Shown piece after piece: positions 1 to 64,000 of a stretch of DNA of 64,000 bases. Within the stretch, counting starts at the first letter, position 1; the number at the start of each line of letters is the position of its first letter. The notes under the pieces are model-generated. The model was not told the DNA's origin, ran no database searches, and saw nothing but the letters and a program-made list of their open reading frames with translations. The translations under genes and the position numbers were made by a program. Location: assembly GCF_900115225.1 (NCBI RefSeq), contig NZ_FOVR01000002.1:372001-436000 (forward strand), given 5' to 3'. Source of the stretch: Cohaesibacter marisflavi (lineage in GTDB: Bacteria > Pseudomonadota > Alphaproteobacteria > Rhizobiales > Cohaesibacteraceae).

Positions 1-724
1 CCCATCCGATGATTGAGTAGCTAAGGGCAAGCACGGGCAAAGGGAGCGTAAGAGAGATCGGCAGGAAGAATTTGATGATGATCCCCACGACCATGGGCAG
101 CAGAATGCCGCCTCCGGGCAAGTTGAACCTGACCCCGAGAGCCGAAGCGACATAGGCAAAGATGATTGCAGGGACGGCGGTCATCCAGCTTGCCAGCTCG
201 GGAAACTCGAAGGCGGAGTGCATCGACGATGGCACACCCAGATACATCGCAACAAGGGAGGCCGAGGCGACACAGCCCAGCACGCGCATATATTGCATGA
301 AGGCGACCAGCCGCATGTCGGCGCCATAGGATTCGCACATCAATGTCATCAGCGTGGCCCCACCCGGTGAAGAGCCCCAAATCGCAGTGGTTCCCGGCAG
401 AAGACCCGAGCGAGCCAGAGACCAGCCCAGCAGGGAGGAGGCAATGAAGGTCGCCATGGTGCCGAACAGAAAAGCCGACCAGTCCATATAGATTTCGCTA
501 AAGACGGTGAGCGGCAGATTGCTGGCGATCATGACACCAACGATCCCCTGAGCAAAAATAAAGAGTGGACGTGAGCTTTTGAGCGCATGCCCGTTCACCG
601 CGAAAAGTATGGCAATGATCATTGGCCCCAAAAGAAGCCCGGCGGGCAGCCCGAGCCACTCTAGGCTGGCAGCGAGCCCGAAGGAAAGGATGACCAAAAG
701 GGTCCATTTTGCAATCAGTTTCAA
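1..724 (-). CDS. AbrB-family membrane protein (C-terminus beyond window)
   Basis: Partial gene of 241 visible codons, cut by the left edge. The translation begins (M)KLIAKWTLLVILSFGLAAS and consists almost only of hydrophobic helices separated by short Gly/Pro turns. It resembles the AbrB membrane family (COG3180), including the GLPAGLLLGPMI and IWGSSPGGATLM segments characteristic of its duplicated halves. This family is unrelated to the AbrB transcription factor; older entries call it ammonia monooxygenase regulator, and its substrate is not established. I chose the TTG start at 724 because an in-frame TAA lies just upstream at 739-737, no ATG is available, and AAAGG lies about 8 bases before it. 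ATT at 730 is a less likely alternative. Confidence 0.75.
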   Translation of the reverse strand, partial: MKLIAKWTLLVILSFGLAASLEWLGLPAGLLLGPMIIAILFAVNGHALKSSRPLFIFAQGIVGVMIASNLPLTVFSEIYMDWSAFLFGTMATFIASSLLGWSLARSGLLPGTTAIWGSSPGGATLMTLMCESYGADMRLVAFMQYMRVLGCVASASLVAMYLGVPSSMHSAFEFPELASWMTAVPAIIFAYVASALGVRFNLPGGGILLPMVVGIIIKFFLPISLTLPLPVLALSYSIIGW

Positions 725-1064
725 TGAAATAGGCCTTTAACTTGTCCGCTTTGATCAAAAGGAATGCGATGCGGCAGCATTCACGCAATTGGAGGCTGGG
801 GAGGGCGTGTACGCCGATTGAGAGGGCAAAACAACAGCCAGTAGCCTCTTTTAGCCCTTTTCGCATGCCTTTTAAAAAGGCTCGGCCAAACGGGCGACTG
901 GTTCCTGCAATCTGCTTGAATATAATGAGACTTATTTCAAAAAGGCAAGAGCGGAACAGCTTTGAGGTGCGGACAAACAGATACAGCCCCAGCACAGTCA
1001 AGCACTGGGGCCGTATGATCGACGCGCCTTGAGGGGAACGCGAAAGGGACGGTCAAAGACCGGT
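725..1064. other. Intergenic gap between doxX and the AbrB-family gene
   Basis: No credible gene. Near the doxX side is a stem-loop, listed separately. Further on, a near-perfect palindrome GCCTTTTAAAAAGGC occupies 867-881. Short reading frames on both strands show no family features and low-complexity composition, so I treat them as chance. Confidence 0.5.
986..1011 (-). terminator. Possible terminator of the DoxX gene
   Basis: GCCCCAG (986-992) pairs with CTGGGGC (1005-1011) around a 12-base loop, about 55 bases beyond the doxX stop. Read on the minus strand the hairpin is followed by only a loose T-rich stretch (TGTATCTGTTTG), so termination efficiency is uncertain. Confidence 0.45.
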
Positions 1065-1496
1065 TCAGGCGGTCAGAGCCAATGCTCCGCTTCCCAGAAG
1101 AACCTGAACAAACAGCGCGATGGTCCAGAAGGCAGGATATTCCCAACCGCCATTTTCATTCGTAAACCAAAAGCCGTTTTTGGCATGCGCCAGAATGGTG
1201 GCCCCCAAGAGTGTCGGGATGAGCAGAAGTGCGACAAGGCTCGTCTGGAAGCCCACGATCAGGGCAATGCCGCCAAGGGTTTCGGCTGCGATGGTCAAAT
1301 AGGCAAACCAACCCGGCACACCAAGGGAAGCAAAGAACCCGGCGGCACCTTTGGGCGTGAAGATGAAGTATTTCAGATAGGCGTGAGCCAGGAAGAGGCC
1401 ACCCAGGGAGACACGCAGCAGCAGGGCTGCAAGGGCGATCGCGGTTACAGAGCCAGCGCCAGCAAAGCTCAGGATATTGGAAGAAAGGTCGATCAT
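1065..1496 (-). CDS. DoxX family membrane protein
   Basis: Small 143-residue inner-membrane protein with about four hydrophobic helices. The family pattern is visible: LLLRVSLGGLFLAHAYLK in the first helix, then GLPGWFAYLTI-like and AAETLGGIALIVG segments, and a C-terminal GGWEYPAFW stretch. DoxX relatives include a subunit of archaeal thiosulfate:quinone oxidoreductase and poorly characterised bacterial proteins tied to redox stress; the role here is unknown. The frame opens at 1559, but I prefer ATG 1496 (MIDLSSNIL) because GAGGA sits 8 bases upstream and the extension has no membrane or family signature. The gene appears monocistronic. Confidence 0.8.
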   Translation of the reverse strand: MIDLSSNILSFAGAGSVTAIALAALLLRVSLGGLFLAHAYLKYFIFTPKGAAGFFASLGVPGWFAYLTIAAETLGGIALIVGFQTSLVALLLIPTLLGATILAHAKNGFWFTNENGGWEYPAFWTIALFVQVLLGSGALALTA

Positions 1497-2005
1497 AATT
1501 TTGTCCTCATCAATCAGGGCCGCAAGGTGCGGCGTTTCGTTAAGGCAAAGATAGATCAATTTGATTGAGTTATAAATGTTGAAAATAATGAATTACTATC
1601 AACAAAACATTCCTAATAATATGTCGTCAAAAAAGCCCGTCGAACACATCTACCGCAGCTTTAAAATGAGAAGTGCGCTGATATCGATCTGGTCGTAACG
1701 GACAGGGAAGGGACCTTTGATCGAAAGTTGAAAGGATTTCCACCGGCGAATAGCAAAATTCCGGTCAAAAATAGGCAAAAATACATAAAGTGATGCGGCT
1801 TTTTGTCAATGCGGTGCGACAAAATAGCACATGTTGTTTAAGCTGAGTTTTCAGCTCAACAATATCACGTTACCGTGAAGTTAAGAATGATACTCATTTG
1901 CGTTACCAATTTTGTCTTGTCCGGCTTCTCCCTTTGAGCCCTTCAGATTGCCCCCATCTGATTTCGCAAACGAGTACCCAATCCAGGTAATCGGAACTGA
2001 TAAAA
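1497..2005. other. Divergent intergenic region doxX / iron operon
   Basis: A 509-bp non-coding region between two divergent genes. On the doxX side, TGTTGA (1577-1582) and TCAACA (1599-1604) form an inverted repeat with 16 bases between, a possible operator. On the iron-operon side lie three inverted repeats in 1844-1898, listed separately. No small ORF or structured RNA is convincing. Confidence 0.5.
1844..1898 (+). promoter_or_regulatory. Candidate iron-responsive operators (RirA-like and Fur-like boxes)
   Basis: Three dyads lie about 110-160 bases before the permease start codon. TGA-N9-TCA occupies 1844-1858, the spacing described for alphaproteobacterial RirA (iron-rhodo) boxes. TCACG (1865-1869) faces CGTGA (1874-1878). 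AATGA-TAC-TCATT occupies 1886-1898 and matches the core of the classical Fur box at 12 of 13 positions. The downstream operon is an iron-uptake system, which supports the reading. Which regulator acts cannot be told from sequence alone. Confidence 0.5.
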
Positions 2006-3946
2006 ATGCGAAATGCCCTCAAAGCCGCCGCTATTCTTTTTGTTGCATGGGCCATGCTGCTGCCTGCATGGGCTGATGAAGGCCCTGACTATCAAAGCCT
2101 TATGCAGCGCATTGAAACCGTACTGAGGCAGGCCGAAAACGAATATCAGCAGGGACAGGCGGATCTTGCCAAAACAACGGTGCAAAAGGCCTATTTCGAG
2201 TTGTTTGAAAATCTTGAAGGTCCCATCCGTATCAACATTTCCGCAGCGAGAAGCAACGAACTGGAAGCGGAATTCGGCGATATCCGCAAGCTGATCATGA
2301 ATGGAGAGGCGGTCGCAACAGTGAGCAGCCGGATTGATCAGCAGATCGCGGCCATCTGGAAGACGTTACCTGCGCTGGAAGATGGCGTTGTCATCAGGGC
2401 CGAAGTATCCGATGCGGTCAAGGCCGCAGAGGCCTCCGCGCAAGGGAAACCAGAAGAAGTGTCTGACCCGTTCTGGGTAGATGTCAATGACACCATCCTT
2501 TCTATCCTGCAACAGGCCTCTGACACCTATCAGAGCGGGGATGAACAGGCCGCAGAAGAGCTGATCCGCAAGGCGCATTGGGAAGGCTACAAGAACAGTC
2601 TGCTGGAAACGGTGGTGCGGCGCTATGTCAGTCAATCACAGGATATCGCCTTCAACGCCGAGTTCACCCGCATCATGGAACTGGTCAAGGATGGCAAACC
2701 TGCGCGCATGGTGCGCGCCTCGGCTGCGGTGCTGCATGATGATATCGTTGATGTCCTACCCGGCCTGCCTGTCGTCAATGGCAGCAAGATGGTTGAAGAT
2801 CCGGCCGCCGCACCTGAGCAGATAGAAGGTGACTGGGCATCTGTTGCCGATCAGGTGATCGCCGCAGTGAACAAGGCCGCCTCGCTTTATGAGGCCGGAG
2901 ATCAAGCCACTGCGACTGCGACTATACAGAACAGCTATTTCGATATTTTTGAAGACACCGGCATGGAGACGATTGTCGGCGCTCGCGATGCTGGCCTCAA
3001 GACCACTTTGGAAGGCCATTTCAGCAAACTGACAGCCCTGATCAAAGCGGGGGCTTCCAAATCAGAGCTGACAGCCGAAATCGAAGCAATGAGAACCGAT
3101 CTGGACACGGCAGTCGGGCTCTTCTCGACCGACAGCGATAGCCCGTGGGCGCTGTTCGTCTACTCGTTGATCATCATTCTGCGTGAAGGCTTCGAGGCCA
3201 TGCTGGTGGTCACGGCCATTGCGACCTACCTCATCAAGACAGGCAATCGCGACAAACTTGGCGTCATCGTCAACAGCGTTGCCGTGGCCTTGGGGCTCAG
3301 CGTTGTGACTGCTATCCTGTTCAAACTGGTTTTCCATGTCACTGCCGACAAGCAGGAACTGCTTGAAGGGGCAACCATGCTGCTGGCCGCCCTTGTGCTC
3401 TTCTTCATGAGCTACTGGCTCCTTTCCAAAGCAGAGGCCGAACGCTGGATGCAGTATATCAAGGGCACTGTTGATCGCTCCATCGAGAGTGGCTCGATGA
3501 AAGCTCTCTGGTTTGCCAGCTTCCTTGCGGTCTATCGCGAGGGCGCAGAAACCGTGCTCTTCTATCAGGCGCTGGCGCTTGATGCGAGTGACGCGGTTGG
3601 CATTCCTGCCATCATCGCCGGCTTTGTGCTTGGCTGCCTGCTGCTTGGCGTTCTGTATTTCGCCTTCCGCTTTGGTGCTCAGCGTCTGGCGATCAAACCC
3701 TTCTTTGTCTTCACCGGAGCCTTGCTCTACTACATGGCCTTCGTCTTCACGGGCAAGGGCATCATGGAGCTGGTCGAAGGCAAGATCATCGAGCCGACCC
3801 TCGTGTCCTGGCTTCCCGAATTTTCTCTCATGGGCATCTACCCCTATTGGCAGACAGCCTTGCCGCAAGCCGTCCTGTTGGTGGCTGCTATCATCGGCCT
3901 ATGGGTCGTGATGACGCGCAAACCGCCAAAGGATCTAACCGCTTAG
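2006..3946 (+). CDS. FTR1-family iron permease with triplicated periplasmic domain
   Basis: Iron permease of 646 residues. A Sec signal peptide covers about residues 1-23 (cut near AWA-DEG). The C-terminal membrane part (about 380-640) has seven predicted helices and the two REGxE iron-binding motifs of the Ftr1/EfeU/FetM family: REGFE at 393-397 and REGAE at 511-515. Between them and the signal peptide is a long periplasmic region containing three related helical repeats (about 30-115, 147-240, 265-360), each with an A(x)nYxxGdxxxAxxxxxxAYfd-like core followed by a helix ending in a R/LIxxG turn. EfeU proteins lack this region. As first gene of a P19-type operon it probably passes iron delivered by the periplasmic P19 protein across the inner membrane. 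Confidence 0.9.
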   Translation: MRNALKAAAILFVAWAMLLPAWADEGPDYQSLMQRIETVLRQAENEYQQGQADLAKTTVQKAYFELFENLEGPIRINISAARSNELEAEFGDIRKLIMNGEAVATVSSRIDQQIAAIWKTLPALEDGVVIRAEVSDAVKAAEASAQGKPEEVSDPFWVDVNDTILSILQQASDTYQSGDEQAAEELIRKAHWEGYKNSLLETVVRRYVSQSQDIAFNAEFTRIMELVKDGKPARMVRASAAVLHDDIVDVLPGLPVVNGSKMVEDPAAAPEQIEGDWASVADQVIAAVNKAASLYEAGDQATATATIQNSYFDIFEDTGMETIVGARDAGLKTTLEGHFSKLTALIKAGASKSELTAEIEAMRTDLDTAVGLFSTDSDSPWALFVYSLIIILREGFEAMLVVTAIATYLIKTGNRDKLGVIVNSVAVALGLSVVTAILFKLVFHVTADKQELLEGATMLLAALVLFFMSYWLLSKAEAERWMQYIKGTVDRSIESGSMKALWFASFLAVYREGAETVLFYQALALDASDAVGIPAIIAGFVLGCLLLGVLYFAFRFGAQRLAIKPFFVFTGALLYYMAFVFTGKGIMELVEGKIIEPTLVSWLPEFSLMGIYPYWQTALPQAVLLVAAIIGLWVVMTRKPPKDLTA

Positions 3947-4143
3947 GGAGAAAACCAAGAAACCCGATCCAGCTTTGCGGCCTGACCAGCCGCACAGATG
4001 GCCAAACTGCAACCAATCAACCCGCGCTGCTCGTTGGAACTTTCCTTCGGCACGGACCAGAGCGCAAAGACAGTCCCCTCGGGGCGTCTGTCTGTTCTGA
4101 CTTTGAACCAACCGAACCCAACGAAGAACCCAAAGGAAAGATT

Positions 4144-4671
4144 ATGAAAAAGACATCTCTTCTCGCTTCTGCAGCCGTGATTACCATGCTTGCAGCCCTT
4201 CCGGCCAAGGCCGAATTCAAGGAATTCCCGATTGGCGAAGCAGTTGAAGTCAACACGCTTGAAGTCGCCGCTGTTTATCTCAATCCGATCGACATGGAAC
4301 CGCGCGGCATCGACCTGCCAGCCTCTCAGGCTGACGTTCATCTTGAAGCCGACATCCACGCGGCCAAAGGCAATGAGAACGGCTTCGGTGCCGGCGAATG
4401 GGTGCCTTACCTCACGGTTTCCTACCGTCTTGAGAATGAAGACACCGGCAAGGTGCTGACCGGAAACCTGATGCCGATGGTCGCCATTGATGGTCCGCAC
4501 TATGGTTCCAACGTCAAGATGGCCGGCGCAGGCAACTACAAGCTGACCTTCCATATCGACGCGCCATCCCGTCAGGGCTTTGGTCGTCACACCGATGAAG
4601 ACAGCGGCGTTGGCAAATGGTTCCAGCCATTTGATGCGGATTACGAGTTCAATTTCGTTCCTCTCAAATAG
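4144..4671 (+). CDS. Periplasmic iron-binding protein, P19/Tp34 family
   Basis: A 175-residue secreted protein: signal peptide about 1-22 (ALPAKA-EFKEF), then a mature beta-rich domain of the P19/FetP/Tp34 family (DUF recognised as iron transport). Family landmarks are the EFPIGE start, the ADVHLEADIHA strand with metal-ligand His/Glu candidates, the LMPMVAIDGPHYGSNVKM segment with Met and His, and GRHTDEDSGVGKWF near the end. In Campylobacter jejuni and uropathogenic E. coli this protein binds copper and iron and works with the Ftr1 permease. ATG 4144 follows AAAGGAAAG; a long in-frame extension upstream begins inside the permease gene and is not credible. The 197 bases before it hold no other gene. 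Confidence 0.9.
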   Translation: MKKTSLLASAAVITMLAALPAKAEFKEFPIGEAVEVNTLEVAAVYLNPIDMEPRGIDLPASQADVHLEADIHAAKGNENGFGAGEWVPYLTVSYRLENEDTGKVLTGNLMPMVAIDGPHYGSNVKMAGAGNYKLTFHIDAPSRQGFGRHTDEDSGVGKWFQPFDADYEFNFVPLK

Positions 4672-4816
4672 GCGTCTGATCCCTCAAGATCGTTGACCCT
4701 TCAATGAAGCGGTCATCACCCAACAATCAAGAAGAGGAACACCCGGTGTTTCTCTTCTCAATTGCCAACGGATTGGCAAACGGATCAATCCAAAAGGTCC
4801 AAAGGCACGACGCATT

Positions 4817-6316
4817 ATGTCCCTCTATTTCGTCAGCATCATTCAGGCCTTCCTGCCGCTTGCGGTATTCGCAGCGCTGATTTTCTCGCTGCTGGAGCCA
4901 ACTTCGCGTAAGCGGGAGCAATTGGGCAGCCTTTGGGTTGCTGCCCTGCTTATTGTGGCCGGTTATCTGATTTATGGCCTCGCCGCTTCCATGGGGATCG
5001 AGCCACGCGTGCGCACCCTTTTAAGGCTTTTGAGCGTAAGCGCCTTGCTGGTGAGCGGCCTGCTATTGCTTATGCCCTCGGCCAAGGGGGCAAACAAGCG
5101 GCCAGATAAGAGCACAGATACTGGCCCGACCTTGCTCGTCCGGCTCGGTATCCGCTATGTGATCGCAATGCTTGCCCTGCAAGGCGCATTTGACGTGCGC
5201 GTTCTGCTTGCAGATCAGAGCTTTACGGCAACGTCTGTGCTCAACACGGAACTCTTTCTTAACAGCGCTGCGGTTGTTGTTGCCTCAGCCCTGATGATTT
5301 TCTTGCCCATCGTCATCGCGCATATCGGCAGCCGTTTAAGACGGCTTGTCTTTATGGTTCTTTGTGTTTCCATCCTTGCGTTTGCTATCATCTGGCTGTG
5401 CGAGGCGTTGCTTGGGGCCATGCAGATGGGTCTTCTGGGCGTCACATCGGCGCGCGTCTCCGTTGTCGCCAAGGTGACCAATTACGCGCAGTTCAAATCC
5501 TATCTGCTGCTTGCCCTGCTTTTCATTCTGTCTGTCGGCTTTTTGCTATCCGGCACCAAAAGGCCCCAGACCTCGACCGCTACAACAAAAGCCGATCTGA
5601 CAAGGGCAGATTGTCGCAAATACAGGGCTGCGCGGTTGAATGCGCTGCGGTGGCTGGCAGGTAGCCTTGCCCTTATCGTGTTTAGCTTCGTCAGTCTGAT
5701 CTATCAGGATCTCTACGCCTCGCGCCCGCCCACTCTATCCGCCGCAGCGGATGCCGTGCCCGATGAACAGGGCGAAATCCACATAGCCATTGACGCGGTC
5801 AAAGACGGCAACCTTCATCGCTATGCCTATATTGCCGAGGATGGCCACCGGGTGCGCTTCTTCCTGATCAACCGTTATGACGAGCAGCATGTAAAGATCG
5901 GTGTGGTCTATGACGCCTGCATGATCTGCGGTGATGCGGGTTATATCCAGAAGGGCAATGACGTCATTTGCGTCGCCTGCAATGTGCGCATCTTCATCCC
6001 ATCCATCGGCAAGGCCGGAGGCTGCAATCCGATCCCGCTTCAACATCGCGAAGACCAGGGCGACATCGTCATCGCCGCATCCGAGCTGGAACACGGGGCG
6101 CGCTATTTCTCCGAAGTGGTCGCCATCGAGGTCATCGACCCCGTCACCAAGGAAAAGCTCATCAATCTTGAAGCGCCTTACCAGTATGATTTCAAGGGCA
6201 AGACATTCTTCTTCGGCTCCAAGGAGTCCTACGAGACATTTCGCAAAGCCCCCGAAAGCTATGCCGCATCCCTTAAAGCCCAAGTTCGACCCGCTCAGGG
6301 TCGCGTGACGCTGTGA
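4817..6316 (+). CDS. DUF2318 iron-sulfur-like membrane protein
   Basis: Integral membrane protein of 499 residues. About eight hydrophobic helices fill the first 300 residues. The periplasmic C-terminal third (about 310-490) is the DUF2318 domain with its cysteine signature: C368-x2-C371, C385-x2-C388 and C403 (YDACMICG, VICVACN, GGCNP). The domain is predicted to hold an Fe-S or other metal centre. The last 60 residues (FKGKTFFFGSKESYETF) look like a YHS-type metal-binding tail. In P19 operons such as cj1660 of C. jejuni this gene follows p19. Its role is unproven; electron transfer to the bound iron is a plausible inference. It ends 10 bases before the next gene. Confidence 0.85.
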   Translation: MSLYFVSIIQAFLPLAVFAALIFSLLEPTSRKREQLGSLWVAALLIVAGYLIYGLAASMGIEPRVRTLLRLLSVSALLVSGLLLLMPSAKGANKRPDKSTDTGPTLLVRLGIRYVIAMLALQGAFDVRVLLADQSFTATSVLNTELFLNSAAVVVASALMIFLPIVIAHIGSRLRRLVFMVLCVSILAFAIIWLCEALLGAMQMGLLGVTSARVSVVAKVTNYAQFKSYLLLALLFILSVGFLLSGTKRPQTSTATTKADLTRADCRKYRAARLNALRWLAGSLALIVFSFVSLIYQDLYASRPPTLSAAADAVPDEQGEIHIAIDAVKDGNLHRYAYIAEDGHRVRFFLINRYDEQHVKIGVVYDACMICGDAGYIQKGNDVICVACNVRIFIPSIGKAGGCNPIPLQHREDQGDIVIAASELEHGARYFSEVVAIEVIDPVTKEKLINLEAPYQYDFKGKTFFFGSKESYETFRKAPESYAASLKAQVRPAQGRVTL

Positions 6317-6326
6317 GGACACCACC

Positions 6327-7631
6327 ATGTTTTTCAGAATGATCCGTCGATCTTTTCTCGAAGCGCGCAGACGCAAGGTCATAGCGATCATGACCGTTGC
6401 GCTTGCGGCCAGCCTGATTACCACCCTTTTGGATCTGTCCGTCGATGTCGGCGACAAGATGGCAAAGGAATTGAAGGCTTACGGCTCCAATATTTCCATC
6501 GTGCCCAAGAGTGAATCCATTCCGCTCAAGATTGGCGGCATTGATTTCAATCCGCTCAAGGGCCGCGACTATTTGCGGGAGAAGAACCTAGCCAATATCA
6601 AGGATATTTTCTGGAGCAACAATATCGTCGGCTTCACGCCCTTTTTGCAAGTGCCGGTAGAACTTAAAGGCCAAGACACACGCCTGCCATTGATCGGCAC
6701 CTATTTCGACAAGTCTTTTCCGCTACCCAGTGACGAGCTCTATCGCACCGGAGCGACCCTGACCCACCCTTATTGGGACGTGAGCGGTGCATGGCCTGAC
6801 GACGAGTCGGCAAACGAGGTTCTGGTCGGCAAATCTCTGGCGAGAAGACTGGATCTTGCGGTCGGTAATGAACTGCCTCTGGTCGCAGCTGAGAGGGATG
6901 AAGAATCCGCAGGTCCACTGACCGTGACGGTGACAGGCATCCTGTCAACCGGCGAGACAGAGGATGACGCCATCCTTGCTCCACTATCGGTGGTTCAAGG
7001 CTTTGCCGGTCTTGAGGGCAAGGTGCAGAGGGTGAGTGTCAGCGCTTTGACCATTCCGGAGAATAATCTCTCGCGCAAAGCGCAACGTGATCCGGATTCC
7101 CTGTCTAGCTCTGAATATGACGTGTGGTACTGCAGCGCCTTTGTCAGTTCCATTGCCCACCAGCTCAACGAGGCGTTGCCTGATGCATCGGCCAATCCGG
7201 TCTGGCAGGTGGCCAATGCCGAAGGGGCAATCATTGGCAAACTGCAGGTGCTGATGCTTGTGGTCACGCTGGCAGCCTTCGTCTCCTCGGCGATTGGCGT
7301 CTCCTCGCTCATCAACACCTCTGTCATGGAACGCGCCGCAGAGATTGGGCTGTTGAAGGCACTGGGAGCCGCGAAATGGCAAATCCTCCTCCTGTTCCAA
7401 TCCGAGGCGATGCTTATCGGGCTCATCGGGGGGCTGCTCGGTCTCATGGTCGGGTCTGGCTTGTCGCAGATCGTCGGCTGGACGGTCTTCGGCTCGGCCC
7501 TCGCGTTCCATCCGATCATCATTCCCGTGGTGCTGCTGGTGTCAATTTCCATTGCCTTTGTCGGCTCTATCGTGCCGTCTCGTTCCATTGCCCGGCTGAT
7601 GCCGGTGGAGGTGCTTTATGGCCGCAAATAA
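6327..7631 (+). CDS. ABC transporter permease, FtsX/MacB-like (first of pair)
   Basis: A 434-residue MacB/FtsX-type permease: one helix near residues 17-37, a large periplasmic domain (about 45-290), then three C-terminal helices, with the conserved VMERAAEIGLLKALGA coupling segment between helices 2 and 3. Such proteins act as mechanotransmitters driven by a LolD-like ATPase rather than classical importers. Its 3' end overlaps the next permease by 14 bases, implying translational coupling. It corresponds in position to cj1661 of the C. jejuni P19 operon. Confidence 0.85.
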   Translation: MFFRMIRRSFLEARRRKVIAIMTVALAASLITTLLDLSVDVGDKMAKELKAYGSNISIVPKSESIPLKIGGIDFNPLKGRDYLREKNLANIKDIFWSNNIVGFTPFLQVPVELKGQDTRLPLIGTYFDKSFPLPSDELYRTGATLTHPYWDVSGAWPDDESANEVLVGKSLARRLDLAVGNELPLVAAERDEESAGPLTVTVTGILSTGETEDDAILAPLSVVQGFAGLEGKVQRVSVSALTIPENNLSRKAQRDPDSLSSSEYDVWYCSAFVSSIAHQLNEALPDASANPVWQVANAEGAIIGKLQVLMLVVTLAAFVSSAIGVSSLINTSVMERAAEIGLLKALGAAKWQILLLFQSEAMLIGLIGGLLGLMVGSGLSQIVGWTVFGSALAFHPIIIPVVLLVSISIAFVGSIVPSRSIARLMPVEVLYGRK

Positions 7632-8775
7632 AAAGACGAAGCTGGGATTTGGCCTGCTGATGCTGCTCAAATCGCTGGCTGTGAGCAAGGGCAGGGTGCT
7701 GGTTGCCATTGCCTCTATCATGGTTGGCGCTACGGTAGTGACCGCCCTCACGAGCCTCTATTTCGATGTCTCCGAAAAGATGAGCCATGAATTGCGCGCC
7801 TATGGGGCCAATTTCTTTCTCGGTCCCAGCGATCAAGCCAACCCGCCTCACATCGCGGAAGCTGACTATCAGGCCGTCTTGTCTTCCATCGATGCGGATA
7901 GACTGACCGGCGCCAGCCCGTTTCTTTATGGCATTGTCAAACTGAAGCTTGGTGATGCGGTGCTGGCGGGTGTCAATTTCAAGGGATTGCAAAAGATCTA
8001 TCCCAACTGGCAACTCGAAGGCAGCTGGATCAATGTGGACTTTGACGATCGCAACGCCATGATAGGACGCACGTTGGCCGACACCATGGAACTTGACGTA
8101 GGCAGCAGTTTCGATCTGATCGGTCGGGACAGCGGCAAGCAGATTACACTGCGCGTCAAGGGTATTATAGAAACAGGGGAAGCGCAGGACAATCAGATAC
8201 TGGTCAATTTGCCAGTGGCACGCGCCCTTCTGGATCGCCCTGACACCATTGATCTGGCGATGCTCAGCATCGTGACAACAGGGAAGGGCGCCGAAGATCT
8301 GGCAACAAAGATCAATCAGGCACATCCACAACTGGAAGCCAAGCCGATCCGCAAGATCGCTCAGTCCGATGGTAAAATTCTGGACAAGATTCAAGGCTTC
8401 ATGGCACTGGTCGCCGGGATCATTCTGATCATCACCAGCCTGTGCGTCAATGCCATCTTGTCGGCGATGGTGGTCGAACGCAATCGCGAGATCGGCCTGC
8501 AGAAGGCTCTTGGCGCTGATGATGGCGCCATTATCAAACAGTTCGTTACCGAAACTCTGCTCATCGCGCTAATCGGTGTGATGCTGGGGCTGGTGCTCGG
8601 CTTTGGCGTTGCCCAGATTCTCGGGCAGACCGTTTTCAACGCTTGGGTTTCCGTCCGCTTTATCGTGATTCCACTGACTTTAGGGGTCTCACTAATAGCC
8701 GCCATGATCGCGGCGATTATTCCGATCAGGCGCGCGGTGCGCATTCTACCGGCGCTGGTTCTCAAAGGAGAGTAA
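7618..8775 (+). CDS. ABC transporter permease, FtsX/MacB-like (second of pair)
   Basis: A 385-residue relative of the preceding gene with the same topology: N-terminal helix near residues 22-42, periplasmic MacB-like domain, three C-terminal helices, and the coupling motif VVERNREIGLQKALGA. The two permeases probably form a heterodimer with the ATPase encoded next. ATG 7618 lies inside the 3' end of the previous gene and only one base separates its stop from the ATPase start, so the three genes are tightly coupled. Confidence 0.85.
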   Translation: MAANKKTKLGFGLLMLLKSLAVSKGRVLVAIASIMVGATVVTALTSLYFDVSEKMSHELRAYGANFFLGPSDQANPPHIAEADYQAVLSSIDADRLTGASPFLYGIVKLKLGDAVLAGVNFKGLQKIYPNWQLEGSWINVDFDDRNAMIGRTLADTMELDVGSSFDLIGRDSGKQITLRVKGIIETGEAQDNQILVNLPVARALLDRPDTIDLAMLSIVTTGKGAEDLATKINQAHPQLEAKPIRKIAQSDGKILDKIQGFMALVAGIILIITSLCVNAILSAMVVERNREIGLQKALGADDGAIIKQFVTETLLIALIGVMLGLVLGFGVAQILGQTVFNAWVSVRFIVIPLTLGVSLIAAMIAAIIPIRRAVRILPALVLKGE

Positions 8776-8776
8776 T

Positions 8777-9487
8777 ATGGATCAGATGTCAGACACGACC
8801 CCTGCCACGGCCTCCGCGGGGCACTTTGCTGTCCAGGAGGATCACGTCATCAAGACCGAGGGGCTCAGCAAGCATTTCAACACCGTGAAGGCGCTCGATC
8901 AGATCGATATCTCCATCTCCAAGGGCGAGTTCGTTTCCATCATGGGGCCGTCCGGTTCGGGCAAAACGACGCTGCTCAATATTCTTTCCTGCCTCGATGT
9001 TCCCACCGCAGGGCGTTATCTGCTGGATGGTACCAATGTCTCGGACATGTCCGAGGCAGACCGCGCCGTGGTACGACGCGAGAAAATCGGCCTTGTCTTC
9101 CAGCAATTCCATCTGATCCCCTATCTCAGCGCACTAGAGAATGTCATGCTGGCACAGCATTATCACAGCATCGCCGATGCGGGGGAGGCACAGGCAATTT
9201 TGGAATCCGTGGGCTTGGGCGGCCGCGCCAGTCATCTGCCCTCGCAACTTTCCGGCGGCGAGCAGCAAAGGGTCTGTGTGGCGCGCGCTCTGGTCAACGA
9301 GCCCGCCATCATTTTTGCTGATGAGCCGACGGGGAACCTTGATGAAGAAAACGAAGCGTTGATTATCGATCTTTTCAAACGTCTCAACAAGGATGGCCGA
9401 ACCATTGCGCTGGTCACCCATAACCCTGAAATAGGAGCCATGGCCGACAGGACTATCCGTCTGCGCCATGGGCATCTGGAGAGCTGA
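8777..9487 (+). CDS. ABC transporter ATP-binding protein, LolD/MacB type
   Basis: A 236-residue ATPase with complete motifs: Walker A GPSGSGKTT, Q-loop VFQQFHLIPYLSALEN, signature LSGGEQQR, Walker B AIIFADEPTGNLD and the switch His in VTHN. The sequence groups with LolD/MacB ATPases, which pair with FtsX-like permeases as found just upstream. The first 25 residues precede the core and show no motif. It equals cj1663 in the Campylobacter operon, where the ABC part aids growth under iron limitation by an unknown mechanism. Confidence 0.9.
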   Translation: MDQMSDTTPATASAGHFAVQEDHVIKTEGLSKHFNTVKALDQIDISISKGEFVSIMGPSGSGKTTLLNILSCLDVPTAGRYLLDGTNVSDMSEADRAVVRREKIGLVFQQFHLIPYLSALENVMLAQHYHSIADAGEAQAILESVGLGGRASHLPSQLSGGEQQRVCVARALVNEPAIIFADEPTGNLDEENEALIIDLFKRLNKDGRTIALVTHNPEIGAMADRTIRLRHGHLES

Positions 9488-9494
9488 GATCACC

Positions 9495-9980
9495 ATGACA
9501 CGCATCATTTCCGCATTATTGTTGAGTTTGCTGGTTTTGGCGGGATGTCAGGATAACGAGCCTGTGCGCGTGGGCGCGCCCGCACCCGCTATTTCAGCCA
9601 TGACACCAGATGGAGAGCCGGTGGCTCTGGCCTCTCTGGAAGGCAAGGTGGTTTTCGTGAATTTCTGGTGGGCAGGCTGTGGCCCCTGTCTGGCCGAGAT
9701 GCCCGCTATTGATGAAGCCTACCACGCAATCGGGGATCAGGATTTCTCTGTCTTTGCTGTCAATTTCGGGCAGAGCCCTGAGGTGATCAGAAATATCAAC
9801 CGAAGACTGAAGGTCAGCTATCCGCTGCTGTCCGATCAGCTAAAGATTGCCTCTACCCGATATGGTGTGCAGGCCGCACCGACATCCTTTTTGATTGATC
9901 GAAAGGGTGTTCTGCAAGAAGTCATTTATGGTCCGCTGACCAGAGAACAGCTGGAGCAGAAAGTCCAAAGGCTCTTATGA
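9495..9980 (+). CDS. TlpA-like thioredoxin-fold lipoprotein
   Basis: A 161-residue lipoprotein: signal with lipobox LVLAGC (lipidated Cys18), then a thioredoxin-fold domain with the redox motif WAGCGPC (Cys62, Cys65) and the cis-Pro region APTSFLID. TlpA/ResA relatives reduce periplasmic disulfides. The C. jejuni P19 operon also ends in thioredoxin-like genes, so it may reduce the cysteines of the DUF2318 protein (inference). I prefer ATG 9495 over an upstream in-frame ATG at 9468, because the latter would put charged residues before the signal and lies inside the ATPase gene. Confidence 0.85.
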   Translation: MTRIISALLLSLLVLAGCQDNEPVRVGAPAPAISAMTPDGEPVALASLEGKVVFVNFWWAGCGPCLAEMPAIDEAYHAIGDQDFSVFAVNFGQSPEVIRNINRRLKVSYPLLSDQLKIASTRYGVQAAPTSFLIDRKGVLQEVIYGPLTREQLEQKVQRLL

Positions 9981-9992
9981 GCATTAAAACGA

Positions 9993-10015
9993 GGGAGCCT
10001 TAGGGCTCCCTTTGA
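9993..10015. terminator. Bidirectional terminator between tlpA-like and cytochrome c genes
   Basis: GGGAGCC (9993-9999) pairs with GGCTCCC (10004-10010) around a four-base loop. The plus strand continues into TTTG, and the minus strand into GTTTTAAT, so it can serve both convergent genes. The TAA stop of the cytochrome gene lies in the loop. Confidence 0.7.
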
Positions 10016-10326
10016 GTCGCATATGCAGCCAGCGCTTCGATCTGCTCACCTGTCAGTCCAGACTTCATCCGCTCCTTCATAGTCTTGGCAGGTAAGCCCA
10101 ACTGATAGGGCTGCAAAGTCTCTTCTATCTGGGCGGCTGTCATATCGGTTAACTTGCGGCTCCGGCCCAGAGCCTTTTTCTCTCCTCGTTCTCCATGACA
10201 ATTGGCGCACCGGTCTGCATAGAGCTGTGCACCCTGATCAAGTGCGCCGGACTGCGCACCCGTTACGAAGGATGCCAAAAGAACAAGCACAAGGCTACCG
10301 GATTTGACCAGAGGTAAGCAGTACAT
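10000..10326 (-). CDS. Small class I c-type cytochrome
   Basis: A 108-residue exported cytochrome c: hydrophobic signal to about residue 25 (VTGAQSGA), haem attachment motif CANCH (Cys40, Cys43, His44), and Met83 or Met87 as likely distal ligand in PAKTMKERMKSG. It is monohaem, soluble after cleavage. It converges on the iron operon and is not part of it; a functional link through periplasmic electron transfer is only a guess. The sugar operon to its right ends at its own terminator, so this gene is probably transcribed alone. Confidence 0.85.
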   Translation of the reverse strand: MYCLPLVKSGSLVLVLLASFVTGAQSGALDQGAQLYADRCANCHGERGEKKALGRSRKLTDMTAAQIEETLQPYQLGLPAKTMKERMKSGLTGEQIEALAAYATQREP

Positions 10327-10429
10327 AAAAGTCCATTTTCCATTGATTTTACATAAGATTAGCAGATCAATGGTGCCATGTTGTCAGCTCCTTTTCAAAG
10401 GCTTCATTGCGTTTTGCACTCGTTCTTTC

Positions 10430-10463
10430 AAAAAAACGGGAGACGTGCCGACCACGTCTCCCG
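10430..10463 (-). terminator. Rho-independent terminator of the rhamnoside operon
   Basis: CGGGAGACGTG (10437-10447) pairs perfectly with CACGTCTCCCG (10453-10463) around a five-base loop. On the minus strand the stem is followed by seven T residues. It lies 30 bases past the isomerase-like gene and closes the five-gene minus-strand operon. Confidence 0.85.
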
Positions 10464-10492
10464 CTTTGTTTGATTATGCAATATCTGACCGA

Positions 10493-12133
10493 TCAGAGCA
10501 TGTCTTTGGCAGTGCCTGCGATCTTCACCTTGATGCCTTGCGTCAGGGCTTGGGCGACAAAGGCCTTCAGAACATAGGCCAGTTTGTCTTCCGGCACATA
10601 GGCAATCGTGATGTGGTTGGACTGGTGCCCAGCCATCAGATCATCCCGGCCCAAGCCGTCAAGAGTGGCGTTCATCAGCGGCCATTCGGCGTTGGTTGCC
10701 TGACTGCGGCGGGTCCATTCGGCTTCTGGCAGTTCATGGGCCATGCCGGTGCCGATATGCATGAAGACATCGGTGCCTTCATAATGGGCGCGCGCCCAAA
10801 CGAAGGTGCCTGCCTTGCCTTGACCGGCGATGGTTGAACCGCCCTTGGGGAAGAACATGGCTGGCTGGCGATAGCCTTTGGAGCCAGCGATGCCGCCCTT
10901 GATATGCTCGAACGGAACAGCGCCGGAAATTTCGAAGTCCCAGTAGAAAGTGCCTTCATATTCGCTGCCCCAGCGGACATCATGCAGGGTCGTTTCGGAT
11001 GGCAGCCCCATGGCATCGAGCAGACGGAACAGCATGGCCTGTGGAATGGCGGTGCCCATGTCCACTTCGTTGATGCACGGGATCGGTTTACCTTCGCAGA
11101 TGATAGAGCCGTCTTCGTCCGGGATCGGGAAGCGTTCGGTGGAGCCGATGGCGCCTTCGGCAAAGTCAGAAGCTGCACAGCAATCCTTGAGACCCTGCTG
11201 ATATTGGACACCAACCGCAGTGAGACCGAAGCGGGTGACGATGCGTGCCATGGCGATCATCATGGCGCACTGTTCGAGCACCTGTTCTCGGGTCAGCTCG
11301 GTTGCGCTGTCGCTGCCCCACTGGAACTGCATGCCGCGATCTTCATAGAATTTGAGGCAGGCTTCGCGCAGCTCGGCGGGAACCTTTTCCATTTCGACCA
11401 GAAGGGCCGACTGGGAGAGGGATTCAAGCGGCATGCCGATGTCGGAGAGGGCTTTTACAGGGAAGAAGCCGTTCATCATACCCATGCAGAAGGTGTCATG
11501 CAGGCCAAGAATGGCCTTGTGCTTGAGGATATACTCACCAACCTTGATGCCATCCTGTCCGGCTTCGCTCTTCATCAATGGATGATCGGCTGTCACGTCG
11601 CTGAGATAGCTGGTGTCTTGATCAAGCTTGCCGTCTTTCAGCCATGTGGCCAGACCCTGCTTGAAGAAGTCATCCTCGCATTTTTCCGACCACAGACGGG
11701 AATAGGAAACTCCAAGAGAGGTCAGCGTGCCAGCCATGCAGAGCATGCCAACAAGACCCGGCCAAGTGCCATCGAAGTTCGCCATCAACAGGATCGGACC
11801 GCGATGCTTGGAAAGCGACGGTGCGATGTGATGGGAATATTGCCAAGCGGTCAGCAGAACGATCAGCGGTGCGTCCGGATCGATGCGGGAGAACAGCTCG
11901 GAGCCTTCCTTCTGGGAAGAAATGAAGCCGTGCTTGCGGTCTTCATGATAAGGGTGAGCGCGCTTCATTTTGTAGCCCTGCGCATTCAGCTCCTTTTCCA
12001 GCGCTTCGGAGAAGCTCTGGTAAACAGGCCAGCAAGGCACGTTGGCGCTTTCGCGCAGGTCGGCGTTGGTGACGACGAGGATTTCCTTGTCGCCAGCTGT
12101 GATCAGCTCGGCCGGTTCAGGCAATTTCAACAT
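10493..12133 (-). CDS. L-fucose/D-arabinose isomerase-like protein
   Basis: A 546-residue protein related to the L-fucose isomerase fold (E. coli FucI is about 590). Candidate metal ligands are Glu356 and Asp358 in CINEVDMG and a C-terminal His in AGHQSNHI (503 or 507), matching the Glu/Asp/His triad of FucI. It differs enough that substrate cannot be assigned; aldose-ketose isomerisation of a deoxy sugar or pentose is the natural guess. Its partner kinase lies 24 bases upstream in the same operon, so the pair may convert an aldose to a ketose phosphate. It is the last gene before the terminator. Confidence 0.7.
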   Translation of the reverse strand: MLKLPEPAELITAGDKEILVVTNADLRESANVPCWPVYQSFSEALEKELNAQGYKMKRAHPYHEDRKHGFISSQKEGSELFSRIDPDAPLIVLLTAWQYSHHIAPSLSKHRGPILLMANFDGTWPGLVGMLCMAGTLTSLGVSYSRLWSEKCEDDFFKQGLATWLKDGKLDQDTSYLSDVTADHPLMKSEAGQDGIKVGEYILKHKAILGLHDTFCMGMMNGFFPVKALSDIGMPLESLSQSALLVEMEKVPAELREACLKFYEDRGMQFQWGSDSATELTREQVLEQCAMMIAMARIVTRFGLTAVGVQYQQGLKDCCAASDFAEGAIGSTERFPIPDEDGSIICEGKPIPCINEVDMGTAIPQAMLFRLLDAMGLPSETTLHDVRWGSEYEGTFYWDFEISGAVPFEHIKGGIAGSKGYRQPAMFFPKGGSTIAGQGKAGTFVWARAHYEGTDVFMHIGTGMAHELPEAEWTRRSQATNAEWPLMNATLDGLGRDDLMAGHQSNHITIAYVPEDKLAYVLKAFVAQALTQGIKVKIAGTAKDML

Positions 12134-12157
12134 GGTTCAACTCCCGAATATTGCAAA

Positions 12158-13738
12158 TCAAAGGACCGGAGCCATCAGCGCATTGTGATGTTCGCGGTTT
12201 TCATAGAGATTGAGATAGACTTGATATTTTGCCGCATGGAAAGCGGCAGTAGATGGATCGGCCTTGACGCTGTCGCCCGGCTGGACGAGGGCTGCGCTTG
12301 CGGTCGGAATAGTTTCAAAGTCGCCTGATGCCACAGCACCTAGGATTGCGGCGCCGAGGGTGACAACATCCTCTTCACTGGCCATCTGGATTTCACGGCC
12401 GGTGATGTTGGCATATTCTCTCAGCCAGAGTGGGTTTTTGGTCGCCCCGCCACAAACATAAAGCGTTGTGATGGTATGCCCGGCCTTGCTCATTTCCTCG
12501 ATGATGTGACGCGTGCCATAGGCAACAGCCTGCAAGGTGGCCAGATAGAGCCGGGCCAACTGGTCACGGCCGGTTTCCAGCGTCAGGCCGGAGACGACAC
12601 CGCGTGCATGCGGGTTGGCGCGTGGAGAGCGGTTGCCATGATGGTCACCAAGAACATGAAGGGCAGCGGTCGGATTGGCTTCGCGGGCTTCAAGATCGGC
12701 GACCCACTCGTTGAGCAAAGCAATCGGATGCTTGTCAGCCGCTTTGGCTTCTTCCTGTAGCTGAGGCCATGCCTCGCACTGGTGAATGGACCATTCAACC
12801 AAAGAACCGGCAGCGCTCTGTCCCCCTTCGCCAAGCCAGAAGCCTGGCAGCATGGCGCCAAAATAGGGGCCCCAGACGCCGGGTACCATGACTGGATTCT
12901 GGTTGACGATCATGTGGCAGTTGGACGTACCGGAAATAAGGGCCAGACCGCCTTCGGGCTTGGCGCCAATGAGAGCCAGACCGCCAGCATGGGCATCGAT
13001 GATGCCAGCTGCTATGGTAATGCCTTGAGGCAAGCCCAGTTGCTCTGCGGCAGCTTTGCACAAAGTACCAGCGGCATCGCCCAGCGGCAGAACATCTGTC
13101 GGGACTTTGCCTGTCAGATCGCCAAGGCCCACAGCGTCAAGCATATCGGTGGGGAAACGCCCTTCGTGCGCCAGATAATTCCATTTGCAGGTCAATGTGC
13201 ATGTGCTGGCTGCATCCACTTCAGTGCAGCGCCAGACCAGATAATCTGCCAGATCATAAAAACGCCAGACGGCATCATAGCGATCCGGGAAATTGGTCTT
13301 CAGCCACAGGATCTTGGGCAGCTCCATTTCGATGGAAACCTCGCCGCCGACATATTTGAGCGCGTCGTGGCCGGTTGCATTGATTGCAGCGGTTTCCACA
13401 TCAGAGCGGTGGTCCATCCACATGATGATGTCTTGCTCGGCTTCTCCACTTTCGGAGACCGAAATGGAGGAGCCGTTTTTGTCAAGCGCAACCAGTGAGC
13501 AGGTCGCATCAAAGCCGATTGAGCGTACTTTCGTGGCGTCAATTCCTGCCTTCTCAACGGCTTCCCTGGTGGCTTCACAAATCATCGACCAAATATTGTC
13601 CGATGATTGCTCGACAAAATTGGCCTTGGGGTGAAACTGTTTGATAGCACGGGTCGCAAAGGCAAGACGGGTGCCCGTTGCGTCATACACTCCGGTTCGC
13701 GCGCTCGCAGAACCGACATCAATACCGATATAATACAT
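12158..13738 (-). CDS. FGGY-family pentulose kinase (D-ribulokinase-like)
   Basis: A 526-residue FGGY sugar kinase. Visible landmarks are the N-terminal phosphate loop YIGIDVGSASARTGVYD, WMDHRS in the sugar site, the catalytic Asp in GIIDAHAGG, the GTSNCHM adenosine loop and the C-terminal VCGGATKNPLW nucleotide motif. The pattern fits the TIGR01315 branch that includes the human FGGY D-ribulose kinase rather than xylulose, glycerol or rhamnulose kinases. It would phosphorylate the ketose made by the neighbouring isomerase-like protein. A 68-bp gap separates it from the rhamnosidase gene. ATG 13738 is preceded by GGGAGGAC on the coding strand. Confidence 0.8.
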   Translation of the reverse strand: MYYIGIDVGSASARTGVYDATGTRLAFATRAIKQFHPKANFVEQSSDNIWSMICEATREAVEKAGIDATKVRSIGFDATCSLVALDKNGSSISVSESGEAEQDIIMWMDHRSDVETAAINATGHDALKYVGGEVSIEMELPKILWLKTNFPDRYDAVWRFYDLADYLVWRCTEVDAASTCTLTCKWNYLAHEGRFPTDMLDAVGLGDLTGKVPTDVLPLGDAAGTLCKAAAEQLGLPQGITIAAGIIDAHAGGLALIGAKPEGGLALISGTSNCHMIVNQNPVMVPGVWGPYFGAMLPGFWLGEGGQSAAGSLVEWSIHQCEAWPQLQEEAKAADKHPIALLNEWVADLEAREANPTAALHVLGDHHGNRSPRANPHARGVVSGLTLETGRDQLARLYLATLQAVAYGTRHIIEEMSKAGHTITTLYVCGGATKNPLWLREYANITGREIQMASEEDVVTLGAAILGAVASGDFETIPTASAALVQPGDSVKADPSTAAFHAAKYQVYLNLYENREHHNALMAPVL

Positions 13739-13806
13739 AGATTGTCCTCCCAGACCCTTTCTTTGCCCCCAAGGCCTAGAAAGGTATCTATAGTGCTGAT
13801 TTCAAT

Positions 13807-16491
13807 TTATAGCGGGTAAGCCCGTATGACATGATGACCTGGTTCCAGCGTGAACTCGGAACCGAGATCGGACGTCATGTCCCCGGGAAGTGTCACCTTG
13901 GCGCTAACGCTTGGTGGCAGGGCAACCTCCCAGTGAATTTCATTCTCCTCAAAATGCCAGTTGCTCGTGATACGGCCGGTATGGGCATCGTGCGTTGCTT
14001 CAACAAATCCGATGCGTTTATCGAAAATTGGCCGCATGACGACAGAGCGGTAGCCGGGCGCGCTTTTATTCCAGTCAATGCCGGCAAGGCGCGACCAGAT
14101 CCATTCGCCAACCGAGCCGTAAGCATAGTGGTTGAAGCTGTTCATGGCCTTGCTCTGGAAGCCTTTTTCCTCAGTCCAGCCGTCCCAGCGTTCCCAAATG
14201 GATGTGGCGCCGTGCTTGATGGAAAAGCCCCAGCTTGGATATGTGTCTTTCAGCAGAAGCGAAACGGCCAGTTCCTCTGCGCCATTGTCGCTGAGCACAG
14301 GGCAAAGATGCCGCACGCCCAGAAAGCCGGTTTGCAGATGTCCGCCAGCCTGCTCGATCAGCTCTACCAGGCGCTGCGCTGCGCGTTCTGTGGCTTCTTC
14401 AGGTAAGATGTCGAAATCAAGGGCGAGAAGGTAGGCGGTCTGCGTGTCGCCCTTCAATCGGCCATCTTCTGCCAGAAAGGCTTTTGTAAAGGCTGCCCGC
14501 AAGCGCGTGCCAAGTGCGATCCATGGCACGGCCTCTCGCTCCAGTGCCGCCGCGATATCAACCATCAGGTCTGCGATATAGATCCAATAGGCTGTGTTGA
14601 CCAACTCACGATCTGTCGCCGGCCCAACGCTGAGCCAGTCACCATAGTTGTTGTGAACCTGATTGCGCCGAATGCCATCGGGGTTGCATCGCTCGATATA
14701 GTCCATCCAGCTGACGAAAGGCTGCCAGCAGCGATTCAGCAAGTCCTTGTCGCCATAGCGCTGGTAATGCATCCAACCCATGATGATCGGAGCATCCCCC
14801 CAAGCGGGTGCGCCCGGCTGCGGCGTCAGCCGATAAGGATTGAGCGGTTTGGTTGGCGCGACGTCGGGGAAGACACCCTCATCCGACTGGCCGTCGATCA
14901 GATCTTCCATCCACTTGGTCAGAAAGGCCGAGATATCCATGAAATAGCCGGCCGTACGCCAGAAAACCTGCGCATCCGCCGCCCAGCCATAGCGCTCGTC
15001 GCGCTGGGGGCAATCTGTGGGAACAGAGAGAAAATTGTCTCTCTGGCTCCAGAAGATGTTGGACAAAAGCTGATTGACCATCGGGTGGCCGGTTTTCATT
15101 TGGCCAACAACCGGCGTGTCCGTCTGGATGGCGATTGCGGTCAGCTCGGGTTGGGCATAGGTTTCTCCTTCGACGGTGAGTTCCACATACTGGAAACCGT
15201 GGAAGGTGAATTTGGGGTGGAAAATCTCGTTGCCCTTGCCGCTGGCAATATAAATATCTTCCGACACGGCATAGCGCAGATTCTCAGTATAGAGCCTGCC
15301 TTCTGCATCGAGCATCTCGCCATGGCGCAACAGGAAGCGGGTGCCTTCGGGGGCTTCCACATGCATTTCGACATAGCCTGTCAGATTCTGGCCAAAGTCA
15401 AAGATGGTCGTCTGCGTGCCTTGAACAAACAGGGATTTGGGCTCTAACCGTGCGACTTCTCGGGCTGGTTGGCTGCGCGACGCATCGATTTTTGGTAAGC
15501 CCGGTTCGGGAATGATTTCTTCCACCGGTTGCCAATAGGTCGTGTCGATGCCGCACTGACACCAGCCCTCCAGCTCCAATCGGGCGTCAACCATTTCTCC
15601 GGCCAGAAAATCGGAATAGCAAATTGGTCCCTGTCGGGTCATCCAGTTTTCGTCGGAAATGATCGTCTCGATGCGTCCGTCCGCATATTCCAGTTGAAGC
15701 TGGCACAGGAAAGCAGGGCGACCGCCATAATGGTTGCCAGCGCGGCGTTGATTATGTCCGATTCGGCCCGAATACCAGCCTTCTCCGATGATTGCGCCAA
15801 GGCAGTTTTCGCCGGCGTTGAGCTGATCGGTCACGTCGTGGGTCTGGTATTCGACGCGAGTGTGATAGTCCGTCCAGCCGGGGGCCATGACATCTTCGCC
15901 GATGCGCACACCATTGATATAGAATTCATAAAGGCCAAGCGCGGAAAGATAGGCCGTGGCACGCACGGGACGGTCCGATAGGGCGATCTCGCGGCGCAAA
16001 TAGTCTGCGGGGCGGGCCTGAAAGCGATTATCGTACAGATTGTCTTGCGGCACATCCCGTCCGGCAGGCAACACGAAATAGCGCCCGATCCAGTGAGCCT
16101 GCCACTGATCCTCCGCTAGACCTGTGAATAGCTCTGCCGGTTCGGCCAAAGCACCGGGTTTGTCGTCTTGATCCCAAACCTGAACGCTCCACCAAAGATG
16201 GGCGTCTGGCGGGAAAATCAGTGTCTCATCGGCATAAACGAAATTGTCTTCCCCGACGCATTTGCCCGAATCCCAGAAGAGGTCGCCACCTTCGCGCACG
16301 CTCTTTTCAGATTGGCCGATAACAAGTCGCCATGCTGTCTGGTGCGAAGGGCTCTGAGCCGAATGTGCACACTCAAGCGCCCAGCCGAAGAATGGCGGGC
16401 GGCTGTTCAACCCTGACACGCGCGCGAGATGCTGGCATCGCAGGTTTGTGGCAAGCAGCGATCCGTCTTGCCCGATAATTGGTAAAGTCAC
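13807..16491 (-). CDS. GH78 alpha-L-rhamnosidase, cytoplasmic
   Basis: An 894-residue glycoside hydrolase of family 78. Domain order follows the family: N-terminal beta domains with the W..KWIGR-like and LYEFYINGVRIGEDVMAPGWTDY segments, then the (alpha/alpha)6 catalytic domain with the hallmark DCPQRDERYGWAADAQVF near residues 495-510, which carries acidic active-site residues, and a C-terminal beta domain. There is no signal peptide, so the enzyme acts on imported rhamnosides. The start is GTG 16491, directly abutting the TAG of the upstream GntR gene, so translation is coupled. It releases L-rhamnose from terminal alpha-rhamnosides. Confidence 0.88.
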   Translation of the reverse strand: MTLPIIGQDGSLLATNLRCQHLARVSGLNSRPPFFGWALECAHSAQSPSHQTAWRLVIGQSEKSVREGGDLFWDSGKCVGEDNFVYADETLIFPPDAHLWWSVQVWDQDDKPGALAEPAELFTGLAEDQWQAHWIGRYFVLPAGRDVPQDNLYDNRFQARPADYLRREIALSDRPVRATAYLSALGLYEFYINGVRIGEDVMAPGWTDYHTRVEYQTHDVTDQLNAGENCLGAIIGEGWYSGRIGHNQRRAGNHYGGRPAFLCQLQLEYADGRIETIISDENWMTRQGPICYSDFLAGEMVDARLELEGWCQCGIDTTYWQPVEEIIPEPGLPKIDASRSQPAREVARLEPKSLFVQGTQTTIFDFGQNLTGYVEMHVEAPEGTRFLLRHGEMLDAEGRLYTENLRYAVSEDIYIASGKGNEIFHPKFTFHGFQYVELTVEGETYAQPELTAIAIQTDTPVVGQMKTGHPMVNQLLSNIFWSQRDNFLSVPTDCPQRDERYGWAADAQVFWRTAGYFMDISAFLTKWMEDLIDGQSDEGVFPDVAPTKPLNPYRLTPQPGAPAWGDAPIIMGWMHYQRYGDKDLLNRCWQPFVSWMDYIERCNPDGIRRNQVHNNYGDWLSVGPATDRELVNTAYWIYIADLMVDIAAALEREAVPWIALGTRLRAAFTKAFLAEDGRLKGDTQTAYLLALDFDILPEEATERAAQRLVELIEQAGGHLQTGFLGVRHLCPVLSDNGAEELAVSLLLKDTYPSWGFSIKHGATSIWERWDGWTEEKGFQSKAMNSFNHYAYGSVGEWIWSRLAGIDWNKSAPGYRSVVMRPIFDKRIGFVEATHDAHTGRITSNWHFEENEIHWEVALPPSVSAKVTLPGDMTSDLGSEFTLEPGHHVIRAYPL

Positions 16492-17172
16492 CTAAAGCTC
16501 CGTCGCCCTCTGTCGAGCATGAGAGATGTGAATATCCATCGCCTCAATGGCAGCCGCTGTGTCGCGCTTGGCGATGGCGTCAATAATAGCCAGGTGGTCG
16601 GTGAAGGTGTGAGGCAACAGCAGTTCGGTCAAGCTGATTCGATCGTGGCGGATCAACCTGATGCGGATTGCGTTGATATTGTAGGCCTGAATGAGAATCT
16701 CATTGTTGGTCAGGCGGATCAATATATTGTGGAAATCAGTGTCGATCTGCTGCCCACGTTTCAAAACGGCCTCGGAAAGCCCGGTCTCCACAGCTTTTAC
16801 AATGTTGAGATGGGCTTGGCGCTGCTCTTCGAGAACGCTATCCGGCATCTTCTTGACCGCATGCATGACCGCTTCGCGCTCTAGAGCCGCGCGCATCTGG
16901 AATGCATCGCGTATCATCGGAAGATCAATGGCCGTGATCTGGATTCCTCGCTGGGGAACGACGGTTATAAGACCTTCCGATTCCAGACGTGGTAGCAGTT
17001 CGCGCAATGCGCCAATCGACAAATTCATTAGCTTGACCAGATCCTTCTGGCTAACAAGCTGACCGGATTTCAACTTGCCATCAAAGAGGGCAGCCTGAAA
17101 GAGTTCATAGGCTGTTTCCTTGACACTGCGAGAAGTATCGGCGTGTTCTGTCATCGCGCGACCTGCTATCAC
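16492..17172 (-). CDS. GntR-family regulator, FadR (FCD) subfamily
   Basis: A 226-residue regulator. Residues about 17-80 form the GntR winged helix (LKSGQLVSQKDLVKLMNLSIGALRELLPRLESEGLI) and about 90-220 the all-helical FCD ligand domain with its metal-ligand pattern (DTDFHNILIRLTNN, HLAIIDAI, MDIHISHA). Such proteins usually repress a carbohydrate or acid operon until the ligand binds. It lies inside the operon it probably controls. I chose GTG 17172, 7 bases after AAGGAAA; ATG 17154 with AGG upstream is an alternative that removes six residues. Confidence 0.85.
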   Translation of the reverse strand: MIAGRAMTEHADTSRSVKETAYELFQAALFDGKLKSGQLVSQKDLVKLMNLSIGALRELLPRLESEGLITVVPQRGIQITAIDLPMIRDAFQMRAALEREAVMHAVKKMPDSVLEEQRQAHLNIVKAVETGLSEAVLKRGQQIDTDFHNILIRLTNNEILIQAYNINAIRIRLIRHDRISLTELLLPHTFTDHLAIIDAIAKRDTAAAIEAMDIHISHARQRATEL

Positions 17173-17198
17173 TTCAATTTCCTTTCACCACGGCGTTT

Positions 17199-18095
17199 CT
17201 ATAGAGCCTTTTCAGCCTCCGCCAATGCAGCTTCAATGGCTGCCAACTTGTCGGAAGACAGGGGCTCCATAGGGGGCATGGTGCGAGCGAAAGCAGGGTT
17301 GCCATAAACCTTGGCCATCAAAGCTTTCAGCACATTCAGACCACCATTTCCGTCCACTGTCTCAATACGCATTGTGGCGCGTTTCACGAAGCCTTCCGAA
17401 ACGCCACCAAGATACAGCTGCACGCAGTCCTTTGCAAACGGGTTTGTCATGCCGCCGATCATGCCTGCGCCACCGGCCTCCACCATGTCGCGCAGAATTG
17501 CGTCGCTGCCGGTGAAAATGGAAAGCTCAGGGAATGCCTTGATCAGTTCAAGACCACCGGGCAGATCGCCCGTGGAGTCCTTAATGCCAACCACAAGAGA
17601 CCCGATGCGTTTCTGAACGGCCTTGACCTGCTCAACGCTGAACGGAATGCCGCTGAAATGCGGGAAATTGTAAAGAACGATGTCGAGGCCGGGGTTGCCC
17701 GCTTTCTTGACAAGGGCTTCATAATAATCCGCAACGCCTTCTACTCCGGCACTGCGGTAGTAGAACGGTGGAATAATGAGGGCCGCCCGACATCCCAGCT
17801 TGTGGGCTTCCACATACATGGAAACAGCGTCATCAAGTGATGATGTCATAACGCCAGGGATCTGGCGTGACATATCCGCGCCCATGTCGGCGAGTTTGCG
17901 CAGCGCTTCAAGCTTTTGGCGCACCGACAACGAGGGCCCTTCCCCTGTTGTTCCAAAAACGGACGTATAGGCACACCCAGCTTCAAGCAGGGCATCGCAA
18001 TGCCGTTTCAGTTGTTCGATATCTACTTCATAATCCTCGGTGAACGGCGTAATCGCCGCGCCGACGACACCCTTAAGGTCGGAATTTTCCAACAT
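17199..18095 (-). CDS. DapA-family class I aldolase/lyase
   Basis: A 298-residue TIM-barrel protein of the dihydrodipicolinate synthase / N-acetylneuraminate lyase family. It retains the substrate loop GTTGEG (48-53), Tyr142 in YNFPH and the Schiff-base Lys172 in GIKDSTGD. The sequence is not a housekeeping DapA and lies at the head of a sugar operon, so it likely cleaves or forms a 2-keto-3-deoxy sugar acid; the exact substrate is unknown. It is divergent from the TRAP transporter and 26 bases before the GntR gene. GGGAGG precedes ATG 18095. Confidence 0.8.
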   Translation of the reverse strand: MLENSDLKGVVGAAITPFTEDYEVDIEQLKRHCDALLEAGCAYTSVFGTTGEGPSLSVRQKLEALRKLADMGADMSRQIPGVMTSSLDDAVSMYVEAHKLGCRAALIIPPFYYRSAGVEGVADYYEALVKKAGNPGLDIVLYNFPHFSGIPFSVEQVKAVQKRIGSLVVGIKDSTGDLPGGLELIKAFPELSIFTGSDAILRDMVEAGGAGMIGGMTNPFAKDCVQLYLGGVSEGFVKRATMRIETVDGNGGLNVLKALMAKVYGNPAFARTMPPMEPLSSDKLAAIEAALAEAEKAL

Positions 18096-18132
18096 CAGGT
18101 GCAGCCTCCCATAAAAATTTCAGTCGAATGTA

Positions 18133-18175
18133 GTATACTCGATTTGATAACTGATACAATAAGTGTTAATATCAG
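18133..18175. promoter_or_regulatory. Candidate operator between aldolase and TRAP operons
   Basis: In the 188-bp divergent region, CTGATA (18151-18156) and TATCAG (18170-18175) form an inverted repeat separated by 13 bases, and a GTATAC palindrome lies at 18133-18138. GTATAC cores occur in sites of several FCD-type GntR regulators, and such a regulator is encoded in the operon. The assignment is inference. Confidence 0.35.
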
Positions 18176-18283
18176 CTAGTCAAACAAATTTCTTCACGCT
18201 ACAGTTTCTCGTGGAGCTATTCCTATACACCGGGGCTGGAGGGTTCTGGTGTGTGACCATTCTATGTTCGGGAGGACACAAAC

Positions 18284-19273
18284 ATGATTTCACGTGGTAT
18301 CGCGGCTGCTCTCCTCTGCTGCACTTTCATTGCTGCACCTGCTGTGGCTCAAGACAAGCTCACCATCAAATACACCACGGCTTCGGTTCCTTCGGACCTG
18401 CATACCAAAGCAATGCATGTCTTCAAGGAAGAGTTGGAAAAGAAAGTGCCTGGTCGCTTTGACGTTCAGCTCTATGATTCCGGTACCCTTTTCGCTCAAG
18501 GTGCTGATCTTGACGCTCTGCAGCGTGGCAATGCAGAAATGACCTATTTGTCATTCCAGTTGATCGCTGACAATATGCCTCAATATAGCGTGCTGACGGC
18601 GGGCTATCTGTTCCAGAATGCGAAGCATTATCGCACCTTCCTGAATTCGGATCTGGGTACCGAACTGAAAGAAGCCGTATCCAACGATATGGACGTACAG
18701 CTTCTTGATACATGCTATCTTGGTACGCGCGAGCTGAACTTGCGTGCCGAAAAAGACGTTCAGACCCCTGATGATCTCAAAGGCGTCAAGCTGCGCATGC
18801 CTGGCTCTGATGCATGGTTGTTCCTTGGCCAGGCTCTTGGTGCAAGCCCCACTCCGCTGCCATTCGGCGAAGTGTATCTCGGCCTGCAGACTGGCACTAT
18901 CGATGCTCAGGACAACCCGCTGCCAACGGTTGAAGCTGCTAAATTCTACGAAGTTACAAAGCAGATCACTCTGACCGACCACCTTGTTGATGGTCTCAAC
19001 ATTGCCGTGAACAACCAAACCTGGGAACAGCTGAGCGAAAGCGAAAAAGCTGCCATGGTCGAAGCTGCTCAGGCATCTTGTGACTGGAACAACGAACAGC
19101 GCTACAAGGAAGAAGCCCGTTTGATCGACTTCTTCAAGGAAGAAGGTCTGAAAGTCACAACGCCGGATGTTGATGCATTCCGCAAACATGTGCAGGACTT
19201 CTACTTCAGCTCGGATCGTTCCAAAAACTGGCCGGAAGGCTGGGTCGAAAAGATCAACGCAATGGCCGAATAA
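18284..19273 (+). CDS. dctP: TRAP transporter substrate-binding protein, DctP type
   Basis: A 329-residue periplasmic binding protein: signal peptide to about residue 22 (APAVA-QDK), then the DctP fold with KYTTASVPSDLHTKAM at the start, the RGNAEMTYLS strand, LRMPGSDAW and the segment GLQTGTIDAQDNPLP near the conserved helix. DctP proteins bind carboxylates, often sugar acids, through a conserved arginine; LRMPG holds that candidate. GGGAGGAC sits before the ATG. As first gene of a three-gene TRAP operon divergent from the rhamnosidase operon it probably imports an acidic sugar or oligosaccharide. Confidence 0.9.
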   Translation: MISRGIAAALLCCTFIAAPAVAQDKLTIKYTTASVPSDLHTKAMHVFKEELEKKVPGRFDVQLYDSGTLFAQGADLDALQRGNAEMTYLSFQLIADNMPQYSVLTAGYLFQNAKHYRTFLNSDLGTELKEAVSNDMDVQLLDTCYLGTRELNLRAEKDVQTPDDLKGVKLRMPGSDAWLFLGQALGASPTPLPFGEVYLGLQTGTIDAQDNPLPTVEAAKFYEVTKQITLTDHLVDGLNIAVNNQTWEQLSESEKAAMVEAAQASCDWNNEQRYKEEARLIDFFKEEGLKVTTPDVDAFRKHVQDFYFSSDRSKNWPEGWVEKINAMAE

Positions 19274-19288
19274 GGAGCATTTGCTGCT

Positions 19289-19795
19289 ATGGCTAATATC
19301 CTTTCAAAGGATATGCTGCTCGCAACCGGTCGCCTTTTAAAAAAGGCGGCCGACGCGATCGGCGTCCTGCTCTTCCTGTTCGCCTTTGGCGGGTTCATTG
19401 TACAGATCTTCTATCGCTATGTGATGAACGCGCCTCTTCTGTGGACGGAAGAAATCACGATGATCGCATTCATTTGGACCGTGTTCTGGGCGGCTGCATT
19501 CATGACGCCGGTTCAGTCTCATGTGTCTTTCGATGTGGTTTACGACGTCGTAAATCCCAGAACGCGCAGGATGTTCAGCATCATTTCCATGTTGGCACTG
19601 TTCATCTCTTTCGTGCTGCTGGTTCCGGCCACATGGGATTATCTCCAATTCCTCACCCGCAAAAAAAGCTCTGTTCTGCGTTTGCCCATGTATTGGATCT
19701 ACGGCTGCTACATGCTGTTTATCCTGGGTTTTATCGTTCAGGCCGCCTATCGGCTGTACGGTTTGCTGAGCCAGAAGTGGGAAAAATATATTTAA
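19289..19795 (+). CDS. dctQ: TRAP transporter small membrane subunit, DctQ type
   Basis: A 168-residue subunit with four predicted membrane helices and the family sequence FYRYVMNAPLLWTEEITM in the loop after helix 1. It would associate with the large DctM subunit encoded 15 bases downstream. The start follows AAGGAGC 9 bases upstream. Confidence 0.88.
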   Translation: MANILSKDMLLATGRLLKKAADAIGVLLFLFAFGGFIVQIFYRYVMNAPLLWTEEITMIAFIWTVFWAAAFMTPVQSHVSFDVVYDVVNPRTRRMFSIISMLALFISFVLLVPATWDYLQFLTRKKSSVLRLPMYWIYGCYMLFILGFIVQAAYRLYGLLSQKWEKYI

Positions 19796-19810
19796 AAGGG
19801 TTGAGTTAGA

Positions 19811-21115
19811 ATGACCTTCTTCGCAGATCACGCTCTAAGCCTGATGCTGATCATCATGATTGGTATCACGATTGCCGGGCTGCCTATGGGTATCTCGATG
19901 ATCGTTGCCAGTATCTTCTATCTCTTTTTCTCCGGACAAGATGTCGGTCTGGCTGCCGAGAATGTTCTGAACGGTGTGTTCGGTAACTTCGTGGCGCTTG
20001 CGGTTCCTCTCTTCATTTTTGCTGCCAACATCATGAATGCCGGTAAGGTGTCAGACCGAATATTGACCTTTGCCTTGGCGTTGGTCGGGCGCGTGCCCGG
20101 CGGTTTGGCGCAGGTGAATATCATGACGTCGCTTATCTTCTCGGGCATGAGCGGCTCGGCCATCTCCGATGTGGCCGGTGTCGGTAAAGTCCTGACGGAC
20201 ATGATGATCAAGGAAGATCGCTATCCGCGTGGTTTTGCTGGAGCAATCACGGCGGTTTCTGCCGTTGTGGGTCCGATCTTCCCTCCGTCTATCCCTGTGA
20301 TTTTCTACGCACTGATCTCCTCCACATCCGTTGGCGTATTGTTCCTTGGCGGTGTTGTTCCGGCCTTTCTGGTTTGCACCACGCTCGGCATCGCGGTGAT
20401 GATCATGGCCAAGCTGCGCGGGTTCCCGGTTGAGGAAGCTATCCCCCTTAAAGCTTTCCCGATCATTCTGATCCGGGCGCTGCCAGCGCTTCTGATGCCG
20501 ATCATTCTGCTTGGCGGCATCTACTCCGGCGCCTTCACCCCGACCGAAGCGGCCGCAGTTTCAGCCTTCTATGCGCTGCTTTTGGCTGCCTTCGCCTATC
20601 GTGTGCTTGGCTTCTGGTCCTTCATCTCGGTGGTGCGGGAAACGGTCAAGACGACGGCAGTGGTCACCATCGTTCTGTGTGGTGCCTATATCTTCAACTA
20701 TATCGTCACCGTGGAACAGGTTCCCCAGCAGGTCTTCGCATTCTTTGATGCAATGGATCTCAACCGGGTTCAGTTCCTGCTGATCCTGAATGCTCTGTTC
20801 CTGGTTCTGGGTTGCGTGCTTGACTGCTCGACAATCATGCTGGTTGTCACGCCTTTGTTTATCCCAACCGCATTGGCATTGGGTATCGACTTGCACCATC
20901 TGGGCATCGTGCTGGTGTTCAACATGATGATCGGTCTGGTGACGCCTCCATATGGCATCCTGCTGTTCATCATCAAGGCTCTGAACGGGATTCCGCTTGG
21001 TGAAATGATCCGTGAAAGCTGGCTCTTCCTTGGTCTTTTGATCATGCTGCTGCTGCTGCTGACCTTCTTCCCGCAGCTGGTACTGTGGCTGCCTCACTAT
21101 GCAGGGATGCTATAA
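19811..21115 (+). CDS. dctM: TRAP transporter large membrane subunit, DctM type
   Basis: A 434-residue permease with about 12 helices. Family motifs are GMSGSAISDVAGVG, the pro-rich VGPIFPPSIPVIFYA loop, GAFTPTEAAAVSAFYALL and the second-half NMMIGLVTPPYGILLF. It is the sodium-coupled transport subunit of the tripartite system. Operon spacing is 15 bases; a strong terminator follows at 21167. Confidence 0.9.
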   Translation: MTFFADHALSLMLIIMIGITIAGLPMGISMIVASIFYLFFSGQDVGLAAENVLNGVFGNFVALAVPLFIFAANIMNAGKVSDRILTFALALVGRVPGGLAQVNIMTSLIFSGMSGSAISDVAGVGKVLTDMMIKEDRYPRGFAGAITAVSAVVGPIFPPSIPVIFYALISSTSVGVLFLGGVVPAFLVCTTLGIAVMIMAKLRGFPVEEAIPLKAFPIILIRALPALLMPIILLGGIYSGAFTPTEAAAVSAFYALLLAAFAYRVLGFWSFISVVRETVKTTAVVTIVLCGAYIFNYIVTVEQVPQQVFAFFDAMDLNRVQFLLILNALFLVLGCVLDCSTIMLVVTPLFIPTALALGIDLHHLGIVLVFNMMIGLVTPPYGILLFIIKALNGIPLGEMIRESWLFLGLLIMLLLLLTFFPQLVLWLPHYAGML

Positions 21116-21166
21116 GTTTCCTCCCAAACAGGCTTCAATACACTTTCCCAAAGCCTTCAAACTGAG

Positions 21167-21204
21167 AACGGGTGGCCCCAAGCGACGGAGCCACCCGTTT
21201 TTGT
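21167..21204 (+). terminator. Rho-independent terminator of the TRAP operon
   Basis: AACGGGTGGC (21167-21176) pairs with GCCACCCGTT (21190-21199), 13-base loop, followed by TTTTTGTTT. Confidence 0.85.
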
Positions 21205-21424
21205 TTCGTGCGAGGGAAGCAGGAAGTGAACCTTTGTCGCAGGTGAGGAGTTTCGAATGCAAATCGGATAAGCGGGCAGGATAGCTTTGTTTTTAAAGGG
21301 CATTTTGTCGCAGCCTGTGGATGTAAAACGTATTTTATTTTTGTCTATCTAACATTGCATCCAGACCGCATTTCTTTTCAGACAGCCTCCTTGGAAGCGG
21401 TTTCTAAGGTCTGCTTACACAGAG
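21205..21424 (+). promoter_or_regulatory. Leader region of the decarboxylase-channel operon
   Basis: About 220 bases without a gene, between the TRAP terminator and the decarboxylase start. The 21340-21360 part is AT-rich and likely holds the promoter, but I see no confident -35/-10 pair or dyad. The operon must start here, because the preceding genes end at a strong terminator. Confidence 0.35.
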
Positions 21425-22801
21425 ATGCATCCGCGTACGATCGACGTTCTGGTTTTTTCCATCACCTATCAGAGTATTTTCAAGGTGCGAAACGTCGAAA
21501 GATGGATGATGCCAATGCAAGAAGAGTTCGTCAGTTGCCTGAGCGATTTTGGAATGGCGCCGGCAAAAGCTTATCAGCAGATTTCACTAGAGCTCGAAGG
21601 TGACGGTGATCCATATATGGATCTGGGTAGCTTTACAGCTGTGCGCATGGAGCCAGAAGCTGATCGCCTTATCTGCGATCATCTGGGCAAGAATCTTGCC
21701 AATCAAAATGAATATGGTGAAACCACGCACATTCATAAGAGGCTGGTCCAAACCATCGCCGATCTTTTGGGGGCACCGAATGTAGAACATGCAGCAGGGT
21801 GCTCCACGTCTGGGTCGTCTGAAGCCTGTGCCATTGCGATGCTGATGCATAAACTAATTTGGCAAGCCAGCGCATCACGCAGCCAGTTGCAACGCGCTCC
21901 CAATATCGTTCTTGGCAGAAACGCACATTTGGTCTGGCGGAAATTTGCGCTTTATCTGGGCGTTGAAGTGCGGGAAGCGAGCTTCAAGAGGATCAATCGC
22001 TACCCACTGCAAAATGTCGTTGATCTGGTGGATGAAAATACTATTTGTGTGGTCGCCGTCATGGGCTCGACCTTTTCTGGCTTTTGCGATCCGATAGAGA
22101 AGATAAACGATGCGCTTATGAAGCTGAACGCGCGCAACGGCTGGAATGTGGGCATTCATGTCGATGGTGCCATAGGAGGCTTCATTCTGCCGTTTCTTGA
22201 AGATCCCGCAAAACCGGTATGGGATTTCGCTTTGCCTCTTGTCCGCTCAATCAATCTTTCCGGGCATAAATTCGGACTGGTTTATCCCGGTCTTGGTTGG
22301 CTCATTTTGCGAGACCAATCCATTATTCCTGATGCAATGAACATGACGGCGAGCTATCTCACCGGTAACACCCAGTCCTACGCGATTTCTTTTTCTCGTT
22401 CCTCATCTCTTGTTGTGGCGCAATATTTCAATTTCCTTCATTTCGGCCGCGCCGGATATGGAGCGATTATCGAGCGCTGTATGAAAAATGCCCGCTATGT
22501 TGCGGCAAGCCTGGAAGCAATGGGTTGCTTCGATATTATCAGCACCCTTTCATTGCCGGTTATTACTTTCAGCCTTAAGTCGGGCAGCGCTTTGACCGAG
22601 GAAGCGCTGTGCCGAGATCTTGGAGAAAGAGGCTGGATGCTCCCTCATTTTGCAATGCCGCAAAATATAGGCTGCAACGCAATGCGGATTGTCATTCGAG
22701 AGGACATGACCCGCAACAGACTGGATGCCCTGCTTGATGACGTGGCTGACATTCTGAGTAAGCAGGTAAGATGCATTCCCCCATTGAAGCACGCAATTTG
22801 A
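21425..22801 (+). CDS. Glutamate decarboxylase-like PLP enzyme
   Basis: A 458-residue group II PLP decarboxylase, closest to bacterial glutamate decarboxylase (GadA/GadB). Conserved blocks are GSSEACAIAMLMHK (129-143), WRKFALYLGVEVREA, DENTICVVAVMGSTFSG, HVDGAIGGF with PLP-ring Asp247, SGHKFGLVYPGLGW with Schiff-base Lys282, and FSRSSSLVVAQYFNFL. Compared with E. coli GadB, the ring-stacking Gln163 position appears to be His168 and GadB His167 is Arg172, so the substrate may not be glutamate. It would yield an amine such as GABA. The start is uncertain: ATG 21425 has a weak ribosome site, and ATG 21506 or 21515 would remove 27-30 residues. An ion-channel gene follows after 25 bases. Confidence 0.8.
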   Translation: MHPRTIDVLVFSITYQSIFKVRNVERWMMPMQEEFVSCLSDFGMAPAKAYQQISLELEGDGDPYMDLGSFTAVRMEPEADRLICDHLGKNLANQNEYGETTHIHKRLVQTIADLLGAPNVEHAAGCSTSGSSEACAIAMLMHKLIWQASASRSQLQRAPNIVLGRNAHLVWRKFALYLGVEVREASFKRINRYPLQNVVDLVDENTICVVAVMGSTFSGFCDPIEKINDALMKLNARNGWNVGIHVDGAIGGFILPFLEDPAKPVWDFALPLVRSINLSGHKFGLVYPGLGWLILRDQSIIPDAMNMTASYLTGNTQSYAISFSRSSSLVVAQYFNFLHFGRAGYGAIIERCMKNARYVAASLEAMGCFDIISTLSLPVITFSLKSGSALTEEALCRDLGERGWMLPHFAMPQNIGCNAMRIVIREDMTRNRLDALLDDVADILSKQVRCIPPLKHAI

Positions 22802-22826
22802 GATAATCGACAAGGAAAACAGAAGC

Positions 22827-23897
22827 ATGACGCAGAGGGCGATGACTTGTAGAAGGCTGATTGCCGGCACGTTGTTTATCATGTTTTCGTGGATGATTGC
22901 CGCCCCTGGCTATTCTGCTCAGCCGCCGTCTTCAAGCCGCGAGCAACTTGGAACAAAGGCAAGCGTTGCTCTCAACATCAACAAGATCTACGAACTTAAT
23001 GAGTTGAACGAGACCTATGTGATCGACGGCTATCTTGTGACATCCTGGCAGGACGACGGGCTGGTGGAGCGCATAGAAAGCGGTGCAGTCGCCCCGGATG
23101 TCTATGAGAACAGCGCCATTGATAATTTGATAGCCGGTGGCCTACGTATTCCGGCAATTGAATTTATCAATGTGGTTGGGAACCGGTCCGTTGCCAACCG
23201 ACAGGTGGTGATAGGTGAAGACGGCAAGGTTCTTTACAATGAGCGTTTTCAGGCCACCTTCTCAACCCCGATGGACTTTCGCAAATTTCCTTTCGACAAC
23301 CAAATACTGACCGTTCAGCTGGAATCCTTTTCCTACGACAAAACCCGTTTTGAATTTGTCGACCCGAAAGTGTATCCCGAGTTGGTCAATATGGACATGT
23401 TGGCTGAATGGAATATCGTCGACAAACAGGTTTTCATCAGTGATCAGGACTATTCGCACCTGAGCGAAGACGGCAGCAAAACCGAATTCTCACGCTACAA
23501 TCTGAATTTCACGCTTGAACGGAAATGCGACTATTACGTCTGGAACTTCATGCTGCCTCTGATCCTGATCATCACCTCGTCGTGGTGTGTCTTCTGGGTC
23601 GATGACTTTCTCACCAATATCTCGATTGCCTTTACACTCATGTTGACGGTTGTAGCCTTCACCTTTCAGGCAACGAGCCTTTTGCCGCGGTTACCCTACA
23701 CGACCTTCATGGGGATGCTCACGATACTGGGCTATCTGAGCATCTTTGCCAGTATGGTTGTGATTGTGGCGGCCGAGCTCTTCGAGAGGAAATCGGAGGA
23801 TTTTGACAAGGCTAAGCTTATGCGTAGTGCGCGCGTTTTCTATCCGATCTGCATTATCTGCATCATCCTGTTTCAAATTCGTATTTTTGATCTGTAG
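22827..23897 (+). CDS. Pentameric ligand-gated ion channel, ELIC-like
   Basis: A 356-residue Cys-loop-superfamily channel subunit. Signal peptide about 1-31 (GYSA-QPP); extracellular ligand-binding beta domain about 35-235, with the family Pro-loop FPFD at 154-157 and no Cys pair, as in other prokaryotic members; M1 about 237-258 (LPLILIITSSWCVFW); M2 about 262-286; M3 about 292-316; M4 about 336-354. M2-M3 shares FTLMLTVVA and LPRLPYTT exactly with ELIC of Dickeya, including Thr270 (6'), Leu273 (9') and Phe280 (16'). ELIC is opened by primary amines including GABA. The M3-M4 loop is short. Product would be a homopentameric inner-membrane cation channel. Starts 25 bases after the decarboxylase gene. 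Confidence 0.92.
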   Translation: MTQRAMTCRRLIAGTLFIMFSWMIAAPGYSAQPPSSSREQLGTKASVALNINKIYELNELNETYVIDGYLVTSWQDDGLVERIESGAVAPDVYENSAIDNLIAGGLRIPAIEFINVVGNRSVANRQVVIGEDGKVLYNERFQATFSTPMDFRKFPFDNQILTVQLESFSYDKTRFEFVDPKVYPELVNMDMLAEWNIVDKQVFISDQDYSHLSEDGSKTEFSRYNLNFTLERKCDYYVWNFMLPLILIITSSWCVFWVDDFLTNISIAFTLMLTVVAFTFQATSLLPRLPYTTFMGMLTILGYLSIFASMVVIVAAELFERKSEDFDKAKLMRSARVFYPICIICIILFQIRIFDL

Positions 23898-23917
23898 AAC
23901 GCCAAGAGTGAGGCCCC

Positions 23918-25282
23918 ATGGACATCATCAAGACAAGACCGAAAATGGAGGCTGCCATTCTTTCTGGTCTCGTGGTTTCCCTCATCTGCTTTCTGGCTTT
24001 TCTAATCTACAGCAAGTCTGTTGATGTGCTGGAAAAGGAGATCAAGATCGGTCTGCTTTCCAATGTGTCTGCCGCTGCGACAACCATTGACGGCGACCTG
24101 CACAAGACATTTGATAAGTCCACTGCGCGCGACGATCCGGACTATCTGGCAGCTATCAGACCGCTGGAGAAAATCCGTCAGGCATCAGCCAATATTCGGT
24201 ATATCTACACCAATATTCTCAAGGGCGATGATGTCTTCTTCATCCTTAACCCCAGTCCTCAGAATGACAATGATGGTGATGGGCAACCGGATGTGCCTCC
24301 GGCCTTGATGGAACGCTATGATGACGCAGCCCCGGAGCTGATCGAAGCTCTGAAGTCTCAAAAGAAGGTCGTATCCGATCCTTACACCGATAAATGGGGC
24401 ACCTTCATCAGCGCTTATGCGCCCTTCTATGATGCGCAGGGCGCCTTTGTTGGTGTGCTCGGAATGGATCTTCAGTTGAATGATTTCTACAGCCGTATCT
24501 ATCCCATCCGGCTGGCTTTTGAGAAAACTGCCTTCATTGTGGTCTTTATCGGCCTGATCATCGGGCTGCTGACATGGATCTCGCGAAAATATGCTGCCTT
24601 TCTGGGCCAACAGAATGCCTTTTTGCAGTCACGACAAGCACAGAGAGGTGACCATCTTGCTTTGGTCAAACAAAACTTCATTGATCTGCTTGAGGTCTTT
24701 GCAAAAACGCCACAGAAAGACGGTCTGACGCCTTTGATCAAGGTTTGGCTAGAGTATCTAAAAAGCACAGAGGCGCTCGTTCAAGATAAGGAAAATTTCC
24801 GAATTGATGCATTGATGGATGATGTTAAGGCCCGGATGCTCCCTTCCACATCCCTGACTATCTCGACTGATGAGGCTATTCCACCTGTTCTGCTGGCGGA
24901 TAAGAACGTCCTTCAAGAGCTGCTCGTTATCTGTTGCACGCATATTGGAACAATGGCTGGGGCTAATACTGTAACGCTCGATATAAAGCGGCTCGATGAA
25001 GCTGTCGACAGCCTGACGTTTGCAATGGTGTTCAAGGCCCAAGGCCATCACCCAAGCGAGGGAATGTCTGATCGGAACTTAGAACCAGAGTACTCGAAAG
25101 CCGAACTCTACAGCGTGCAGGATCTCGAATTCTTCAAGGCAGTTGCCGCCGTAAAGGCCATGGGCGGCCATGTCAGTTGGCAGGAAGACGCAGAAAACAA
25201 TGAGAATGAGAATTCAAGTCTCTCATTGGAGCTTCCAATAAGCAAATATGAAGAAGACAATGCGCGAGAGGCTGCCGAATGA
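23918..25282 (+). CDS. Cache-domain membrane sensor with degenerate histidine-kinase module
   Basis: A 454-residue sensor. TM1 about 12-31, periplasmic Cache-like domain about 32-195, TM2 about 202-221, cytoplasmic part about 225-454. The Cache part contains IRYIYTNIL and GVLGMDLQL strands and an insertion D117-N-D-G-D-G-Q-P-D125 that fits the DxDxDGxxD calcium loop of thrombospondin type 3 repeats. The cytoplasmic part has an N-box-like position (DKNVLQELLVICCTHIG) without the catalytic Asn and a G2-like end (AVKAMGGHVSWQED, LSLELP) without the glycine-rich lid. No phospho-accepting H-box is visible. It is therefore probably a pseudokinase or binding scaffold. GAGTGAGG precedes the ATG; its stop overlaps the next ATG by four bases. 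Confidence 0.7.
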   Translation: MDIIKTRPKMEAAILSGLVVSLICFLAFLIYSKSVDVLEKEIKIGLLSNVSAAATTIDGDLHKTFDKSTARDDPDYLAAIRPLEKIRQASANIRYIYTNILKGDDVFFILNPSPQNDNDGDGQPDVPPALMERYDDAAPELIEALKSQKKVVSDPYTDKWGTFISAYAPFYDAQGAFVGVLGMDLQLNDFYSRIYPIRLAFEKTAFIVVFIGLIIGLLTWISRKYAAFLGQQNAFLQSRQAQRGDHLALVKQNFIDLLEVFAKTPQKDGLTPLIKVWLEYLKSTEALVQDKENFRIDALMDDVKARMLPSTSLTISTDEAIPPVLLADKNVLQELLVICCTHIGTMAGANTVTLDIKRLDEAVDSLTFAMVFKAQGHHPSEGMSDRNLEPEYSKAELYSVQDLEFFKAVAAVKAMGGHVSWQEDAENNENENSSLSLELPISKYEEDNAREAAE

Positions 25283-26445
25283 AACAGATTACCCCCTTCA
25301 TTCTGGTGCTTGCCGCCTTTGGCATCCAACTGTCATCAGGGATCAACTATATCACTTTTCCGCTCGTGCTCCAGTCGCAGGGAGCAACCAATGCGTTGAT
25401 CGGCTTTATCATGTCCTGCGATATTCTTGCACTGATTGTCTTTTCGAGCAGGATTTCACTGCTTGTCAAAAAGCTCGGTGTGATCAACACCATCATCATC
25501 TGTTCTCTGGTGCGCTGTGCGGTCGTCTATTTCCTGTCTAACAATGACATGATTGTCGGCTGGATCGCAGGCATGTTCATCTATGGCCTCACGACCAATG
25601 CTCTTCTTGTCGTGGTGCAGACCTGGCTGAACATGGTTTCAGTTGGCAAACTCAAGGGCCTGATCATGGGGCTCTTTTCCTCGGCCCTATCGTTGGGTAT
25701 CGCACTGGCCCCCATTATTTTACGCTTTACCGATATGCATAGCCGCTTGCCTTTTATTATCAGCAGTATGATTTCGCTTCTGGTTCTGGCAACCATGTTG
25801 ACGGTTGTCAAAAGTCGCCCGTCTTTTCATTCTGACAAAAGGGCACGCATTGGCTTCGTTTTCAAACATGCCAAACTCATTCTTCTGTCTGCTGTCGTGG
25901 GTGGTTTTTGCTTTTTCGGGCTACCGTCATTTCTCACGATTTACGGCATCAAGAATGGCCTGAAGGCAGAAGATGCCGCTTTGTTGCTAACGATGTTTAT
26001 GCTGGGAAGCGTTACTCTGGGCATGATTGTGAGCACGCTCTCTGCTTTTTACAGTCACTATCGTCTCGTTTTCATCTGTGTCTGTGTCTCGGTCTTCTGT
26101 GCTTCTTTCCTGTCACTTGCAATCTACTCTCATCTGTTTGTCGCTCTGGGCCTGCTTTATCTGTGGGGTGGCTGTATGGGGGGGATCTATGCGCTGGGGC
26201 TGAACATTATCGGTGAACAATTCCGCCAGGAGGACCAGATGTCAGCCAACATGTCTTATACGCTTATGGATGCGCTTGGTGGCATGATTGGCCTTTGTAT
26301 CATCGGCACCAGTATGGATATTGTCGGTGCCGAGGGCTTGTCCTATACCATCGTGGTGGCCGCGATGTGCTATCTGGTCTATTTCTTCAGATCGATAGCA
26401 TCCCGCTTTTCTGTTGTCCGCAATCTAGCCGACCCCGCAACATAA
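25279..26445 (+). CDS. MFS transporter, YcaD-like
   Basis: A 388-residue major facilitator protein with 12 predicted helices and no large cytoplasmic loop. The second half contains LYLWGGCMGGIYALGLNIIGEQF, a segment typical of the YcaD-like MFS group (COG0477), and the half-1 motif NMVSVGKLKGLIMGL. The ATG overlaps the stop of the sensor gene (ATGA), so it is translationally coupled to it. In this operon it could export the amine made by the decarboxylase or take up its precursor, replacing the GadC-type antiporter of classical gad systems. That role is inference. Confidence 0.8.
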   Translation: MKQITPFILVLAAFGIQLSSGINYITFPLVLQSQGATNALIGFIMSCDILALIVFSSRISLLVKKLGVINTIIICSLVRCAVVYFLSNNDMIVGWIAGMFIYGLTTNALLVVVQTWLNMVSVGKLKGLIMGLFSSALSLGIALAPIILRFTDMHSRLPFIISSMISLLVLATMLTVVKSRPSFHSDKRARIGFVFKHAKLILLSAVVGGFCFFGLPSFLTIYGIKNGLKAEDAALLLTMFMLGSVTLGMIVSTLSAFYSHYRLVFICVCVSVFCASFLSLAIYSHLFVALGLLYLWGGCMGGIYALGLNIIGEQFRQEDQMSANMSYTLMDALGGMIGLCIIGTSMDIVGAEGLSYTIVVAAMCYLVYFFRSIASRFSVVRNLADPAT

Positions 26446-26612
26446 ATTTTTCACTTCTTGCGAGCGTTGCACCCTGTTTAAACGGCAGCAATAGAGAGAT
26501 TGCTTCGCCGCATAGTCTGGACACCCAAGGTCAGCGAATGGGTTGCGCGAGCAGTGGATGCCATTTTGCTTCGAATGCCCCTCAGAACCGCTCCTGTGAA
26601 AAGCAATGAGGC

Positions 26613-27539
26613 TTACAACCAGTAGGCAGAATCGGGGCGGGTGGCGTCTTTTACCAAGGTGTCGATCAGCGCTCGCTGTGCCGGTTTCAGGTAGCGCGAT
26701 CGGGGCCATACCGCGTGAATGGGCATCTCGGCTCCTGCAAAGGATTCAAGAACAGGCACCAGTGCTCCGGTCGCGAGAGCGCCTGTCACCAGCCATGTCG
26801 GCAATTGCGAGAGACCTGCGCCAGCCAGCGTGGCTTCCAGCATGGCATCACCGTCACTGAATTCGTGCCGCACCCTGATGAGGTGCGGCGTGGAGGTGCC
26901 ATCTGGCTGGCGAAGCAACCAGGCTGCGGGGCTGTCTTCACGACGGCTGCCGATGATGCCATCGTGTTCAATGAGGTCCGCAGGCGTTTCAGGCTCACCG
27001 AACTGTGTGATATAATCCGGACTAGCGCAAATCACCAGTCGTTGGCGTCCCAGCCGCCGAGCCACAAGGTCCGCATCATCTGCCAGAGATCCGATCCGCA
27101 CGACGAGATCTACTCCGTCGTTGATAAGGTTCACGCGTCGCTCCGTGAAGTTGACCGAAAGATCGAGCGACCGGTGCTCGCCCGCCAGTCGGGTCAGGAC
27201 GGGCAGCACATGCCTGCGCCCGAATGCCGCTGGCAGGTGAATATTCAACCGTCCCGAAATGCGCCCGCTCTGTGCGACGACCGAGTCTTCAAGGCTGCGC
27301 ACATCAGACAGAATCTCCGCCCAGCCATCGAAATAGCGCTGGCCTTCCGGGGTGAGCGACAGGCGACGGGTGGTGCGATGCAGGAGCTTTGTCCCGAGCC
27401 TTGCTTCAAGGCGACTGACGCTCTTGCCCACGGCCGAGCCGGTTAGTCCCAGCTGCATACCAGCCCCCGTGAAGGAACCGCTACGTACAGCTTCCACAAA
27501 TTCACGCACGCCAGCAAAGGGATCAGTTGTGTTTATCAT
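26613..27539 (-). CDS. LysR-family transcriptional regulator
   Basis: A 308-residue LysR regulator: N-terminal winged helix about 8-66 (FTGAGMQLGLTGSAVGKSVSR then LEARLGTKLLHRTTRRLSLT) and a C-terminal periplasmic-binding-like effector domain. It is divergent from an old-yellow-enzyme gene with 148 bases between the starts, the arrangement in which LysR proteins usually control the neighbour. It converges with the MFS gene of the channel operon (167 bp apart), so it is unlikely to be co-transcribed with it. Confidence 0.9.
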   Translation of the reverse strand: MINTTDPFAGVREFVEAVRSGSFTGAGMQLGLTGSAVGKSVSRLEARLGTKLLHRTTRRLSLTPEGQRYFDGWAEILSDVRSLEDSVVAQSGRISGRLNIHLPAAFGRRHVLPVLTRLAGEHRSLDLSVNFTERRVNLINDGVDLVVRIGSLADDADLVARRLGRQRLVICASPDYITQFGEPETPADLIEHDGIIGSRREDSPAAWLLRQPDGTSTPHLIRVRHEFSDGDAMLEATLAGAGLSQLPTWLVTGALATGALVPVLESFAGAEMPIHAVWPRSRYLKPAQRALIDTLVKDATRPDSAYWL

Positions 27540-27687
27540 TCTGGAATCTCAGGACGGAATGAAGGGAATTTGAAGTATATTATAATTTTGAGAATGATCA
27601 ATAGATTGAGTGGCAATGGCATGCCGATCTACGCAAACGACATGCAACCAAATTCTCTTTATCGGATCTATTGAAAGGACAGCTCTC

Positions 27688-28827
27688 ATGTCCCTGCTCT
27701 TCTCACCTTTTGATCTTACCGGTCTTCAACTGCCCAATCGGGTGGTTATGGCCCCCATGACGCGTTCGCGCGCCGAGACCGGTGTACCGGATGATCAAAC
27801 CGCTATCTACTACGCGCAACGCGCCAGTGCCGGCTTGATCATCACCGAAGGAGCGCCGGTCAGTCAGCAAGGCAACGGCTATCTCCATACGCCCGGCATT
27901 TACACCGATGAGCAGGGGGCCGGGTGGGCGAAGGTCACACAGGCCGTGCACAAGCGAGGCGGACGTATCTTCGTTCAGCTGTGGCATGTTGGTCGGGTTT
28001 CCCATACCTCGCTGCAGCCGGATGGTGCTGCCCCGGTGTCGGCGAGTGCATTGCGGGCGGAGGGAGCCCTTTCCTATGCCATCGGTCCGGATGGTCAACC
28101 CGGTCAGCAGCCGGCCAGCATTCCGCGCGCGCTGGCAACAGACGAAATAGCTGGCATTACGGCCGATTTCGTTGCCGCCGCCAAGCGCGCCATGCTTGCG
28201 GGTTTTGACGGGGTCGAGATCCACGGGGCCAACAGCTATCTCTTTGAGCAGTTTCTCAATGCCAATTCCAACCAGCGTGCGGATCGCTATGGCGGCAGCG
28301 TTGAGAACCGGCTGCGTTTCCTCATGGAAACCATCGATGCAGTGGCTGCGGAGATTGGAATGAACCGGACCGGTGTTCGCATCTCTCCCTTCGGGCGGCT
28401 TTCTGGCATGACCGGATATGACGGAGAAGCCGATACATGGCTTGCCGTGGCCGAAGCTTTGGAGGCGCGCCAGCCAGCCTATGTCCATCTCAGTGACCAA
28501 CTGACCATTGGCGGCGAAGCGATGCCTGCGGGTTTCCCTTCCCAGTTTTGCAAGACGTTTACAGGCACGTTGATTGCAGCAGGCGGCTTTACGAAGGAAA
28601 CAGGAGAACAGGCGCTCGAGGACGGCGCACTCGACCTCATAGCTTTTGGCAAGCCTTTCATTGGAAATCCGGATCTTGTGGAGCGGATGCGGAATGACTG
28701 GCCGATCAACGAGGCACCGCGTGAGGCCTTCTATGGCGGCACAGGTTCTGCCGGTTACACGGATTTTCCCACCTGGCGCGAACAAGTGGACACTCAACAG
28801 ACAAATGCCGCGCAGAAGGACAAGTAA
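27688..28827 (+). CDS. Alkene reductase of the old yellow enzyme family
   Basis: A 379-residue FMN TIM-barrel enzyme of the NemA/OYE type. Landmarks are NRVVMAPMTRSRAETG at the N-terminus, QLWHVGRVSH, the substrate-binding HGANSYLFEQFLNANSNQR (His and Asn pair), DRYGGSVENR and AFGKPFIGNPDL. It reduces activated C=C bonds with NAD(P)H. I set the start at ATG 27688 after GAAAGGA, because the upstream in-frame extension lacks family similarity. The SnoaL-like gene starts two bases after its stop. Confidence 0.88.
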   Translation: MSLLFSPFDLTGLQLPNRVVMAPMTRSRAETGVPDDQTAIYYAQRASAGLIITEGAPVSQQGNGYLHTPGIYTDEQGAGWAKVTQAVHKRGGRIFVQLWHVGRVSHTSLQPDGAAPVSASALRAEGALSYAIGPDGQPGQQPASIPRALATDEIAGITADFVAAAKRAMLAGFDGVEIHGANSYLFEQFLNANSNQRADRYGGSVENRLRFLMETIDAVAAEIGMNRTGVRISPFGRLSGMTGYDGEADTWLAVAEALEARQPAYVHLSDQLTIGGEAMPAGFPSQFCKTFTGTLIAAGGFTKETGEQALEDGALDLIAFGKPFIGNPDLVERMRNDWPINEAPREAFYGGTGSAGYTDFPTWREQVDTQQTNAAQKDK

Positions 28828-28828
28828 C

Positions 28829-29281
28829 ATGACAACACAGACCGATCGCATCAACGCCTTGCTGGATCGCGAAGAGATCCGGGCATTGCGCCTTCATTAT
28901 AGCGCGCTCCTTGATGGCGGAAAGGCCGACCGGATGGGTGAGGTGTTCACCACGGACGCCGAAGTCAAAGTGACTGTTGGCTCGATGAGTGGTCTTGAGG
29001 AAATCAAGGCTAGCCTCAAGGAGGCCTATCACAGCTTTGATACCCTCAACCGCGGCCACTATCCGTTTGTCCATGCGGTTGCGAACCACGAAATCACTCT
29101 GACCGGCCCGGATGCGGCAACCGGCAGCTGCTACCTGTTGGACTTTGTCACGGATCGCCAGAGCACCCTGCATCCCTTCCTGCTGCTTGGTCGGTATGAG
29201 GACAGCTACGTTCGTGTGAACGGCGAATGGCGCATTGCGCGCTCTGTACTTGATGTTGTCTGGCCCAATGATGAAGAGTGA
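28829..29281 (+). CDS. SnoaL-like (NTF2-fold) protein
   Basis: A 150-residue single-domain protein of the SnoaL_4/NTF2 fold: LDREEIRALRLHYSALLDGGK with the cone-forming N-terminal helices, VFTTDAEVKV, a central HAVANHEI strand and a terminal GEWRIARSVLDV strand. Such proteins are cyclases, isomerases or dehydratases, or have no known activity. ATG 28829 begins one base after the OYE stop; an upstream in-frame extension lies within that gene and is rejected. Its partners suggest joint action on a small redox-active or unsaturated compound. Confidence 0.75.
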   Translation: MTTQTDRINALLDREEIRALRLHYSALLDGGKADRMGEVFTTDAEVKVTVGSMSGLEEIKASLKEAYHSFDTLNRGHYPFVHAVANHEITLTGPDAATGSCYLLDFVTDRQSTLHPFLLLGRYEDSYVRVNGEWRIARSVLDVVWPNDEE

Positions 29282-29291
29282 GACGGTCGCC

Positions 29292-30245
29292 ATGAATGAT
29301 ATTACAACGCCCCCGCGGAGCTTTTCCCGGGTCTTCTCTGAAAACCGCCTGACGGTTGGGCTGATCACCCCGATTGAATCCTATCCCGATAGCCCGTTTC
29401 CAACCCTTGATGATCATCAACAGGTTGCTGAACTGGCCGAAGAGGCGGGTTTTGCCAGCATCTGGGTGCGGGACGTTCCCTTTTATGACCCCAATTTTGG
29501 CGACGCAGCACAGATGCTCGATCCATTCGTCTATCTGGGTTTCCTGTCTGCGGTGACGAAAGACATCACGCTTGGTACCACCGGCATTGTTCTGCCTCTG
29601 CGCGAGCCGATCTCGGTCACCAAACAGGCGCTTTCGATGGACCGGTTGTCAGATGGGCGCTTCATTCTGGGCTTGTCGACGGGCGACCGGCCCGTGGAAT
29701 ATCCCGCCTTCAATGTCGATTTCGAGGATCGCGGTGCTCGCTATCGCGAGCAGGTGGAGTTGATCTGCGCCCTGTCTGAAAACCGTTTCCCACGAATCAA
29801 GACACAGCGCTTTGGCACCTTTGCAGGCAATCTCGATATGCACCCCAAGCCATTGAATGGGCGGCTTCCGTTGATGGCCGTTGGGCGCTCTCGACAATCC
29901 ATCGAGTGGCTTGCGCAGACCATCGATGCATGGATCTGGGCGGTGGATGATGACGAGGCAATCCGCGAGATTATCTCGTCTCTAAAGGCTGCGGCAGGGG
30001 ACAGAACGCCACCTGGCTACGGATACTCCACGTTCTTTGATCTGGATCCGAACCCGGATGCACCTTACCAGCGGTTTTACAATGTGGTGCGGATAGGGCG
30101 GAATGCATTGATAGACCGGCTTTTGCGCCACCGTGATCTTGGTGTCCAGCATATTGCACTCAACCTCAAGCCCTCGCACCGCCCGGCGCAGTCGGTCATC
30201 GAGGAAATGGGGACATATGTCCTGCCAGCCCTTACAGATGCATGA
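29292..30245 (+). CDS. Luciferase-like (LLM class) flavin oxidoreductase
   Basis: A 317-residue TIM-barrel flavoprotein of the bacterial luciferase family, closest in look to the TIGR03571 (BA3436) subgroup. Visible blocks are EEAGFASIWVRDVPFYDP, LGTTGIVLPLREPISVTKQA and LSDGRFILGLSTGDRP, where flavin and substrate bind. Partner substrates are unknown. I chose ATG 29292 (MNDITTPP) over an upstream ATG at 29235, which lies inside the SnoaL-like gene. GAGTGAGACGG provides the ribosome site. A weak stem-loop (GCCAGATG 30258-30265 with CATCTGGC 30284-30291) follows. Confidence 0.85.
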   Translation: MNDITTPPRSFSRVFSENRLTVGLITPIESYPDSPFPTLDDHQQVAELAEEAGFASIWVRDVPFYDPNFGDAAQMLDPFVYLGFLSAVTKDITLGTTGIVLPLREPISVTKQALSMDRLSDGRFILGLSTGDRPVEYPAFNVDFEDRGARYREQVELICALSENRFPRIKTQRFGTFAGNLDMHPKPLNGRLPLMAVGRSRQSIEWLAQTIDAWIWAVDDDEAIREIISSLKAAAGDRTPPGYGYSTFFDLDPNPDAPYQRFYNVVRIGRNALIDRLLRHRDLGVQHIALNLKPSHRPAQSVIEEMGTYVLPALTDA

Positions 30246-30543
30246 TGGAAAACGAATGCCAGATGCTTGGCCCTTGTGCTGATCATCTGGCGTTTGAAAA
30301 CCATCGGAAGACGGCTTGAAGAGAAAGCGGGGTCCGGAATGACGCCCAGCTTACAAGATGCTCGATGAGGCCTTGGTGATCGCAATTATGGAAGGAGTAT
30401 CTCTTTCCTCTTTTGATGAGGTTGTTTGATGCGCGTGGCAAGGGAGATTCTTTAAAGTTGAGTACCAGTATTGTATATCAACACAGCAAACCAACCGCTT
30501 GAAATCAAACGTTATGTATAGATATCAAATAGATGGGAAGAAA

Positions 30544-30619
30544 TGGTGGAGCTAAGCGGGATCGAACCGCTGACCTCGTGAATGCCATTCACGCGCTCTC
30601 CCAACTGAGCTATAGCCCC
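30544..30619 (-). tRNA. tRNA-Ala (GGC)
   Basis: Read on the minus strand, the 76-base gene has acceptor pairing GGGGCTA with TAGCTCC (one G-U), D-arm AGCTCAGTTGGGAGAGC, anticodon stem GTGAA/TTCAC around T-GGC-AT, a T-arm with GGTTCGATCC, and encoded 3' CCA. The anticodon GGC reads GCC and GCU alanine codons. It is isolated from other RNA genes. Confidence 0.95.
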
Positions 30620-31025
30620 ACATCAAAGCGTCATATTCGCTTTGTGGTGAAGCGGAACATATTGAAGCGTTTAGGTGAAATCAATCCCCATTCTCATGAA
30701 AATGTGGATTCTTTCCCCAGATAGATGATGTCTTTCTCAAAGGCTGGTCCCAAAGGCCAATTGGCGGTGCCTGAAAGGCAATGAGAGGGGCATTATATGG
30801 GCTGACAAACATTTGGCTTCGGCGGTTGGCGAGGGGACAGGAGCAAAATTCCAACAAGGATCTATAAGGGCCGATGGCCTCCGCCCAAGACGGGATAAAG
30901 AAAAAGCGCAGCGGTTTCCGGCTGCGCTTTGTATTTGATATAAGAAGATTGCCGCCGCGAAGGATCGGACAATACGCATGCTCTTCACAAAGGGCCATAA
31001 GCCACCTGAAAAGAGCGCGTATTGA
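30620..31025. other. Intergenic region between tRNA-Ala and the FYDLN protein gene
   Basis: About 400 bases. The only clear element is the terminator at 30903-30930. Overlapping short frames on the minus strand have no family features. No further RNA gene is visible. Confidence 0.5.
30903..30930 (-). terminator. Terminator of the FYDLN acid protein gene
   Basis: AAAGCGCAGC (30903-30912) pairs with GCTGCGCTTT (30921-30930). On the minus strand the stem runs into TTTTTC. It lies 96 bases past the stop of the gene at 31026. Confidence 0.75.
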
Positions 31026-31409
31026 TTACTCGTCGTCTTCGTTTGGCACTGCCACGTCGAGGCCGATCGCATCGAGGGCTTCTTCGTCTTCTTCGTCGTC
31101 AAGGAAGACATCAGCGTCATCGCTGTTATCGTCGTCGTCGAGATCCGGCACATCGATATCAGAAGCCTGTTCAGCGTCAGCATCTTCAAGGGAGATGACT
31201 TCCGCATCACCATCGTCGTCCGAAGCCGCGGTGGTTGCTACAACTTCTTCTTCTTTTTCATCGACCTCAGCCACTTCAGCAGCCAATGGTTTGGCCAATT
31301 CGTAAATCGTCCCGCATTTGGGACAAACGATCGGGTCGCGGTTAAGGTCGTAATATTTAGCGCCGCAATCTGCACAGACGCGTTTGGTTCCAAGTTCTGG
31401 TCGTGCCAC
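31026..31409 (-). CDS. TIGR02300 family (FYDLN acid) zinc-ribbon protein
   Basis: A 127-residue protein. The first 45 residues are a zinc ribbon with two Cys pairs (CADCGAKYYDLN and CPKCGTIY), matching the TIGR02300 signature. The rest is extremely acidic, with runs of Asp and Glu (DDDDNSDDADVFLDDEEDEE), predicted disordered. The family is confined to alphaproteobacteria and sits next to aroA there, as here. Function is not known; the layout suggests nucleic-acid or protein binding. It is divergent from aroA. Confidence 0.9.
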   Translation of the reverse strand: MARPELGTKRVCADCGAKYYDLNRDPIVCPKCGTIYELAKPLAAEVAEVDEKEEEVVATTAASDDDGDAEVISLEDADAEQASDIDVPDLDDDDNSDDADVFLDDEEDEEALDAIGLDVAVPNEDDE

Positions 31410-31566
31410 AGCTTTGCCTCTTCACCTAGCAAGGTTTTCGATTCTAAGATTTGACCAACTCCATTAGCTAACCTTATGCGGCCTGTCAAAAGCTAAAAGT
31501 CGAAAACAGAGTCAATTTACTCTTTTCTTCCGAAGTTGGCGTGACGTAGTGGGCAATATGGTGTAA

Positions 31567-33003
<1,437 letters not shown>

Positions 33004-33008
33004 AGCCG

Positions 33009-33764
33009 ATGCTTGCGACACCAAAGCGCGTGATCTCTCTTGTCCCCAGCTGGACGGAAACCCTGCTGGCAGCCGGTATCATACTGGTCGGACGCACGCG
33101 CTTCTGTATACACCCTCAGAAGACGGTCGCCGACATTCCCGTCGTCGGGGGCACCAAGGACTGGAACTGGGATAAGCTTTTGGCCACAAAGCCGGATCTG
33201 ATCCTGCTGGACAGGGAAGAGAATGCCCGCTTCATGGGCGAGCAGACGGACATTCCCTGTCATGTCACCCATGTCACGTCGCTGGAAGACATGGCGGCGA
33301 CCTTCGCCGATCTGGCAAGCCTGCTGGCCAATGATAAATTGCAGCAGATGGCCGAACGGTGCCACACACTATTGAGCCTTCAGAAGAAGCCATGGCAACC
33401 GGAAACCCCTTTGCCTGCATTGATGGAATGGGGGCGGCAGCCCGTGCGACCACCGGAAAAAATTCTCTATCTCATTTGGCGCAAACCATGGATGGCTGTC
33501 AGCCGGGAGTGTTTCATCGGTGATAGCCTTTCACGCCTTGGCGTCGAGATTACGCATTTTGATGAAAGATATCCCGTGATCGATCTCGATGCTTTCGATC
33601 CGGAAACGACTCTCCTATTGTGCGCCTCAGAACCCTATCCGTTTCATGCCAAGAAGCAGCTCTTGGCTGAGCTGCCCTTTGCCCACGCCTTCGTCGATGG
33701 CGAGTGGCTCAGTTGGTATGGCATCCGGAGCCTTGAGTTTCTGGAACGCGAATTGGGTCGCTAA
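33009..33764 (+). CDS. Helical-backbone metal receptor (BtuF-like), without signal peptide
   Basis: A 251-residue protein of the periplasmic-binding type III fold used by cobalamin and iron-chelate receptors: RVISLVPSWTETLLAAGI, LVGRTRFC, VVGGTKDWNWDKLLATKPDLILLDREEN and a C-terminal helical lobe (PFAHAFVDGEWLSWYG). It lacks an N-terminal signal or lipobox, so it is either cytoplasmic or uses another export route, and no ABC genes accompany it. It lies five bases after aroA and before cmk, breaking the usual aroA-cmk pair. Function unknown. Confidence 0.75.
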   Translation: MLATPKRVISLVPSWTETLLAAGIILVGRTRFCIHPQKTVADIPVVGGTKDWNWDKLLATKPDLILLDREENARFMGEQTDIPCHVTHVTSLEDMAATFADLASLLANDKLQQMAERCHTLLSLQKKPWQPETPLPALMEWGRQPVRPPEKILYLIWRKPWMAVSRECFIGDSLSRLGVEITHFDERYPVIDLDAFDPETTLLLCASEPYPFHAKKQLLAELPFAHAFVDGEWLSWYGIRSLEFLERELGR

Positions 33765-33846
33765 GGAAGAATTCGGCGCGACATCCCGCACCGCCGGATC
33801 AAAGAGAAAAGACGTGAGACAAGACTGTTAAGGAGTGGACTGTCCA

Positions 33847-34473
33847 ATGATCATCGCAATTGATGGCCCAGCAGCCTCTGGCAAAGGCACCATGGCGCGC
33901 AGATTGGCGGAGCATTTCAAGTTGCCGCATCTGGATACGGGGCTGACATTCCGGGCTGTGGCGCATGCGCTTGTTGTTGCGGATAAACCGCTTGATGACG
34001 AAGATGTGGCTGAAGCGGCCGCGCGCGGGCTGGATCTTGGGGCGTTGGATCGCTCGGTGCTCTCGGCCCATGCCATTGGCGAGGCAGCCTCCAAGGTAGC
34101 TGTGATGCCGCGCGTGCGTCAGGCGCTTCTGGAAGCCCAGCGCAGCTTTGCGAGCCGACCGGGAGGGGCCATTCTGGACGGGCGCGATATCGGCACTGTC
34201 GTTTGCCCTGATGCGGACGTGAAGCTGTTTGTCACCGCCAGCGCAGAAGAACGCGCCCAGCGCCGCACCGATGAGATTCTGGCCAAGGGCGAGCAGGCGG
34301 ACTATGCGCAGATCCTTGCTGATGTGAAAAAACGGGATGAACGCGACCAGAACAGAGCTGTGGCTCCCCTTGTGCCTGCGGCAGATGCCCACTTGCTTGA
34401 TACAACAAAATTGGATATAGAAGGCGCATTCCAGCAAGCTGTTAGGATTGTTGAGGAAAGCCAGATAAAATAA
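33847..34473 (+). CDS. cmk: (d)CMP kinase
   Basis: Cytidylate kinase, 208 residues: P-loop [17 protein letters not shown], then [14 protein letters not shown], the NMP-binding region, and [30 protein letters not shown]. It phosphorylates CMP and dCMP. ATG 33847 was preferred over GTG 33835, because AAGGAG is too close to the latter. A stem-loop follows at 34480. The cmk-rpsA order is standard in proteobacteria. Confidence 0.93.
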
Positions 34474-34479
34474 AAGAGT

Positions 34480-34508
34480 GGCAATCAATCTTTGATTGTT
34501 GCCCTTTT
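34480..34508 (+). terminator. Terminator of cmk
   Basis: GGCAATCAA (34480-34488) pairs with TTGATTG...GCC (34492-34503, three-base bulge), followed by CTTTTTG. Confidence 0.65.
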
Positions 34509-34806
34509 TGCTATGCGCTCACTTGCATAATTCCGGTTATTTCTTATGTCTTTCAGTCTGTTACGTTGGGGGATGTTACAGGCGGATTGTGCTTTTTCAG
34601 TTTTCTCTGTTTTCAGACCTTGACGGGCATCCTTGCGGAATGCCTTCAAAATTGCGCTCCCTACCGACCGCATACGCGCCGGACCACTCCTTTATCACAA
34701 AGGGTGGACTTGTCCTTAAGTTGGACATGGTCGGGAAAAGAGCATGGTGAAACACGAACCAATTGGCGCGAAGAGCCCCGAAAAATGGGGTTATTTAGGA
34801 GTTTTT
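34509..34806 (+). promoter_or_regulatory. rpsA promoter and leader
   Basis: About 300 bases before the S1 gene. It contains the ribosome site AGGAG 7 bases before the start, and probably the rpsA promoter and a leader that S1 may use for autogenous control. I see no conserved stem-loop that I could name. An in-frame ATG at 34744 would add 21 residues unlike any S1 and is rejected. Confidence 0.45.
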
Positions 34807-36504
34807 ATGAGCGATCTTAATCCGTCCATGGAAGATTTTGCCGCCCTTCTCGATGAGTCCTTCAGCGAAACCTCACCTCATGAAGGTGCGGTTATCAAAG
34901 GGACCGTCGTCGGCATCGAAAAAGACATGGCTATCATCGATGTTGGCTTGAAAGTTGAAGGCCGCGTAGCACTGAAGGAGTTTGGTGCTCAGGCAAAAGA
35001 CGGTGGTCTTGAGATTGGCTCCGAGGTTGAAGTCTACCTCGAGCGTATCGAAAATGCGATGGGCGAAGCTGTTCTGTCTCGCGACAAAGCCCGCCGCGAA
35101 GAAAGCTGGGGCAAGCTGGAAAAAGCGTTCGAAGCAGAAGAAAAAGTTACTGGTACCATCTTCAACCAGGTCAAAGGCGGCTTCACCGTCGATCTGGATG
35201 GCGCCGTTGCCTTCCTGCCTCGCTCTCAGGTGGATATCCGTCCGGTTCGCGACGTGACCCCTCTGATGCACACGCCACAGCCTTTCCAGATCCTGAAAAT
35301 GGACAAACGTCGCGGCAACATCGTTGTTTCCCGTCGTGTTATTCTGGAAGAAACCCGCGCAGAACTGCGCACCGAACTGGTTCAGAACCTCAAAGAGGGT
35401 CAGACCGTCGAGGGTGTTGTCAAAAACATCACCGATTATGGTGCATTCGTGGATCTGGGCGGCATCGACGGCCTGCTGCATGTCACCGACATTGCATGGC
35501 GTCGTATCAACCATCCGAGCGAAGTTCTGTCTATTGGCCAGACGGTCAAGGTTCAGATCGTTCGCGTCAACCAGGAAACACATCGTATTTCTCTGGGCAT
35601 GAAGCAGCTTGAAGTTGACCCATGGTCTGAAATCGAGCAGCGTTACCCAGTGGGCGAGAAATTCACCGGCCGTGTGACCAACATCACCGACTATGGTGCA
35701 TTCCTCGAACTGGAACCAGGCATCGAAGGCCTGATCCACGTTTCCGAAATGTCCTGGACCAAGAAAAACGTTCATCCGGGCAAAATCGTTTCTACCTCTC
35801 AGGAAGTAGAAGTGATGATCCTGGAAGTCGATCCTGTAAAACGCCGCGTGTCTCTGGGCCTGAAACAGACCCTCGACAACCCATGGGCTGTTTTTGCAGA
35901 AAACAATCCAGCTGGCACCGTCGTCGAAGGCGAAGTGAAGAACAAGACCGAATTCGGTCTCTTCATCGGTCTGGAAGGCGAAGTCGACGGCATGGTTCAC
36001 CTGTCCGATCTGGACTGGAACCGTCCTGGCGAACAGGTTCTGGAAGAATTCAACAAGGGCGACGTTGTCAAAGCCGTCATCCTCGATGTGGATGTCGACA
36101 AAGAACGTATCTCCCTGGGTATCAAGCAGCTTGAATCCGATCCGTTCGAAGACGCTTCTGGTGAAATGAAACGCGGTGCAATTGTCTCCTGCGAAATCAC
36201 CGAAGTGAAAGAAAACGGTCTGGAAGTCAAGGTTGTCGGTTCCGACATGACTGCCTTCATCCGTCGTGCCGATCTGGCCCGTGACCGCGCTGACCAGCGC
36301 ACCGACCGCTTCCAGGTTGGTGAAACGGTTGACGCTCGCATCACCCAGTTCGACAAGAAAAACCGTAAACTCGGTGTTTCCATCAAGGCGCTTGAAGTTG
36401 CTGAAGAGAAAGAAGCCATTGCACAGTTCGGGTCTTCCGACGCTGGCGCTTCCCTCGGTGATATTCTGGGTGCAGCCCTTAAAGCACGCGGCGACGACGA
36501 ATAA
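34807..36504 (+). CDS. rpsA: 30S ribosomal protein S1
   Basis: Ribosomal protein S1, 565 residues, six tandem S1 RNA-binding domains. Copies of the KGTV..I..dmaiIDVGLKVEGRV, NITDYGAFVDLGGIDGLLHV, NITDYGAFLELEPGIEGLIHV and NKTEFGLFIGLEGEVDGMVHL pattern show domains 1, 3, 4 and 5; domains 2 and 6 are more diverged. The last 30 residues are an Ala/Gly-rich tail. Codon choice is unusually even and biased, as expected for a highly expressed gene. It feeds mRNA to the 30S subunit. Confidence 0.96.
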   Translation: MSDLNPSMEDFAALLDESFSETSPHEGAVIKGTVVGIEKDMAIIDVGLKVEGRVALKEFGAQAKDGGLEIGSEVEVYLERIENAMGEAVLSRDKARREESWGKLEKAFEAEEKVTGTIFNQVKGGFTVDLDGAVAFLPRSQVDIRPVRDVTPLMHTPQPFQILKMDKRRGNIVVSRRVILEETRAELRTELVQNLKEGQTVEGVVKNITDYGAFVDLGGIDGLLHVTDIAWRRINHPSEVLSIGQTVKVQIVRVNQETHRISLGMKQLEVDPWSEIEQRYPVGEKFTGRVTNITDYGAFLELEPGIEGLIHVSEMSWTKKNVHPGKIVSTSQEVEVMILEVDPVKRRVSLGLKQTLDNPWAVFAENNPAGTVVEGEVKNKTEFGLFIGLEGEVDGMVHLSDLDWNRPGEQVLEEFNKGDVVKAVILDVDVDKERISLGIKQLESDPFEDASGEMKRGAIVSCEITEVKENGLEVKVVGSDMTAFIRRADLARDRADQRTDRFQVGETVDARITQFDKKNRKLGVSIKALEVAEEKEAIAQFGSSDAGASLGDILGAALKARGDDE

Positions 36505-36540
36505 GTCGCTCTGCCTTAAAGGCCCTTGTCAATAAAACGG

Positions 36541-36573
36541 ATGCCGCAGGTAATCTCGCCTGCGGCATTTTTT
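36541..36573 (+). terminator. Rho-independent terminator of rpsA
   Basis: ATGCCGCAGG (36541-36550) pairs with CCTGCGGCAT (36559-36568), followed by TTTTTT. Confidence 0.88.
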
Positions 36574-36684
36574 ATTTGTTATTTCTTTTCAAACTCTTTT
36601 TCGATACGCAGGCTATATTGGCGTTGCAAAATATGTTTGCGCGGGTGATAAACCAAACAGGAACTGCTTGAGGAAATTACAACC

Positions 36685-37650
36685 ATGGCTTTCGATATGG
36701 ATCATTTGGTCGAGCGACGCAAGCTACGGCGCAAATTGTCGGTCTGGCGCATAGTGGCCGTGCTGGCGCTGATCATTCTGGTTGCTGCCGCATCGCTGAA
36801 CTTTGTCGTTGATGAAGATAGCCTCTCCCACAAGAAAAGCCATATCGCCAAGATCGTTTTTTCTGGCACCATTATCGGTCAGGAACGCAAGCTCAAGCTA
36901 ATCCGGCAGCTTGAAAAAAACGACAGCGTCAAGGGCGTCATCGTTTCCATCAATAGCCCCGGCGGGGCAACCTCGGGCGGTGAAGCGATCTACAACGCCC
37001 TCAAGCAGCTGGGCGAGAAAAAGCCAGTTGTTGCCAGTATGGATGCTTTGGCTGCATCCGCCGGTTACATCATCGCGTTGCCCGCTGAGCGCATTTTTGC
37101 AAGGCGCACCTCAATCACCGGCTCCATCGGTGTGCTGTTTCAATATACCGATCTTACTGGCCTGATGGATACCGTGGGCGTGAAGATGCGCAGCATCAAA
37201 AGCGCCCCGCTGAAGGCAGAGCCAAACCCGTTTTCCGGACAGAATCCCGAAGCCGAAGCGATGATCGCCAAAATGATTGATGATTCTTTCCAATGGTTTG
37301 TTGACCTTGTTGCGGAAAATCGTCCTTTTGACAGGCAAAGGGCACTGGAATTGGCCGATGGCCGAATTGTCACAGGTGGGCAAGCCGTTGATCTGCAGTT
37401 GGTGGATGAGCTAGGCGGTCCTGAAGAAGCGAAGAACTGGTTGATTCAAAACCATAATCTGGATAGTAATTTGCAATTGATCGAGTGGAAACCGGAACCG
37501 ATCACCGAGAGTTTTCCATTTGGCTTTGCCAGCAAGATCGCTGCCAGCCTGCTTCCTCAACCAATTATTGACCTATTTGACCAACGAAATACCGCAGTGC
37601 AACTTGACGGACTGGTTTCAGTTTGGCAGGCTCAAAAAAACGAACAATAA
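36685..37650 (+). CDS. sppA: Signal peptide peptidase SppA
   Basis: A 321-residue S49-family peptidase, short single-domain form. One N-terminal helix (about 22-40) anchors it in the inner membrane with the catalytic domain outside. Nucleophile Ser125 lies in AASAGYIIALPA and the general-base Lys is Lys177 (SIKSAPLKAEP). The SINSPGGATSGGEAI oxyanion segment is intact. It degrades cleaved signal peptides. It precedes ihfB and lapA as in other alphaproteobacteria. Confidence 0.9.
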   Translation: MAFDMDHLVERRKLRRKLSVWRIVAVLALIILVAAASLNFVVDEDSLSHKKSHIAKIVFSGTIIGQERKLKLIRQLEKNDSVKGVIVSINSPGGATSGGEAIYNALKQLGEKKPVVASMDALAASAGYIIALPAERIFARRTSITGSIGVLFQYTDLTGLMDTVGVKMRSIKSAPLKAEPNPFSGQNPEAEAMIAKMIDDSFQWFVDLVAENRPFDRQRALELADGRIVTGGQAVDLQLVDELGGPEEAKNWLIQNHNLDSNLQLIEWKPEPITESFPFGFASKIAASLLPQPIIDLFDQRNTAVQLDGLVSVWQAQKNEQ

Positions 37651-37734
37651 GAGCATTTTACGCTTTTTATTACGTTGGGATCTGCTCGATAACGAATTCA
37701 AATCTGTAAGCGTAGCAATGAAGGGGAGCGGACG

Positions 37735-38028
37735 ATGATCAAGTCCGAATTGGTACAACATATCGCAGAACAAAACCCGCATCTCTATCAGAGAGATGTC
37801 GAACATATTGTGAATGCCATTCTCGATGAGATTTCCGACGCTCTGGCGCGCGGTGATCGGGTCGAGCTGCGTGGCTTCGGCGCCTTCTCGGTCAAGAACC
37901 GGCCGGCGCGCATCGGCCGCAATCCGAGAACCGGTGAGAAGGTTCCGGTGGCTGAAAAATATGTTCCTTTCTTCAAAACCGGCAAGGAAATGCGCGAGCG
38001 TCTCAATGATGGGGACGGGAGCGAATAA
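37735..38028 (+). CDS. ihfB: Integration host factor subunit beta
   Basis: A 97-residue HU/IHF-fold DNA-bending protein: [13 protein letters not shown] start, [14 protein letters not shown]-like core and the arm with [10 protein letters not shown], whose proline intercalates into the minor groove. The beta-subunit type is suggested by the N-terminal sequence and the downstream lapA gene. GGGGAG precedes the ATG. Confidence 0.93.
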
Positions 38029-38060
38029 GCCTGCCGATCAAGACTGGATATCTTTCGATT

Positions 38061-38450
38061 ATGAAAATAATCAAACGCTTTTTGCAGCTCATTATTCTTG
38101 TGCCATTCGCCATTATCGCCATTTCTCTGGCGGTGGCAAACCGCCACACTGTGCAGCTGGCTTTAGACCCGTTTTCTCCTGAACAGCCTGTTCTGGATTT
38201 TACGGTGCCGCTCTATGTGGTGATCTTTGGTGCGTTGCTGATTGGAATTTTCATCGGCGGGTTCATGGCATGGCTCAAACAGGGTCGCCACCGTAAAGCT
38301 GCGCGCGAGAAACGCTATGAGGCGCAAAAGTGGCGCAACGAAGCAGATCGCCAGCAAAAGCGCCTTGAAAAGATTGCCGCTGATCCAAAGAGCGACGTTC
38401 CGGCTTTGCCAGCAGCAGGGTCGACCGCCGTTACCAAAGTCGCGATGTAA
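38061..38450 (+). CDS. lapA: LapA-domain membrane protein
   Basis: A 129-residue inner-membrane protein with two helices (about 5-24 and 45-66) and a basic, coiled-coil-prone cytoplasmic tail (RKAAREKRYEAQKWRNEADRQQ). The VTALFAVANRHTVQLALDPF-like sequence ANRHTVQLALDP marks the LapA domain (DUF1049), linked to lipopolysaccharide assembly and FtsH/LpxC control in E. coli. The gene follows ihfB in the standard order. Confidence 0.8.
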   Translation: MKIIKRFLQLIILVPFAIIAISLAVANRHTVQLALDPFSPEQPVLDFTVPLYVVIFGALLIGIFIGGFMAWLKQGRHRKAAREKRYEAQKWRNEADRQQKRLEKIAADPKSDVPALPAAGSTAVTKVAM

Positions 38451-38539
38451 TCCGGACAGGTGTGCTGGTCGGTTCCTTTCTGGTTTGACCGGATGACCCG
38501 AGCCAGACTGATAGACGCAAAGCGATCTGACGAGAATTG

Positions 38540-38570
38540 ATGCCAGCCTCAAGGGCTGGCATTTCTGTTT
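38540..38570 (+). terminator. Terminator of the sppA-ihfB-lapA group
   Basis: ATGCCAGCC (38540-38548) pairs with GGCTGGCAT (38554-38562) around a five-base loop, followed by TTCTGTTT. It separates lapA from the trp genes. Confidence 0.75.
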
Positions 38571-38650
38571 GGCCTCGACCCAAGAAGGGCTTGATTTCCA
38601 TAAGCTCCCGAACTGGTGATGACAAAGCCATTGCAACAAGAGGGTTCCCA

Positions 38651-39304
38651 ATGTATGTAAAGATCTGTGGGCTATCGACGCCAGAGGCGATCGCAACAGG
38701 CCTGCAATGTGGTGCCAACTGGATTGGATTTGTTTTCTTTCCGAAAAGCCCGAGGCATGTGGATTATGGGAAAGCGAAGGAACTGGTGGGTTCGGTACGC
38801 GGCAAAGCGTCCATAGTAGCCCTCACTGTCAATGCGAGTGACGATGAGCTTGAGGCCATCGACCGGTCGATCGATCCTGATATCTGGCAATTGCACGGCT
38901 CCGAGACACCCGAGCGTGTCTTGGAGATCAAGGCACGGTTCAAACGCCCTGTCATGAAAGCCCTGCCCATTCGGGACGAAGCAGATCTTGCGCCCATTCC
39001 TGCCTATGAGGCTGTGTGCGATATCCTGCTGTTTGACGCCAAGCCACCCAAGGACATGAAGACAGATCTGCCCGGAGGCAACGGCATCACCTTTGACTGG
39101 CGCCTGATACAGAATCTCAAGCTCAAGAAACCATTCGTCCTGTCAGGGGGCCTTAATCCGGACAATGTCGCCGAGGCCATTCGCCTGACCCGCCCGCAAG
39201 GAGTTGATGTCTCCTCGGGCATTGAAAGCGCGCCGGGCGTTAAAGACCGGCAGAAAATCATGGATTTCGTCCATGCCGCCAAGGCCGCCGCTCAAGAGCT
39301 CTAG
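38651..39304 (+). CDS. trpF: Phosphoribosylanthranilate isomerase
   Basis: Tryptophan-pathway TIM-barrel enzyme, 217 residues. Catalytic base Cys6 in KICGL and general acid Asp129 in LLFDAKPP are present, and the phosphate-binding loop [10 protein letters not shown] is intact. It isomerises N-(5-phosphoribosyl)anthranilate. ATG 38651 was chosen because the protein starts MYVKICGL as usual; the long in-frame extension crosses the upstream terminator. Confidence 0.93.
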
Positions 39305-39348
39305 GGAATGCGGTCAGGCGTGGACAGCTTTTGAACAAGGAAGCACTA

Positions 39349-40581
39349 ATGACTGACCCGACCACTCTGCCCAACAGCGTCAGCCAGGGCCCCGATGATC
39401 GCGGCTTTTTTGGCATTTACGGGGGACGTTTCGTCTCAGAAACCCTGATGCCGCTCATTCTGGATCTGGACAAGGCCTATCGCGAGGCCAAGGAAGACCC
39501 CGAATTCCACAAGGAACTGGCCAAGCTGCATAAGGATTATGTCGGCCGCCAGAGCCCGCTCTATTTCGCCGAGCGCCTGACTGAGCATCTGGGTGGCGCG
39601 AAAATCTATCTCAAGCGTGAAGAGCTGAACCACACCGGCAGCCACAAGATCAACAACTGCCTTGGCCAGATTCTGCTGGCCAAACGCATGGGCAAGACCC
39701 GCATCATCGCCGAAACAGGTGCGGGGCAGCATGGCGTGGCAACGGCTACCGTCTGTGCCCGCTTCGGCTTCCCTTGCGAAGTCTATATGGGCGCGACCGA
39801 CGTGGAGCGTCAGGCACCGAACGTCTTCCGCATGAATCTGCTTGGCGGCGTGGTCCATCCCGTCACTGCAGGCGCGGGCACCCTCAAGGATGCCATGAAC
39901 GAAGCCCTGCGCGACTGGGTTACCAACGTGGCCGACACCTATTACATCATCGGCACGGCGGCTGGCCCGCATCCATATCCCGCCATGGTGCGCGACTTCC
40001 AGTCGATCATCGGGCAGGAAACAAAAGAGCAGATGTTGGCTGCTGAAGGGCGCTTGCCGGATATGCTTTGTGCCTGCCTTGGTGGCGGCTCCAATGCCAT
40101 CGGCCTCTTCCATCCGTTCCTCGATGACAAAGACGTGCAGATTGTCGGCGTCGAGGCGGCTGGTTACGGTCTTGATACCGATGAACATTGCGCCTCTCTT
40201 AATGCGGGCAAGCCCGGCGTTCTGCATGGCAACCGTACTTACCTACTGCAGGATGACGATGGCCAGATTCTGGAAGGGCATTCCATTTCCGCCGGTCTGG
40301 ACTATCCGGGCATCGGGCCGGAGCATTCTTTCCTCAGGGATAGCGGCCGGGTCGAGTATGTCTCGGCTACCGACACTGAGGCCCTTGAGGCCTTCCAGCT
40401 GCTCTGCCAGACCGAGGGGATCATTCCTGCTCTTGAGAGCTCTCACGCCATTGCCGAAGTCATCAAACGGGCTCCGACCATGGACAAAGACCAGATTATC
40501 GTGGTGAACCTGTCCGGTCGTGGCGACAAGGATGTCAATACCGTGAGCAAGTTTCTCGGCAAGGGGTCCCTTGCGGAATAG
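39349..40581 (+). CDS. trpB: Tryptophan synthase beta chain
   Basis: A 410-residue PLP enzyme that joins indole and serine. Schiff-base Lys100 lies in HTGSHKINN, followed by the [13 protein letters not shown] loop, the GGGSNAIG phosphate loop and EHSFL. The sequence [12 protein letters not shown] at the start is typical. TTG 39331 lies in frame upstream, but ATG 39349 has GGAAG six bases before it. It forms a channelled complex with TrpA, encoded 18 bases downstream. Confidence 0.95.
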
Positions 40582-40599
40582 GATGCAGGAGTAAGAGCA

Positions 40600-41430
40600 A
40601 TGGAAAAAACACGCATTGATACCCGCTTTGCTGCCTGCAAGGCCGAAAATCGCGCAGCCCTCGTTGGCTTCATCACCGCAGGTGACCCGGATCTGGACAC
40701 CTCGCTGGAAATCTTCAAGGCTCTGCCCAAGGCAGGCGTTGATGTGATCGAACTGGGCATGCCCTTTTCCGATCCGATGGCCGAAGGGGTTCCCATCCAA
40801 CTGGCCACACAGCGGGCGCTGGCCGGTGGTCACACCATGGCCAAGACCTTCGACATGGTGCGCGCATTCCGTAAGGAAGACAATGAAACCCCGATCATCC
40901 TGATGGGCTATTACAACCCCATTTATGTGCGTGACCCGAAAGCCTTCGTAAAAGATGCCAAGGAAGCGGGCGTGGATGGCATGATCGTGGTCGATGTGCC
41001 GCCCGAGCATGACGATGAATTGTGCATTCCGGCTAGAGAGGCCGGGGTAAACTTCATCCGACTGGCAACCCCGACTACCGACGAAAAGCGCCTGCCCAAG
41101 GTGCTCGAAAACACCTCTGGCTTCGTTTATTACGTCTCGGTCACCGGCATTACGGGCACGGGCGCACTGGATGCCGACAAGGTGGCCATCGCCGTCAAGA
41201 GCATCAAGGATCATACCGATCTGCCGGTCGCTGTTGGCTTTGGCGTGAAAACCCCCGAGCAGGCCGAAGCCATTGGACGCAATGCCGATGGTGTGGTTGT
41301 TGGATCCGTACTGGTCAATGCCATCAAGGATAGCCTTGATGCTGACGGCAAGGCGACAGACAAGACTGTTTCTGCCGTGACCGATATCGTCAAGGGATTG
41401 GCAGACGGTTGCAAACGCGCCAAGGCTTAA
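40600..41430 (+). CDS. trpA: Tryptophan synthase alpha chain
   Basis: A 276-residue TIM barrel that releases indole from indole-3-glycerol phosphate. Catalytic Glu51 (E. coli Glu49) is in [11 protein letters not shown]. The second catalytic acid, Asp60 of E. coli in the sequence ADGP, is replaced: this gene reads MAEGVPIQ with Glu62 (codon GAA at 40783-40785). The [10 protein letters not shown]-like and [11 protein letters not shown] loops are normal. GGAGTAAG precedes the ATG. The replaced residue is conservative, so partial or full activity is likely. A terminator follows. Confidence 0.94.
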
Positions 41431-41810
41431 GGTCTGGCACAATCAGAAGTAAGATGAAGCCCCGGCTCTGTCCGGGGCTTTTTCATGCGGCGCCATCAGT
41501 CCGTGTCATCGCCACAACCTTGTTAAGGGTGAGACAAAAAAAAGCTGTGCGTGACAAAATAGGGCGTGCCCTGACCACAATTGAGTGTTACTGCTGAGAC
41601 CCCGATGCTTCCGGCCCGGACAAGATCACGAAAAGCATGGATTTTTGTTTCCGGGCGCAAGGGGCCGCGGCTCGTGTGGCAAGGCCTATACTAATATCGG
41701 GCCTTGAAACCATCAGATTGCATCCCCAGCTGCAATACGGTAAGACAGGGGAGCAAATATGGGGTTTGCCCCGTCAAGACTGTTTTAAGGCTCAAGTCAG
41801 GAATTGGTTC
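41431..41810 (+). other. Intergenic region between trpA and accD
   Basis: Beyond the trpA terminator the sequence is a leader for accD with no clear motif. An open frame continues from 41637 into accD, but its N-terminal part lacks similarity to AccD and has an unlikely composition. Confidence 0.5.
41457..41485 (+). terminator. Rho-independent terminator of the trpFBA group
   Basis: AAGCCCCGG (41457-41465) pairs with CCGGGGCTT (41472-41480), followed by TTTC. Confidence 0.85.
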
Positions 41811-42857
41811 GTGAACTGGATTAACACTGTCGTTCGACCGAAAATTCGTTCGTTTTTGAATCGCCGGGATGTCCCGGAAAACCTTTGGATCAAAGATCCG
41901 GTCACCGGTGAAATGGTGTTCCATCGGGATCTCGAAAACAACCAGTATGTTGTTCCCAATTCCAACTTCCATATGCGGCTCAACGCTTCCCAGCGCTTCC
42001 AGTATTTGTTCGACAATGCGGACTATAGCCTTCTGGAAGCCCCTGAAGTTGTCGACGATCCGCTGAAATTCCGCGACATCAAACGCTATTCGGATCGCCT
42101 GAAGGAAGCCCGTTCCAAAACCGGCTACAAAGATGCTGTGCAAGTGGCGCAGGGCGATGTGGAAGGCCTGTTGCTGACAGCCGCCGTGCAGGACCCCAAT
42201 TTCATGATTGGTACTCTGGGCATGGCCGCTGGCGAAGCGCTGATTAAGGGCATGATGAAGGCCGTGGAAGACAAAACGCCTTTCGTCCTCTTTTCCGCTT
42301 CCGGCGGTGCGCGCATGCAAGAGAGCATTCTGTCTCTGATGCAGATGCCGCGCGTAACCATTGCCGTTCAGGCGCTGCGCGAAGCTGGTCTGCCCTACAT
42401 TGTCGTGTTGACCGACCCGACCACGGGCGGGGTAACCGCATCCTATGCCATGTTGGGTGATATCCATATTGCCGAGCCGGGGGCTCTTATCGGCTTTGCC
42501 GGTCAGCGTGTCATTGAGCAGACCATCCGCGAAAAGCTGCCAGAAGGGTTCCAGCGCGCCGAATATCTCAAGGATCATGGCATGGTGGACATGGTTGTCC
42601 ATCGTCACGACCTCAAGAAGGTTATAGCGCGACTCTGCCGTTTCTTCACCAATACCGATGTGCCAGAAGATCTTGGCGAAGAGCTGACATCCGAACAGGT
42701 CGCCATCGAAAAGGCCATGGCTGACCTTCCGAATGCCAATCCGGAAGGACGCGCCGAAGCATCCCCTGAAGCCGCATCTGAAAAGGCACCAGAAGACGGT
42801 GCCAGCGATGGGGAGAAGAAAGAAAAGTCAAAAGACACCGACAAGAAGGCTGATTGA
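41811..42857 (+). CDS. accD: Acetyl-CoA carboxylase carboxyltransferase beta subunit
   Basis: A 348-residue subunit of acetyl-CoA carboxylase. The crotonase-like carboxyltransferase core is intact ([59 protein letters not shown]). The start is GTG 41811, giving the usual alphaproteobacterial beginning [14 protein letters not shown] after AGGAA. The four cysteines of the E. coli zinc ribbon are absent: [12 protein letters not shown] and [13 protein letters not shown] fill the site. The last 50 residues are a charged Glu/Lys/Ala tail that looks disordered. It is followed by folC, the usual partner. Confidence 0.93.
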
Positions 42858-43090
42858 TCCTTCTGATCCTTGCTTGGCGTGGCGGGGTGAGCGGGGCCGG
42901 AGGGCGTTCGCAAGAGACCTGCCGACATATTATACCGGAGCATCCTGTTGTTGGAAAACGCGGGATGTTCTTGATTCGGGGCCACCGCTGCGTGGCCTGC
43001 TGTTTTTGAGGAATGACAGCATGAATGAGCTGTTGGCGCCAACGCCCGGTTCTCTTGCGGCTTCCCCGATCTGGATAGCGACATAAGACA

Positions 43091-44401
43091 ATGACCGAAC
43101 AGACAGAAGCCATTCTGGAACGCCTCGTTGGCCTCCATCCCAAAAGCATTGATCTGGAGGTGGGGCGCATCGAGCGGCTGTTGGCCGAGTTGGGTAATCC
43201 GCATTTTTCCTTGCCGCCAACCATCCATATCGCCGGAACCAATGGCAAAGGCTCGACCTCGGCTTTCCTGCGCGCGATGGCAGAAGCTGCGGGTAAGAAA
43301 GTGCATGTCTATACCTCACCGCATTTGGTGCATTTTCGCGAACGCATCCGGCTGGCGGGCACGCTGGTTTCCGACGAAATTCTGATCGATGCTCTGCGCC
43401 GCTGCGAAAAAGCCAACGATGGCGAGCCGATCACCTTTTTCGAGATTACGACCACTGCCGCTTTTCTTCTATTCTCTGAGCAACCTGCCGATCTGTTGAT
43501 CCTGGAAGTGGGCCTTGGTGGCCGCTTTGATGCGACCAACGTTATCAAGGATGCGCTAGCGACCGTGATTACGCCGATCGCTCATGACCATGAAGGCTTT
43601 TTCGGTACCGAGATTTCCCGCATCGCTTGGGAAAAAGCAGGGATCATGAAAAAGGGCGTTCCGTCTATCTGGGCGCAGCAGGAAGAAGAGGTGCGTGCCG
43701 TTCTGGAAACCGAGGCAGCCAAGGTTGGGGCTCAGCCGCTCTCCATTGGCGGACAGGACTGGATGAGCTTTGAAGAGCATGGCAGTCTGATTTTTCAGGG
43801 GGAGAGTGGTTTGCTGGATCTGCCTATGCCGCGCCTGGGTGGGCGCCACCAGCTCTTCAATGCCGGAACGGCGATTGCTACGGTCCGTCAGGTTCTGCCG
43901 GGCATTACCGATGAGCAGATTGCCAAGGGCTTAACCTCGGTTGACTGGCCAGCACGTATGCAGCGGTTGACTTCGGGACATCTGTTCGATCAATTGCCTA
44001 AAGGGTCCGAGCTTTGGCTTGATGGTGGCCACAATCCCCACGCCGGTCTGGCTGTGGCTTCGGCCTTTGCAGATCTGGAAGAAAAGGCCCCGCGTTCTTT
44101 GCATATGGTCGTCGGTATGCTCAACACCAAAGATCCTGCGGGCTATTTCGCTCCTTTCAAGGGCCTAGCCAAAGATATCATTACCGTGCCCATCGAGGGC
44201 AATGATGCGGCGCTAGATCCGGTTGATCTGGCCCAGATCGCTCAGCAGGCGGGGATTCCCGCTTCGGCGGCAGGATCGGTTGAAGAGGCCTTCAAGCGCC
44301 TGACTCTGATGAACATGAAGCCAGCTCCGCGAATTCTGGTCTCCGGTTCGCTCTATCTGGCTGGCAATATTCTCAAGACCAACGGCACCCTGCCACAATA
44401 A
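43091..44401 (+). CDS. folC: Bifunctional folylpolyglutamate / dihydrofolate synthase
   Basis: A 436-residue Mur-ligase-fold enzyme. P-loop AGTNGKGSTSAFLRAM, then YTSPHLVHFRERIRL, GLGGRFDATNVI, the carbamylated-Lys region and the C-terminal WLDGGHNPHAG motif are all present. It adds glutamate to folates. The gap of 233 bases after accD holds no other gene. Weak stem-loops follow the stop. Confidence 0.93.
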   Translation: MTEQTEAILERLVGLHPKSIDLEVGRIERLLAELGNPHFSLPPTIHIAGTNGKGSTSAFLRAMAEAAGKKVHVYTSPHLVHFRERIRLAGTLVSDEILIDALRRCEKANDGEPITFFEITTTAAFLLFSEQPADLLILEVGLGGRFDATNVIKDALATVITPIAHDHEGFFGTEISRIAWEKAGIMKKGVPSIWAQQEEEVRAVLETEAAKVGAQPLSIGGQDWMSFEEHGSLIFQGESGLLDLPMPRLGGRHQLFNAGTAIATVRQVLPGITDEQIAKGLTSVDWPARMQRLTSGHLFDQLPKGSELWLDGGHNPHAGLAVASAFADLEEKAPRSLHMVVGMLNTKDPAGYFAPFKGLAKDIITVPIEGNDAALDPVDLAQIAQQAGIPASAAGSVEEAFKRLTLMNMKPAPRILVSGSLYLAGNILKTNGTLPQ

Positions 44402-45010
44402 CAGTGACAATTTGCTCTGCCGTTTTGCTACGGCAGGGGGCAATTTGGGGCGCCCGGGGTTTTCCGGGCCTACCTGTTGTCTTTTGGTGTGCTTTCGCCA
44501 TGCCATTGGTGCCAAAATTTCTGAAACTCTCCGCAAAGTGGCTAGCGATCAGCTCGAAGAGCTGTGTATTTAAATCGATATAAATTGATTTTGGAGGGCT
44601 GGCTGGGGGCAAATAAGTGCCCTTTTGCCTATCGTAAAGGGATATTTTGCACCGACAACACCGATTTCTCCCTCCAACAAGCCTTGCATTCTATGCAATG
44701 GAATCGAGTAGTGGAAACTACATAATCCCTTAGTAGTAAAAAGAAGAGTTTATAACGCATTGAAATATATAGATATTTTTTCTACAAATATTTAGACCGG
44801 TCAAAAATGCATAGCTATATTTTTAGATGATCCTGAATTGCATGATTGTCAAGACAGCTATGCAATCTTGTGGGGTGAAAATTTCGAAGCCATGTTCTAT
44901 ATACATAATCAAGAAAGCGATGAGGAACTTTAAAACGAGTTACAAATCAGACGCTTTCGGAAAAAAGCAGTTGAACACCTAATGCCACATAGCAACAAAG
45001 GATGACGACA
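44402..45010 (+). other. Long non-coding region upstream of the DUF1127 gene
   Basis: About 610 bases without a gene. The left part holds two stem-loops that may end folC: CTGCCG (44417-44422) with CGGCAG (44431-44436), and GCCCGG (44452-44457) with CCGGGC (44464-44469). The AT-rich rest has TTGCAT-TCT-ATGCAA (44684-44698) and a second TTGCAT (44838-44843) facing ATGCAA (44860-44865). CTTG at 44867-44870 and CCATGT at 44890-44895, 17 bases after the six-base CTTGTG, resemble an alphaproteobacterial RpoH promoter for the next gene. Confidence 0.5.
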
Positions 45011-45166
45011 ATGATGAATACTGTTGTGAAGAACTACCGTCAGTGGCGCAACTACCGTGACACTGTTGAAGAACTGAACCGTTTGAGCACCCGCGATCTT
45101 AACGACCTGGGCATCTCCCGTTCAGACATCAGCGACATTGCACGCGAAGCTGCTACTGCAAAATAA
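45011..45166 (+). CDS. DUF1127 small protein (host gene of CCTCCTCCC RNAs)
   Basis: A 51-residue protein not called by length-limited searches. It begins MMNTVVKNYRQWRNYRDT and ends with LNDLGISRSDISDIAREA, the DUF1127/YjiS signature. AAAGGA lies 9 bases before ATG 45011. In Rhodobacter a DUF1127 protein (CcaF1) is co-transcribed with the CcsR RNAs, binds RNA and controls their maturation. The same arrangement is seen here, with three CCTCCTCCC loops starting 59 bases after the stop. Confidence 0.88.
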   Translation: MMNTVVKNYRQWRNYRDTVEELNRLSTRDLNDLGISRSDISDIAREAATAK

Positions 45167-45224
45167 AAAAGTCTTTCGCTGACGATCAAAAGTCCAAGCG
45201 AAAGCCACGAGTTTCTTAAGAATT

Positions 45225-45335
45225 CAGGCTTTACCTCCTCCCAAAGCCTGATCCGATCCAAAACTTCCTCCTCCCGGTTTTGGATCCTCCAACGAAGCCC
45301 ACCGGACCTCCTCCCCCGGTGGGCTTTCGTTTGTC
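45225..45335 (+). ncRNA. Three tandem CCUCCUCCC-loop hairpins (CcsR / cuckoo-type RNAs)
   Basis: Three consecutive stem-loops each show CCTCCTCCC in the loop: stem CAGGCTTT/AAAGCCTG (45225-45232, 45243-45250), loop motif 45234-45242; stem GATCCAAAAC/GTTTTGGATC (45255-45264, 45277-45286), loop motif 45267-45275; stem AAGCCCACCGG/CCGGTGGGCTT (45295-45305, 45316-45326), loop motif 45307-45315. The last is followed by TCGTTTGTC and acts as terminator. The stems differ in sequence while the loop is constant, the hallmark of the CcsR/cuckoo RNA family of alphaproteobacteria, whose loops resemble an anti-Shine-Dalgarno sequence. Confidence 0.88.
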
Positions 45336-45432
45336 TGGCTTCCTGTTTTCCGATCTATTTAGTGCCAACCAGCGCCAATGTGCGTGGATCGCCATTTTTG
45401 CTCTCGGGCAAAAGTTGGCAAAAGGCAAAAAG

Positions 45433-45463
45433 AAAACCCGGCCAGAGCTGCTGACCGGGTTTT
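45433..45463 (-). terminator. Rho-independent terminator of trxA
   Basis: AAAACCCGG (45433-45441) pairs with CCGGGTTTT (45455-45463); on the minus strand T-rich TTTTCTTTTT follows. It lies 27 bases past the trxA stop. Confidence 0.85.
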
Positions 45464-45489
45464 GCTATGTCTTGATTGTGCCGAAGTGA

Positions 45490-45807
45490 TCAGGCGCCGG
45501 TTTCGATCCACTTGACCAGATCGGTTTTCGGTGCTGCGCCCACTTTCATGGCAACGGCTTCACCGCCCTTGAAGAGCAGGAGCGTTGGAATGGAGCGCAC
45601 GCCATACTGGGCGGCCGTATTCGGGTTTTCGTCAACATTGACCTTGACGATTTTGACGTTGTCGGCTTTTTCCTTGGAGATTTCCTCCAGAATAGGCGCA
45701 ATCATCTTGCACGGACCACACCATTCTGCCCAGAAATCAACAACAACAGGAACATCACCCTGAACATCCTGAGCGAATGTTGCGTCGGTAGCATTTACGA
45801 TAGCCAT
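45490..45807 (-). CDS. trxA: Thioredoxin
   Basis: A 105-residue cytoplasmic thioredoxin with the canonical WCGPC active site in [13 protein letters not shown], the cis-Pro in [12 protein letters not shown] and no signal. It reduces protein disulfides with thioredoxin reductase. Start ATG 45807 (MAIVNATD) has AGAGGC upstream; a 23-residue in-frame extension lacks similarity. It lies after addA on the same strand. Confidence 0.95.
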
Positions 45808-45937
45808 AGCTTGCCTCTTTTCAATGCGCCCCTTCCGAGCTCCACAAGCGAACGGATTCGGGCTAGTTTCTATCAATATTCATTGATAAGTGAATATTGT
45901 TCTGTTGCCCTGAAGGTAGGTATTCCCCTTTCCCTCG

Positions 45938-48900
45938 TCAAGGAGCAATAGGTCGATTGACGCCAATCTCGTCGAGCGCGGATTGCCGCAGAGCCTCTGG
46001 AATCGCCATTATGCTAGGCTCCGCGGTCCACAGCAATAGAGTTTCAACAGTCTTGCCCGGATAAAGCGGTGCCAATAGGTGGGCATAAAGGGCCATCTGT
46101 GTCCGGTAGGCGAGGGGGGCTTCCTCTGGAGAGTTAGGCACAAGACGATTCGTCTTGTAATCCACGATGGTGACAGTCTGTTCGCCCACCAATAGTCGGT
46201 CGATCTGGCCGGACACGGTATGGTCCTCGCCATTAACGCCGACCATGCCTGCAATAGAGACCTCGGCCAGGCCCTGCGGGCTGAACAGATCTACCAGCTC
46301 GGGGCGTGACAACAGCTGCAAAACCTCTTCCAGAATTGCCTTGCGGCTCTGCAAGGGCATATCCTTGGCGACATGAGAAAGATAAGCAAGCCCTGCCTTT
46401 TGTCTTTCTGATTCAGAGACTTGCGGCAGATGCTCGATCAGCGCATGGATGACGGTGCCCCGCCTGCGCGGCTCCCAGTCATGCACCAGACTGCAGCTTG
46501 GACCACTGGCTACAAGCTGCATGGCACCCTGATCGCCTTCGATTTTTTCTGCGGCCTTCGAGGGCTGCAAGAAGGCCATCGGACTGGGCGGTTTGCTCGC
46601 TGGCTGCGTGATCCATACGGGCAGATCAGGCGCTTCCTTGCCGCCGGAGAGAGGCTTGGGATTGTCTGCGGGCCGCTCTTGGAAGCGCCCTTCCAGATGC
46701 CAACGATGGATGGGATCGCCGGTCACCGGATGGGGCACTTCTTCGAGATGATCAGAGAGAGCCCGTCGCGCCACTTCATACCAGCAATTCTCCGCTGGCC
46801 CGCGCACGCCTGCAAAACCGCAAAGATAAAGCCGATCCTCCGCGCGGGTCATGCCCACATAAAGCAGGCGCAAATATTCTTCCTCGGATTCCGCATCGAG
46901 CTTGCCAAGGCTAGAGGCAACAGGGGAAGGCTGGTTGGCTGCTGGCGCCTTCCACGCCATCATGGCAGGGCCTCCGTCAGCCGCTTCCAGCTCCACCAGA
47001 TGCGGATGATGGCTGGCGCTGGCGGGCTTGCCGGTACCATCCACCAAAAAGACGATGGGTGCTTCAAGCCCCTTGGACCCATGCACCGTCATCACGCGGA
47101 TCTGGCCTTCTGCGGCGCCCATATCGCGTTTGATTTCCGCACCGCCTTGCCGCATGGAGGCAAGGAAAGCTTGAAGGTTCGGAGTCTGCTTTTTCTCAAA
47201 ATCCAGAGCGCGAGACAACAGCTCGTCAATCACCTCGTCAGCCTCTGGCCCAAGGCGTTCGATAAAGGCGCAGCGCTTGCCCTCCGGTCCCAGAATCTGG
47301 GCGAAGAAATCAAACGGAGGCTGGAAATCTACCTGCCCTTGCCAGCGGCTGAGATGGGCGAAAATCTCGACGAAATCCGCGTCTTGCGATGTCGTGCTAT
47401 CAGCGCGTTTTCGCAAACAATCCCAAAGGCTTGTGTGGCGTCCCTCCGGTTCGTAAGCAAGGTCGAACAAGCGCTCGTCCGATAAGCCGAAAAGAGGGCT
47501 GCGCAACACGGCGGCAAGGGAAAGATCATCTTCGGGCAACAGCATCACGTCGCCCAGCGCCAGCAGATCCTGCACCGCGATATGATCGAGCAGAGCAAGG
47601 CGGTCTGCCCCTGCCACGGGCAAGCCGGCCTCCTTGAGTGCCCTGTTGACGGCAGTGACAAAAGCCCCGCGCTTGCGCACCAGAATAAGCACGTCTCCGG
47701 CCGAAATTTTCCGTCCGTTGCCTTCCAGATGTTGCCCGCTCTCCAGCCAATGGCGAATGGTCTTGGCGATGTCCTGCGCCAGCCTCACCTGTGGGTCGGC
47801 TTCGCCCTGCGCGTCTAGCGGCTTGGCCCAGTCCTCGTCCATTTCTTGCTCTATCGGCTCATGCAGTGGCCAGATTTCAACAAGACCGGGATCACGTCCG
47901 CGGATCGGCTCATGGTCGGTTCGTTCCTTGTCAGAAGAGAGTGCCTCGTAGGTGGCTGCGCTGGAAAAGACCTGATCGACCGATTTGAGCACATGGGGGG
48001 TCGAGCGGAAGGAGAGCCGCAATTTGATATCATGGAAAGGCTTGTCCGCCGCCTTTGCTCTTGTGCGGAAGAAATCGCGCATATAGGCGAACCATTTCGG
48101 TTCGGCTCCCTGAAAGGAATAGATGGATTGCTTTTCATCGCCTACCGCAAAGACGGTCCGGTTGACCTCGCGGGCGCTGTCTCCTGAGAAGAATTCTTCC
48201 CCCAACCGCTGGATGATTTCCCACTGATAAGGGTTGGTGTCCTGTGCCTCGTCCACCAGAATATGGTCAATGCCCTGATCGAGCTTATAATGCACCCATG
48301 CAGCCGCCCGCACCGGACGGAGCATTTGCGCAGCCTTCATGATTAGATCTTCAAAATCCATCAGCCCGCGCGCCGCCTTGGCGCGCTGATAATAGCCGAT
48401 CACCCCTTCGGCAAGGGTGAAAAGCGCCCGACTAACCTCCAGCGTGATGAGGGCATTGCGTTTGTCAAACAGGGCGTCCAACCGCATCTGTTCGCGCTCG
48501 ATGGCGTCGACAAGGCCGAGATCGCCTTCCAGCATCTTTTTCGACGCGGTGTAGGAGAGGGACTTGGCCGCGCCATCCTTCTTGCGAAACAGCTCAAGCC
48601 AGAGCCGAGTTTGCTCACTGAGCGGTGGGTGGGCAAGAAGTCCCCGCATAAGGGACGCCTGCGCCTTGTCCCGTTTGCCACCGGTCTCGAACAGGGGAGC
48701 CAACTCTCCAAGATAAGAGGCAGGGAAAAACGGACCGAACGGGATATCCGCTTCCAGCGCATCGATGCTGTCTGTTCCGGACAGCCCCAACGTCTGGGCG
48801 AGATTGGCAACCGCTGCGTCAAGCCCGGTTGAGCCTGCACCCGCTTCGGAGCTTTCGCCCCCTTCCATGAAGCGGCCAAACCCTTCCCGGTCATAGACCA

Positions 48901-49498
48901 GAGAAATGAGCGCATTCTGGATGTCCATATCGCCCATATGGTCCACCAGCAGCGTCAGGGCTGCGCTCCATTGTGGGCGTGTTTGCAGTCGTGCGGCCCG
49001 CATGACATGAGCCAGCGCCGCCGCCTGAAGGTCGGCTGCCAACTGGTCATCAAGAATCTCGAAATGTGCCGGAACATTGGCTTCCAGCGGAAACTGATGC
49101 AGCAGCCGTTCGGCAAAGGCATGGATGGTCTGGATTTTCAGCCCGCCCGGCGTTTCCAATGCGCGAGCAAACAGGCGCCGTGCCCGCTGCAACTGGGCAT
49201 CTGTGGGGCGCTTGCCATCCAGTTCGTCGAGTTCAGCGCGCAGTTCGTCATCGCTCAGCTCGGTCCAGCCGGCCAGCAGCTTGAACACGCGGTTCGACAT
49301 TTCCGCCGCCGCCGCCTTGGTGAAGGTGAGGCACAGGATCTTGGAAGGTTCGGTGCCCGCCAGCAACAGCCGGATAACGCGGCGGGCGAGCACGAAGGTC
49401 TTGCCCGAGCCCGCATTGGCGCTTACCCAGGCGGAATTTTCCGGGTCTGAGGCGCGGGCCTGAGCGTCTTTGGTTTCCTGCGGGATTTGCATTGCCAT
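45938..49498 (-). CDS. addA: Double-strand break repair helicase-nuclease AddA
   Basis: An 1186-residue UvrD-family helicase with C-terminal RecB-like nuclease. Walker A SANAGSGKTFVLARRV, motif II VDEAQDTNP, motif III DEKQSIYSFQGA, motif VI LLYVGMTRAEDRLYLCG and nuclease motif TIVDYKTNR are present. With AddB it resects breaks up to a Chi-like site for RecA loading. ATG 49498 follows GGGGAGGAAT and starts two bases after the addB TAG, so the genes are coupled. Confidence 0.93.
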   Translation of the reverse strand: MAMQIPQETKDAQARASDPENSAWVSANAGSGKTFVLARRVIRLLLAGTEPSKILCLTFTKAAAAEMSNRVFKLLAGWTELSDDELRAELDELDGKRPTDAQLQRARRLFARALETPGGLKIQTIHAFAERLLHQFPLEANVPAHFEILDDQLAADLQAAALAHVMRAARLQTRPQWSAALTLLVDHMGDMDIQNALISLVYDREGFGRFMEGGESSEAGAGSTGLDAAVANLAQTLGLSGTDSIDALEADIPFGPFFPASYLGELAPLFETGGKRDKAQASLMRGLLAHPPLSEQTRLWLELFRKKDGAAKSLSYTASKKMLEGDLGLVDAIEREQMRLDALFDKRNALITLEVSRALFTLAEGVIGYYQRAKAARGLMDFEDLIMKAAQMLRPVRAAAWVHYKLDQGIDHILVDEAQDTNPYQWEIIQRLGEEFFSGDSAREVNRTVFAVGDEKQSIYSFQGAEPKWFAYMRDFFRTRAKAADKPFHDIKLRLSFRSTPHVLKSVDQVFSSAATYEALSSDKERTDHEPIRGRDPGLVEIWPLHEPIEQEMDEDWAKPLDAQGEADPQVRLAQDIAKTIRHWLESGQHLEGNGRKISAGDVLILVRKRGAFVTAVNRALKEAGLPVAGADRLALLDHIAVQDLLALGDVMLLPEDDLSLAAVLRSPLFGLSDERLFDLAYEPEGRHTSLWDCLRKRADSTTSQDADFVEIFAHLSRWQGQVDFQPPFDFFAQILGPEGKRCAFIERLGPEADEVIDELLSRALDFEKKQTPNLQAFLASMRQGGAEIKRDMGAAEGQIRVMTVHGSKGLEAPIVFLVDGTGKPASASHHPHLVELEAADGGPAMMAWKAPAANQPSPVASSLGKLDAESEEEYLRLLYVGMTRAEDRLYLCGFAGVRGPAENCWYEVARRALSDHLEEVPHPVTGDPIHRWHLEGRFQERPADNPKPLSGGKEAPDLPVWITQPASKPPSPMAFLQPSKAAEKIEGDQGAMQLVASGPSCSLVHDWEPRRRGTVIHALIEHLPQVSESERQKAGLAYLSHVAKDMPLQSRKAILEEVLQLLSRPELVDLFSPQGLAEVSIAGMVGVNGEDHTVSGQIDRLLVGEQTVTIVDYKTNRLVPNSPEEAPLAYRTQMALYAHLLAPLYPGKTVETLLLWTAEPSIMAIPEALRQSALDEIGVNRPIAP

Positions 49499-49500
49499 CT

Positions 49501-52500
49501 CTATTCCTCCCCGCCTTGCTGCGACCATTCCTTGACGCGTGCCAGATGATCATAGGGGCTTTCGAACCGCTCGAACATGGGCCGCGCCCGTGATGGATAG
49601 CTCTTGGCTGGATCGTCATAGGCGGTGATCAGGGCCAACAGGCGCTTGCCGATCAGCTCGACAATGTCCTCGGCGGCATAATCCTTCTCCACCCCCGGCT
49701 TGCGTTCGCCTGCCTTGCGACCGCCGGAAAGGCGTATCCAGACCATATCGCCCACTTCTATGCCGCGCGGAATGGCCTCGAAGCCGCCAAGCTTGGCCAT
49801 ATAGCCCTCCAGTGCCAACTGCGGCGCAAAGCCGGGCAACACCTGCTTGGCAGAAGGGGGCTGTCCGGTCTTGAAGTCGATCACCTCAAGCCGGTCATCC
49901 TTGGTAATGTCCAGTCGGTCGGCACGGCCTCGCAGCACAAAATCTCCCCCGCGCACCGGCAGGGTGATGCGGCCTGATATCTCGGCATAGCGGCCAGCAA
50001 CTGTGTTCTCGCGCTCGGCCTCCCATTCCAAAATGAACCAGCGGGCGATGCGCTCAAAGCGGGGCCACCAGAAGGCCAACAGATCAGGGAAATTTTCCCA
50101 TTGGGCAAAGGCTTCCCGCCCCATATCCAGAAGGCACTCAACTGCCGTTTCATCAAAGGGGCCCGTCCAATCCTGCGTGAAGCGGCCAAGTATGTCGTGA
50201 ATGATCGAGCCTTTTTCCGCGCCGCCCGGAGCCGAGCCGATGGGGTCGAGATCTCTCAGACCCAGCACATGCTTGGCATAAAGGGCATAAGGGTCGCGCA
50301 CCCATGTCTCGATTTCTGTGACCGAAAGCGAGCGCGGCCTTGCTTCCAGCGGCGGGCAGGGGGCTGGGCGTTTAAGAGTGATTTGCGCGCGCGCGGCATC
50401 GAGTTGTTCGGCCCATCGTTTCAGCTCGGCGCCCTTTTCATGCATGGCATGGCGGGCATCGGAACCGGCAACCGCCTCAAGGCGCTGCAGCCAACGGCTG
50501 GGCACGGTGGGTTCACCACCGGTCTTGAGGGCACGGATCAGCACGACTTCGCTGCGTCCCATGGCTTGTGCAAAGTCATGGGCGGCGAGCCCGATCCGGC
50601 GTTCAGGCGGCTCGAGCTTCATTTGCGCGCGCATCGGGCGCGATAGCCACGCGTCTGTTTTGGTCTCTGCGGGCCATGACCCTTCATTGAGGCCACCAAT
50701 AACCACCCGATCCACATCTAGCAGTCGCGCTTCCAACGTGCCGAGCAACTGAATGCGCGGATCGCCCTCGCCATGGGAGAGCACCGTTTCACCAGACATC
50801 ATGGCCACCAGAAATGGCTCCAGATCCTGAGGTGAAAGATCGGAGGATATACTCGCTGCCAGCGAGGCGCGATCGAAGAAATCCTGAATGGAGCGCCCGG
50901 CAGCTTCGTCATAAAGACGGTCAGGCAGTCCGTTCTTGTCCATGGCAACAGCCTCAACGGCGGAGATGACACCGGCCAGCCACTCACCAAAGGAAGGCTC
51001 CTCTTCTGCATCCATCAATGAGATCAGCGGTGCGATTGCCTCTGAAAAACGCTTGAGGAGTTGTGCCGCAATCTGCCAGACCTCCGGCAGAGCAATATCG
51101 GCTCCGAGTTTTTCCTGCTCTTTGTCGTGCTTGCGGGCAAATTCATCAAGCAGCGGCTTCAACCCGTCGCCAAGACGCGGACCACGCAAAACGCGCAACT
51201 CCAGAAAACGGGCCGCACGGCGTACATCTGCCCGTGGCATGCCAAAAGAGGCCAGCGGGTGCTTCATCAACGAGAGCAGCTTGACCGGATCAAAGCCGCT
51301 GACCACACAGTCAATCATCAGGCGCATAAGCAAAGCTGGCGGCGTCTCGGCAAGGGGCATCCCGGCGGTGTCTTCCACATTGATGCCCCAGCGCTTGAGC
51401 TCAAGCAGTACACGCCGGGCCAGTGCGCGATCAGGTGTTACCAACGCGGTGCGGGCGTCAGGGCGCTCGAGAACTTCGCGCAAAGCCAACGCGGCGATGC
51501 GGGCTTCTTCCTGCTCGTTGGTTGCCTCGGCCATCGTCACGCCAGCAAGCGCGGCAGCGCGGTCTGCAAGAGATAGGGTTTCAAGGCTTGAGCGCCAATG
51601 CTCCGTGGTTTCGGCGGGGCGGAGGGCTTCGCTGACCAGCTTTTCCCTTAAGGCCAGTGGGGCGGATACGGCGCCCAAGCTGATCACATCCGTGCGCTTG
51701 AGGGCCATGCGATCGAGCATTTGCTTGAGGTTGAACTGGGGATGACCGGCGGCAGATTCGGCTTGCCCTAACTCGGGATGTAGATGGCCGATGGCCTGCC
51801 AGCTTTCCTCGTCGAGATCCTTGTCGAGACCAGGCAGGATGAGCGCGCCTTTGGGGTGGCGTGCCACTGCTTCCAGCAGGTCGGCAGTGGCGGGAATGGA
51901 GCCGGTAGAGCCTGCCGCGATGACAGGCCCGTCATATTGCTCGATGGCCATGATCTCGGCAGCAAGCACAGCGTTGCGCCGCTCCACCGGATCAACAAGC
52001 TCAAGTCCCTTGAGATGCTCAGGCCATGTGGCCGTGGCGATCTTGAGAAATTCAAGGCTCATCTGCCAGAAGGCGCCGTAATCCTCAGGCACCAGATTGT
52101 CCAGATAAGCCCAGTCGGAGCGTTCGCGATGCACAGCGTCAATGAGCGCCAGAAGGTCAATCGCCAGATAGGCGGCATCTGTGGGGCGCCCGGACACATG
52201 CAACGGCTGATCCGGCCCAAGCGCCAGAACCTGACGGGCCACCGTCTCGGCCCAGTGATGCACAAGCCGCGTCATCGTCAGGCGGCGCTCTACGCTGTCC
52301 ATCGCGGTTGGCAAATGCCGAAAATCCTCGCCGCCACTGGCTGCCACCTTGAAGGGCAGAAGATCCTCTTCTACATCCCCGATCACATGGATCTTGGGAA
52401 GAATAGCGCTTTGCCATCCACGCTCTCGCAAATGGGGCAGAAAGGCTTCCTTGAGCGCATCGGCGGTACGCCGTGTGGGCACATAGATAATGGCGCGTCC

Positions 52501-52623
52501 CAGATCGGAAGGATTCTCGGCGCAGAAGCCCTCAACCAGATGGCCATCAATCAGCGCATCGATCAGAGTGGATAGAAAAGAGCAGGAAGGAGAGATGGTA
52601 AAAACTTTTGCTGCACCGAACAT
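49501..52623 (-). CDS. addB: Double-strand break repair protein AddB
   Basis: A 1040-residue alphaproteobacterial AddB. The N-terminal inactivated-helicase part starts VFTISPSCSFLSTLIDAL, unlike the Walker A of Bacillus AddB, as is normal for this group. The C-terminal nuclease domain (about 735-1000) has GRADRLDITKDDRLEVIDFKTG with catalytic Asp-(x)n-Asp-Lys residues. It forms a heterodimer with AddA. The nucleotidyltransferase gene lies 167 bases upstream on the same strand. Confidence 0.9.
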   Translation of the reverse strand: MFGAAKVFTISPSCSFLSTLIDALIDGHLVEGFCAENPSDLGRAIIYVPTRRTADALKEAFLPHLRERGWQSAILPKIHVIGDVEEDLLPFKVAASGGEDFRHLPTAMDSVERRLTMTRLVHHWAETVARQVLALGPDQPLHVSGRPTDAAYLAIDLLALIDAVHRERSDWAYLDNLVPEDYGAFWQMSLEFLKIATATWPEHLKGLELVDPVERRNAVLAAEIMAIEQYDGPVIAAGSTGSIPATADLLEAVARHPKGALILPGLDKDLDEESWQAIGHLHPELGQAESAAGHPQFNLKQMLDRMALKRTDVISLGAVSAPLALREKLVSEALRPAETTEHWRSSLETLSLADRAAALAGVTMAEATNEQEEARIAALALREVLERPDARTALVTPDRALARRVLLELKRWGINVEDTAGMPLAETPPALLMRLMIDCVVSGFDPVKLLSLMKHPLASFGMPRADVRRAARFLELRVLRGPRLGDGLKPLLDEFARKHDKEQEKLGADIALPEVWQIAAQLLKRFSEAIAPLISLMDAEEEPSFGEWLAGVISAVEAVAMDKNGLPDRLYDEAAGRSIQDFFDRASLAASISSDLSPQDLEPFLVAMMSGETVLSHGEGDPRIQLLGTLEARLLDVDRVVIGGLNEGSWPAETKTDAWLSRPMRAQMKLEPPERRIGLAAHDFAQAMGRSEVVLIRALKTGGEPTVPSRWLQRLEAVAGSDARHAMHEKGAELKRWAEQLDAARAQITLKRPAPCPPLEARPRSLSVTEIETWVRDPYALYAKHVLGLRDLDPIGSAPGGAEKGSIIHDILGRFTQDWTGPFDETAVECLLDMGREAFAQWENFPDLLAFWWPRFERIARWFILEWEAERENTVAGRYAEISGRITLPVRGGDFVLRGRADRLDITKDDRLEVIDFKTGQPPSAKQVLPGFAPQLALEGYMAKLGGFEAIPRGIEVGDMVWIRLSGGRKAGERKPGVEKDYAAEDIVELIGKRLLALITAYDDPAKSYPSRARPMFERFESPYDHLARVKEWSQQGGEE

Positions 52624-52790
52624 CTGACACTCCCCATGCGGTTTCTTCGCTCATTTCAGGCTCATGACCAGCCAGCTCGGCCGAAAGCGAGCCACAAAAA
52701 CCAATTGGCCGACGAGTATCGGCCAACTGATTCATGTATGGGGTATTTGAAGCCAGATCGCCTCAAGACGCAAGGCGACAGATGCCGAAA

Positions 52791-53534
52791 TCAGAGCTGG
52801 CGTCCACCGGTTGCGCTCTCGGCCAAAGCCCGCTCAGCGCTGCGGATATCGCGCGGTGTGCCCACATGCATCCATGTGCCATCCATGATCAGGCCGTAGA
52901 GGCGGCCATTTTCAATGGCTTTGTCAAATTCTGTATTGAGGGAGTGCGAGCCGGCTGGTGCATCCTTGAACAGGCGTGGATGCATGATGGCAGCGCCGCT
53001 GTAAACATAAGGGGAGACTTCGTGTGCCTTGCGGCGACGCAAACGGCCATGCGGGTCGAGCAGAAAATCACCGCGCCCCTTGTAGCCGACTGCCGTTACG
53101 GTTGGCGCCAGCAGCAGCAGGGCGTCCATGGTTTCGTCGATCCAGTAATGGGCCAGAAGATCAAGATTGGGAACAGACCCTTCCATCCAGAAGCTGTCTG
53201 AATTGAGCAGATAGAAAGGCTCTTTGCCCAGATGGGGCAGCGCCTTGGTCACGCCGCCGCCAGTTTCCAGCAGGCCATCACGCTCATCTGAAATGACAAT
53301 GTCGAATTTGTCATATTGCTTGACATGCACCTCGATCAAGTCTGCCAGATAATGCACGTTGATAACAGTGCGATCCACGCCGGCCCGTTCGAGTGCAGTG
53401 AGCGGGCGGTCGATGATCGCCTTGCCACCTACGGTAATCAGGGGCTTGGGGGTAATTGCAGAAAGGGGTCGCATGCGTTTGCCCATTCCGGCTGCGAGGA
53501 TCATTCCGGTTTTGGGGCGTTTGAGCGTGGTCAT
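52791..53534 (-). CDS. murU: MurU-like nucleotidyltransferase
   Basis: A 247-residue enzyme of the nucleotidyltransferase family with AAGMGKRMRPLSAITPKPLI at the active-site start, NSDSFW (substrate Asp) and HVGTPRDIRSAER at the end. It best matches MurU (N-acetylmuramate 1-phosphate uridylyltransferase), which with AmgK recycles cell-wall MurNAc and bypasses de novo UDP-MurNAc synthesis. The kinase-like half of the neighbouring fusion is the likely AmgK. The substrate is not proven by sequence. Confidence 0.78.
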   Translation of the reverse strand: MTTLKRPKTGMILAAGMGKRMRPLSAITPKPLITVGGKAIIDRPLTALERAGVDRTVINVHYLADLIEVHVKQYDKFDIVISDERDGLLETGGGVTKALPHLGKEPFYLLNSDSFWMEGSVPNLDLLAHYWIDETMDALLLLAPTVTAVGYKGRGDFLLDPHGRLRRRKAHEVSPYVYSGAAIMHPRLFKDAPAGSHSLNTEFDKAIENGRLYGLIMDGTWMHVGTPRDIRSAERALAESATGGRQL

Positions 53535-53669
53535 GGTTTCGTCCGTGCTTTAGTCTTTATTTTCCCCGGTGGTGCAACAGGAAGCACCGGGGCTTGGCTG
53601 TGGTTATCATTCTATGCGGTCTCTGTCTGCAAAATCCGGAGACAAGGTTAAATGCTTCGCAAAAAAGCG

Positions 53670-55301
53670 TCAGACAGAAGAAGGCGGCATCAGCTGTTCG
53701 GCCTGATACCAGCTATGTAGAGTCTCCAAAAGAGGGTGGTCCATGCTGCGCGCCAGATAGGCAAGGCTGCGCGGGATGTGGGATAGGTAAGTGGTGCGCC
53801 CGGCCTCATTGGCCGCGCGGGCGAAGGCCCCGAGATTTTTCGAAATGCGCTGGGCGGCAGCAAGATGATAGGCTTCGTCAAAAGCCGCGCTTTGGGCGTC
53901 GTCTAGCGCACGGCTGGTCTTGTAATGCGCGAGCATCTTGTCGGCAAGCGAAGCGGGAATGGTAACACGGGCATCCATGCAAAGAGCCGCAAGGTCGTAG
54001 GCGTTCGGACCGATGAGGCAATCCTGAAAGTCGATGAAGCCGATGCGCTCCTCACCTTGTTCCCCTGCCTCTCCCAGCCAGAAACAGTTGGGATCCTGCA
54101 CATCGCGCAAAACGAGCACCGGCTCCGCTTCTACGAGCCGGTCAAGCAGTGGCGACCAGAGGGCCTTGAAGGCTGTCCGCTTGGCTTGAGGGCAGGGGGC
54201 GCCATGGATATGGGGCCAGTAATGATCGAGAAAAACATCCAGCTCGACTTCGAAGGCCGCCTTGTCATAGCGGGACAGGTTATGTTGTCCACCAAAGCCA
54301 CCAAATGCGTCGGGTAAAGGCTTTTGATGTAGAGCAGCCAGCGCGGTGACCGTTGCCAGATAGCGCGCCTCCACCGGCGCTTCCGGTCCTTTGGCGAGGG
54401 TCATGGTGCCAAAGTCTTCCCACAACATCAAACCTTCTTCGAGCGCGACACCATAGCGTTTAGGAACCCGCAGCCCCATGGCTTCCAACCCCTCGCTGAT
54501 AGAGAGCATCGGGGCGAGGCGGGTTACGCGATGGGCGACCAGATCATAAAGGCGGCCATCATCAAGCTTGGGGCCGGGCTGGCGTTCGGGCATATCCATC
54601 AGGATGGCAGCTTGAGAACTATCGTGTTCTCTCGGAGCGCCCTGAGTTGACGGCTCGGTTTCATTGCTCTCTCCCGTCAGATCTTCAGCATGCCGGACAC
54701 GATCATAAGTGCGCGGGGACAGATCCGAAGCGATCGGCTTGCGCAAGGCATCGCCCCAACCGGCATCAATCAGCAGCTGACGCTTGGCACAAAGGCGCTT
54801 GAGGCGTTCACCCCAGCGGGCATCACCTGAAAGGGTGAGCCGGCGTGCATCATCGCTTTGAGAGGGAACAAAGGACAGCCAAAGGGTCGAGGCGGGCATC
54901 AGATGATCCGCCCGGTCGGGCCATTCCACAAGGGCGGCGCCCGTCTCCCAGGCTTCCTCGAAGCCGATCTCATAGAGTTCTTCACTGTCGCTGATTCGGT
55001 ATAGATCGAAATGAAACAGCTCCAGCTCTTGGTCTCCGGAGGCAATGTCATATCCCTGCACCAGCGTGAAGGTCGGGCTAGGCACTTCCATGAACGGGTC
55101 ATCCGCCCGTGCGCGGAGCAGGGCGCGGGCAAAAAAGCTCTTGCCCATGCCCAAATCCCCCTCCAGCGCAAGCACATCGCCACATGTGAGCAGCGGTGCA
55201 ATGTCCGCAGCCAGAGCTGCGCTTGCGGCCTCAGATAACTGGTCAAAGGTAAAAGACCAATCAGAGCTGTTATGGAAAGAAGAGGATGTTTGGTCAGCCA
55301 T
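53670..55301 (-). CDS. tsaE: TsaE ATPase fused to an AmgK-like phosphotransferase
   Basis: A 543-residue two-domain protein. Residues about 20-150 are TsaE, the ATPase of tRNA t6A synthesis, with Walker A GDLGMGKSFFARAL and YRISDSEELYEIGFEE. Residues about 230-530 are an aminoglycoside-phosphotransferase-fold kinase with RDVQDPNCF (catalytic Asp) and FIDFQD (metal Asp). The two parts are in one frame with no frameshift. Similar fusions occur in Rhizobiales. The kinase half probably is an AmgK sugar kinase, since a MurU-like gene follows. Start ATG 55301 (MADQTSSS) chosen over an upstream hydrophobic extension. Confidence 0.85.
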   Translation of the reverse strand: MADQTSSSFHNSSDWSFTFDQLSEAASAALAADIAPLLTCGDVLALEGDLGMGKSFFARALLRARADDPFMEVPSPTFTLVQGYDIASGDQELELFHFDLYRISDSEELYEIGFEEAWETGAALVEWPDRADHLMPASTLWLSFVPSQSDDARRLTLSGDARWGERLKRLCAKRQLLIDAGWGDALRKPIASDLSPRTYDRVRHAEDLTGESNETEPSTQGAPREHDSSQAAILMDMPERQPGPKLDDGRLYDLVAHRVTRLAPMLSISEGLEAMGLRVPKRYGVALEEGLMLWEDFGTMTLAKGPEAPVEARYLATVTALAALHQKPLPDAFGGFGGQHNLSRYDKAAFEVELDVFLDHYWPHIHGAPCPQAKRTAFKALWSPLLDRLVEAEPVLVLRDVQDPNCFWLGEAGEQGEERIGFIDFQDCLIGPNAYDLAALCMDARVTIPASLADKMLAHYKTSRALDDAQSAAFDEAYHLAAAQRISKNLGAFARAANEAGRTTYLSHIPRSLAYLARSMDHPLLETLHSWYQAEQLMPPSSV

Positions 55302-55503
55302 CAGGCACCCTGCTATCAGCGCGATGAAAATGCAAAGCCATGTTCTGGGCACTGGATATAGCAGGAATGGGGAGCTTGTCGACTCTTATGGTGAAAAACT
55401 ACAAGCCGCTTGCGGCATGTGAGCCATGAGCAAGACGCTCATCGTCTTGTTGCGCCTTGAGCGGTGGGTCTAACCGCCCGAGGCAAAGGGCCGCCGGAGC
55501 TTG

Positions 55504-58200
55504 TTATTCCGCAGCAGCAGTCGTGGATTGGGCGTCTATTTGAGGGTCAATGGGAAAGCTACAGAGTACGCTCGTACCCTTTCCCTCATTGCTGGAGATC
55601 GTCACTTTACCCCCATGCAGTTCCACAAAACTCTTCACAATCGATAGTCCGAGGCCCGCTCCGCCGCGATTCGTCTCTGTCGTGCGGCTCTCGAAGCGAT
55701 CAAAGGCCGAACCGAGATATTCCTCAGGCATGCCGCAGCCGTGATCGGACACGGTGAAAATGATGTCGCTCGGTGTTCGCTCGGCCACGATGGAAATCGA
55801 CGATTCTGGGTCGGAGAAGGAAATCGCATTCGAGATCAGGTTAAAGAGCACCTGCCGCACCCGCTTGGGATCGCCTTTGAACTGCCCCATGCTTTCGGCA
55901 ACAGAGATATCGAGATGGATATTCTTTTCCGCCAGCCTGTCCTGAAGTCCTTCTGCAGCGGCGCGAATGGAATCCACCGGATCCACCTCTGCCAGCTCCA
56001 GCACGACGATGCCTGCATCAATGGTCGCCAGATCGAGAATATCGTTGACGATGGCCAACAGCGACGAACTGGACGTCATGATATGGTCGGTATATTCGCG
56101 CTGACGCTCATTGAGCGAACCGAAGGATTCGCTGGTGAGCAGTTCGGTGAAGCCGATAATGTTGGTCAGTGGCGAGCGCAGCTCGTAGGAAACATGCTGG
56201 ATGAAGGTGTTCTTGAGTTGGTCGGCGGCCAGCAGCGCTTCGTTGCGTTCCTGCAGGCTTCTCTCGACAGTGACATTGCCCGTTACATCGACAAAGGTCA
56301 TCATGGTCGCGCCATCAGGCAGCGGAATAGAGGCATAGTCAAGGAAGCGTCCGTCGATGCAGTCCATGCGCCCCATGACGCCCTCGCGTTTGTCTTCCAG
56401 CCCGACGACGCTACCGATCAATGTGGCCCACACCTTGGTGGAATCATATTTGCGGCGGCACAGCTCCAGAACGGCGGCAACATGCGGCTCGCCTTCCAGT
56501 TGGTCTTCCTGAAAGTCCCAAAGGCGGCTGAAGGCTGGGTTGGACATGCGCAGGCGACCATCCGAGCCGAACACCACAACCCCGTCATTGAGATGGTCCA
56601 GCGTTTCGCTCTGCATACGGATAAGGGCATTATAGCGCTTTTCCAGATCCAGCCGTTCGGTGACATTCTCAAAGATATAGATGACGCCCGCATCCGGATT
56701 GGGCGCAGCAATGACGCGCAGGGACTGACCATCTGGCAGATGCCACCAATGCTCATGGGCTTCCACATCGCGATAGGACGAGAGGAATTTCTTCTTCCAT
56801 TCATGGAAATTGGCCTGTTCAGGTAGGCTGCGATTGATGCGCAGTTTTTCCAGAATGGCATTCTCGTCGGGATTGCTGTCAAGGAATGCCGGGTCCAGAT
56901 TGAACTGGCTGCTGTAAGCGGCGTTGTAGAATTGCAATTGCTGGGATGAATCAAAAATGGCCACCGGGGTGGTCAGTTGATCCAACGTATTGGCATAGAA
57001 CAGATGCATGCGATCAAGCGCCTTTTCGGCAGATTCCAGATCGGATACATCCGTTGCGATGCCAACAGAGCCCGGATGCAAGTAAATATCGGTTACATCG
57101 AAGATCTTGCGCTTGCCTTCAGCGATAATGGGCAGGCGTTTGATGGCCAGATCTTTGTCGCCACCAGTCTGACTGCGGCGTTCGTGGATCTGCAAAACAG
57201 CTTCCCGTCCGCGATGGTCGAGCAGTTCTGACTGGTCTTCCAGAACGGCTTCGAGATCACCGCCATCAACCGCCTTTACATAGGCATCATTGGCCCAGGT
57301 CAACTGACCGTCTTCATCGCGAGACCAGACAGGCATCGGCATGGAGTTGAGCAGGGTGCTCATTCGGCCCAGTTCCTTGCGATGGCGAGACACTTCATGT
57401 TCAAGCCGAACGCGGTCATGCTCATCGCCTTCCAGAACGCGCAGTTGCACCAGCGCCCGTCCACCAGAGGTGCGACCTCGGAATTCGACAAGGTTGCCAT
57501 TCAGCGTCTGAGCCGACTGGACAAAGCGCTGACCCGTTGCGCGTAGCTTGGCGATGGCCGCTTCGATATCCTGCACGCTGTCGATCTGCAGCCAGTTGCC
57601 AAAGGCGAGAATAGCGTTGCCCACGGGCAGTAGATGATCATTGCTGACCAGATTGCCGATGACCACAGGCTGCTCCTGATTGCCATTCCAGATGATCATC
57701 AACTGATCTGTGGCATCCAGAAGGCTTTCCGAACGGTCCAGCTTTGTCTGCAAAGTCTGGATCGCTTCCATGGCATTGATCAGGCGCTCGCGACTGCGCC
57801 GCCGTTCGCGCATGACGGCCCATCCGGCAATCAGCACAAAGATTGTCAGGGCGCAAATAAGCGCAAGGCCGAGCATTTCCCATTGCAGTGGGTTGCCACC
57901 AAAGGATTCCGTGAGCGAAGAGGTGGGGCGTTCGACAAGGGCAGGGATGGACGGCAACAACTCTCCGGCCACCAGCTTCTGTTGGGCAGCATCAGACAGA
58001 GGGGCGGCTGCCTCCTCGGCCTGCGCCAAAGCTGCGGCAGGGAAAAGGCTGGAAATGGCCACCAGGGTCAGAAAAAAGCGGAACGAAGGGGAAGAGGATG
58101 CGTCCCGCGATGAAAGGCCCTTGGATGAATAAGGACTGGCCTTGGATCTACCGAGACGATGGGTTCTTATTATTTCTCCGAACAGGCCGTTTTTCGGCAT
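55504..58200 (-). CDS. divL: DivL-like PAS-domain kinase with Tyr in place of the phospho-His
   Basis: An 898-residue membrane kinase. Two hydrophobic helices near residues 41-60 and 108-129, then coiled coil and about four PAS-type segments (280-660), a DHp domain and a full catalytic ATPase domain: NLISNAISF (N-box), DHGCGMPEEY (G1), GGAGLGLSIVKSFVELHGG (G2). At the H-box the sequence is FIQHVSYELRSPLT, so the phospho-accepting His is Tyr672. This is the hallmark of Caulobacter DivL, the cell-cycle tyrosine kinase homologue that controls CckA. I prefer ATG 58200, 8 bases after AAGGACG, to ATG 58245. Confidence 0.8.
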   Translation of the reverse strand: MPKNGLFGEIIRTHRLGRSKASPYSSKGLSSRDASSSPSFRFFLTLVAISSLFPAAALAQAEEAAAPLSDAAQQKLVAGELLPSIPALVERPTSSLTESFGGNPLQWEMLGLALICALTIFVLIAGWAVMRERRRSRERLINAMEAIQTLQTKLDRSESLLDATDQLMIIWNGNQEQPVVIGNLVSNDHLLPVGNAILAFGNWLQIDSVQDIEAAIAKLRATGQRFVQSAQTLNGNLVEFRGRTSGGRALVQLRVLEGDEHDRVRLEHEVSRHRKELGRMSTLLNSMPMPVWSRDEDGQLTWANDAYVKAVDGGDLEAVLEDQSELLDHRGREAVLQIHERRSQTGGDKDLAIKRLPIIAEGKRKIFDVTDIYLHPGSVGIATDVSDLESAEKALDRMHLFYANTLDQLTTPVAIFDSSQQLQFYNAAYSSQFNLDPAFLDSNPDENAILEKLRINRSLPEQANFHEWKKKFLSSYRDVEAHEHWWHLPDGQSLRVIAAPNPDAGVIYIFENVTERLDLEKRYNALIRMQSETLDHLNDGVVVFGSDGRLRMSNPAFSRLWDFQEDQLEGEPHVAAVLELCRRKYDSTKVWATLIGSVVGLEDKREGVMGRMDCIDGRFLDYASIPLPDGATMMTFVDVTGNVTVERSLQERNEALLAADQLKNTFIQHVSYELRSPLTNIIGFTELLTSESFGSLNERQREYTDHIMTSSSSLLAIVNDILDLATIDAGIVVLELAEVDPVDSIRAAAEGLQDRLAEKNIHLDISVAESMGQFKGDPKRVRQVLFNLISNAISFSDPESSISIVAERTPSDIIFTVSDHGCGMPEEYLGSAFDRFESRTTETNRGGAGLGLSIVKSFVELHGGKVTISSNEGKGTSVLCSFPIDPQIDAQSTTAAAE

Positions 58201-58732
58201 CTTGCTCGTCCTTTCCGCCGCTTCGAAAGACCGCTCAACGGTCATTCATTTTTTTAAAATTTCCGAACAGGCCCTTCTTTTCGAGAGTCCATATCCGGGA
58301 CCGGCCAAAAGCCAGTCTATCTGCCCAATTGGTCATTTGCGGTGCCCAACACACCATGACCGGTTCTTTATTCTCAGCCTAGCTTGTTCGGCTGTCTTTT
58401 TCTCGTCAGCTACGGACAGAATCCGTAAAAGACTCAGACTCCTCCATCGGCCCCTGAATGGTGCAAACAGGGGAGAAGCCTCAGGCCCAACGCATTGGAT
58501 ACTGCTAAGATACACGCCACTAAGAGATTTGGTTCGGGGCCTCCTCCGTTCCAAATCGAATCACTTTACATTAACCTTTCCGCGACTCGGGCAGAAGAGT
58601 CCTCGTGTAAAAATGGCCAAAAAAAAGCACCCTCTTCACATTGGGAAAAGGGTGCCTGATGGCTCGTTAACCGAGCAGATGGGTTAACCTGTTGGTTTTC
58701 CGCCATTCCTTAACAAAAGATTAAGGGAACTC
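58201..58732. other. Intergenic region between divL-like gene and ahcY
   Basis: About 530 bases holding the ahcY terminator and, near the divL start, its promoter. Close to ahcY, TTAA-N7-TTAA (58710-58724) matches a CtrA-type box, and GGTTAACC (58682-58689) is a palindrome. No gene or RNA seen. Confidence 0.45.
58627..58655 (-). terminator. Terminator of ahcY
   Basis: GCACCC (58627-58632) pairs with GGGTGC (58650-58655); on the minus strand the stem is followed by TTTTTTT. It lies about 78 bases past the ahcY stop. Confidence 0.7.
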
Positions 58733-60124
58733 TTAATAGCGGTAATGGTCCGGTTTGAACGGTCCTTCCACAGGCACGCCAATATAGTCTGCCTGCTCCT
58801 TGTTGAGCTTGGTCAGTTTGATGCCCAGTTTCTCCAAATGCAGCATGGCGACCTTCTCATCGAGGGCCTTTGGAAGCACGTAAACATCCTTGCCATAGCT
58901 GTCATGGTTCGTGAACAACTCGATCTGGGCAAGGGTCTGGTTGGTGAAGCTGGCGCTCATCACGAACGATGGATGGCCGGTGGCGCAACCAAGGTTCACG
59001 AGGCGGCCTTCCGCCAGCACGATGATGCGCTTGCCATCGGGGAACTCCACTTCATCGACCTGCGGCTTCACATTGTGCCATTTATAGTTCCGCAGCGCTC
59101 CGATCTGGATCTCGCTGTCGAAATGGCCAATGTTGGAAACGATCGCACGATCTTTCATTGCCCGCATGTGATCATGGGTGATGACATCTTTGTTGCCGGT
59201 CGTGGTCACGAAGATATCGCCCTTGGGGGCGGCTTCTTCCATGGTGACCACTTCATAGCCCTGCATGGAAGCCTGAAGGGCACAAATAGGGTCGATTTCT
59301 GTAACGAGAACGCGCGCACCCTGAGAGCGCAGAGATTCGGCAGAGCCCTTGCCAACATCGCCGAAGCCGGCAACCACGGCAACCTTGCCCGAGATCATCA
59401 CGTCGGTTGCACGCTTGATACCATCAACAAGAGATTCACGGCAGCCATAGAGGTTGTCGAATTTGGATTTGGTGACCGAGTCATTGACGTTGATTGCCGG
59501 GAAGGGCAGATCACCCGCTTTTGCCAGATGATAAAGACGATGCACGCCTGTGGTGGTTTCTTCGGAAACCCCGAGGATGCCGTCGCGGATTTTGGTGAAC
59601 CAGCCCGGTGTTTCTTTGGCGCGTTTCAGGATCTGGGCCTTGACCACTTCCTCTTCTTCATTTTCAGGATTTGGAATGATCTCTTCGCCTGCATCCACCT
59701 TGGCACCCAGCAGCACATACATGGTGGCGTCGCCACCATCGTCCAGAATGAGGTTCGGACCTTCGCCATCGGGCCAATCGAAAATACGGTCGACATAGGC
59801 CCAGTATTCTTCAAGGCTCTCACCCTTGATGGCGTAAACAGGAACGCCGGTCGCTGCAATGGCCGCAGCGGCATGATCCTGGGTCGAAAAGATATTGCAG
59901 GTTGCCCAGCGCACTTCGGCGCCCAGAGCCGTCAGCGTTTCAATCAGAACAGCCGTCTGAATGGTCATATGCAGGGAACCGGTGATGCGAGCGCCCTTGA
60001 GCGGCTGGGAGGGGCCATATTCGGCGCGGGTCTGCATCAGGCCGGGCATTTCGGTTTCGGCAATGGTTATTTCCTTGCGTCCCCAATCAGCCAGGGACAG
60101 ATCTTTGACGACATAATCAGCCAT
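58733..60124 (-). CDS. ahcY: S-adenosylhomocysteine hydrolase
   Basis: A 463-residue enzyme of the activated methyl cycle: splits S-adenosylhomocysteine to adenosine and homocysteine. NAD-binding motif [51 protein letters not shown] with catalytic Lys, and the terminal KPDHYRY are all intact. It is preceded by a 20-bp palindrome at 60272-60291 that may be its operator. Confidence 0.95.
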
Positions 60125-60509
60125 AGTGGTTCCTCAAACTCCGGAGCCGGGTCATGATGCCTGCTCCCTATTCAATCGTGTCATTTCTTACGGCGAAAAA
60201 TCAGAATTGGTTTCATGATCCGCTCGATGTTGCCACAGCTATACCCTGCATGGCGCGGCAAAGCAATAATGATATAAAGAATTCTTTATATGATCTATAA
60301 TGTCTGAATCGTACAATATTTGTTGAAAATACCACCCTTTGCTGCTGCCTTCCTGCCGGAAAGGCACCGAATATGTGGTCTCTGTCATATTACCTCCTTT
60401 TTGTGTAACCATTGAAAGAGGAGCAGGGGATTACCCTTGGGACTATCCTTCTGCCGGAAAGGGTGTGCGGGCCATGTGGGCTGGCAAGCAAGTATCAGGA
60501 GACGAATGA
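60125..60509. other. Divergent region ahcY / SDR gene
   Basis: About 385 bases, AT-rich in the centre, holding promoters for both genes and the palindrome described below. CCTTCCTGCCGGAAAGG (60350-60366) and a near copy around 60447 (CCTTCTGCCGGAAAGG) form small hairpins of unknown meaning. I found no SAH or SAM riboswitch structure. Confidence 0.5.
60272..60291. promoter_or_regulatory. Perfect 20-bp palindrome upstream of ahcY, candidate SahR operator
   Basis: ATATAAAGAATTCTTTATAT is self-complementary over all 20 bases and lies about 150 bases upstream of the ahcY start. ArsR-family SahR regulators of methionine metabolism in proteobacteria bind AT-rich palindromes of this general form near ahcY; I recall the family from the literature and cannot check its exact consensus here. 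Confidence 0.5.
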
Positions 60510-61205
60510 ATGAAGCATTGCATCATAACCGGAGCCAACCGCGGTGTTGGTCTTGCTTTGGTGACGGCCTATCTGGAAAAGGGCGATTGGCACGTCCATG
60601 CCTGCTGTCGCCAGCCGGAGAAGGCAGATGCCCTGCGCGAACTTGTAACAAGCCATCTGGGACGCATCACACTTCATACGCTTGACGTGGTGGATCAGGC
60701 TTCGGTTGATGCGCTGGCTGAAGATCTCAAGGATCTGCCTATCGATTTGCTGATCAACAATGCTGGCATCAAGGGGTCCAAGCACCAATCGCGCAGCGAT
60801 ATGGATTATGATGCATGGGCCGAAACTTTTGCTGTCAATGCCATGGCCCCCTTGAGGGTCACCGAAGCATTTTTGCCCCATCTCAAGGCCGCTGAAGGCG
60901 CCAAGATTGCCACCATCTCCAGCCAGATGGGAGCCATTTGCCATAAGGGAACCGGACAATATGCCTACCGCTCCTCCAAGGCTGCGGTCAACAAGGTCAT
61001 GTCTATTCTGGCGCAGGAAGTGGCAGCCGACGGCCTCATTTGTATTCTGCTGCATCCGGGTTGGGTGCAAACCGACATGGGGGGAGCGCATGCCGACATC
61101 TCGCCCAAAGAGAGCGCCGGAGGCATTGCCGAAACCATCGATAAGGCAACGCTCAAGGATAATGGCAGCTTCTTTAAATGGAATGGTGAACCTCATGGAT
61201 GGTAA
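60510..61205 (+). CDS. Short-chain dehydrogenase/reductase
   Basis: A 231-residue SDR enzyme: nucleotide motif TGANRGVGLAL (residues 7-17), NNAG (structural), Ser in TISSQMG and the catalytic YxxxK (YRSSK). Length and the N-terminal GANRGVGLALV resemble the CsgA/sniffer type of SDR. Substrate unknown. It is divergent from ahcY and directly precedes the YdcF-like gene (3 bases). Confidence 0.85.
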   Translation: MKHCIITGANRGVGLALVTAYLEKGDWHVHACCRQPEKADALRELVTSHLGRITLHTLDVVDQASVDALAEDLKDLPIDLLINNAGIKGSKHQSRSDMDYDAWAETFAVNAMAPLRVTEAFLPHLKAAEGAKIATISSQMGAICHKGTGQYAYRSSKAAVNKVMSILAQEVAADGLICILLHPGWVQTDMGGAHADISPKESAGGIAETIDKATLKDNGSFFKWNGEPHGW

Positions 61206-61208
61206 GCG

Positions 61209-62006
61209 GTGATGGGTACGGTCTTCTTTGTCCTTTCCAAGATTGTCGGGTTGCTGTTGCTGGTCGAGAGCTGGCTTTTGCTCGGGCTGCTTTTCAGTCT
61301 GGCCATGCTGTTTGCGGGCGCGGTGGTGCCTGCCAGATGGGGGCTGACGATAACCTTGCTCATTCTCGTCCTTGTGCTGTCCCCGTTAACGGACATGGCG
61401 CTGGCCAAGTTGGAGACCACTTATCCAACAAACCCCGATCTGACCAAGGGCAAGCCGATCGATGGCATCCTCGTGCTGGGTGGCAGCATCGTGACCGGCC
61501 ATTCCGAAACATGGAAGCAGCCTGAACTCAACCATGCCGGGGAACGGATCACCGAAGCTGCCCGTCTCGCCCGCTTGCTGCCCGATATTCCGATCTTCAT
61601 ATCAGGGGGCAACGCGTCGCCTCTTGATGTCGTGCTTGGTAACAGGGGTGCCAGTGAAGCGGAAATGACCCGCGATCTTCTGGTCGGGATGGGCGTTGAA
61701 GCCAGCCGCATTCAGATAGAGACCAAATCGCGCAATACCGCTGAAAATGCCACATTCTCCGCCCGTCTGGTTGGCGATGATATATCAAAGCATTGGCTAC
61801 TGATAACCAGCGCCTTCCATATGGCCCGTTCCATGCGCAGTTTTGAACGCGCTGGTTGGACAGACCTGATGCCCTATCCGGTGGATCATCGCACCAACCT
61901 CTCCAGTAAGCCCTTCAGCTGGTATCCCGGCGGCAAGATCGAGCGAGCGGACTTGTTGATCAAGGAGCTGGTCGGGCTGGTCGTCTATGGCTGGACAGGC
62001 CGCTAG
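61209..62006 (+). CDS. YdcF/SanA-like DUF218 membrane protein
   Basis: A 265-residue protein. Two hydrophobic helices lie in the first 60 residues, followed by a Rossmann-like DUF218 domain (about 80-250) with LVLGGS near its start, FISGGN, IETKSRNTAENA and TSAFHMARSMRSFER. DUF218 proteins in E. coli (ElyC, SanA) act in envelope polysaccharide biogenesis. Overlapping operon position with the SDR gene, and the flippase downstream, support an envelope role. Confidence 0.8.
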   Translation: MMGTVFFVLSKIVGLLLLVESWLLLGLLFSLAMLFAGAVVPARWGLTITLLILVLVLSPLTDMALAKLETTYPTNPDLTKGKPIDGILVLGGSIVTGHSETWKQPELNHAGERITEAARLARLLPDIPIFISGGNASPLDVVLGNRGASEAEMTRDLLVGMGVEASRIQIETKSRNTAENATFSARLVGDDISKHWLLITSAFHMARSMRSFERAGWTDLMPYPVDHRTNLSSKPFSWYPGGKIERADLLIKELVGLVVYGWTGR

Positions 62007-62216
62007 CCCTCTGTCTGCACGGTAAGCAGGGTCGTAAGCGAAAAGTGAGAGTTGTCGGATTAATTGTTCATTAATCATGTGTCGTAACCGAATATTTTTG
62101 AAGATCCTCTAGTTTTGGTTGTCTAGGACGGGTGGGGTCAACGGTATCGAGCAGGCGATGTGCATTGGTGCGTCGATCATCTTTGGCTGTCTGGGAAGCA
62201 CACAGGTAAGCAATAT

Positions 62217-63620
62217 ATGACAGAAGCGACACAAGTGGCCTCGACAGGGGCCATGGCCAAGATACGGCGGTTGATCGGTAGTGGAGATGCGCGGGGTCTG
62301 TTTGGAACGATGGTGCTCAAAGCTGGCAGCGCTGTCATCTCCTTTGCGCTCTTCTCGCTGGCGGCGCACGCTGCCGGAGCCGTTGAATTCGGGCGCTTTT
62401 CCATTCTCTTTTCGGTTCTGTCCATTTTGGCCATCGTGGCGGCATCCGGACAGGAAATGCAGGTCGTCCGTTCCTGGAATGAGTATCTGGCATCCGATCG
62501 CCCCGGATTGGCCTTGGGTGCCGTGCGTTATGGCTGGATGGTCAGCTCGGCCGGCGTTCTGATCGTCTGTCTGGGCTTCTGGATCGTCTATTCCATGGAT
62601 CTGCCTTTCTTCCGTGAAACCATCCAGGGCAGCAACTGGACAGCCATCTTCTCCATGGCCTTTCTGGCGGGCAACTGCCTTGCGCTTTATAGCTCCCATG
62701 TGACGCGGGCTGTCGTCAGCATCAAACTGGCCGACGGACATTATGAATTCACATGGCGGGCCTTTGCCGTCCTTTTCCTGAGCATCAGTCTCTTTGTCGG
62801 CCATTCGGTCACCAGCACGGAAATTCTGGCTGTTTTTGCTCTCGGGCTGGCCTTTGTTATCGCCACGCAGGCCTATGTGGTTGCTGTGCGTATCAAAAAG
62901 CAGATCGGCGAGGTAACCCCCGGCTATGATGTACGCCAATGGACGCCGCGATCGGTGCGTCTTTGGCTTGCTTCCATCATGGAAGCCTCGAACCAGCATC
63001 TGGACGTGTTCCTGATCGGCCTGCTGCTCGATCCGGTTTCTGCCGGTGCCTATTTCGTCGCCGCCCGTCTCGCCAATGCGTTCGGCTTGGCGACCAGTGG
63101 CCTCAATACCTTCGGCACCCGTCGCGTACCGGGTCTCTATTTTGCGCGCCAGACCGCCGAGTTGAAGCATGCGCTCAATATGATGGCGGGCATGAGTTTG
63201 ATGATTGTCGTGGTTGGGCTGACCGCTGTGGTCATCGGTGGCGACTATATGCTGATGATTTTTGGACGCACTTACGCTGATTATTACTGGGTGTTCCTGC
63301 TGCTTGCCACTGGCACAGGTTTGACGGCCGCCAATGGAGCGGCCCCCGCATTTCTCATGTTGACCGGCCATGAAGGGCGCTATGTGACCATCGTCACATC
63401 ATCGCTTGCCCTGCGTGTGATCGGATTTTTTGTCATTATCCCGCATTTCGGCATTCTTGGTGCCGCAGCCGTGTCCGGCGCCGTCATGATCGGCATGGCG
63501 CTGCTGACAAACTATTTCTGCCGTCGCCTCACCGGTATGGATCCTTCGATCCTGCGGTTTGTGGCTGAAAGCACCGATGAAGCACCATCGGGGGCGGCAA
63601 AAGCACAACCAACTGATTGA
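62217..63620 (+). CDS. Polysaccharide flippase-like membrane protein
   Basis: A 467-residue membrane protein of the MVF/polysaccharide-export superfamily (Wzx-like) with about 12-14 helices. The first segment MVLKAGSAVISFALFSLAA and the repeated G..S..F..LA.R patterns, including EASNQHLDVFLIGLLLDP and ANAFGLATSGLNTF, are typical. It would flip a lipid-linked glycan. ATG 62217 (MTEATQVAS) follows AGGTAAG; an in-frame ATG at 62160 adds a segment rich in His and Trp. A glycosyltransferase follows. Confidence 0.85.
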   Translation: MTEATQVASTGAMAKIRRLIGSGDARGLFGTMVLKAGSAVISFALFSLAAHAAGAVEFGRFSILFSVLSILAIVAASGQEMQVVRSWNEYLASDRPGLALGAVRYGWMVSSAGVLIVCLGFWIVYSMDLPFFRETIQGSNWTAIFSMAFLAGNCLALYSSHVTRAVVSIKLADGHYEFTWRAFAVLFLSISLFVGHSVTSTEILAVFALGLAFVIATQAYVVAVRIKKQIGEVTPGYDVRQWTPRSVRLWLASIMEASNQHLDVFLIGLLLDPVSAGAYFVAARLANAFGLATSGLNTFGTRRVPGLYFARQTAELKHALNMMAGMSLMIVVVGLTAVVIGGDYMLMIFGRTYADYYWVFLLLATGTGLTAANGAAPAFLMLTGHEGRYVTIVTSSLALRVIGFFVIIPHFGILGAAAVSGAVMIGMALLTNYFCRRLTGMDPSILRFVAESTDEAPSGAAKAQPTD

Positions 63621-63639
63621 TTATCATTGAGGTGATCTC

Positions 63640-64000
63640 TTGAGCAATCTGGACCAAGCTGAGCCTGACATTTCAGAAGCATCAATTGCCGATGCCGCAC
63701 AAGATGTTGCGGAGGCAGAGCGCCCCTTGCGTCTGCTTTTCATTCAGACACAGGCCGAGAATGCCGGTGCGCAGGAAATATCGCGCCTGCTTGGTGAGGG
63801 GCTGGCCCCCAAGGGCTATGACATTCAGCATCTGTTTTTCTATCGCAAGACCGATGCCTTCGACCATGCGCCCCATACCAGCTTCACCGTTGAAAAGCGT
63901 CCGCGCAGCCCCTTTGCGATCCTGCTCTTCTTCATCAAGCTGATTTTCCAGATCCGGGCGCTCAAACCGGACGTGGTGTTGACCTTTCAGCATTATGGCA
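63640..64000 (+). CDS. Glycosyltransferase, family 4-like (N-terminal part, runs off window)
   Basis: Partial gene, 120 codons in the window. Translation gives a short acidic leader (SNLDQAEPDISEASIADA) and then RPLRLLFIQTQAENAGAQEISRLLGEGLAPKGYDIQHLFFY, the opening of a GT-B glycosyltransferase domain, followed by FIKLIFQIRALKPDVVLTFQHYG. The start is TTG 63640 with GAGGTGAT 6 bases upstream; no ATG is available in frame. With the flippase upstream it marks the start of a surface-polysaccharide locus. Confidence 0.75.
   Translation, partial: MSNLDQAEPDISEASIADAAQDVAEAERPLRLLFIQTQAENAGAQEISRLLGEGLAPKGYDIQHLFFYRKTDAFDHAPHTSFTVEKRPRSPFAILLFFIKLIFQIRALKPDVVLTFQHYG

Follow-up and report, generated by a model that had tools for sequence, protein, structure and literature searches.

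Gene content and borders of the locus

The window, i.e. the whole stretch of 64,000 nucleotides of Cohaesibacter marisflavi DNA that was analysed, contains four plus-strand open reading frames (ORFs) running in one direction and encoding a decarboxylase, an ELIC-type channel, a Cache protein and an MFS transporter. The features of the locus are:

~21164..21202, +, likely intrinsic terminator (hairpin and T run) at the end of the upstream TRAP-transporter genes
21425..22801, +, gene 1, divergent glutamate-decarboxylase (GAD)-type PLP enzyme, 458 aa (Pyridoxal_deC PF00282, TIGR01788)
21701..21703, +, Asn codon aligned with Asp86 of E. coli GadB, the substrate gamma-carboxylate site (alignment)
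22827..23897, +, gene 2, ELIC-type pentameric ligand-gated ion channel (pLGIC) subunit, 356 aa (PF02931, ELIC match)
23202..23204, +, Gln codon (window Gln126) at the ELIC Arg91 position (alignment)
23918..25282, +, gene 3, TM, periplasmic Cache/PDC, TM and degenerate histidine-kinase-like cytoplasmic part, 454 aa (PF22673, model)
24266..24292, +, DxDxDGxxD loop of the Cache domain (full motif in 13/14 Cache proteins, DxNxDGxxD in 1)
25279..26445, +, gene 4, MFS transporter, weakly NorA-like, 388 aa (MFS_1 PF07690, E 6.8e-33)
26613-27539, opposite to the module, LysR-type gene (ORF list and family search)

The ORF coordinates agree with the layout given in the original prediction, with 25 bases between genes 1 and 2, 20 bases between genes 2 and 3, and a four-base overlap between genes 3 and 4, and the profile searches matched the four families that it had named (GAD-like, pLGIC, Cache, and MFS). 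Two start codons come into question for gene 1, ATG 21425 and ATG 21506. The predicted borders were found as well: the opposing gene after the operon is of the LysR type, and the terminator ahead of it corresponds to a strong hairpin (−25.1 kcal/mol, z −3.41, with 2/200 shuffles equally good), of which a stricter pattern scan picked up merely a weak piece. Over the region, terminator-like sites are about as many as in shuffled sequence (10 vs 7.2 ± 2.3). The hairpin likely sets the module apart from the upstream TRAP-transporter genes. A pattern scan upstream of gene 1 found no sigma-70-like promoter.

The channel keeps the amine end of the ELIC pocket

ELIC, proposed beforehand as the closest structural relative of the channel, was indeed the best solved match of gene 2 (phmmer, E 1.3e-73, residues 42-354), with 42% identity over 302 aa. 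The homology is full length, spanning the ligand-binding domain (Neur_chan_LBD PF02931, E 1.3e-14) and the four TM segments, and a signal-like segment is visible by eye at the N-terminus. In the channel tree, which has long branches at two loci (L029 and L059), the window channel groups with ELIC (support 100/99), separate from 21 other pLGICs.

In the agonist pocket, the window channel is identical to ELIC at Tyr38, Glu77, Ile79, Asn103, Glu131, Phe133, Tyr174, and Phe187, and differs at Phe19, Arg91, Pro132, and Asp158 (alignment). Glu77, Ile79, Asn103, Glu131, Phe133, and Tyr174 are invariant in all 15 ELIC-clade channels that we found, while residue 187 is Phe in 11/15 and Tyr in 4/15; according to the 2011 study, these six residues and residue 187 are needed for ELIC's response to cysteamine (PMC3119659). 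Glu77 and Glu131 lie at the amine end of the pocket and Arg91 at its tail end. ELIC is opened by short primary amines, responds weakly to GABA (EC50 2.4 mM), and does not respond to beta-alanine or glycine. In the pore, all four Cohaesibacter channels have Thr where ELIC has Glu229, so their ion selectivity may differ from that of the cation-selective ELIC.

The four-gene set is conserved and patchily distributed

As proposed with the original prediction, we searched for decarboxylase, Cache, and MFS genes beside relatives of the channel, taking ORFs from stop to stop, so that starts are approximate. The 15 ELIC-clade loci belong to Cohaesibacter (4), flavobacteria (2), Vibrionaceae (7), and the family of Dickeya (2). 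All four genes are present, in the same order and on the same strand, at 14/15 loci, and the remaining one holds the decarboxylase and the channel only; a decarboxylase is thus found at 15/15, and at L029 the channel follows it at a distance of about 6 kb. At 20 control loci of other pLGICs the set was never found (0/20) and, one weak MFS match aside, neither was any of its genes. The module is a real conserved set, and these counts go against the rarity of such neighbours that the original prediction had named as a refutation.

Its distribution is patchy, with 4/20 genomes of the window's family carrying it. The scan of genome contigs (3-row alignment) returned 7 loci and under-counts them, because it used two narrow patterns only; the genome draws supplied more. 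Among 398 genomes drawn from the phylum, 8 had a pLGIC match and the window genome alone reached an ELIC-level score, while 350 genomes of the class drawn around G300 gave just four further, lower-scoring channels (143-156 bits). Of the two genomes in the genus of G573, G573 alone had a channel match, and a plasmid search with the channel gave no match. Flanking ORFs vary between Cohaesibacter species (judged by eye, as were all flanking genes beyond the shared-family count). DUF2589 genes lie near several modules and are the sole flanking family common to at least three locus groups; no flanking gene is common to all of them. The cassette has probably moved horizontally.

Such a distribution, with differing flanks and DUF2589 genes near several modules, would also fit four genes that merely share a mobile island by chance or as cargo and do not work jointly. 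We consider this highly improbable, since order, strand, and close spacing stayed while the channel and MFS proteins diverged to 41-55% identity, and since the decarboxylase slot is occupied by a second enzyme class at other loci.

A divergent GAD-type enzyme in the window

Against the TIGR01788 glutamate decarboxylase model, gene 1 scored 411.1 bits, above the equivalog cut-off of 380.4 and far below the 616-676 bits that 15 canonical GADs from the window's order reached (a comparison that omits an 18th match, the partial G176 with 220 bits). Its identity is 32-35% to the canonical GADs and 32% to E. coli GadB. The PLP lysine lies within SGHKFG; GadB residues Phe63, Asn83, Lys276, and Arg422 are kept (alignment), and Thr62 is replaced by Ser, a residue shared with 3hbx, a solved structure named "Glutamate decarboxylase 1". 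Gln163 is replaced by His. For GadB His465, the window enzyme has a C-terminal His, which is placed elsewhere in the other Cohaesibacter enzymes; a His aligns at this position in L029 and L059, with the alignment of the tail unsure. At the Asp86 position, Asn occurs in 5/6 channel-linked GAD-type enzymes, namely those of all five full GAD-type modules, vs Asp in E. coli GadB and in 15/15 other GADs of the window's order. At E 1e-60, the window genome gave no second GAD-type match. An E. coli GadB D86N + H465A double variant is active at pH 7-8 and still uses glutamate (PMC12961736).

Because the window enzyme is a divergent GAD-type protein, with Gln163 changed to His and Asp86 to Asn, GABA is a plausible product of the enzyme and ligand of the channel, and the substrate may not be glutamate. 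Enzyme and channel could be matched around an amine other than GABA, with another amino acid as substrate and the channel tuned to its product. The low TIGR01788 score, the two substitutions, and a Gln in place of the tail-end pocket residue Arg91 point in this direction, and the change of enzyme class at other loci (see below) shows that the amine can change. We regard this reading as possible but doubtful, as the equivalog cut-off is passed, the four GadB residues are kept with Thr62 substituted as in 3hbx, and the E. coli double variant retains glutamate as a substrate.

The window also recalls the E. coli arrangement in which gadB adjoins the antiporter gene gadC, both having a TIGR01788-family PLP decarboxylase gene beside a transporter gene, and it might be read as an acid-stress system of that kind with a channel attached. 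This is very unlikely: the Asp86 signature is lost in 5/6 channel-linked GADs, the partner is an MFS_1 protein instead of GadC, a channel and a Cache protein are added, and most of the homologous modules (9/15) use an enzyme of another type.

Two decarboxylase classes share one slot

The decarboxylase slot holds a divergent GAD-type enzyme at 6/15 loci, including the window, and at 9/15 an enzyme nearest to methionine decarboxylase. The two types are 15-21% identical to each other. L-methionine decarboxylase 7cif, from Streptomyces, was the solved protein closest to both module enzymes searched (L033 and L031); all nine methionine-type enzymes are 35-37% identical to it, unlike the window enzyme (22%). 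Dickeya undicola belongs to this group; its channel and ELIC are 96% identical, and, as in the window, the Cache and MFS genes lie downstream. The GABA circuit of the original prediction therefore does not hold as a general description of these loci. Furthermore, since the enzyme of D. undicola is of the methionine type, the published GAD label of ELIC's neighbour appears, on this comparison, to belong to another enzyme class and looks wrong.

On the channel tree, a single change of enzyme class suffices. ELIC residue 91 is Gln in 6/6 GAD-linked channels and Arg in ELIC and in 9/9 channels linked to the methionine type; because the enzyme class changes once, this pattern is one event and gives no independent support. 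Strict covariation between the enzyme's Asp86 position and channel residue 91 was rejected, as L059 has Asp86 yet Gln at 91.

Because two classes that are 15-21% identical occupy the same slot, the amine itself may be what matters. The comparison of the related loci suggests that the natural ligand of each channel is made by the enzyme encoded next to it.

The Cache protein and the transporter

The Cache domain of gene 3 belongs to MCP-like_PDC_1 (PF22673, Pfam). In an AlphaFold2 model (mean pLDDT 79.6, pTM 0.43; TM topology by eye), long helices flank the Cache domain and the cytoplasmic half has a histidine-kinase-like fold, with histidine kinases as Foldseek matches. By eye, no HATPase N and G boxes are recognisable in this half; no invariant His was found there across 14 aligned Cache proteins, and Pfam gave no HATPase match in the 6/14 that were scanned. 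Conservation across the 14 lies mostly in the periplasmic and membrane part, while the kinase half is degenerate. The DxDxDGxxD loop is, we assume, a possible Ca2+ site. Thus, of the predicted Cache-type sensor with a degenerate kinase, the domain and the degenerate fold stand, and the role of a signalling kinase is not supported; a reading as an active kinase was rejected on the missing boxes and His and on the split in conservation. As conservation falls mainly in the periplasmic and membrane part, a co-receptor or a partner of the channel would fit at least as well as a signalling kinase.

A profile built from 8 MFS relatives of gene 4 had NorA entries as its only solved matches, at a weak E of 1e-5. 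NorA is an exporter.

The channel and the Cache protein could instead detect amines or amino acids of the environment, with the MFS protein importing them and the decarboxylase acting in metabolism. A role of this kind was outlined for Dickeya in plant roots in PMC3119659, and a 2004 paper suggested chemoreception from Cache/PBP neighbours of bacterial pLGICs (PMC549065). We find it unlikely, as a decarboxylase makes amines and does not remove them, the only flanking family common to at least three locus groups is DUF2589 and not an amine-using enzyme, and the solved relatives of the transporter, weak as the match is, are exporters.

A proposed amine circuit

We lean, by a little, towards reading the locus as the counterpart of the ELIC operon in Cohaesibacter, producing and detecting a short primary amine in an autocrine or paracrine circuit. 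From gene content and order, their conservation, the pocket residues, and the enzyme classes, we infer the following steps. The decarboxylase would convert a cytoplasmic amino acid to an amine, in the window most likely glutamate to GABA, and would act at neutral pH, not in response to acid. The MFS protein would carry the amine across the inner membrane, or swap amino acid for amine. Periplasmic amine, produced by the cell or by its neighbours, would bind the ELIC-type channel between subunits and open the pore. The Cache protein would assist the channel, as a co-receptor or an accessory partner, and would not be a working kinase; its conserved periplasmic part may bind Ca2+.

On the side of this circuit we count the conserved gene set and its near absence from the control loci, the two enzyme classes in one slot, the kept ELIC pocket residues, the opening of ELIC by short primary amines, the Asn at the Asp86 position, and the lack of a second GAD-type match at the threshold used. 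The tail-end Gln of the GAD-linked channels does not resemble a better site for the carboxylate of GABA and counts on the other side, with ELIC's weak GABA response and its lack of one to beta-alanine or glycine, the divergent enzyme, the change of Glu229 to Thr, the weak relation to MFS exporters, and the scan that gave no promoter-like site.

More tentatively, the decarboxylase of each operon could make the ligand that gates its ELIC-type channel, with the separate Cache protein as accessory subunit, in two forms between which the transmitter switched once. In the methionine-type form (Dickeya, Vibrio), ELIC would have an aliphatic or thioether amine as its natural ligand, e.g. 3-methylthiopropylamine, and not GABA; the GAD-type form (Cohaesibacter, flavobacteria) would use GABA or a close analogue, produced at neutral pH.

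Relation to previous work and implications

The pairing of decarboxylase and channel is not new: a 2011 paper described a putative "glutamate decarboxylase" adjoining ELIC, named GABA as a candidate ligand, and stated that ELIC's ligand in the living bacterium was unknown (PMC3119659). A 2016 family review gives the function of ELIC as hypothesis only (PMC4795631), and a review of microbial GABA has ELIC in its reference list only. Among the literature matches listed, linkage had been reported earlier only for the decarboxylase (2011) and for Cache/PBP neighbours (2004). The four-gene conservation and the two enzyme classes are new here, although the Cache and MFS genes may already appear in Figure 6A of the 2011 paper.

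The ELIC operon of Dickeya (Erwinia) (PMC3119659; channel solved as 2vl0 among others) shares with the window the homologous channel and an upstream decarboxylase, and ELIC has Arg91 and Glu229 where the window has Gln and Thr. In other bacteria, Cache domains are reported as fused to pLGICs or encoded beside them (PMC549065), and DeCLIC is reported to have a periplasmic accessory domain and to show Ca2+ effects (PMC9897478, PMC12664993); unlike in these, the Cache domain in the window sits in a membrane protein of its own, which ends in a degenerate kinase-like tail.

If this two-form reading is true, these bacteria would possess a transmitter-like make-export-read circuit, whose transmitter was exchanged once in evolution. 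The GAD label was the ground in 2011 for GABA as the likely natural ligand of ELIC, and our class comparison suggests that the enzyme so labelled is of another class. ELIC is a model for nerve-receptor channels, and if the neighbouring enzyme makes its ligand, the question of what that natural ligand is would become directly testable.

Organization of the module

The four genes lie on one strand of the window, and their spacing and borders agree with the original prediction:

~21164-21202, strong hairpin followed by a T run, between the module and the upstream TRAP-transporter set
21425-22801, + strand, gene 1, PLP decarboxylase
22827-23897, + strand, gene 2, ELIC-type channel
23918-25282, + strand, gene 3, Cache membrane protein
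25279-26445, + strand, gene 4, MFS protein

Gaps of 25 and 20 bases are followed by an ATGA overlap, and the opposing gene downstream is of the LysR type. A search for a promoter-like site upstream of gene 1 found none. The TRAP transporter set (18284-21115, a DctP-type binding protein and two more genes) is immediately upstream, while other ORFs, as judged by eye, occupy this place at the other Cohaesibacter modules. In C. haloalkalitolerans, the module's end is faced by an opposing gene (L027:13044-14381) that encodes an MCP signalling domain; a chemotaxis link is possible there, and no such gene adjoins the window's module. At six loci (L030, L031, L032, L034, L033, and L060), the channel stop and the likely Cache start overlap by four bases; thus, translational coupling of the two genes is likely there, unlike in the window, with its 20-base gap.

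Conservation and distribution

The comparison included 15 distinct ELIC-clade loci, all that the searches found, with roughly 6-10 kb of flank each (two of them, L031 and L034, share the species name Vibrio penaeicida). The module HMMs were built on the first eight loci, so the other seven served as a test set. Decarboxylase, channel, Cache, and MFS genes were found in the same order and on one strand in 14/15 loci, and all four genes were present in 6/7 test loci. The fifteenth, the flavobacterial locus L059, has a GAD-type enzyme and the channel only. At the other flavobacterial locus (L029:1696-7940), three same-strand genes stand between the GAD-type gene and the channel, encoding a legume-lectin/T9SS-sorting protein, a PorP/SprF protein, and an OmpA-family protein.

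As controls, we used 20 of 30 non-ELIC pLGIC places (~20 kb each). None of the 20 had a decarboxylase or a Cache protein at E 1e-5 with the module HMMs, which, being derived from the module, would miss decarboxylases of other folds; a single weak MFS match (41 bits) was obtained. Four lower-scoring channels (143-156 bits) were left out of the locus comparison. The expected adjacency of channel relatives to the other three genes was thus recovered within the ELIC clade.

The distribution of the module is patchy: 4/20 Cohaesibacteraceae genomes (one of them the same-genus genome G149), 4/197 in the Vibrionaceae draw, 2/349 in the Flavobacteriaceae draw, and 2/79 in Dickeya's family, seeds included; in a phylum draw of 398 genomes, the window alone reached an ELIC-level score. 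The flanking ORFs differ by eye among Cohaesibacter species, which suggests that the module has moved.

DUF2589 genes, of unknown function, occur within ~13 kb of the module in G299 (L031/L105), G573 (L059/L106), G858 (L060/L107), G297 (L029/L108), and at locus L032. In G298, G451, G453, and G481, they lie far from the module or on a different contig; G300, the four Cohaesibacter genomes, and 14 control genomes gave no DUF2589 match. In some hosts, the module may lie on a common island with them.

The decarboxylase of the window

Gene 1, described from the sequence as glutamate-decarboxylase-like, does pass the glutamate-decarboxylase equivalog cut-off (411 versus 380 bits), though it is divergent: 15 other GADs of the window's order score 616-676 bits (one partial match, 220 bits, was left out), and its alignment identity to these and to E. 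coli GadB is only 32-35%. The enzyme retains the PLP lysine and, in E. coli numbering, Phe63, Asn83, Asp243, His275, and Arg422. Position Gln163 is His in all six channel-linked GAD-type enzymes and Asp86 is Asn in five of them, against Gln and Asp in 16/16 others (E. coli and the 15). No second GAD-type match was found in the window's genome at E 1e-60.

According to PMC12961736, E. coli GadB D86N + H465A has 10% and 6% of starting activity at pH 7.0 and 8.0, where the wild type is inactive. By analogy, we infer that the window enzyme is released from the acid-only regime. That the module is an acid-stress system is the weakest reading, because Asp86 is lost and a GadC-type partner is absent.

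Two enzyme classes and the neighbor of ELIC

In the Vibrionaceae and Dickeya-family modules (9/9), the decarboxylase fits a second profile and not the GAD-type one. Three of the nine, scanned with NCBIfam, fell far under the GAD cut-off (no hit, 30.6, and 27.2 bits), their best match being histidine decarboxylase, itself under cut-off (174-205 versus 305 bits). For two compared with solved structures, L-methionine decarboxylase was nearest (E 8e-64 and 9e-67), before serine and histidine decarboxylases, and no GAD was among the matches at E 0.001. Identity to L-methionine decarboxylase is 35-37% in all nine; as the solved relatives include enzymes acting on serine and histidine, methionine is only a candidate substrate of the module enzymes. 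The product of methionine decarboxylase is 3-methylthiopropylamine.

Because the D. undicola channel shares 96% identity with ELIC, the D. undicola operon can serve as a proxy for the ELIC operon of D. dadantii. PMC3119659 (2011) has ELIC's neighbor annotated as glutamate decarboxylase, and hence GABA as a candidate ligand; the methionine-type assignment argues against this label. In the same paper, the best ELIC agonists are cysteamine (0.365 mM) and aminopropane (0.446 mM); the value for GABA is 2.4 mM, and weak activity is given for butylamine and isopropylamine.

The channel and its agonist pocket

The likeness of gene 2 to ELIC was upheld, ELIC structures being its best solved relatives (E 1.3e-73; 42% identity over 302 aa). 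A 37-channel tree places ELIC and the 15 module channels in a single group (100/99), separate from 21 other pLGICs. The window channel is identical to ELIC at Glu77, Ile79, Asn103, Glu131, Phe133, Tyr174, and Phe187, where alanine mutants of ELIC give no cysteamine response (PMC3119659). The first six are constant in 15/15 module channels; at position 187, 11 channels have Phe and four have Tyr.

At the other pocket end, the position of ELIC Arg91 is Arg in 9/9 channels linked to methionine-type enzymes and Gln in 6/6 linked to GAD-type ones; R91A raises the cysteamine sensitivity of ELIC about four times (PMC3119659). By a fewest-change count, the enzyme class switched once on the channel tree, making the Arg/Gln pattern a single evolutionary event. 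Two features speak against the minimal GABA circuit of the original prediction in its simple form: Gln at the tail end of the pocket, and the divergence of the enzyme.

The Cache and MFS proteins

Gene 3 encodes a protein with a periplasmic Cache (PDC) domain between two transmembrane helices, followed by a cytoplasmic part. In its AlphaFold2 model (14 sequences; mean pLDDT 79.6, pTM 0.43), the cytoplasmic part has a histidine-kinase-like fold; the 50 best Foldseek matches include RetS, GacS, DivL, and ETR1. No kinase boxes are recognizable by eye, and a Pfam scan of 6/14 Cache proteins found no HATPase. Identity of the window protein to its 13 relatives is 47-89% over residues 1-225 and drops to 11-41% over residues 226-454; 72/75 invariant alignment columns fall within the former. 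A DxDxDGxxD loop, a pattern that we take to be Ca2+-binding, is complete in 13/14. The predicted Cache sensor with a degenerate kinase part is found as to its domains, but this lopsided conservation, the unrecognizable boxes, and the loop would suit a kinase less well than a co-receptor or an accessory subunit. Bacterial pLGICs with a fused or neighboring Cache were described in 2004 (PMC549065).

For gene 4, the solved structures matched by a profile of eight relatives were all NorA entries, at a weak E 1e-5, and export by this MFS protein is a guess.

Proposed mechanism

The decarboxylase-ELIC link is already published. Among the literature matches listed, we found neither the conservation of the four genes in flavobacteria as well as in Alpha- and Gammaproteobacteria nor the two enzyme classes, their pocket difference, and the lopsided Cache protein; Figure 6A of PMC3119659 may show part of these. 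In the scheme that we infer as most likely, including its product, transport direction, and gating, an amino acid would be decarboxylated to an amine in the cytoplasm, the amine would exit through the MFS protein and open the channel from outside the cell, and the Cache protein would adjust or report this amine-driven opening.
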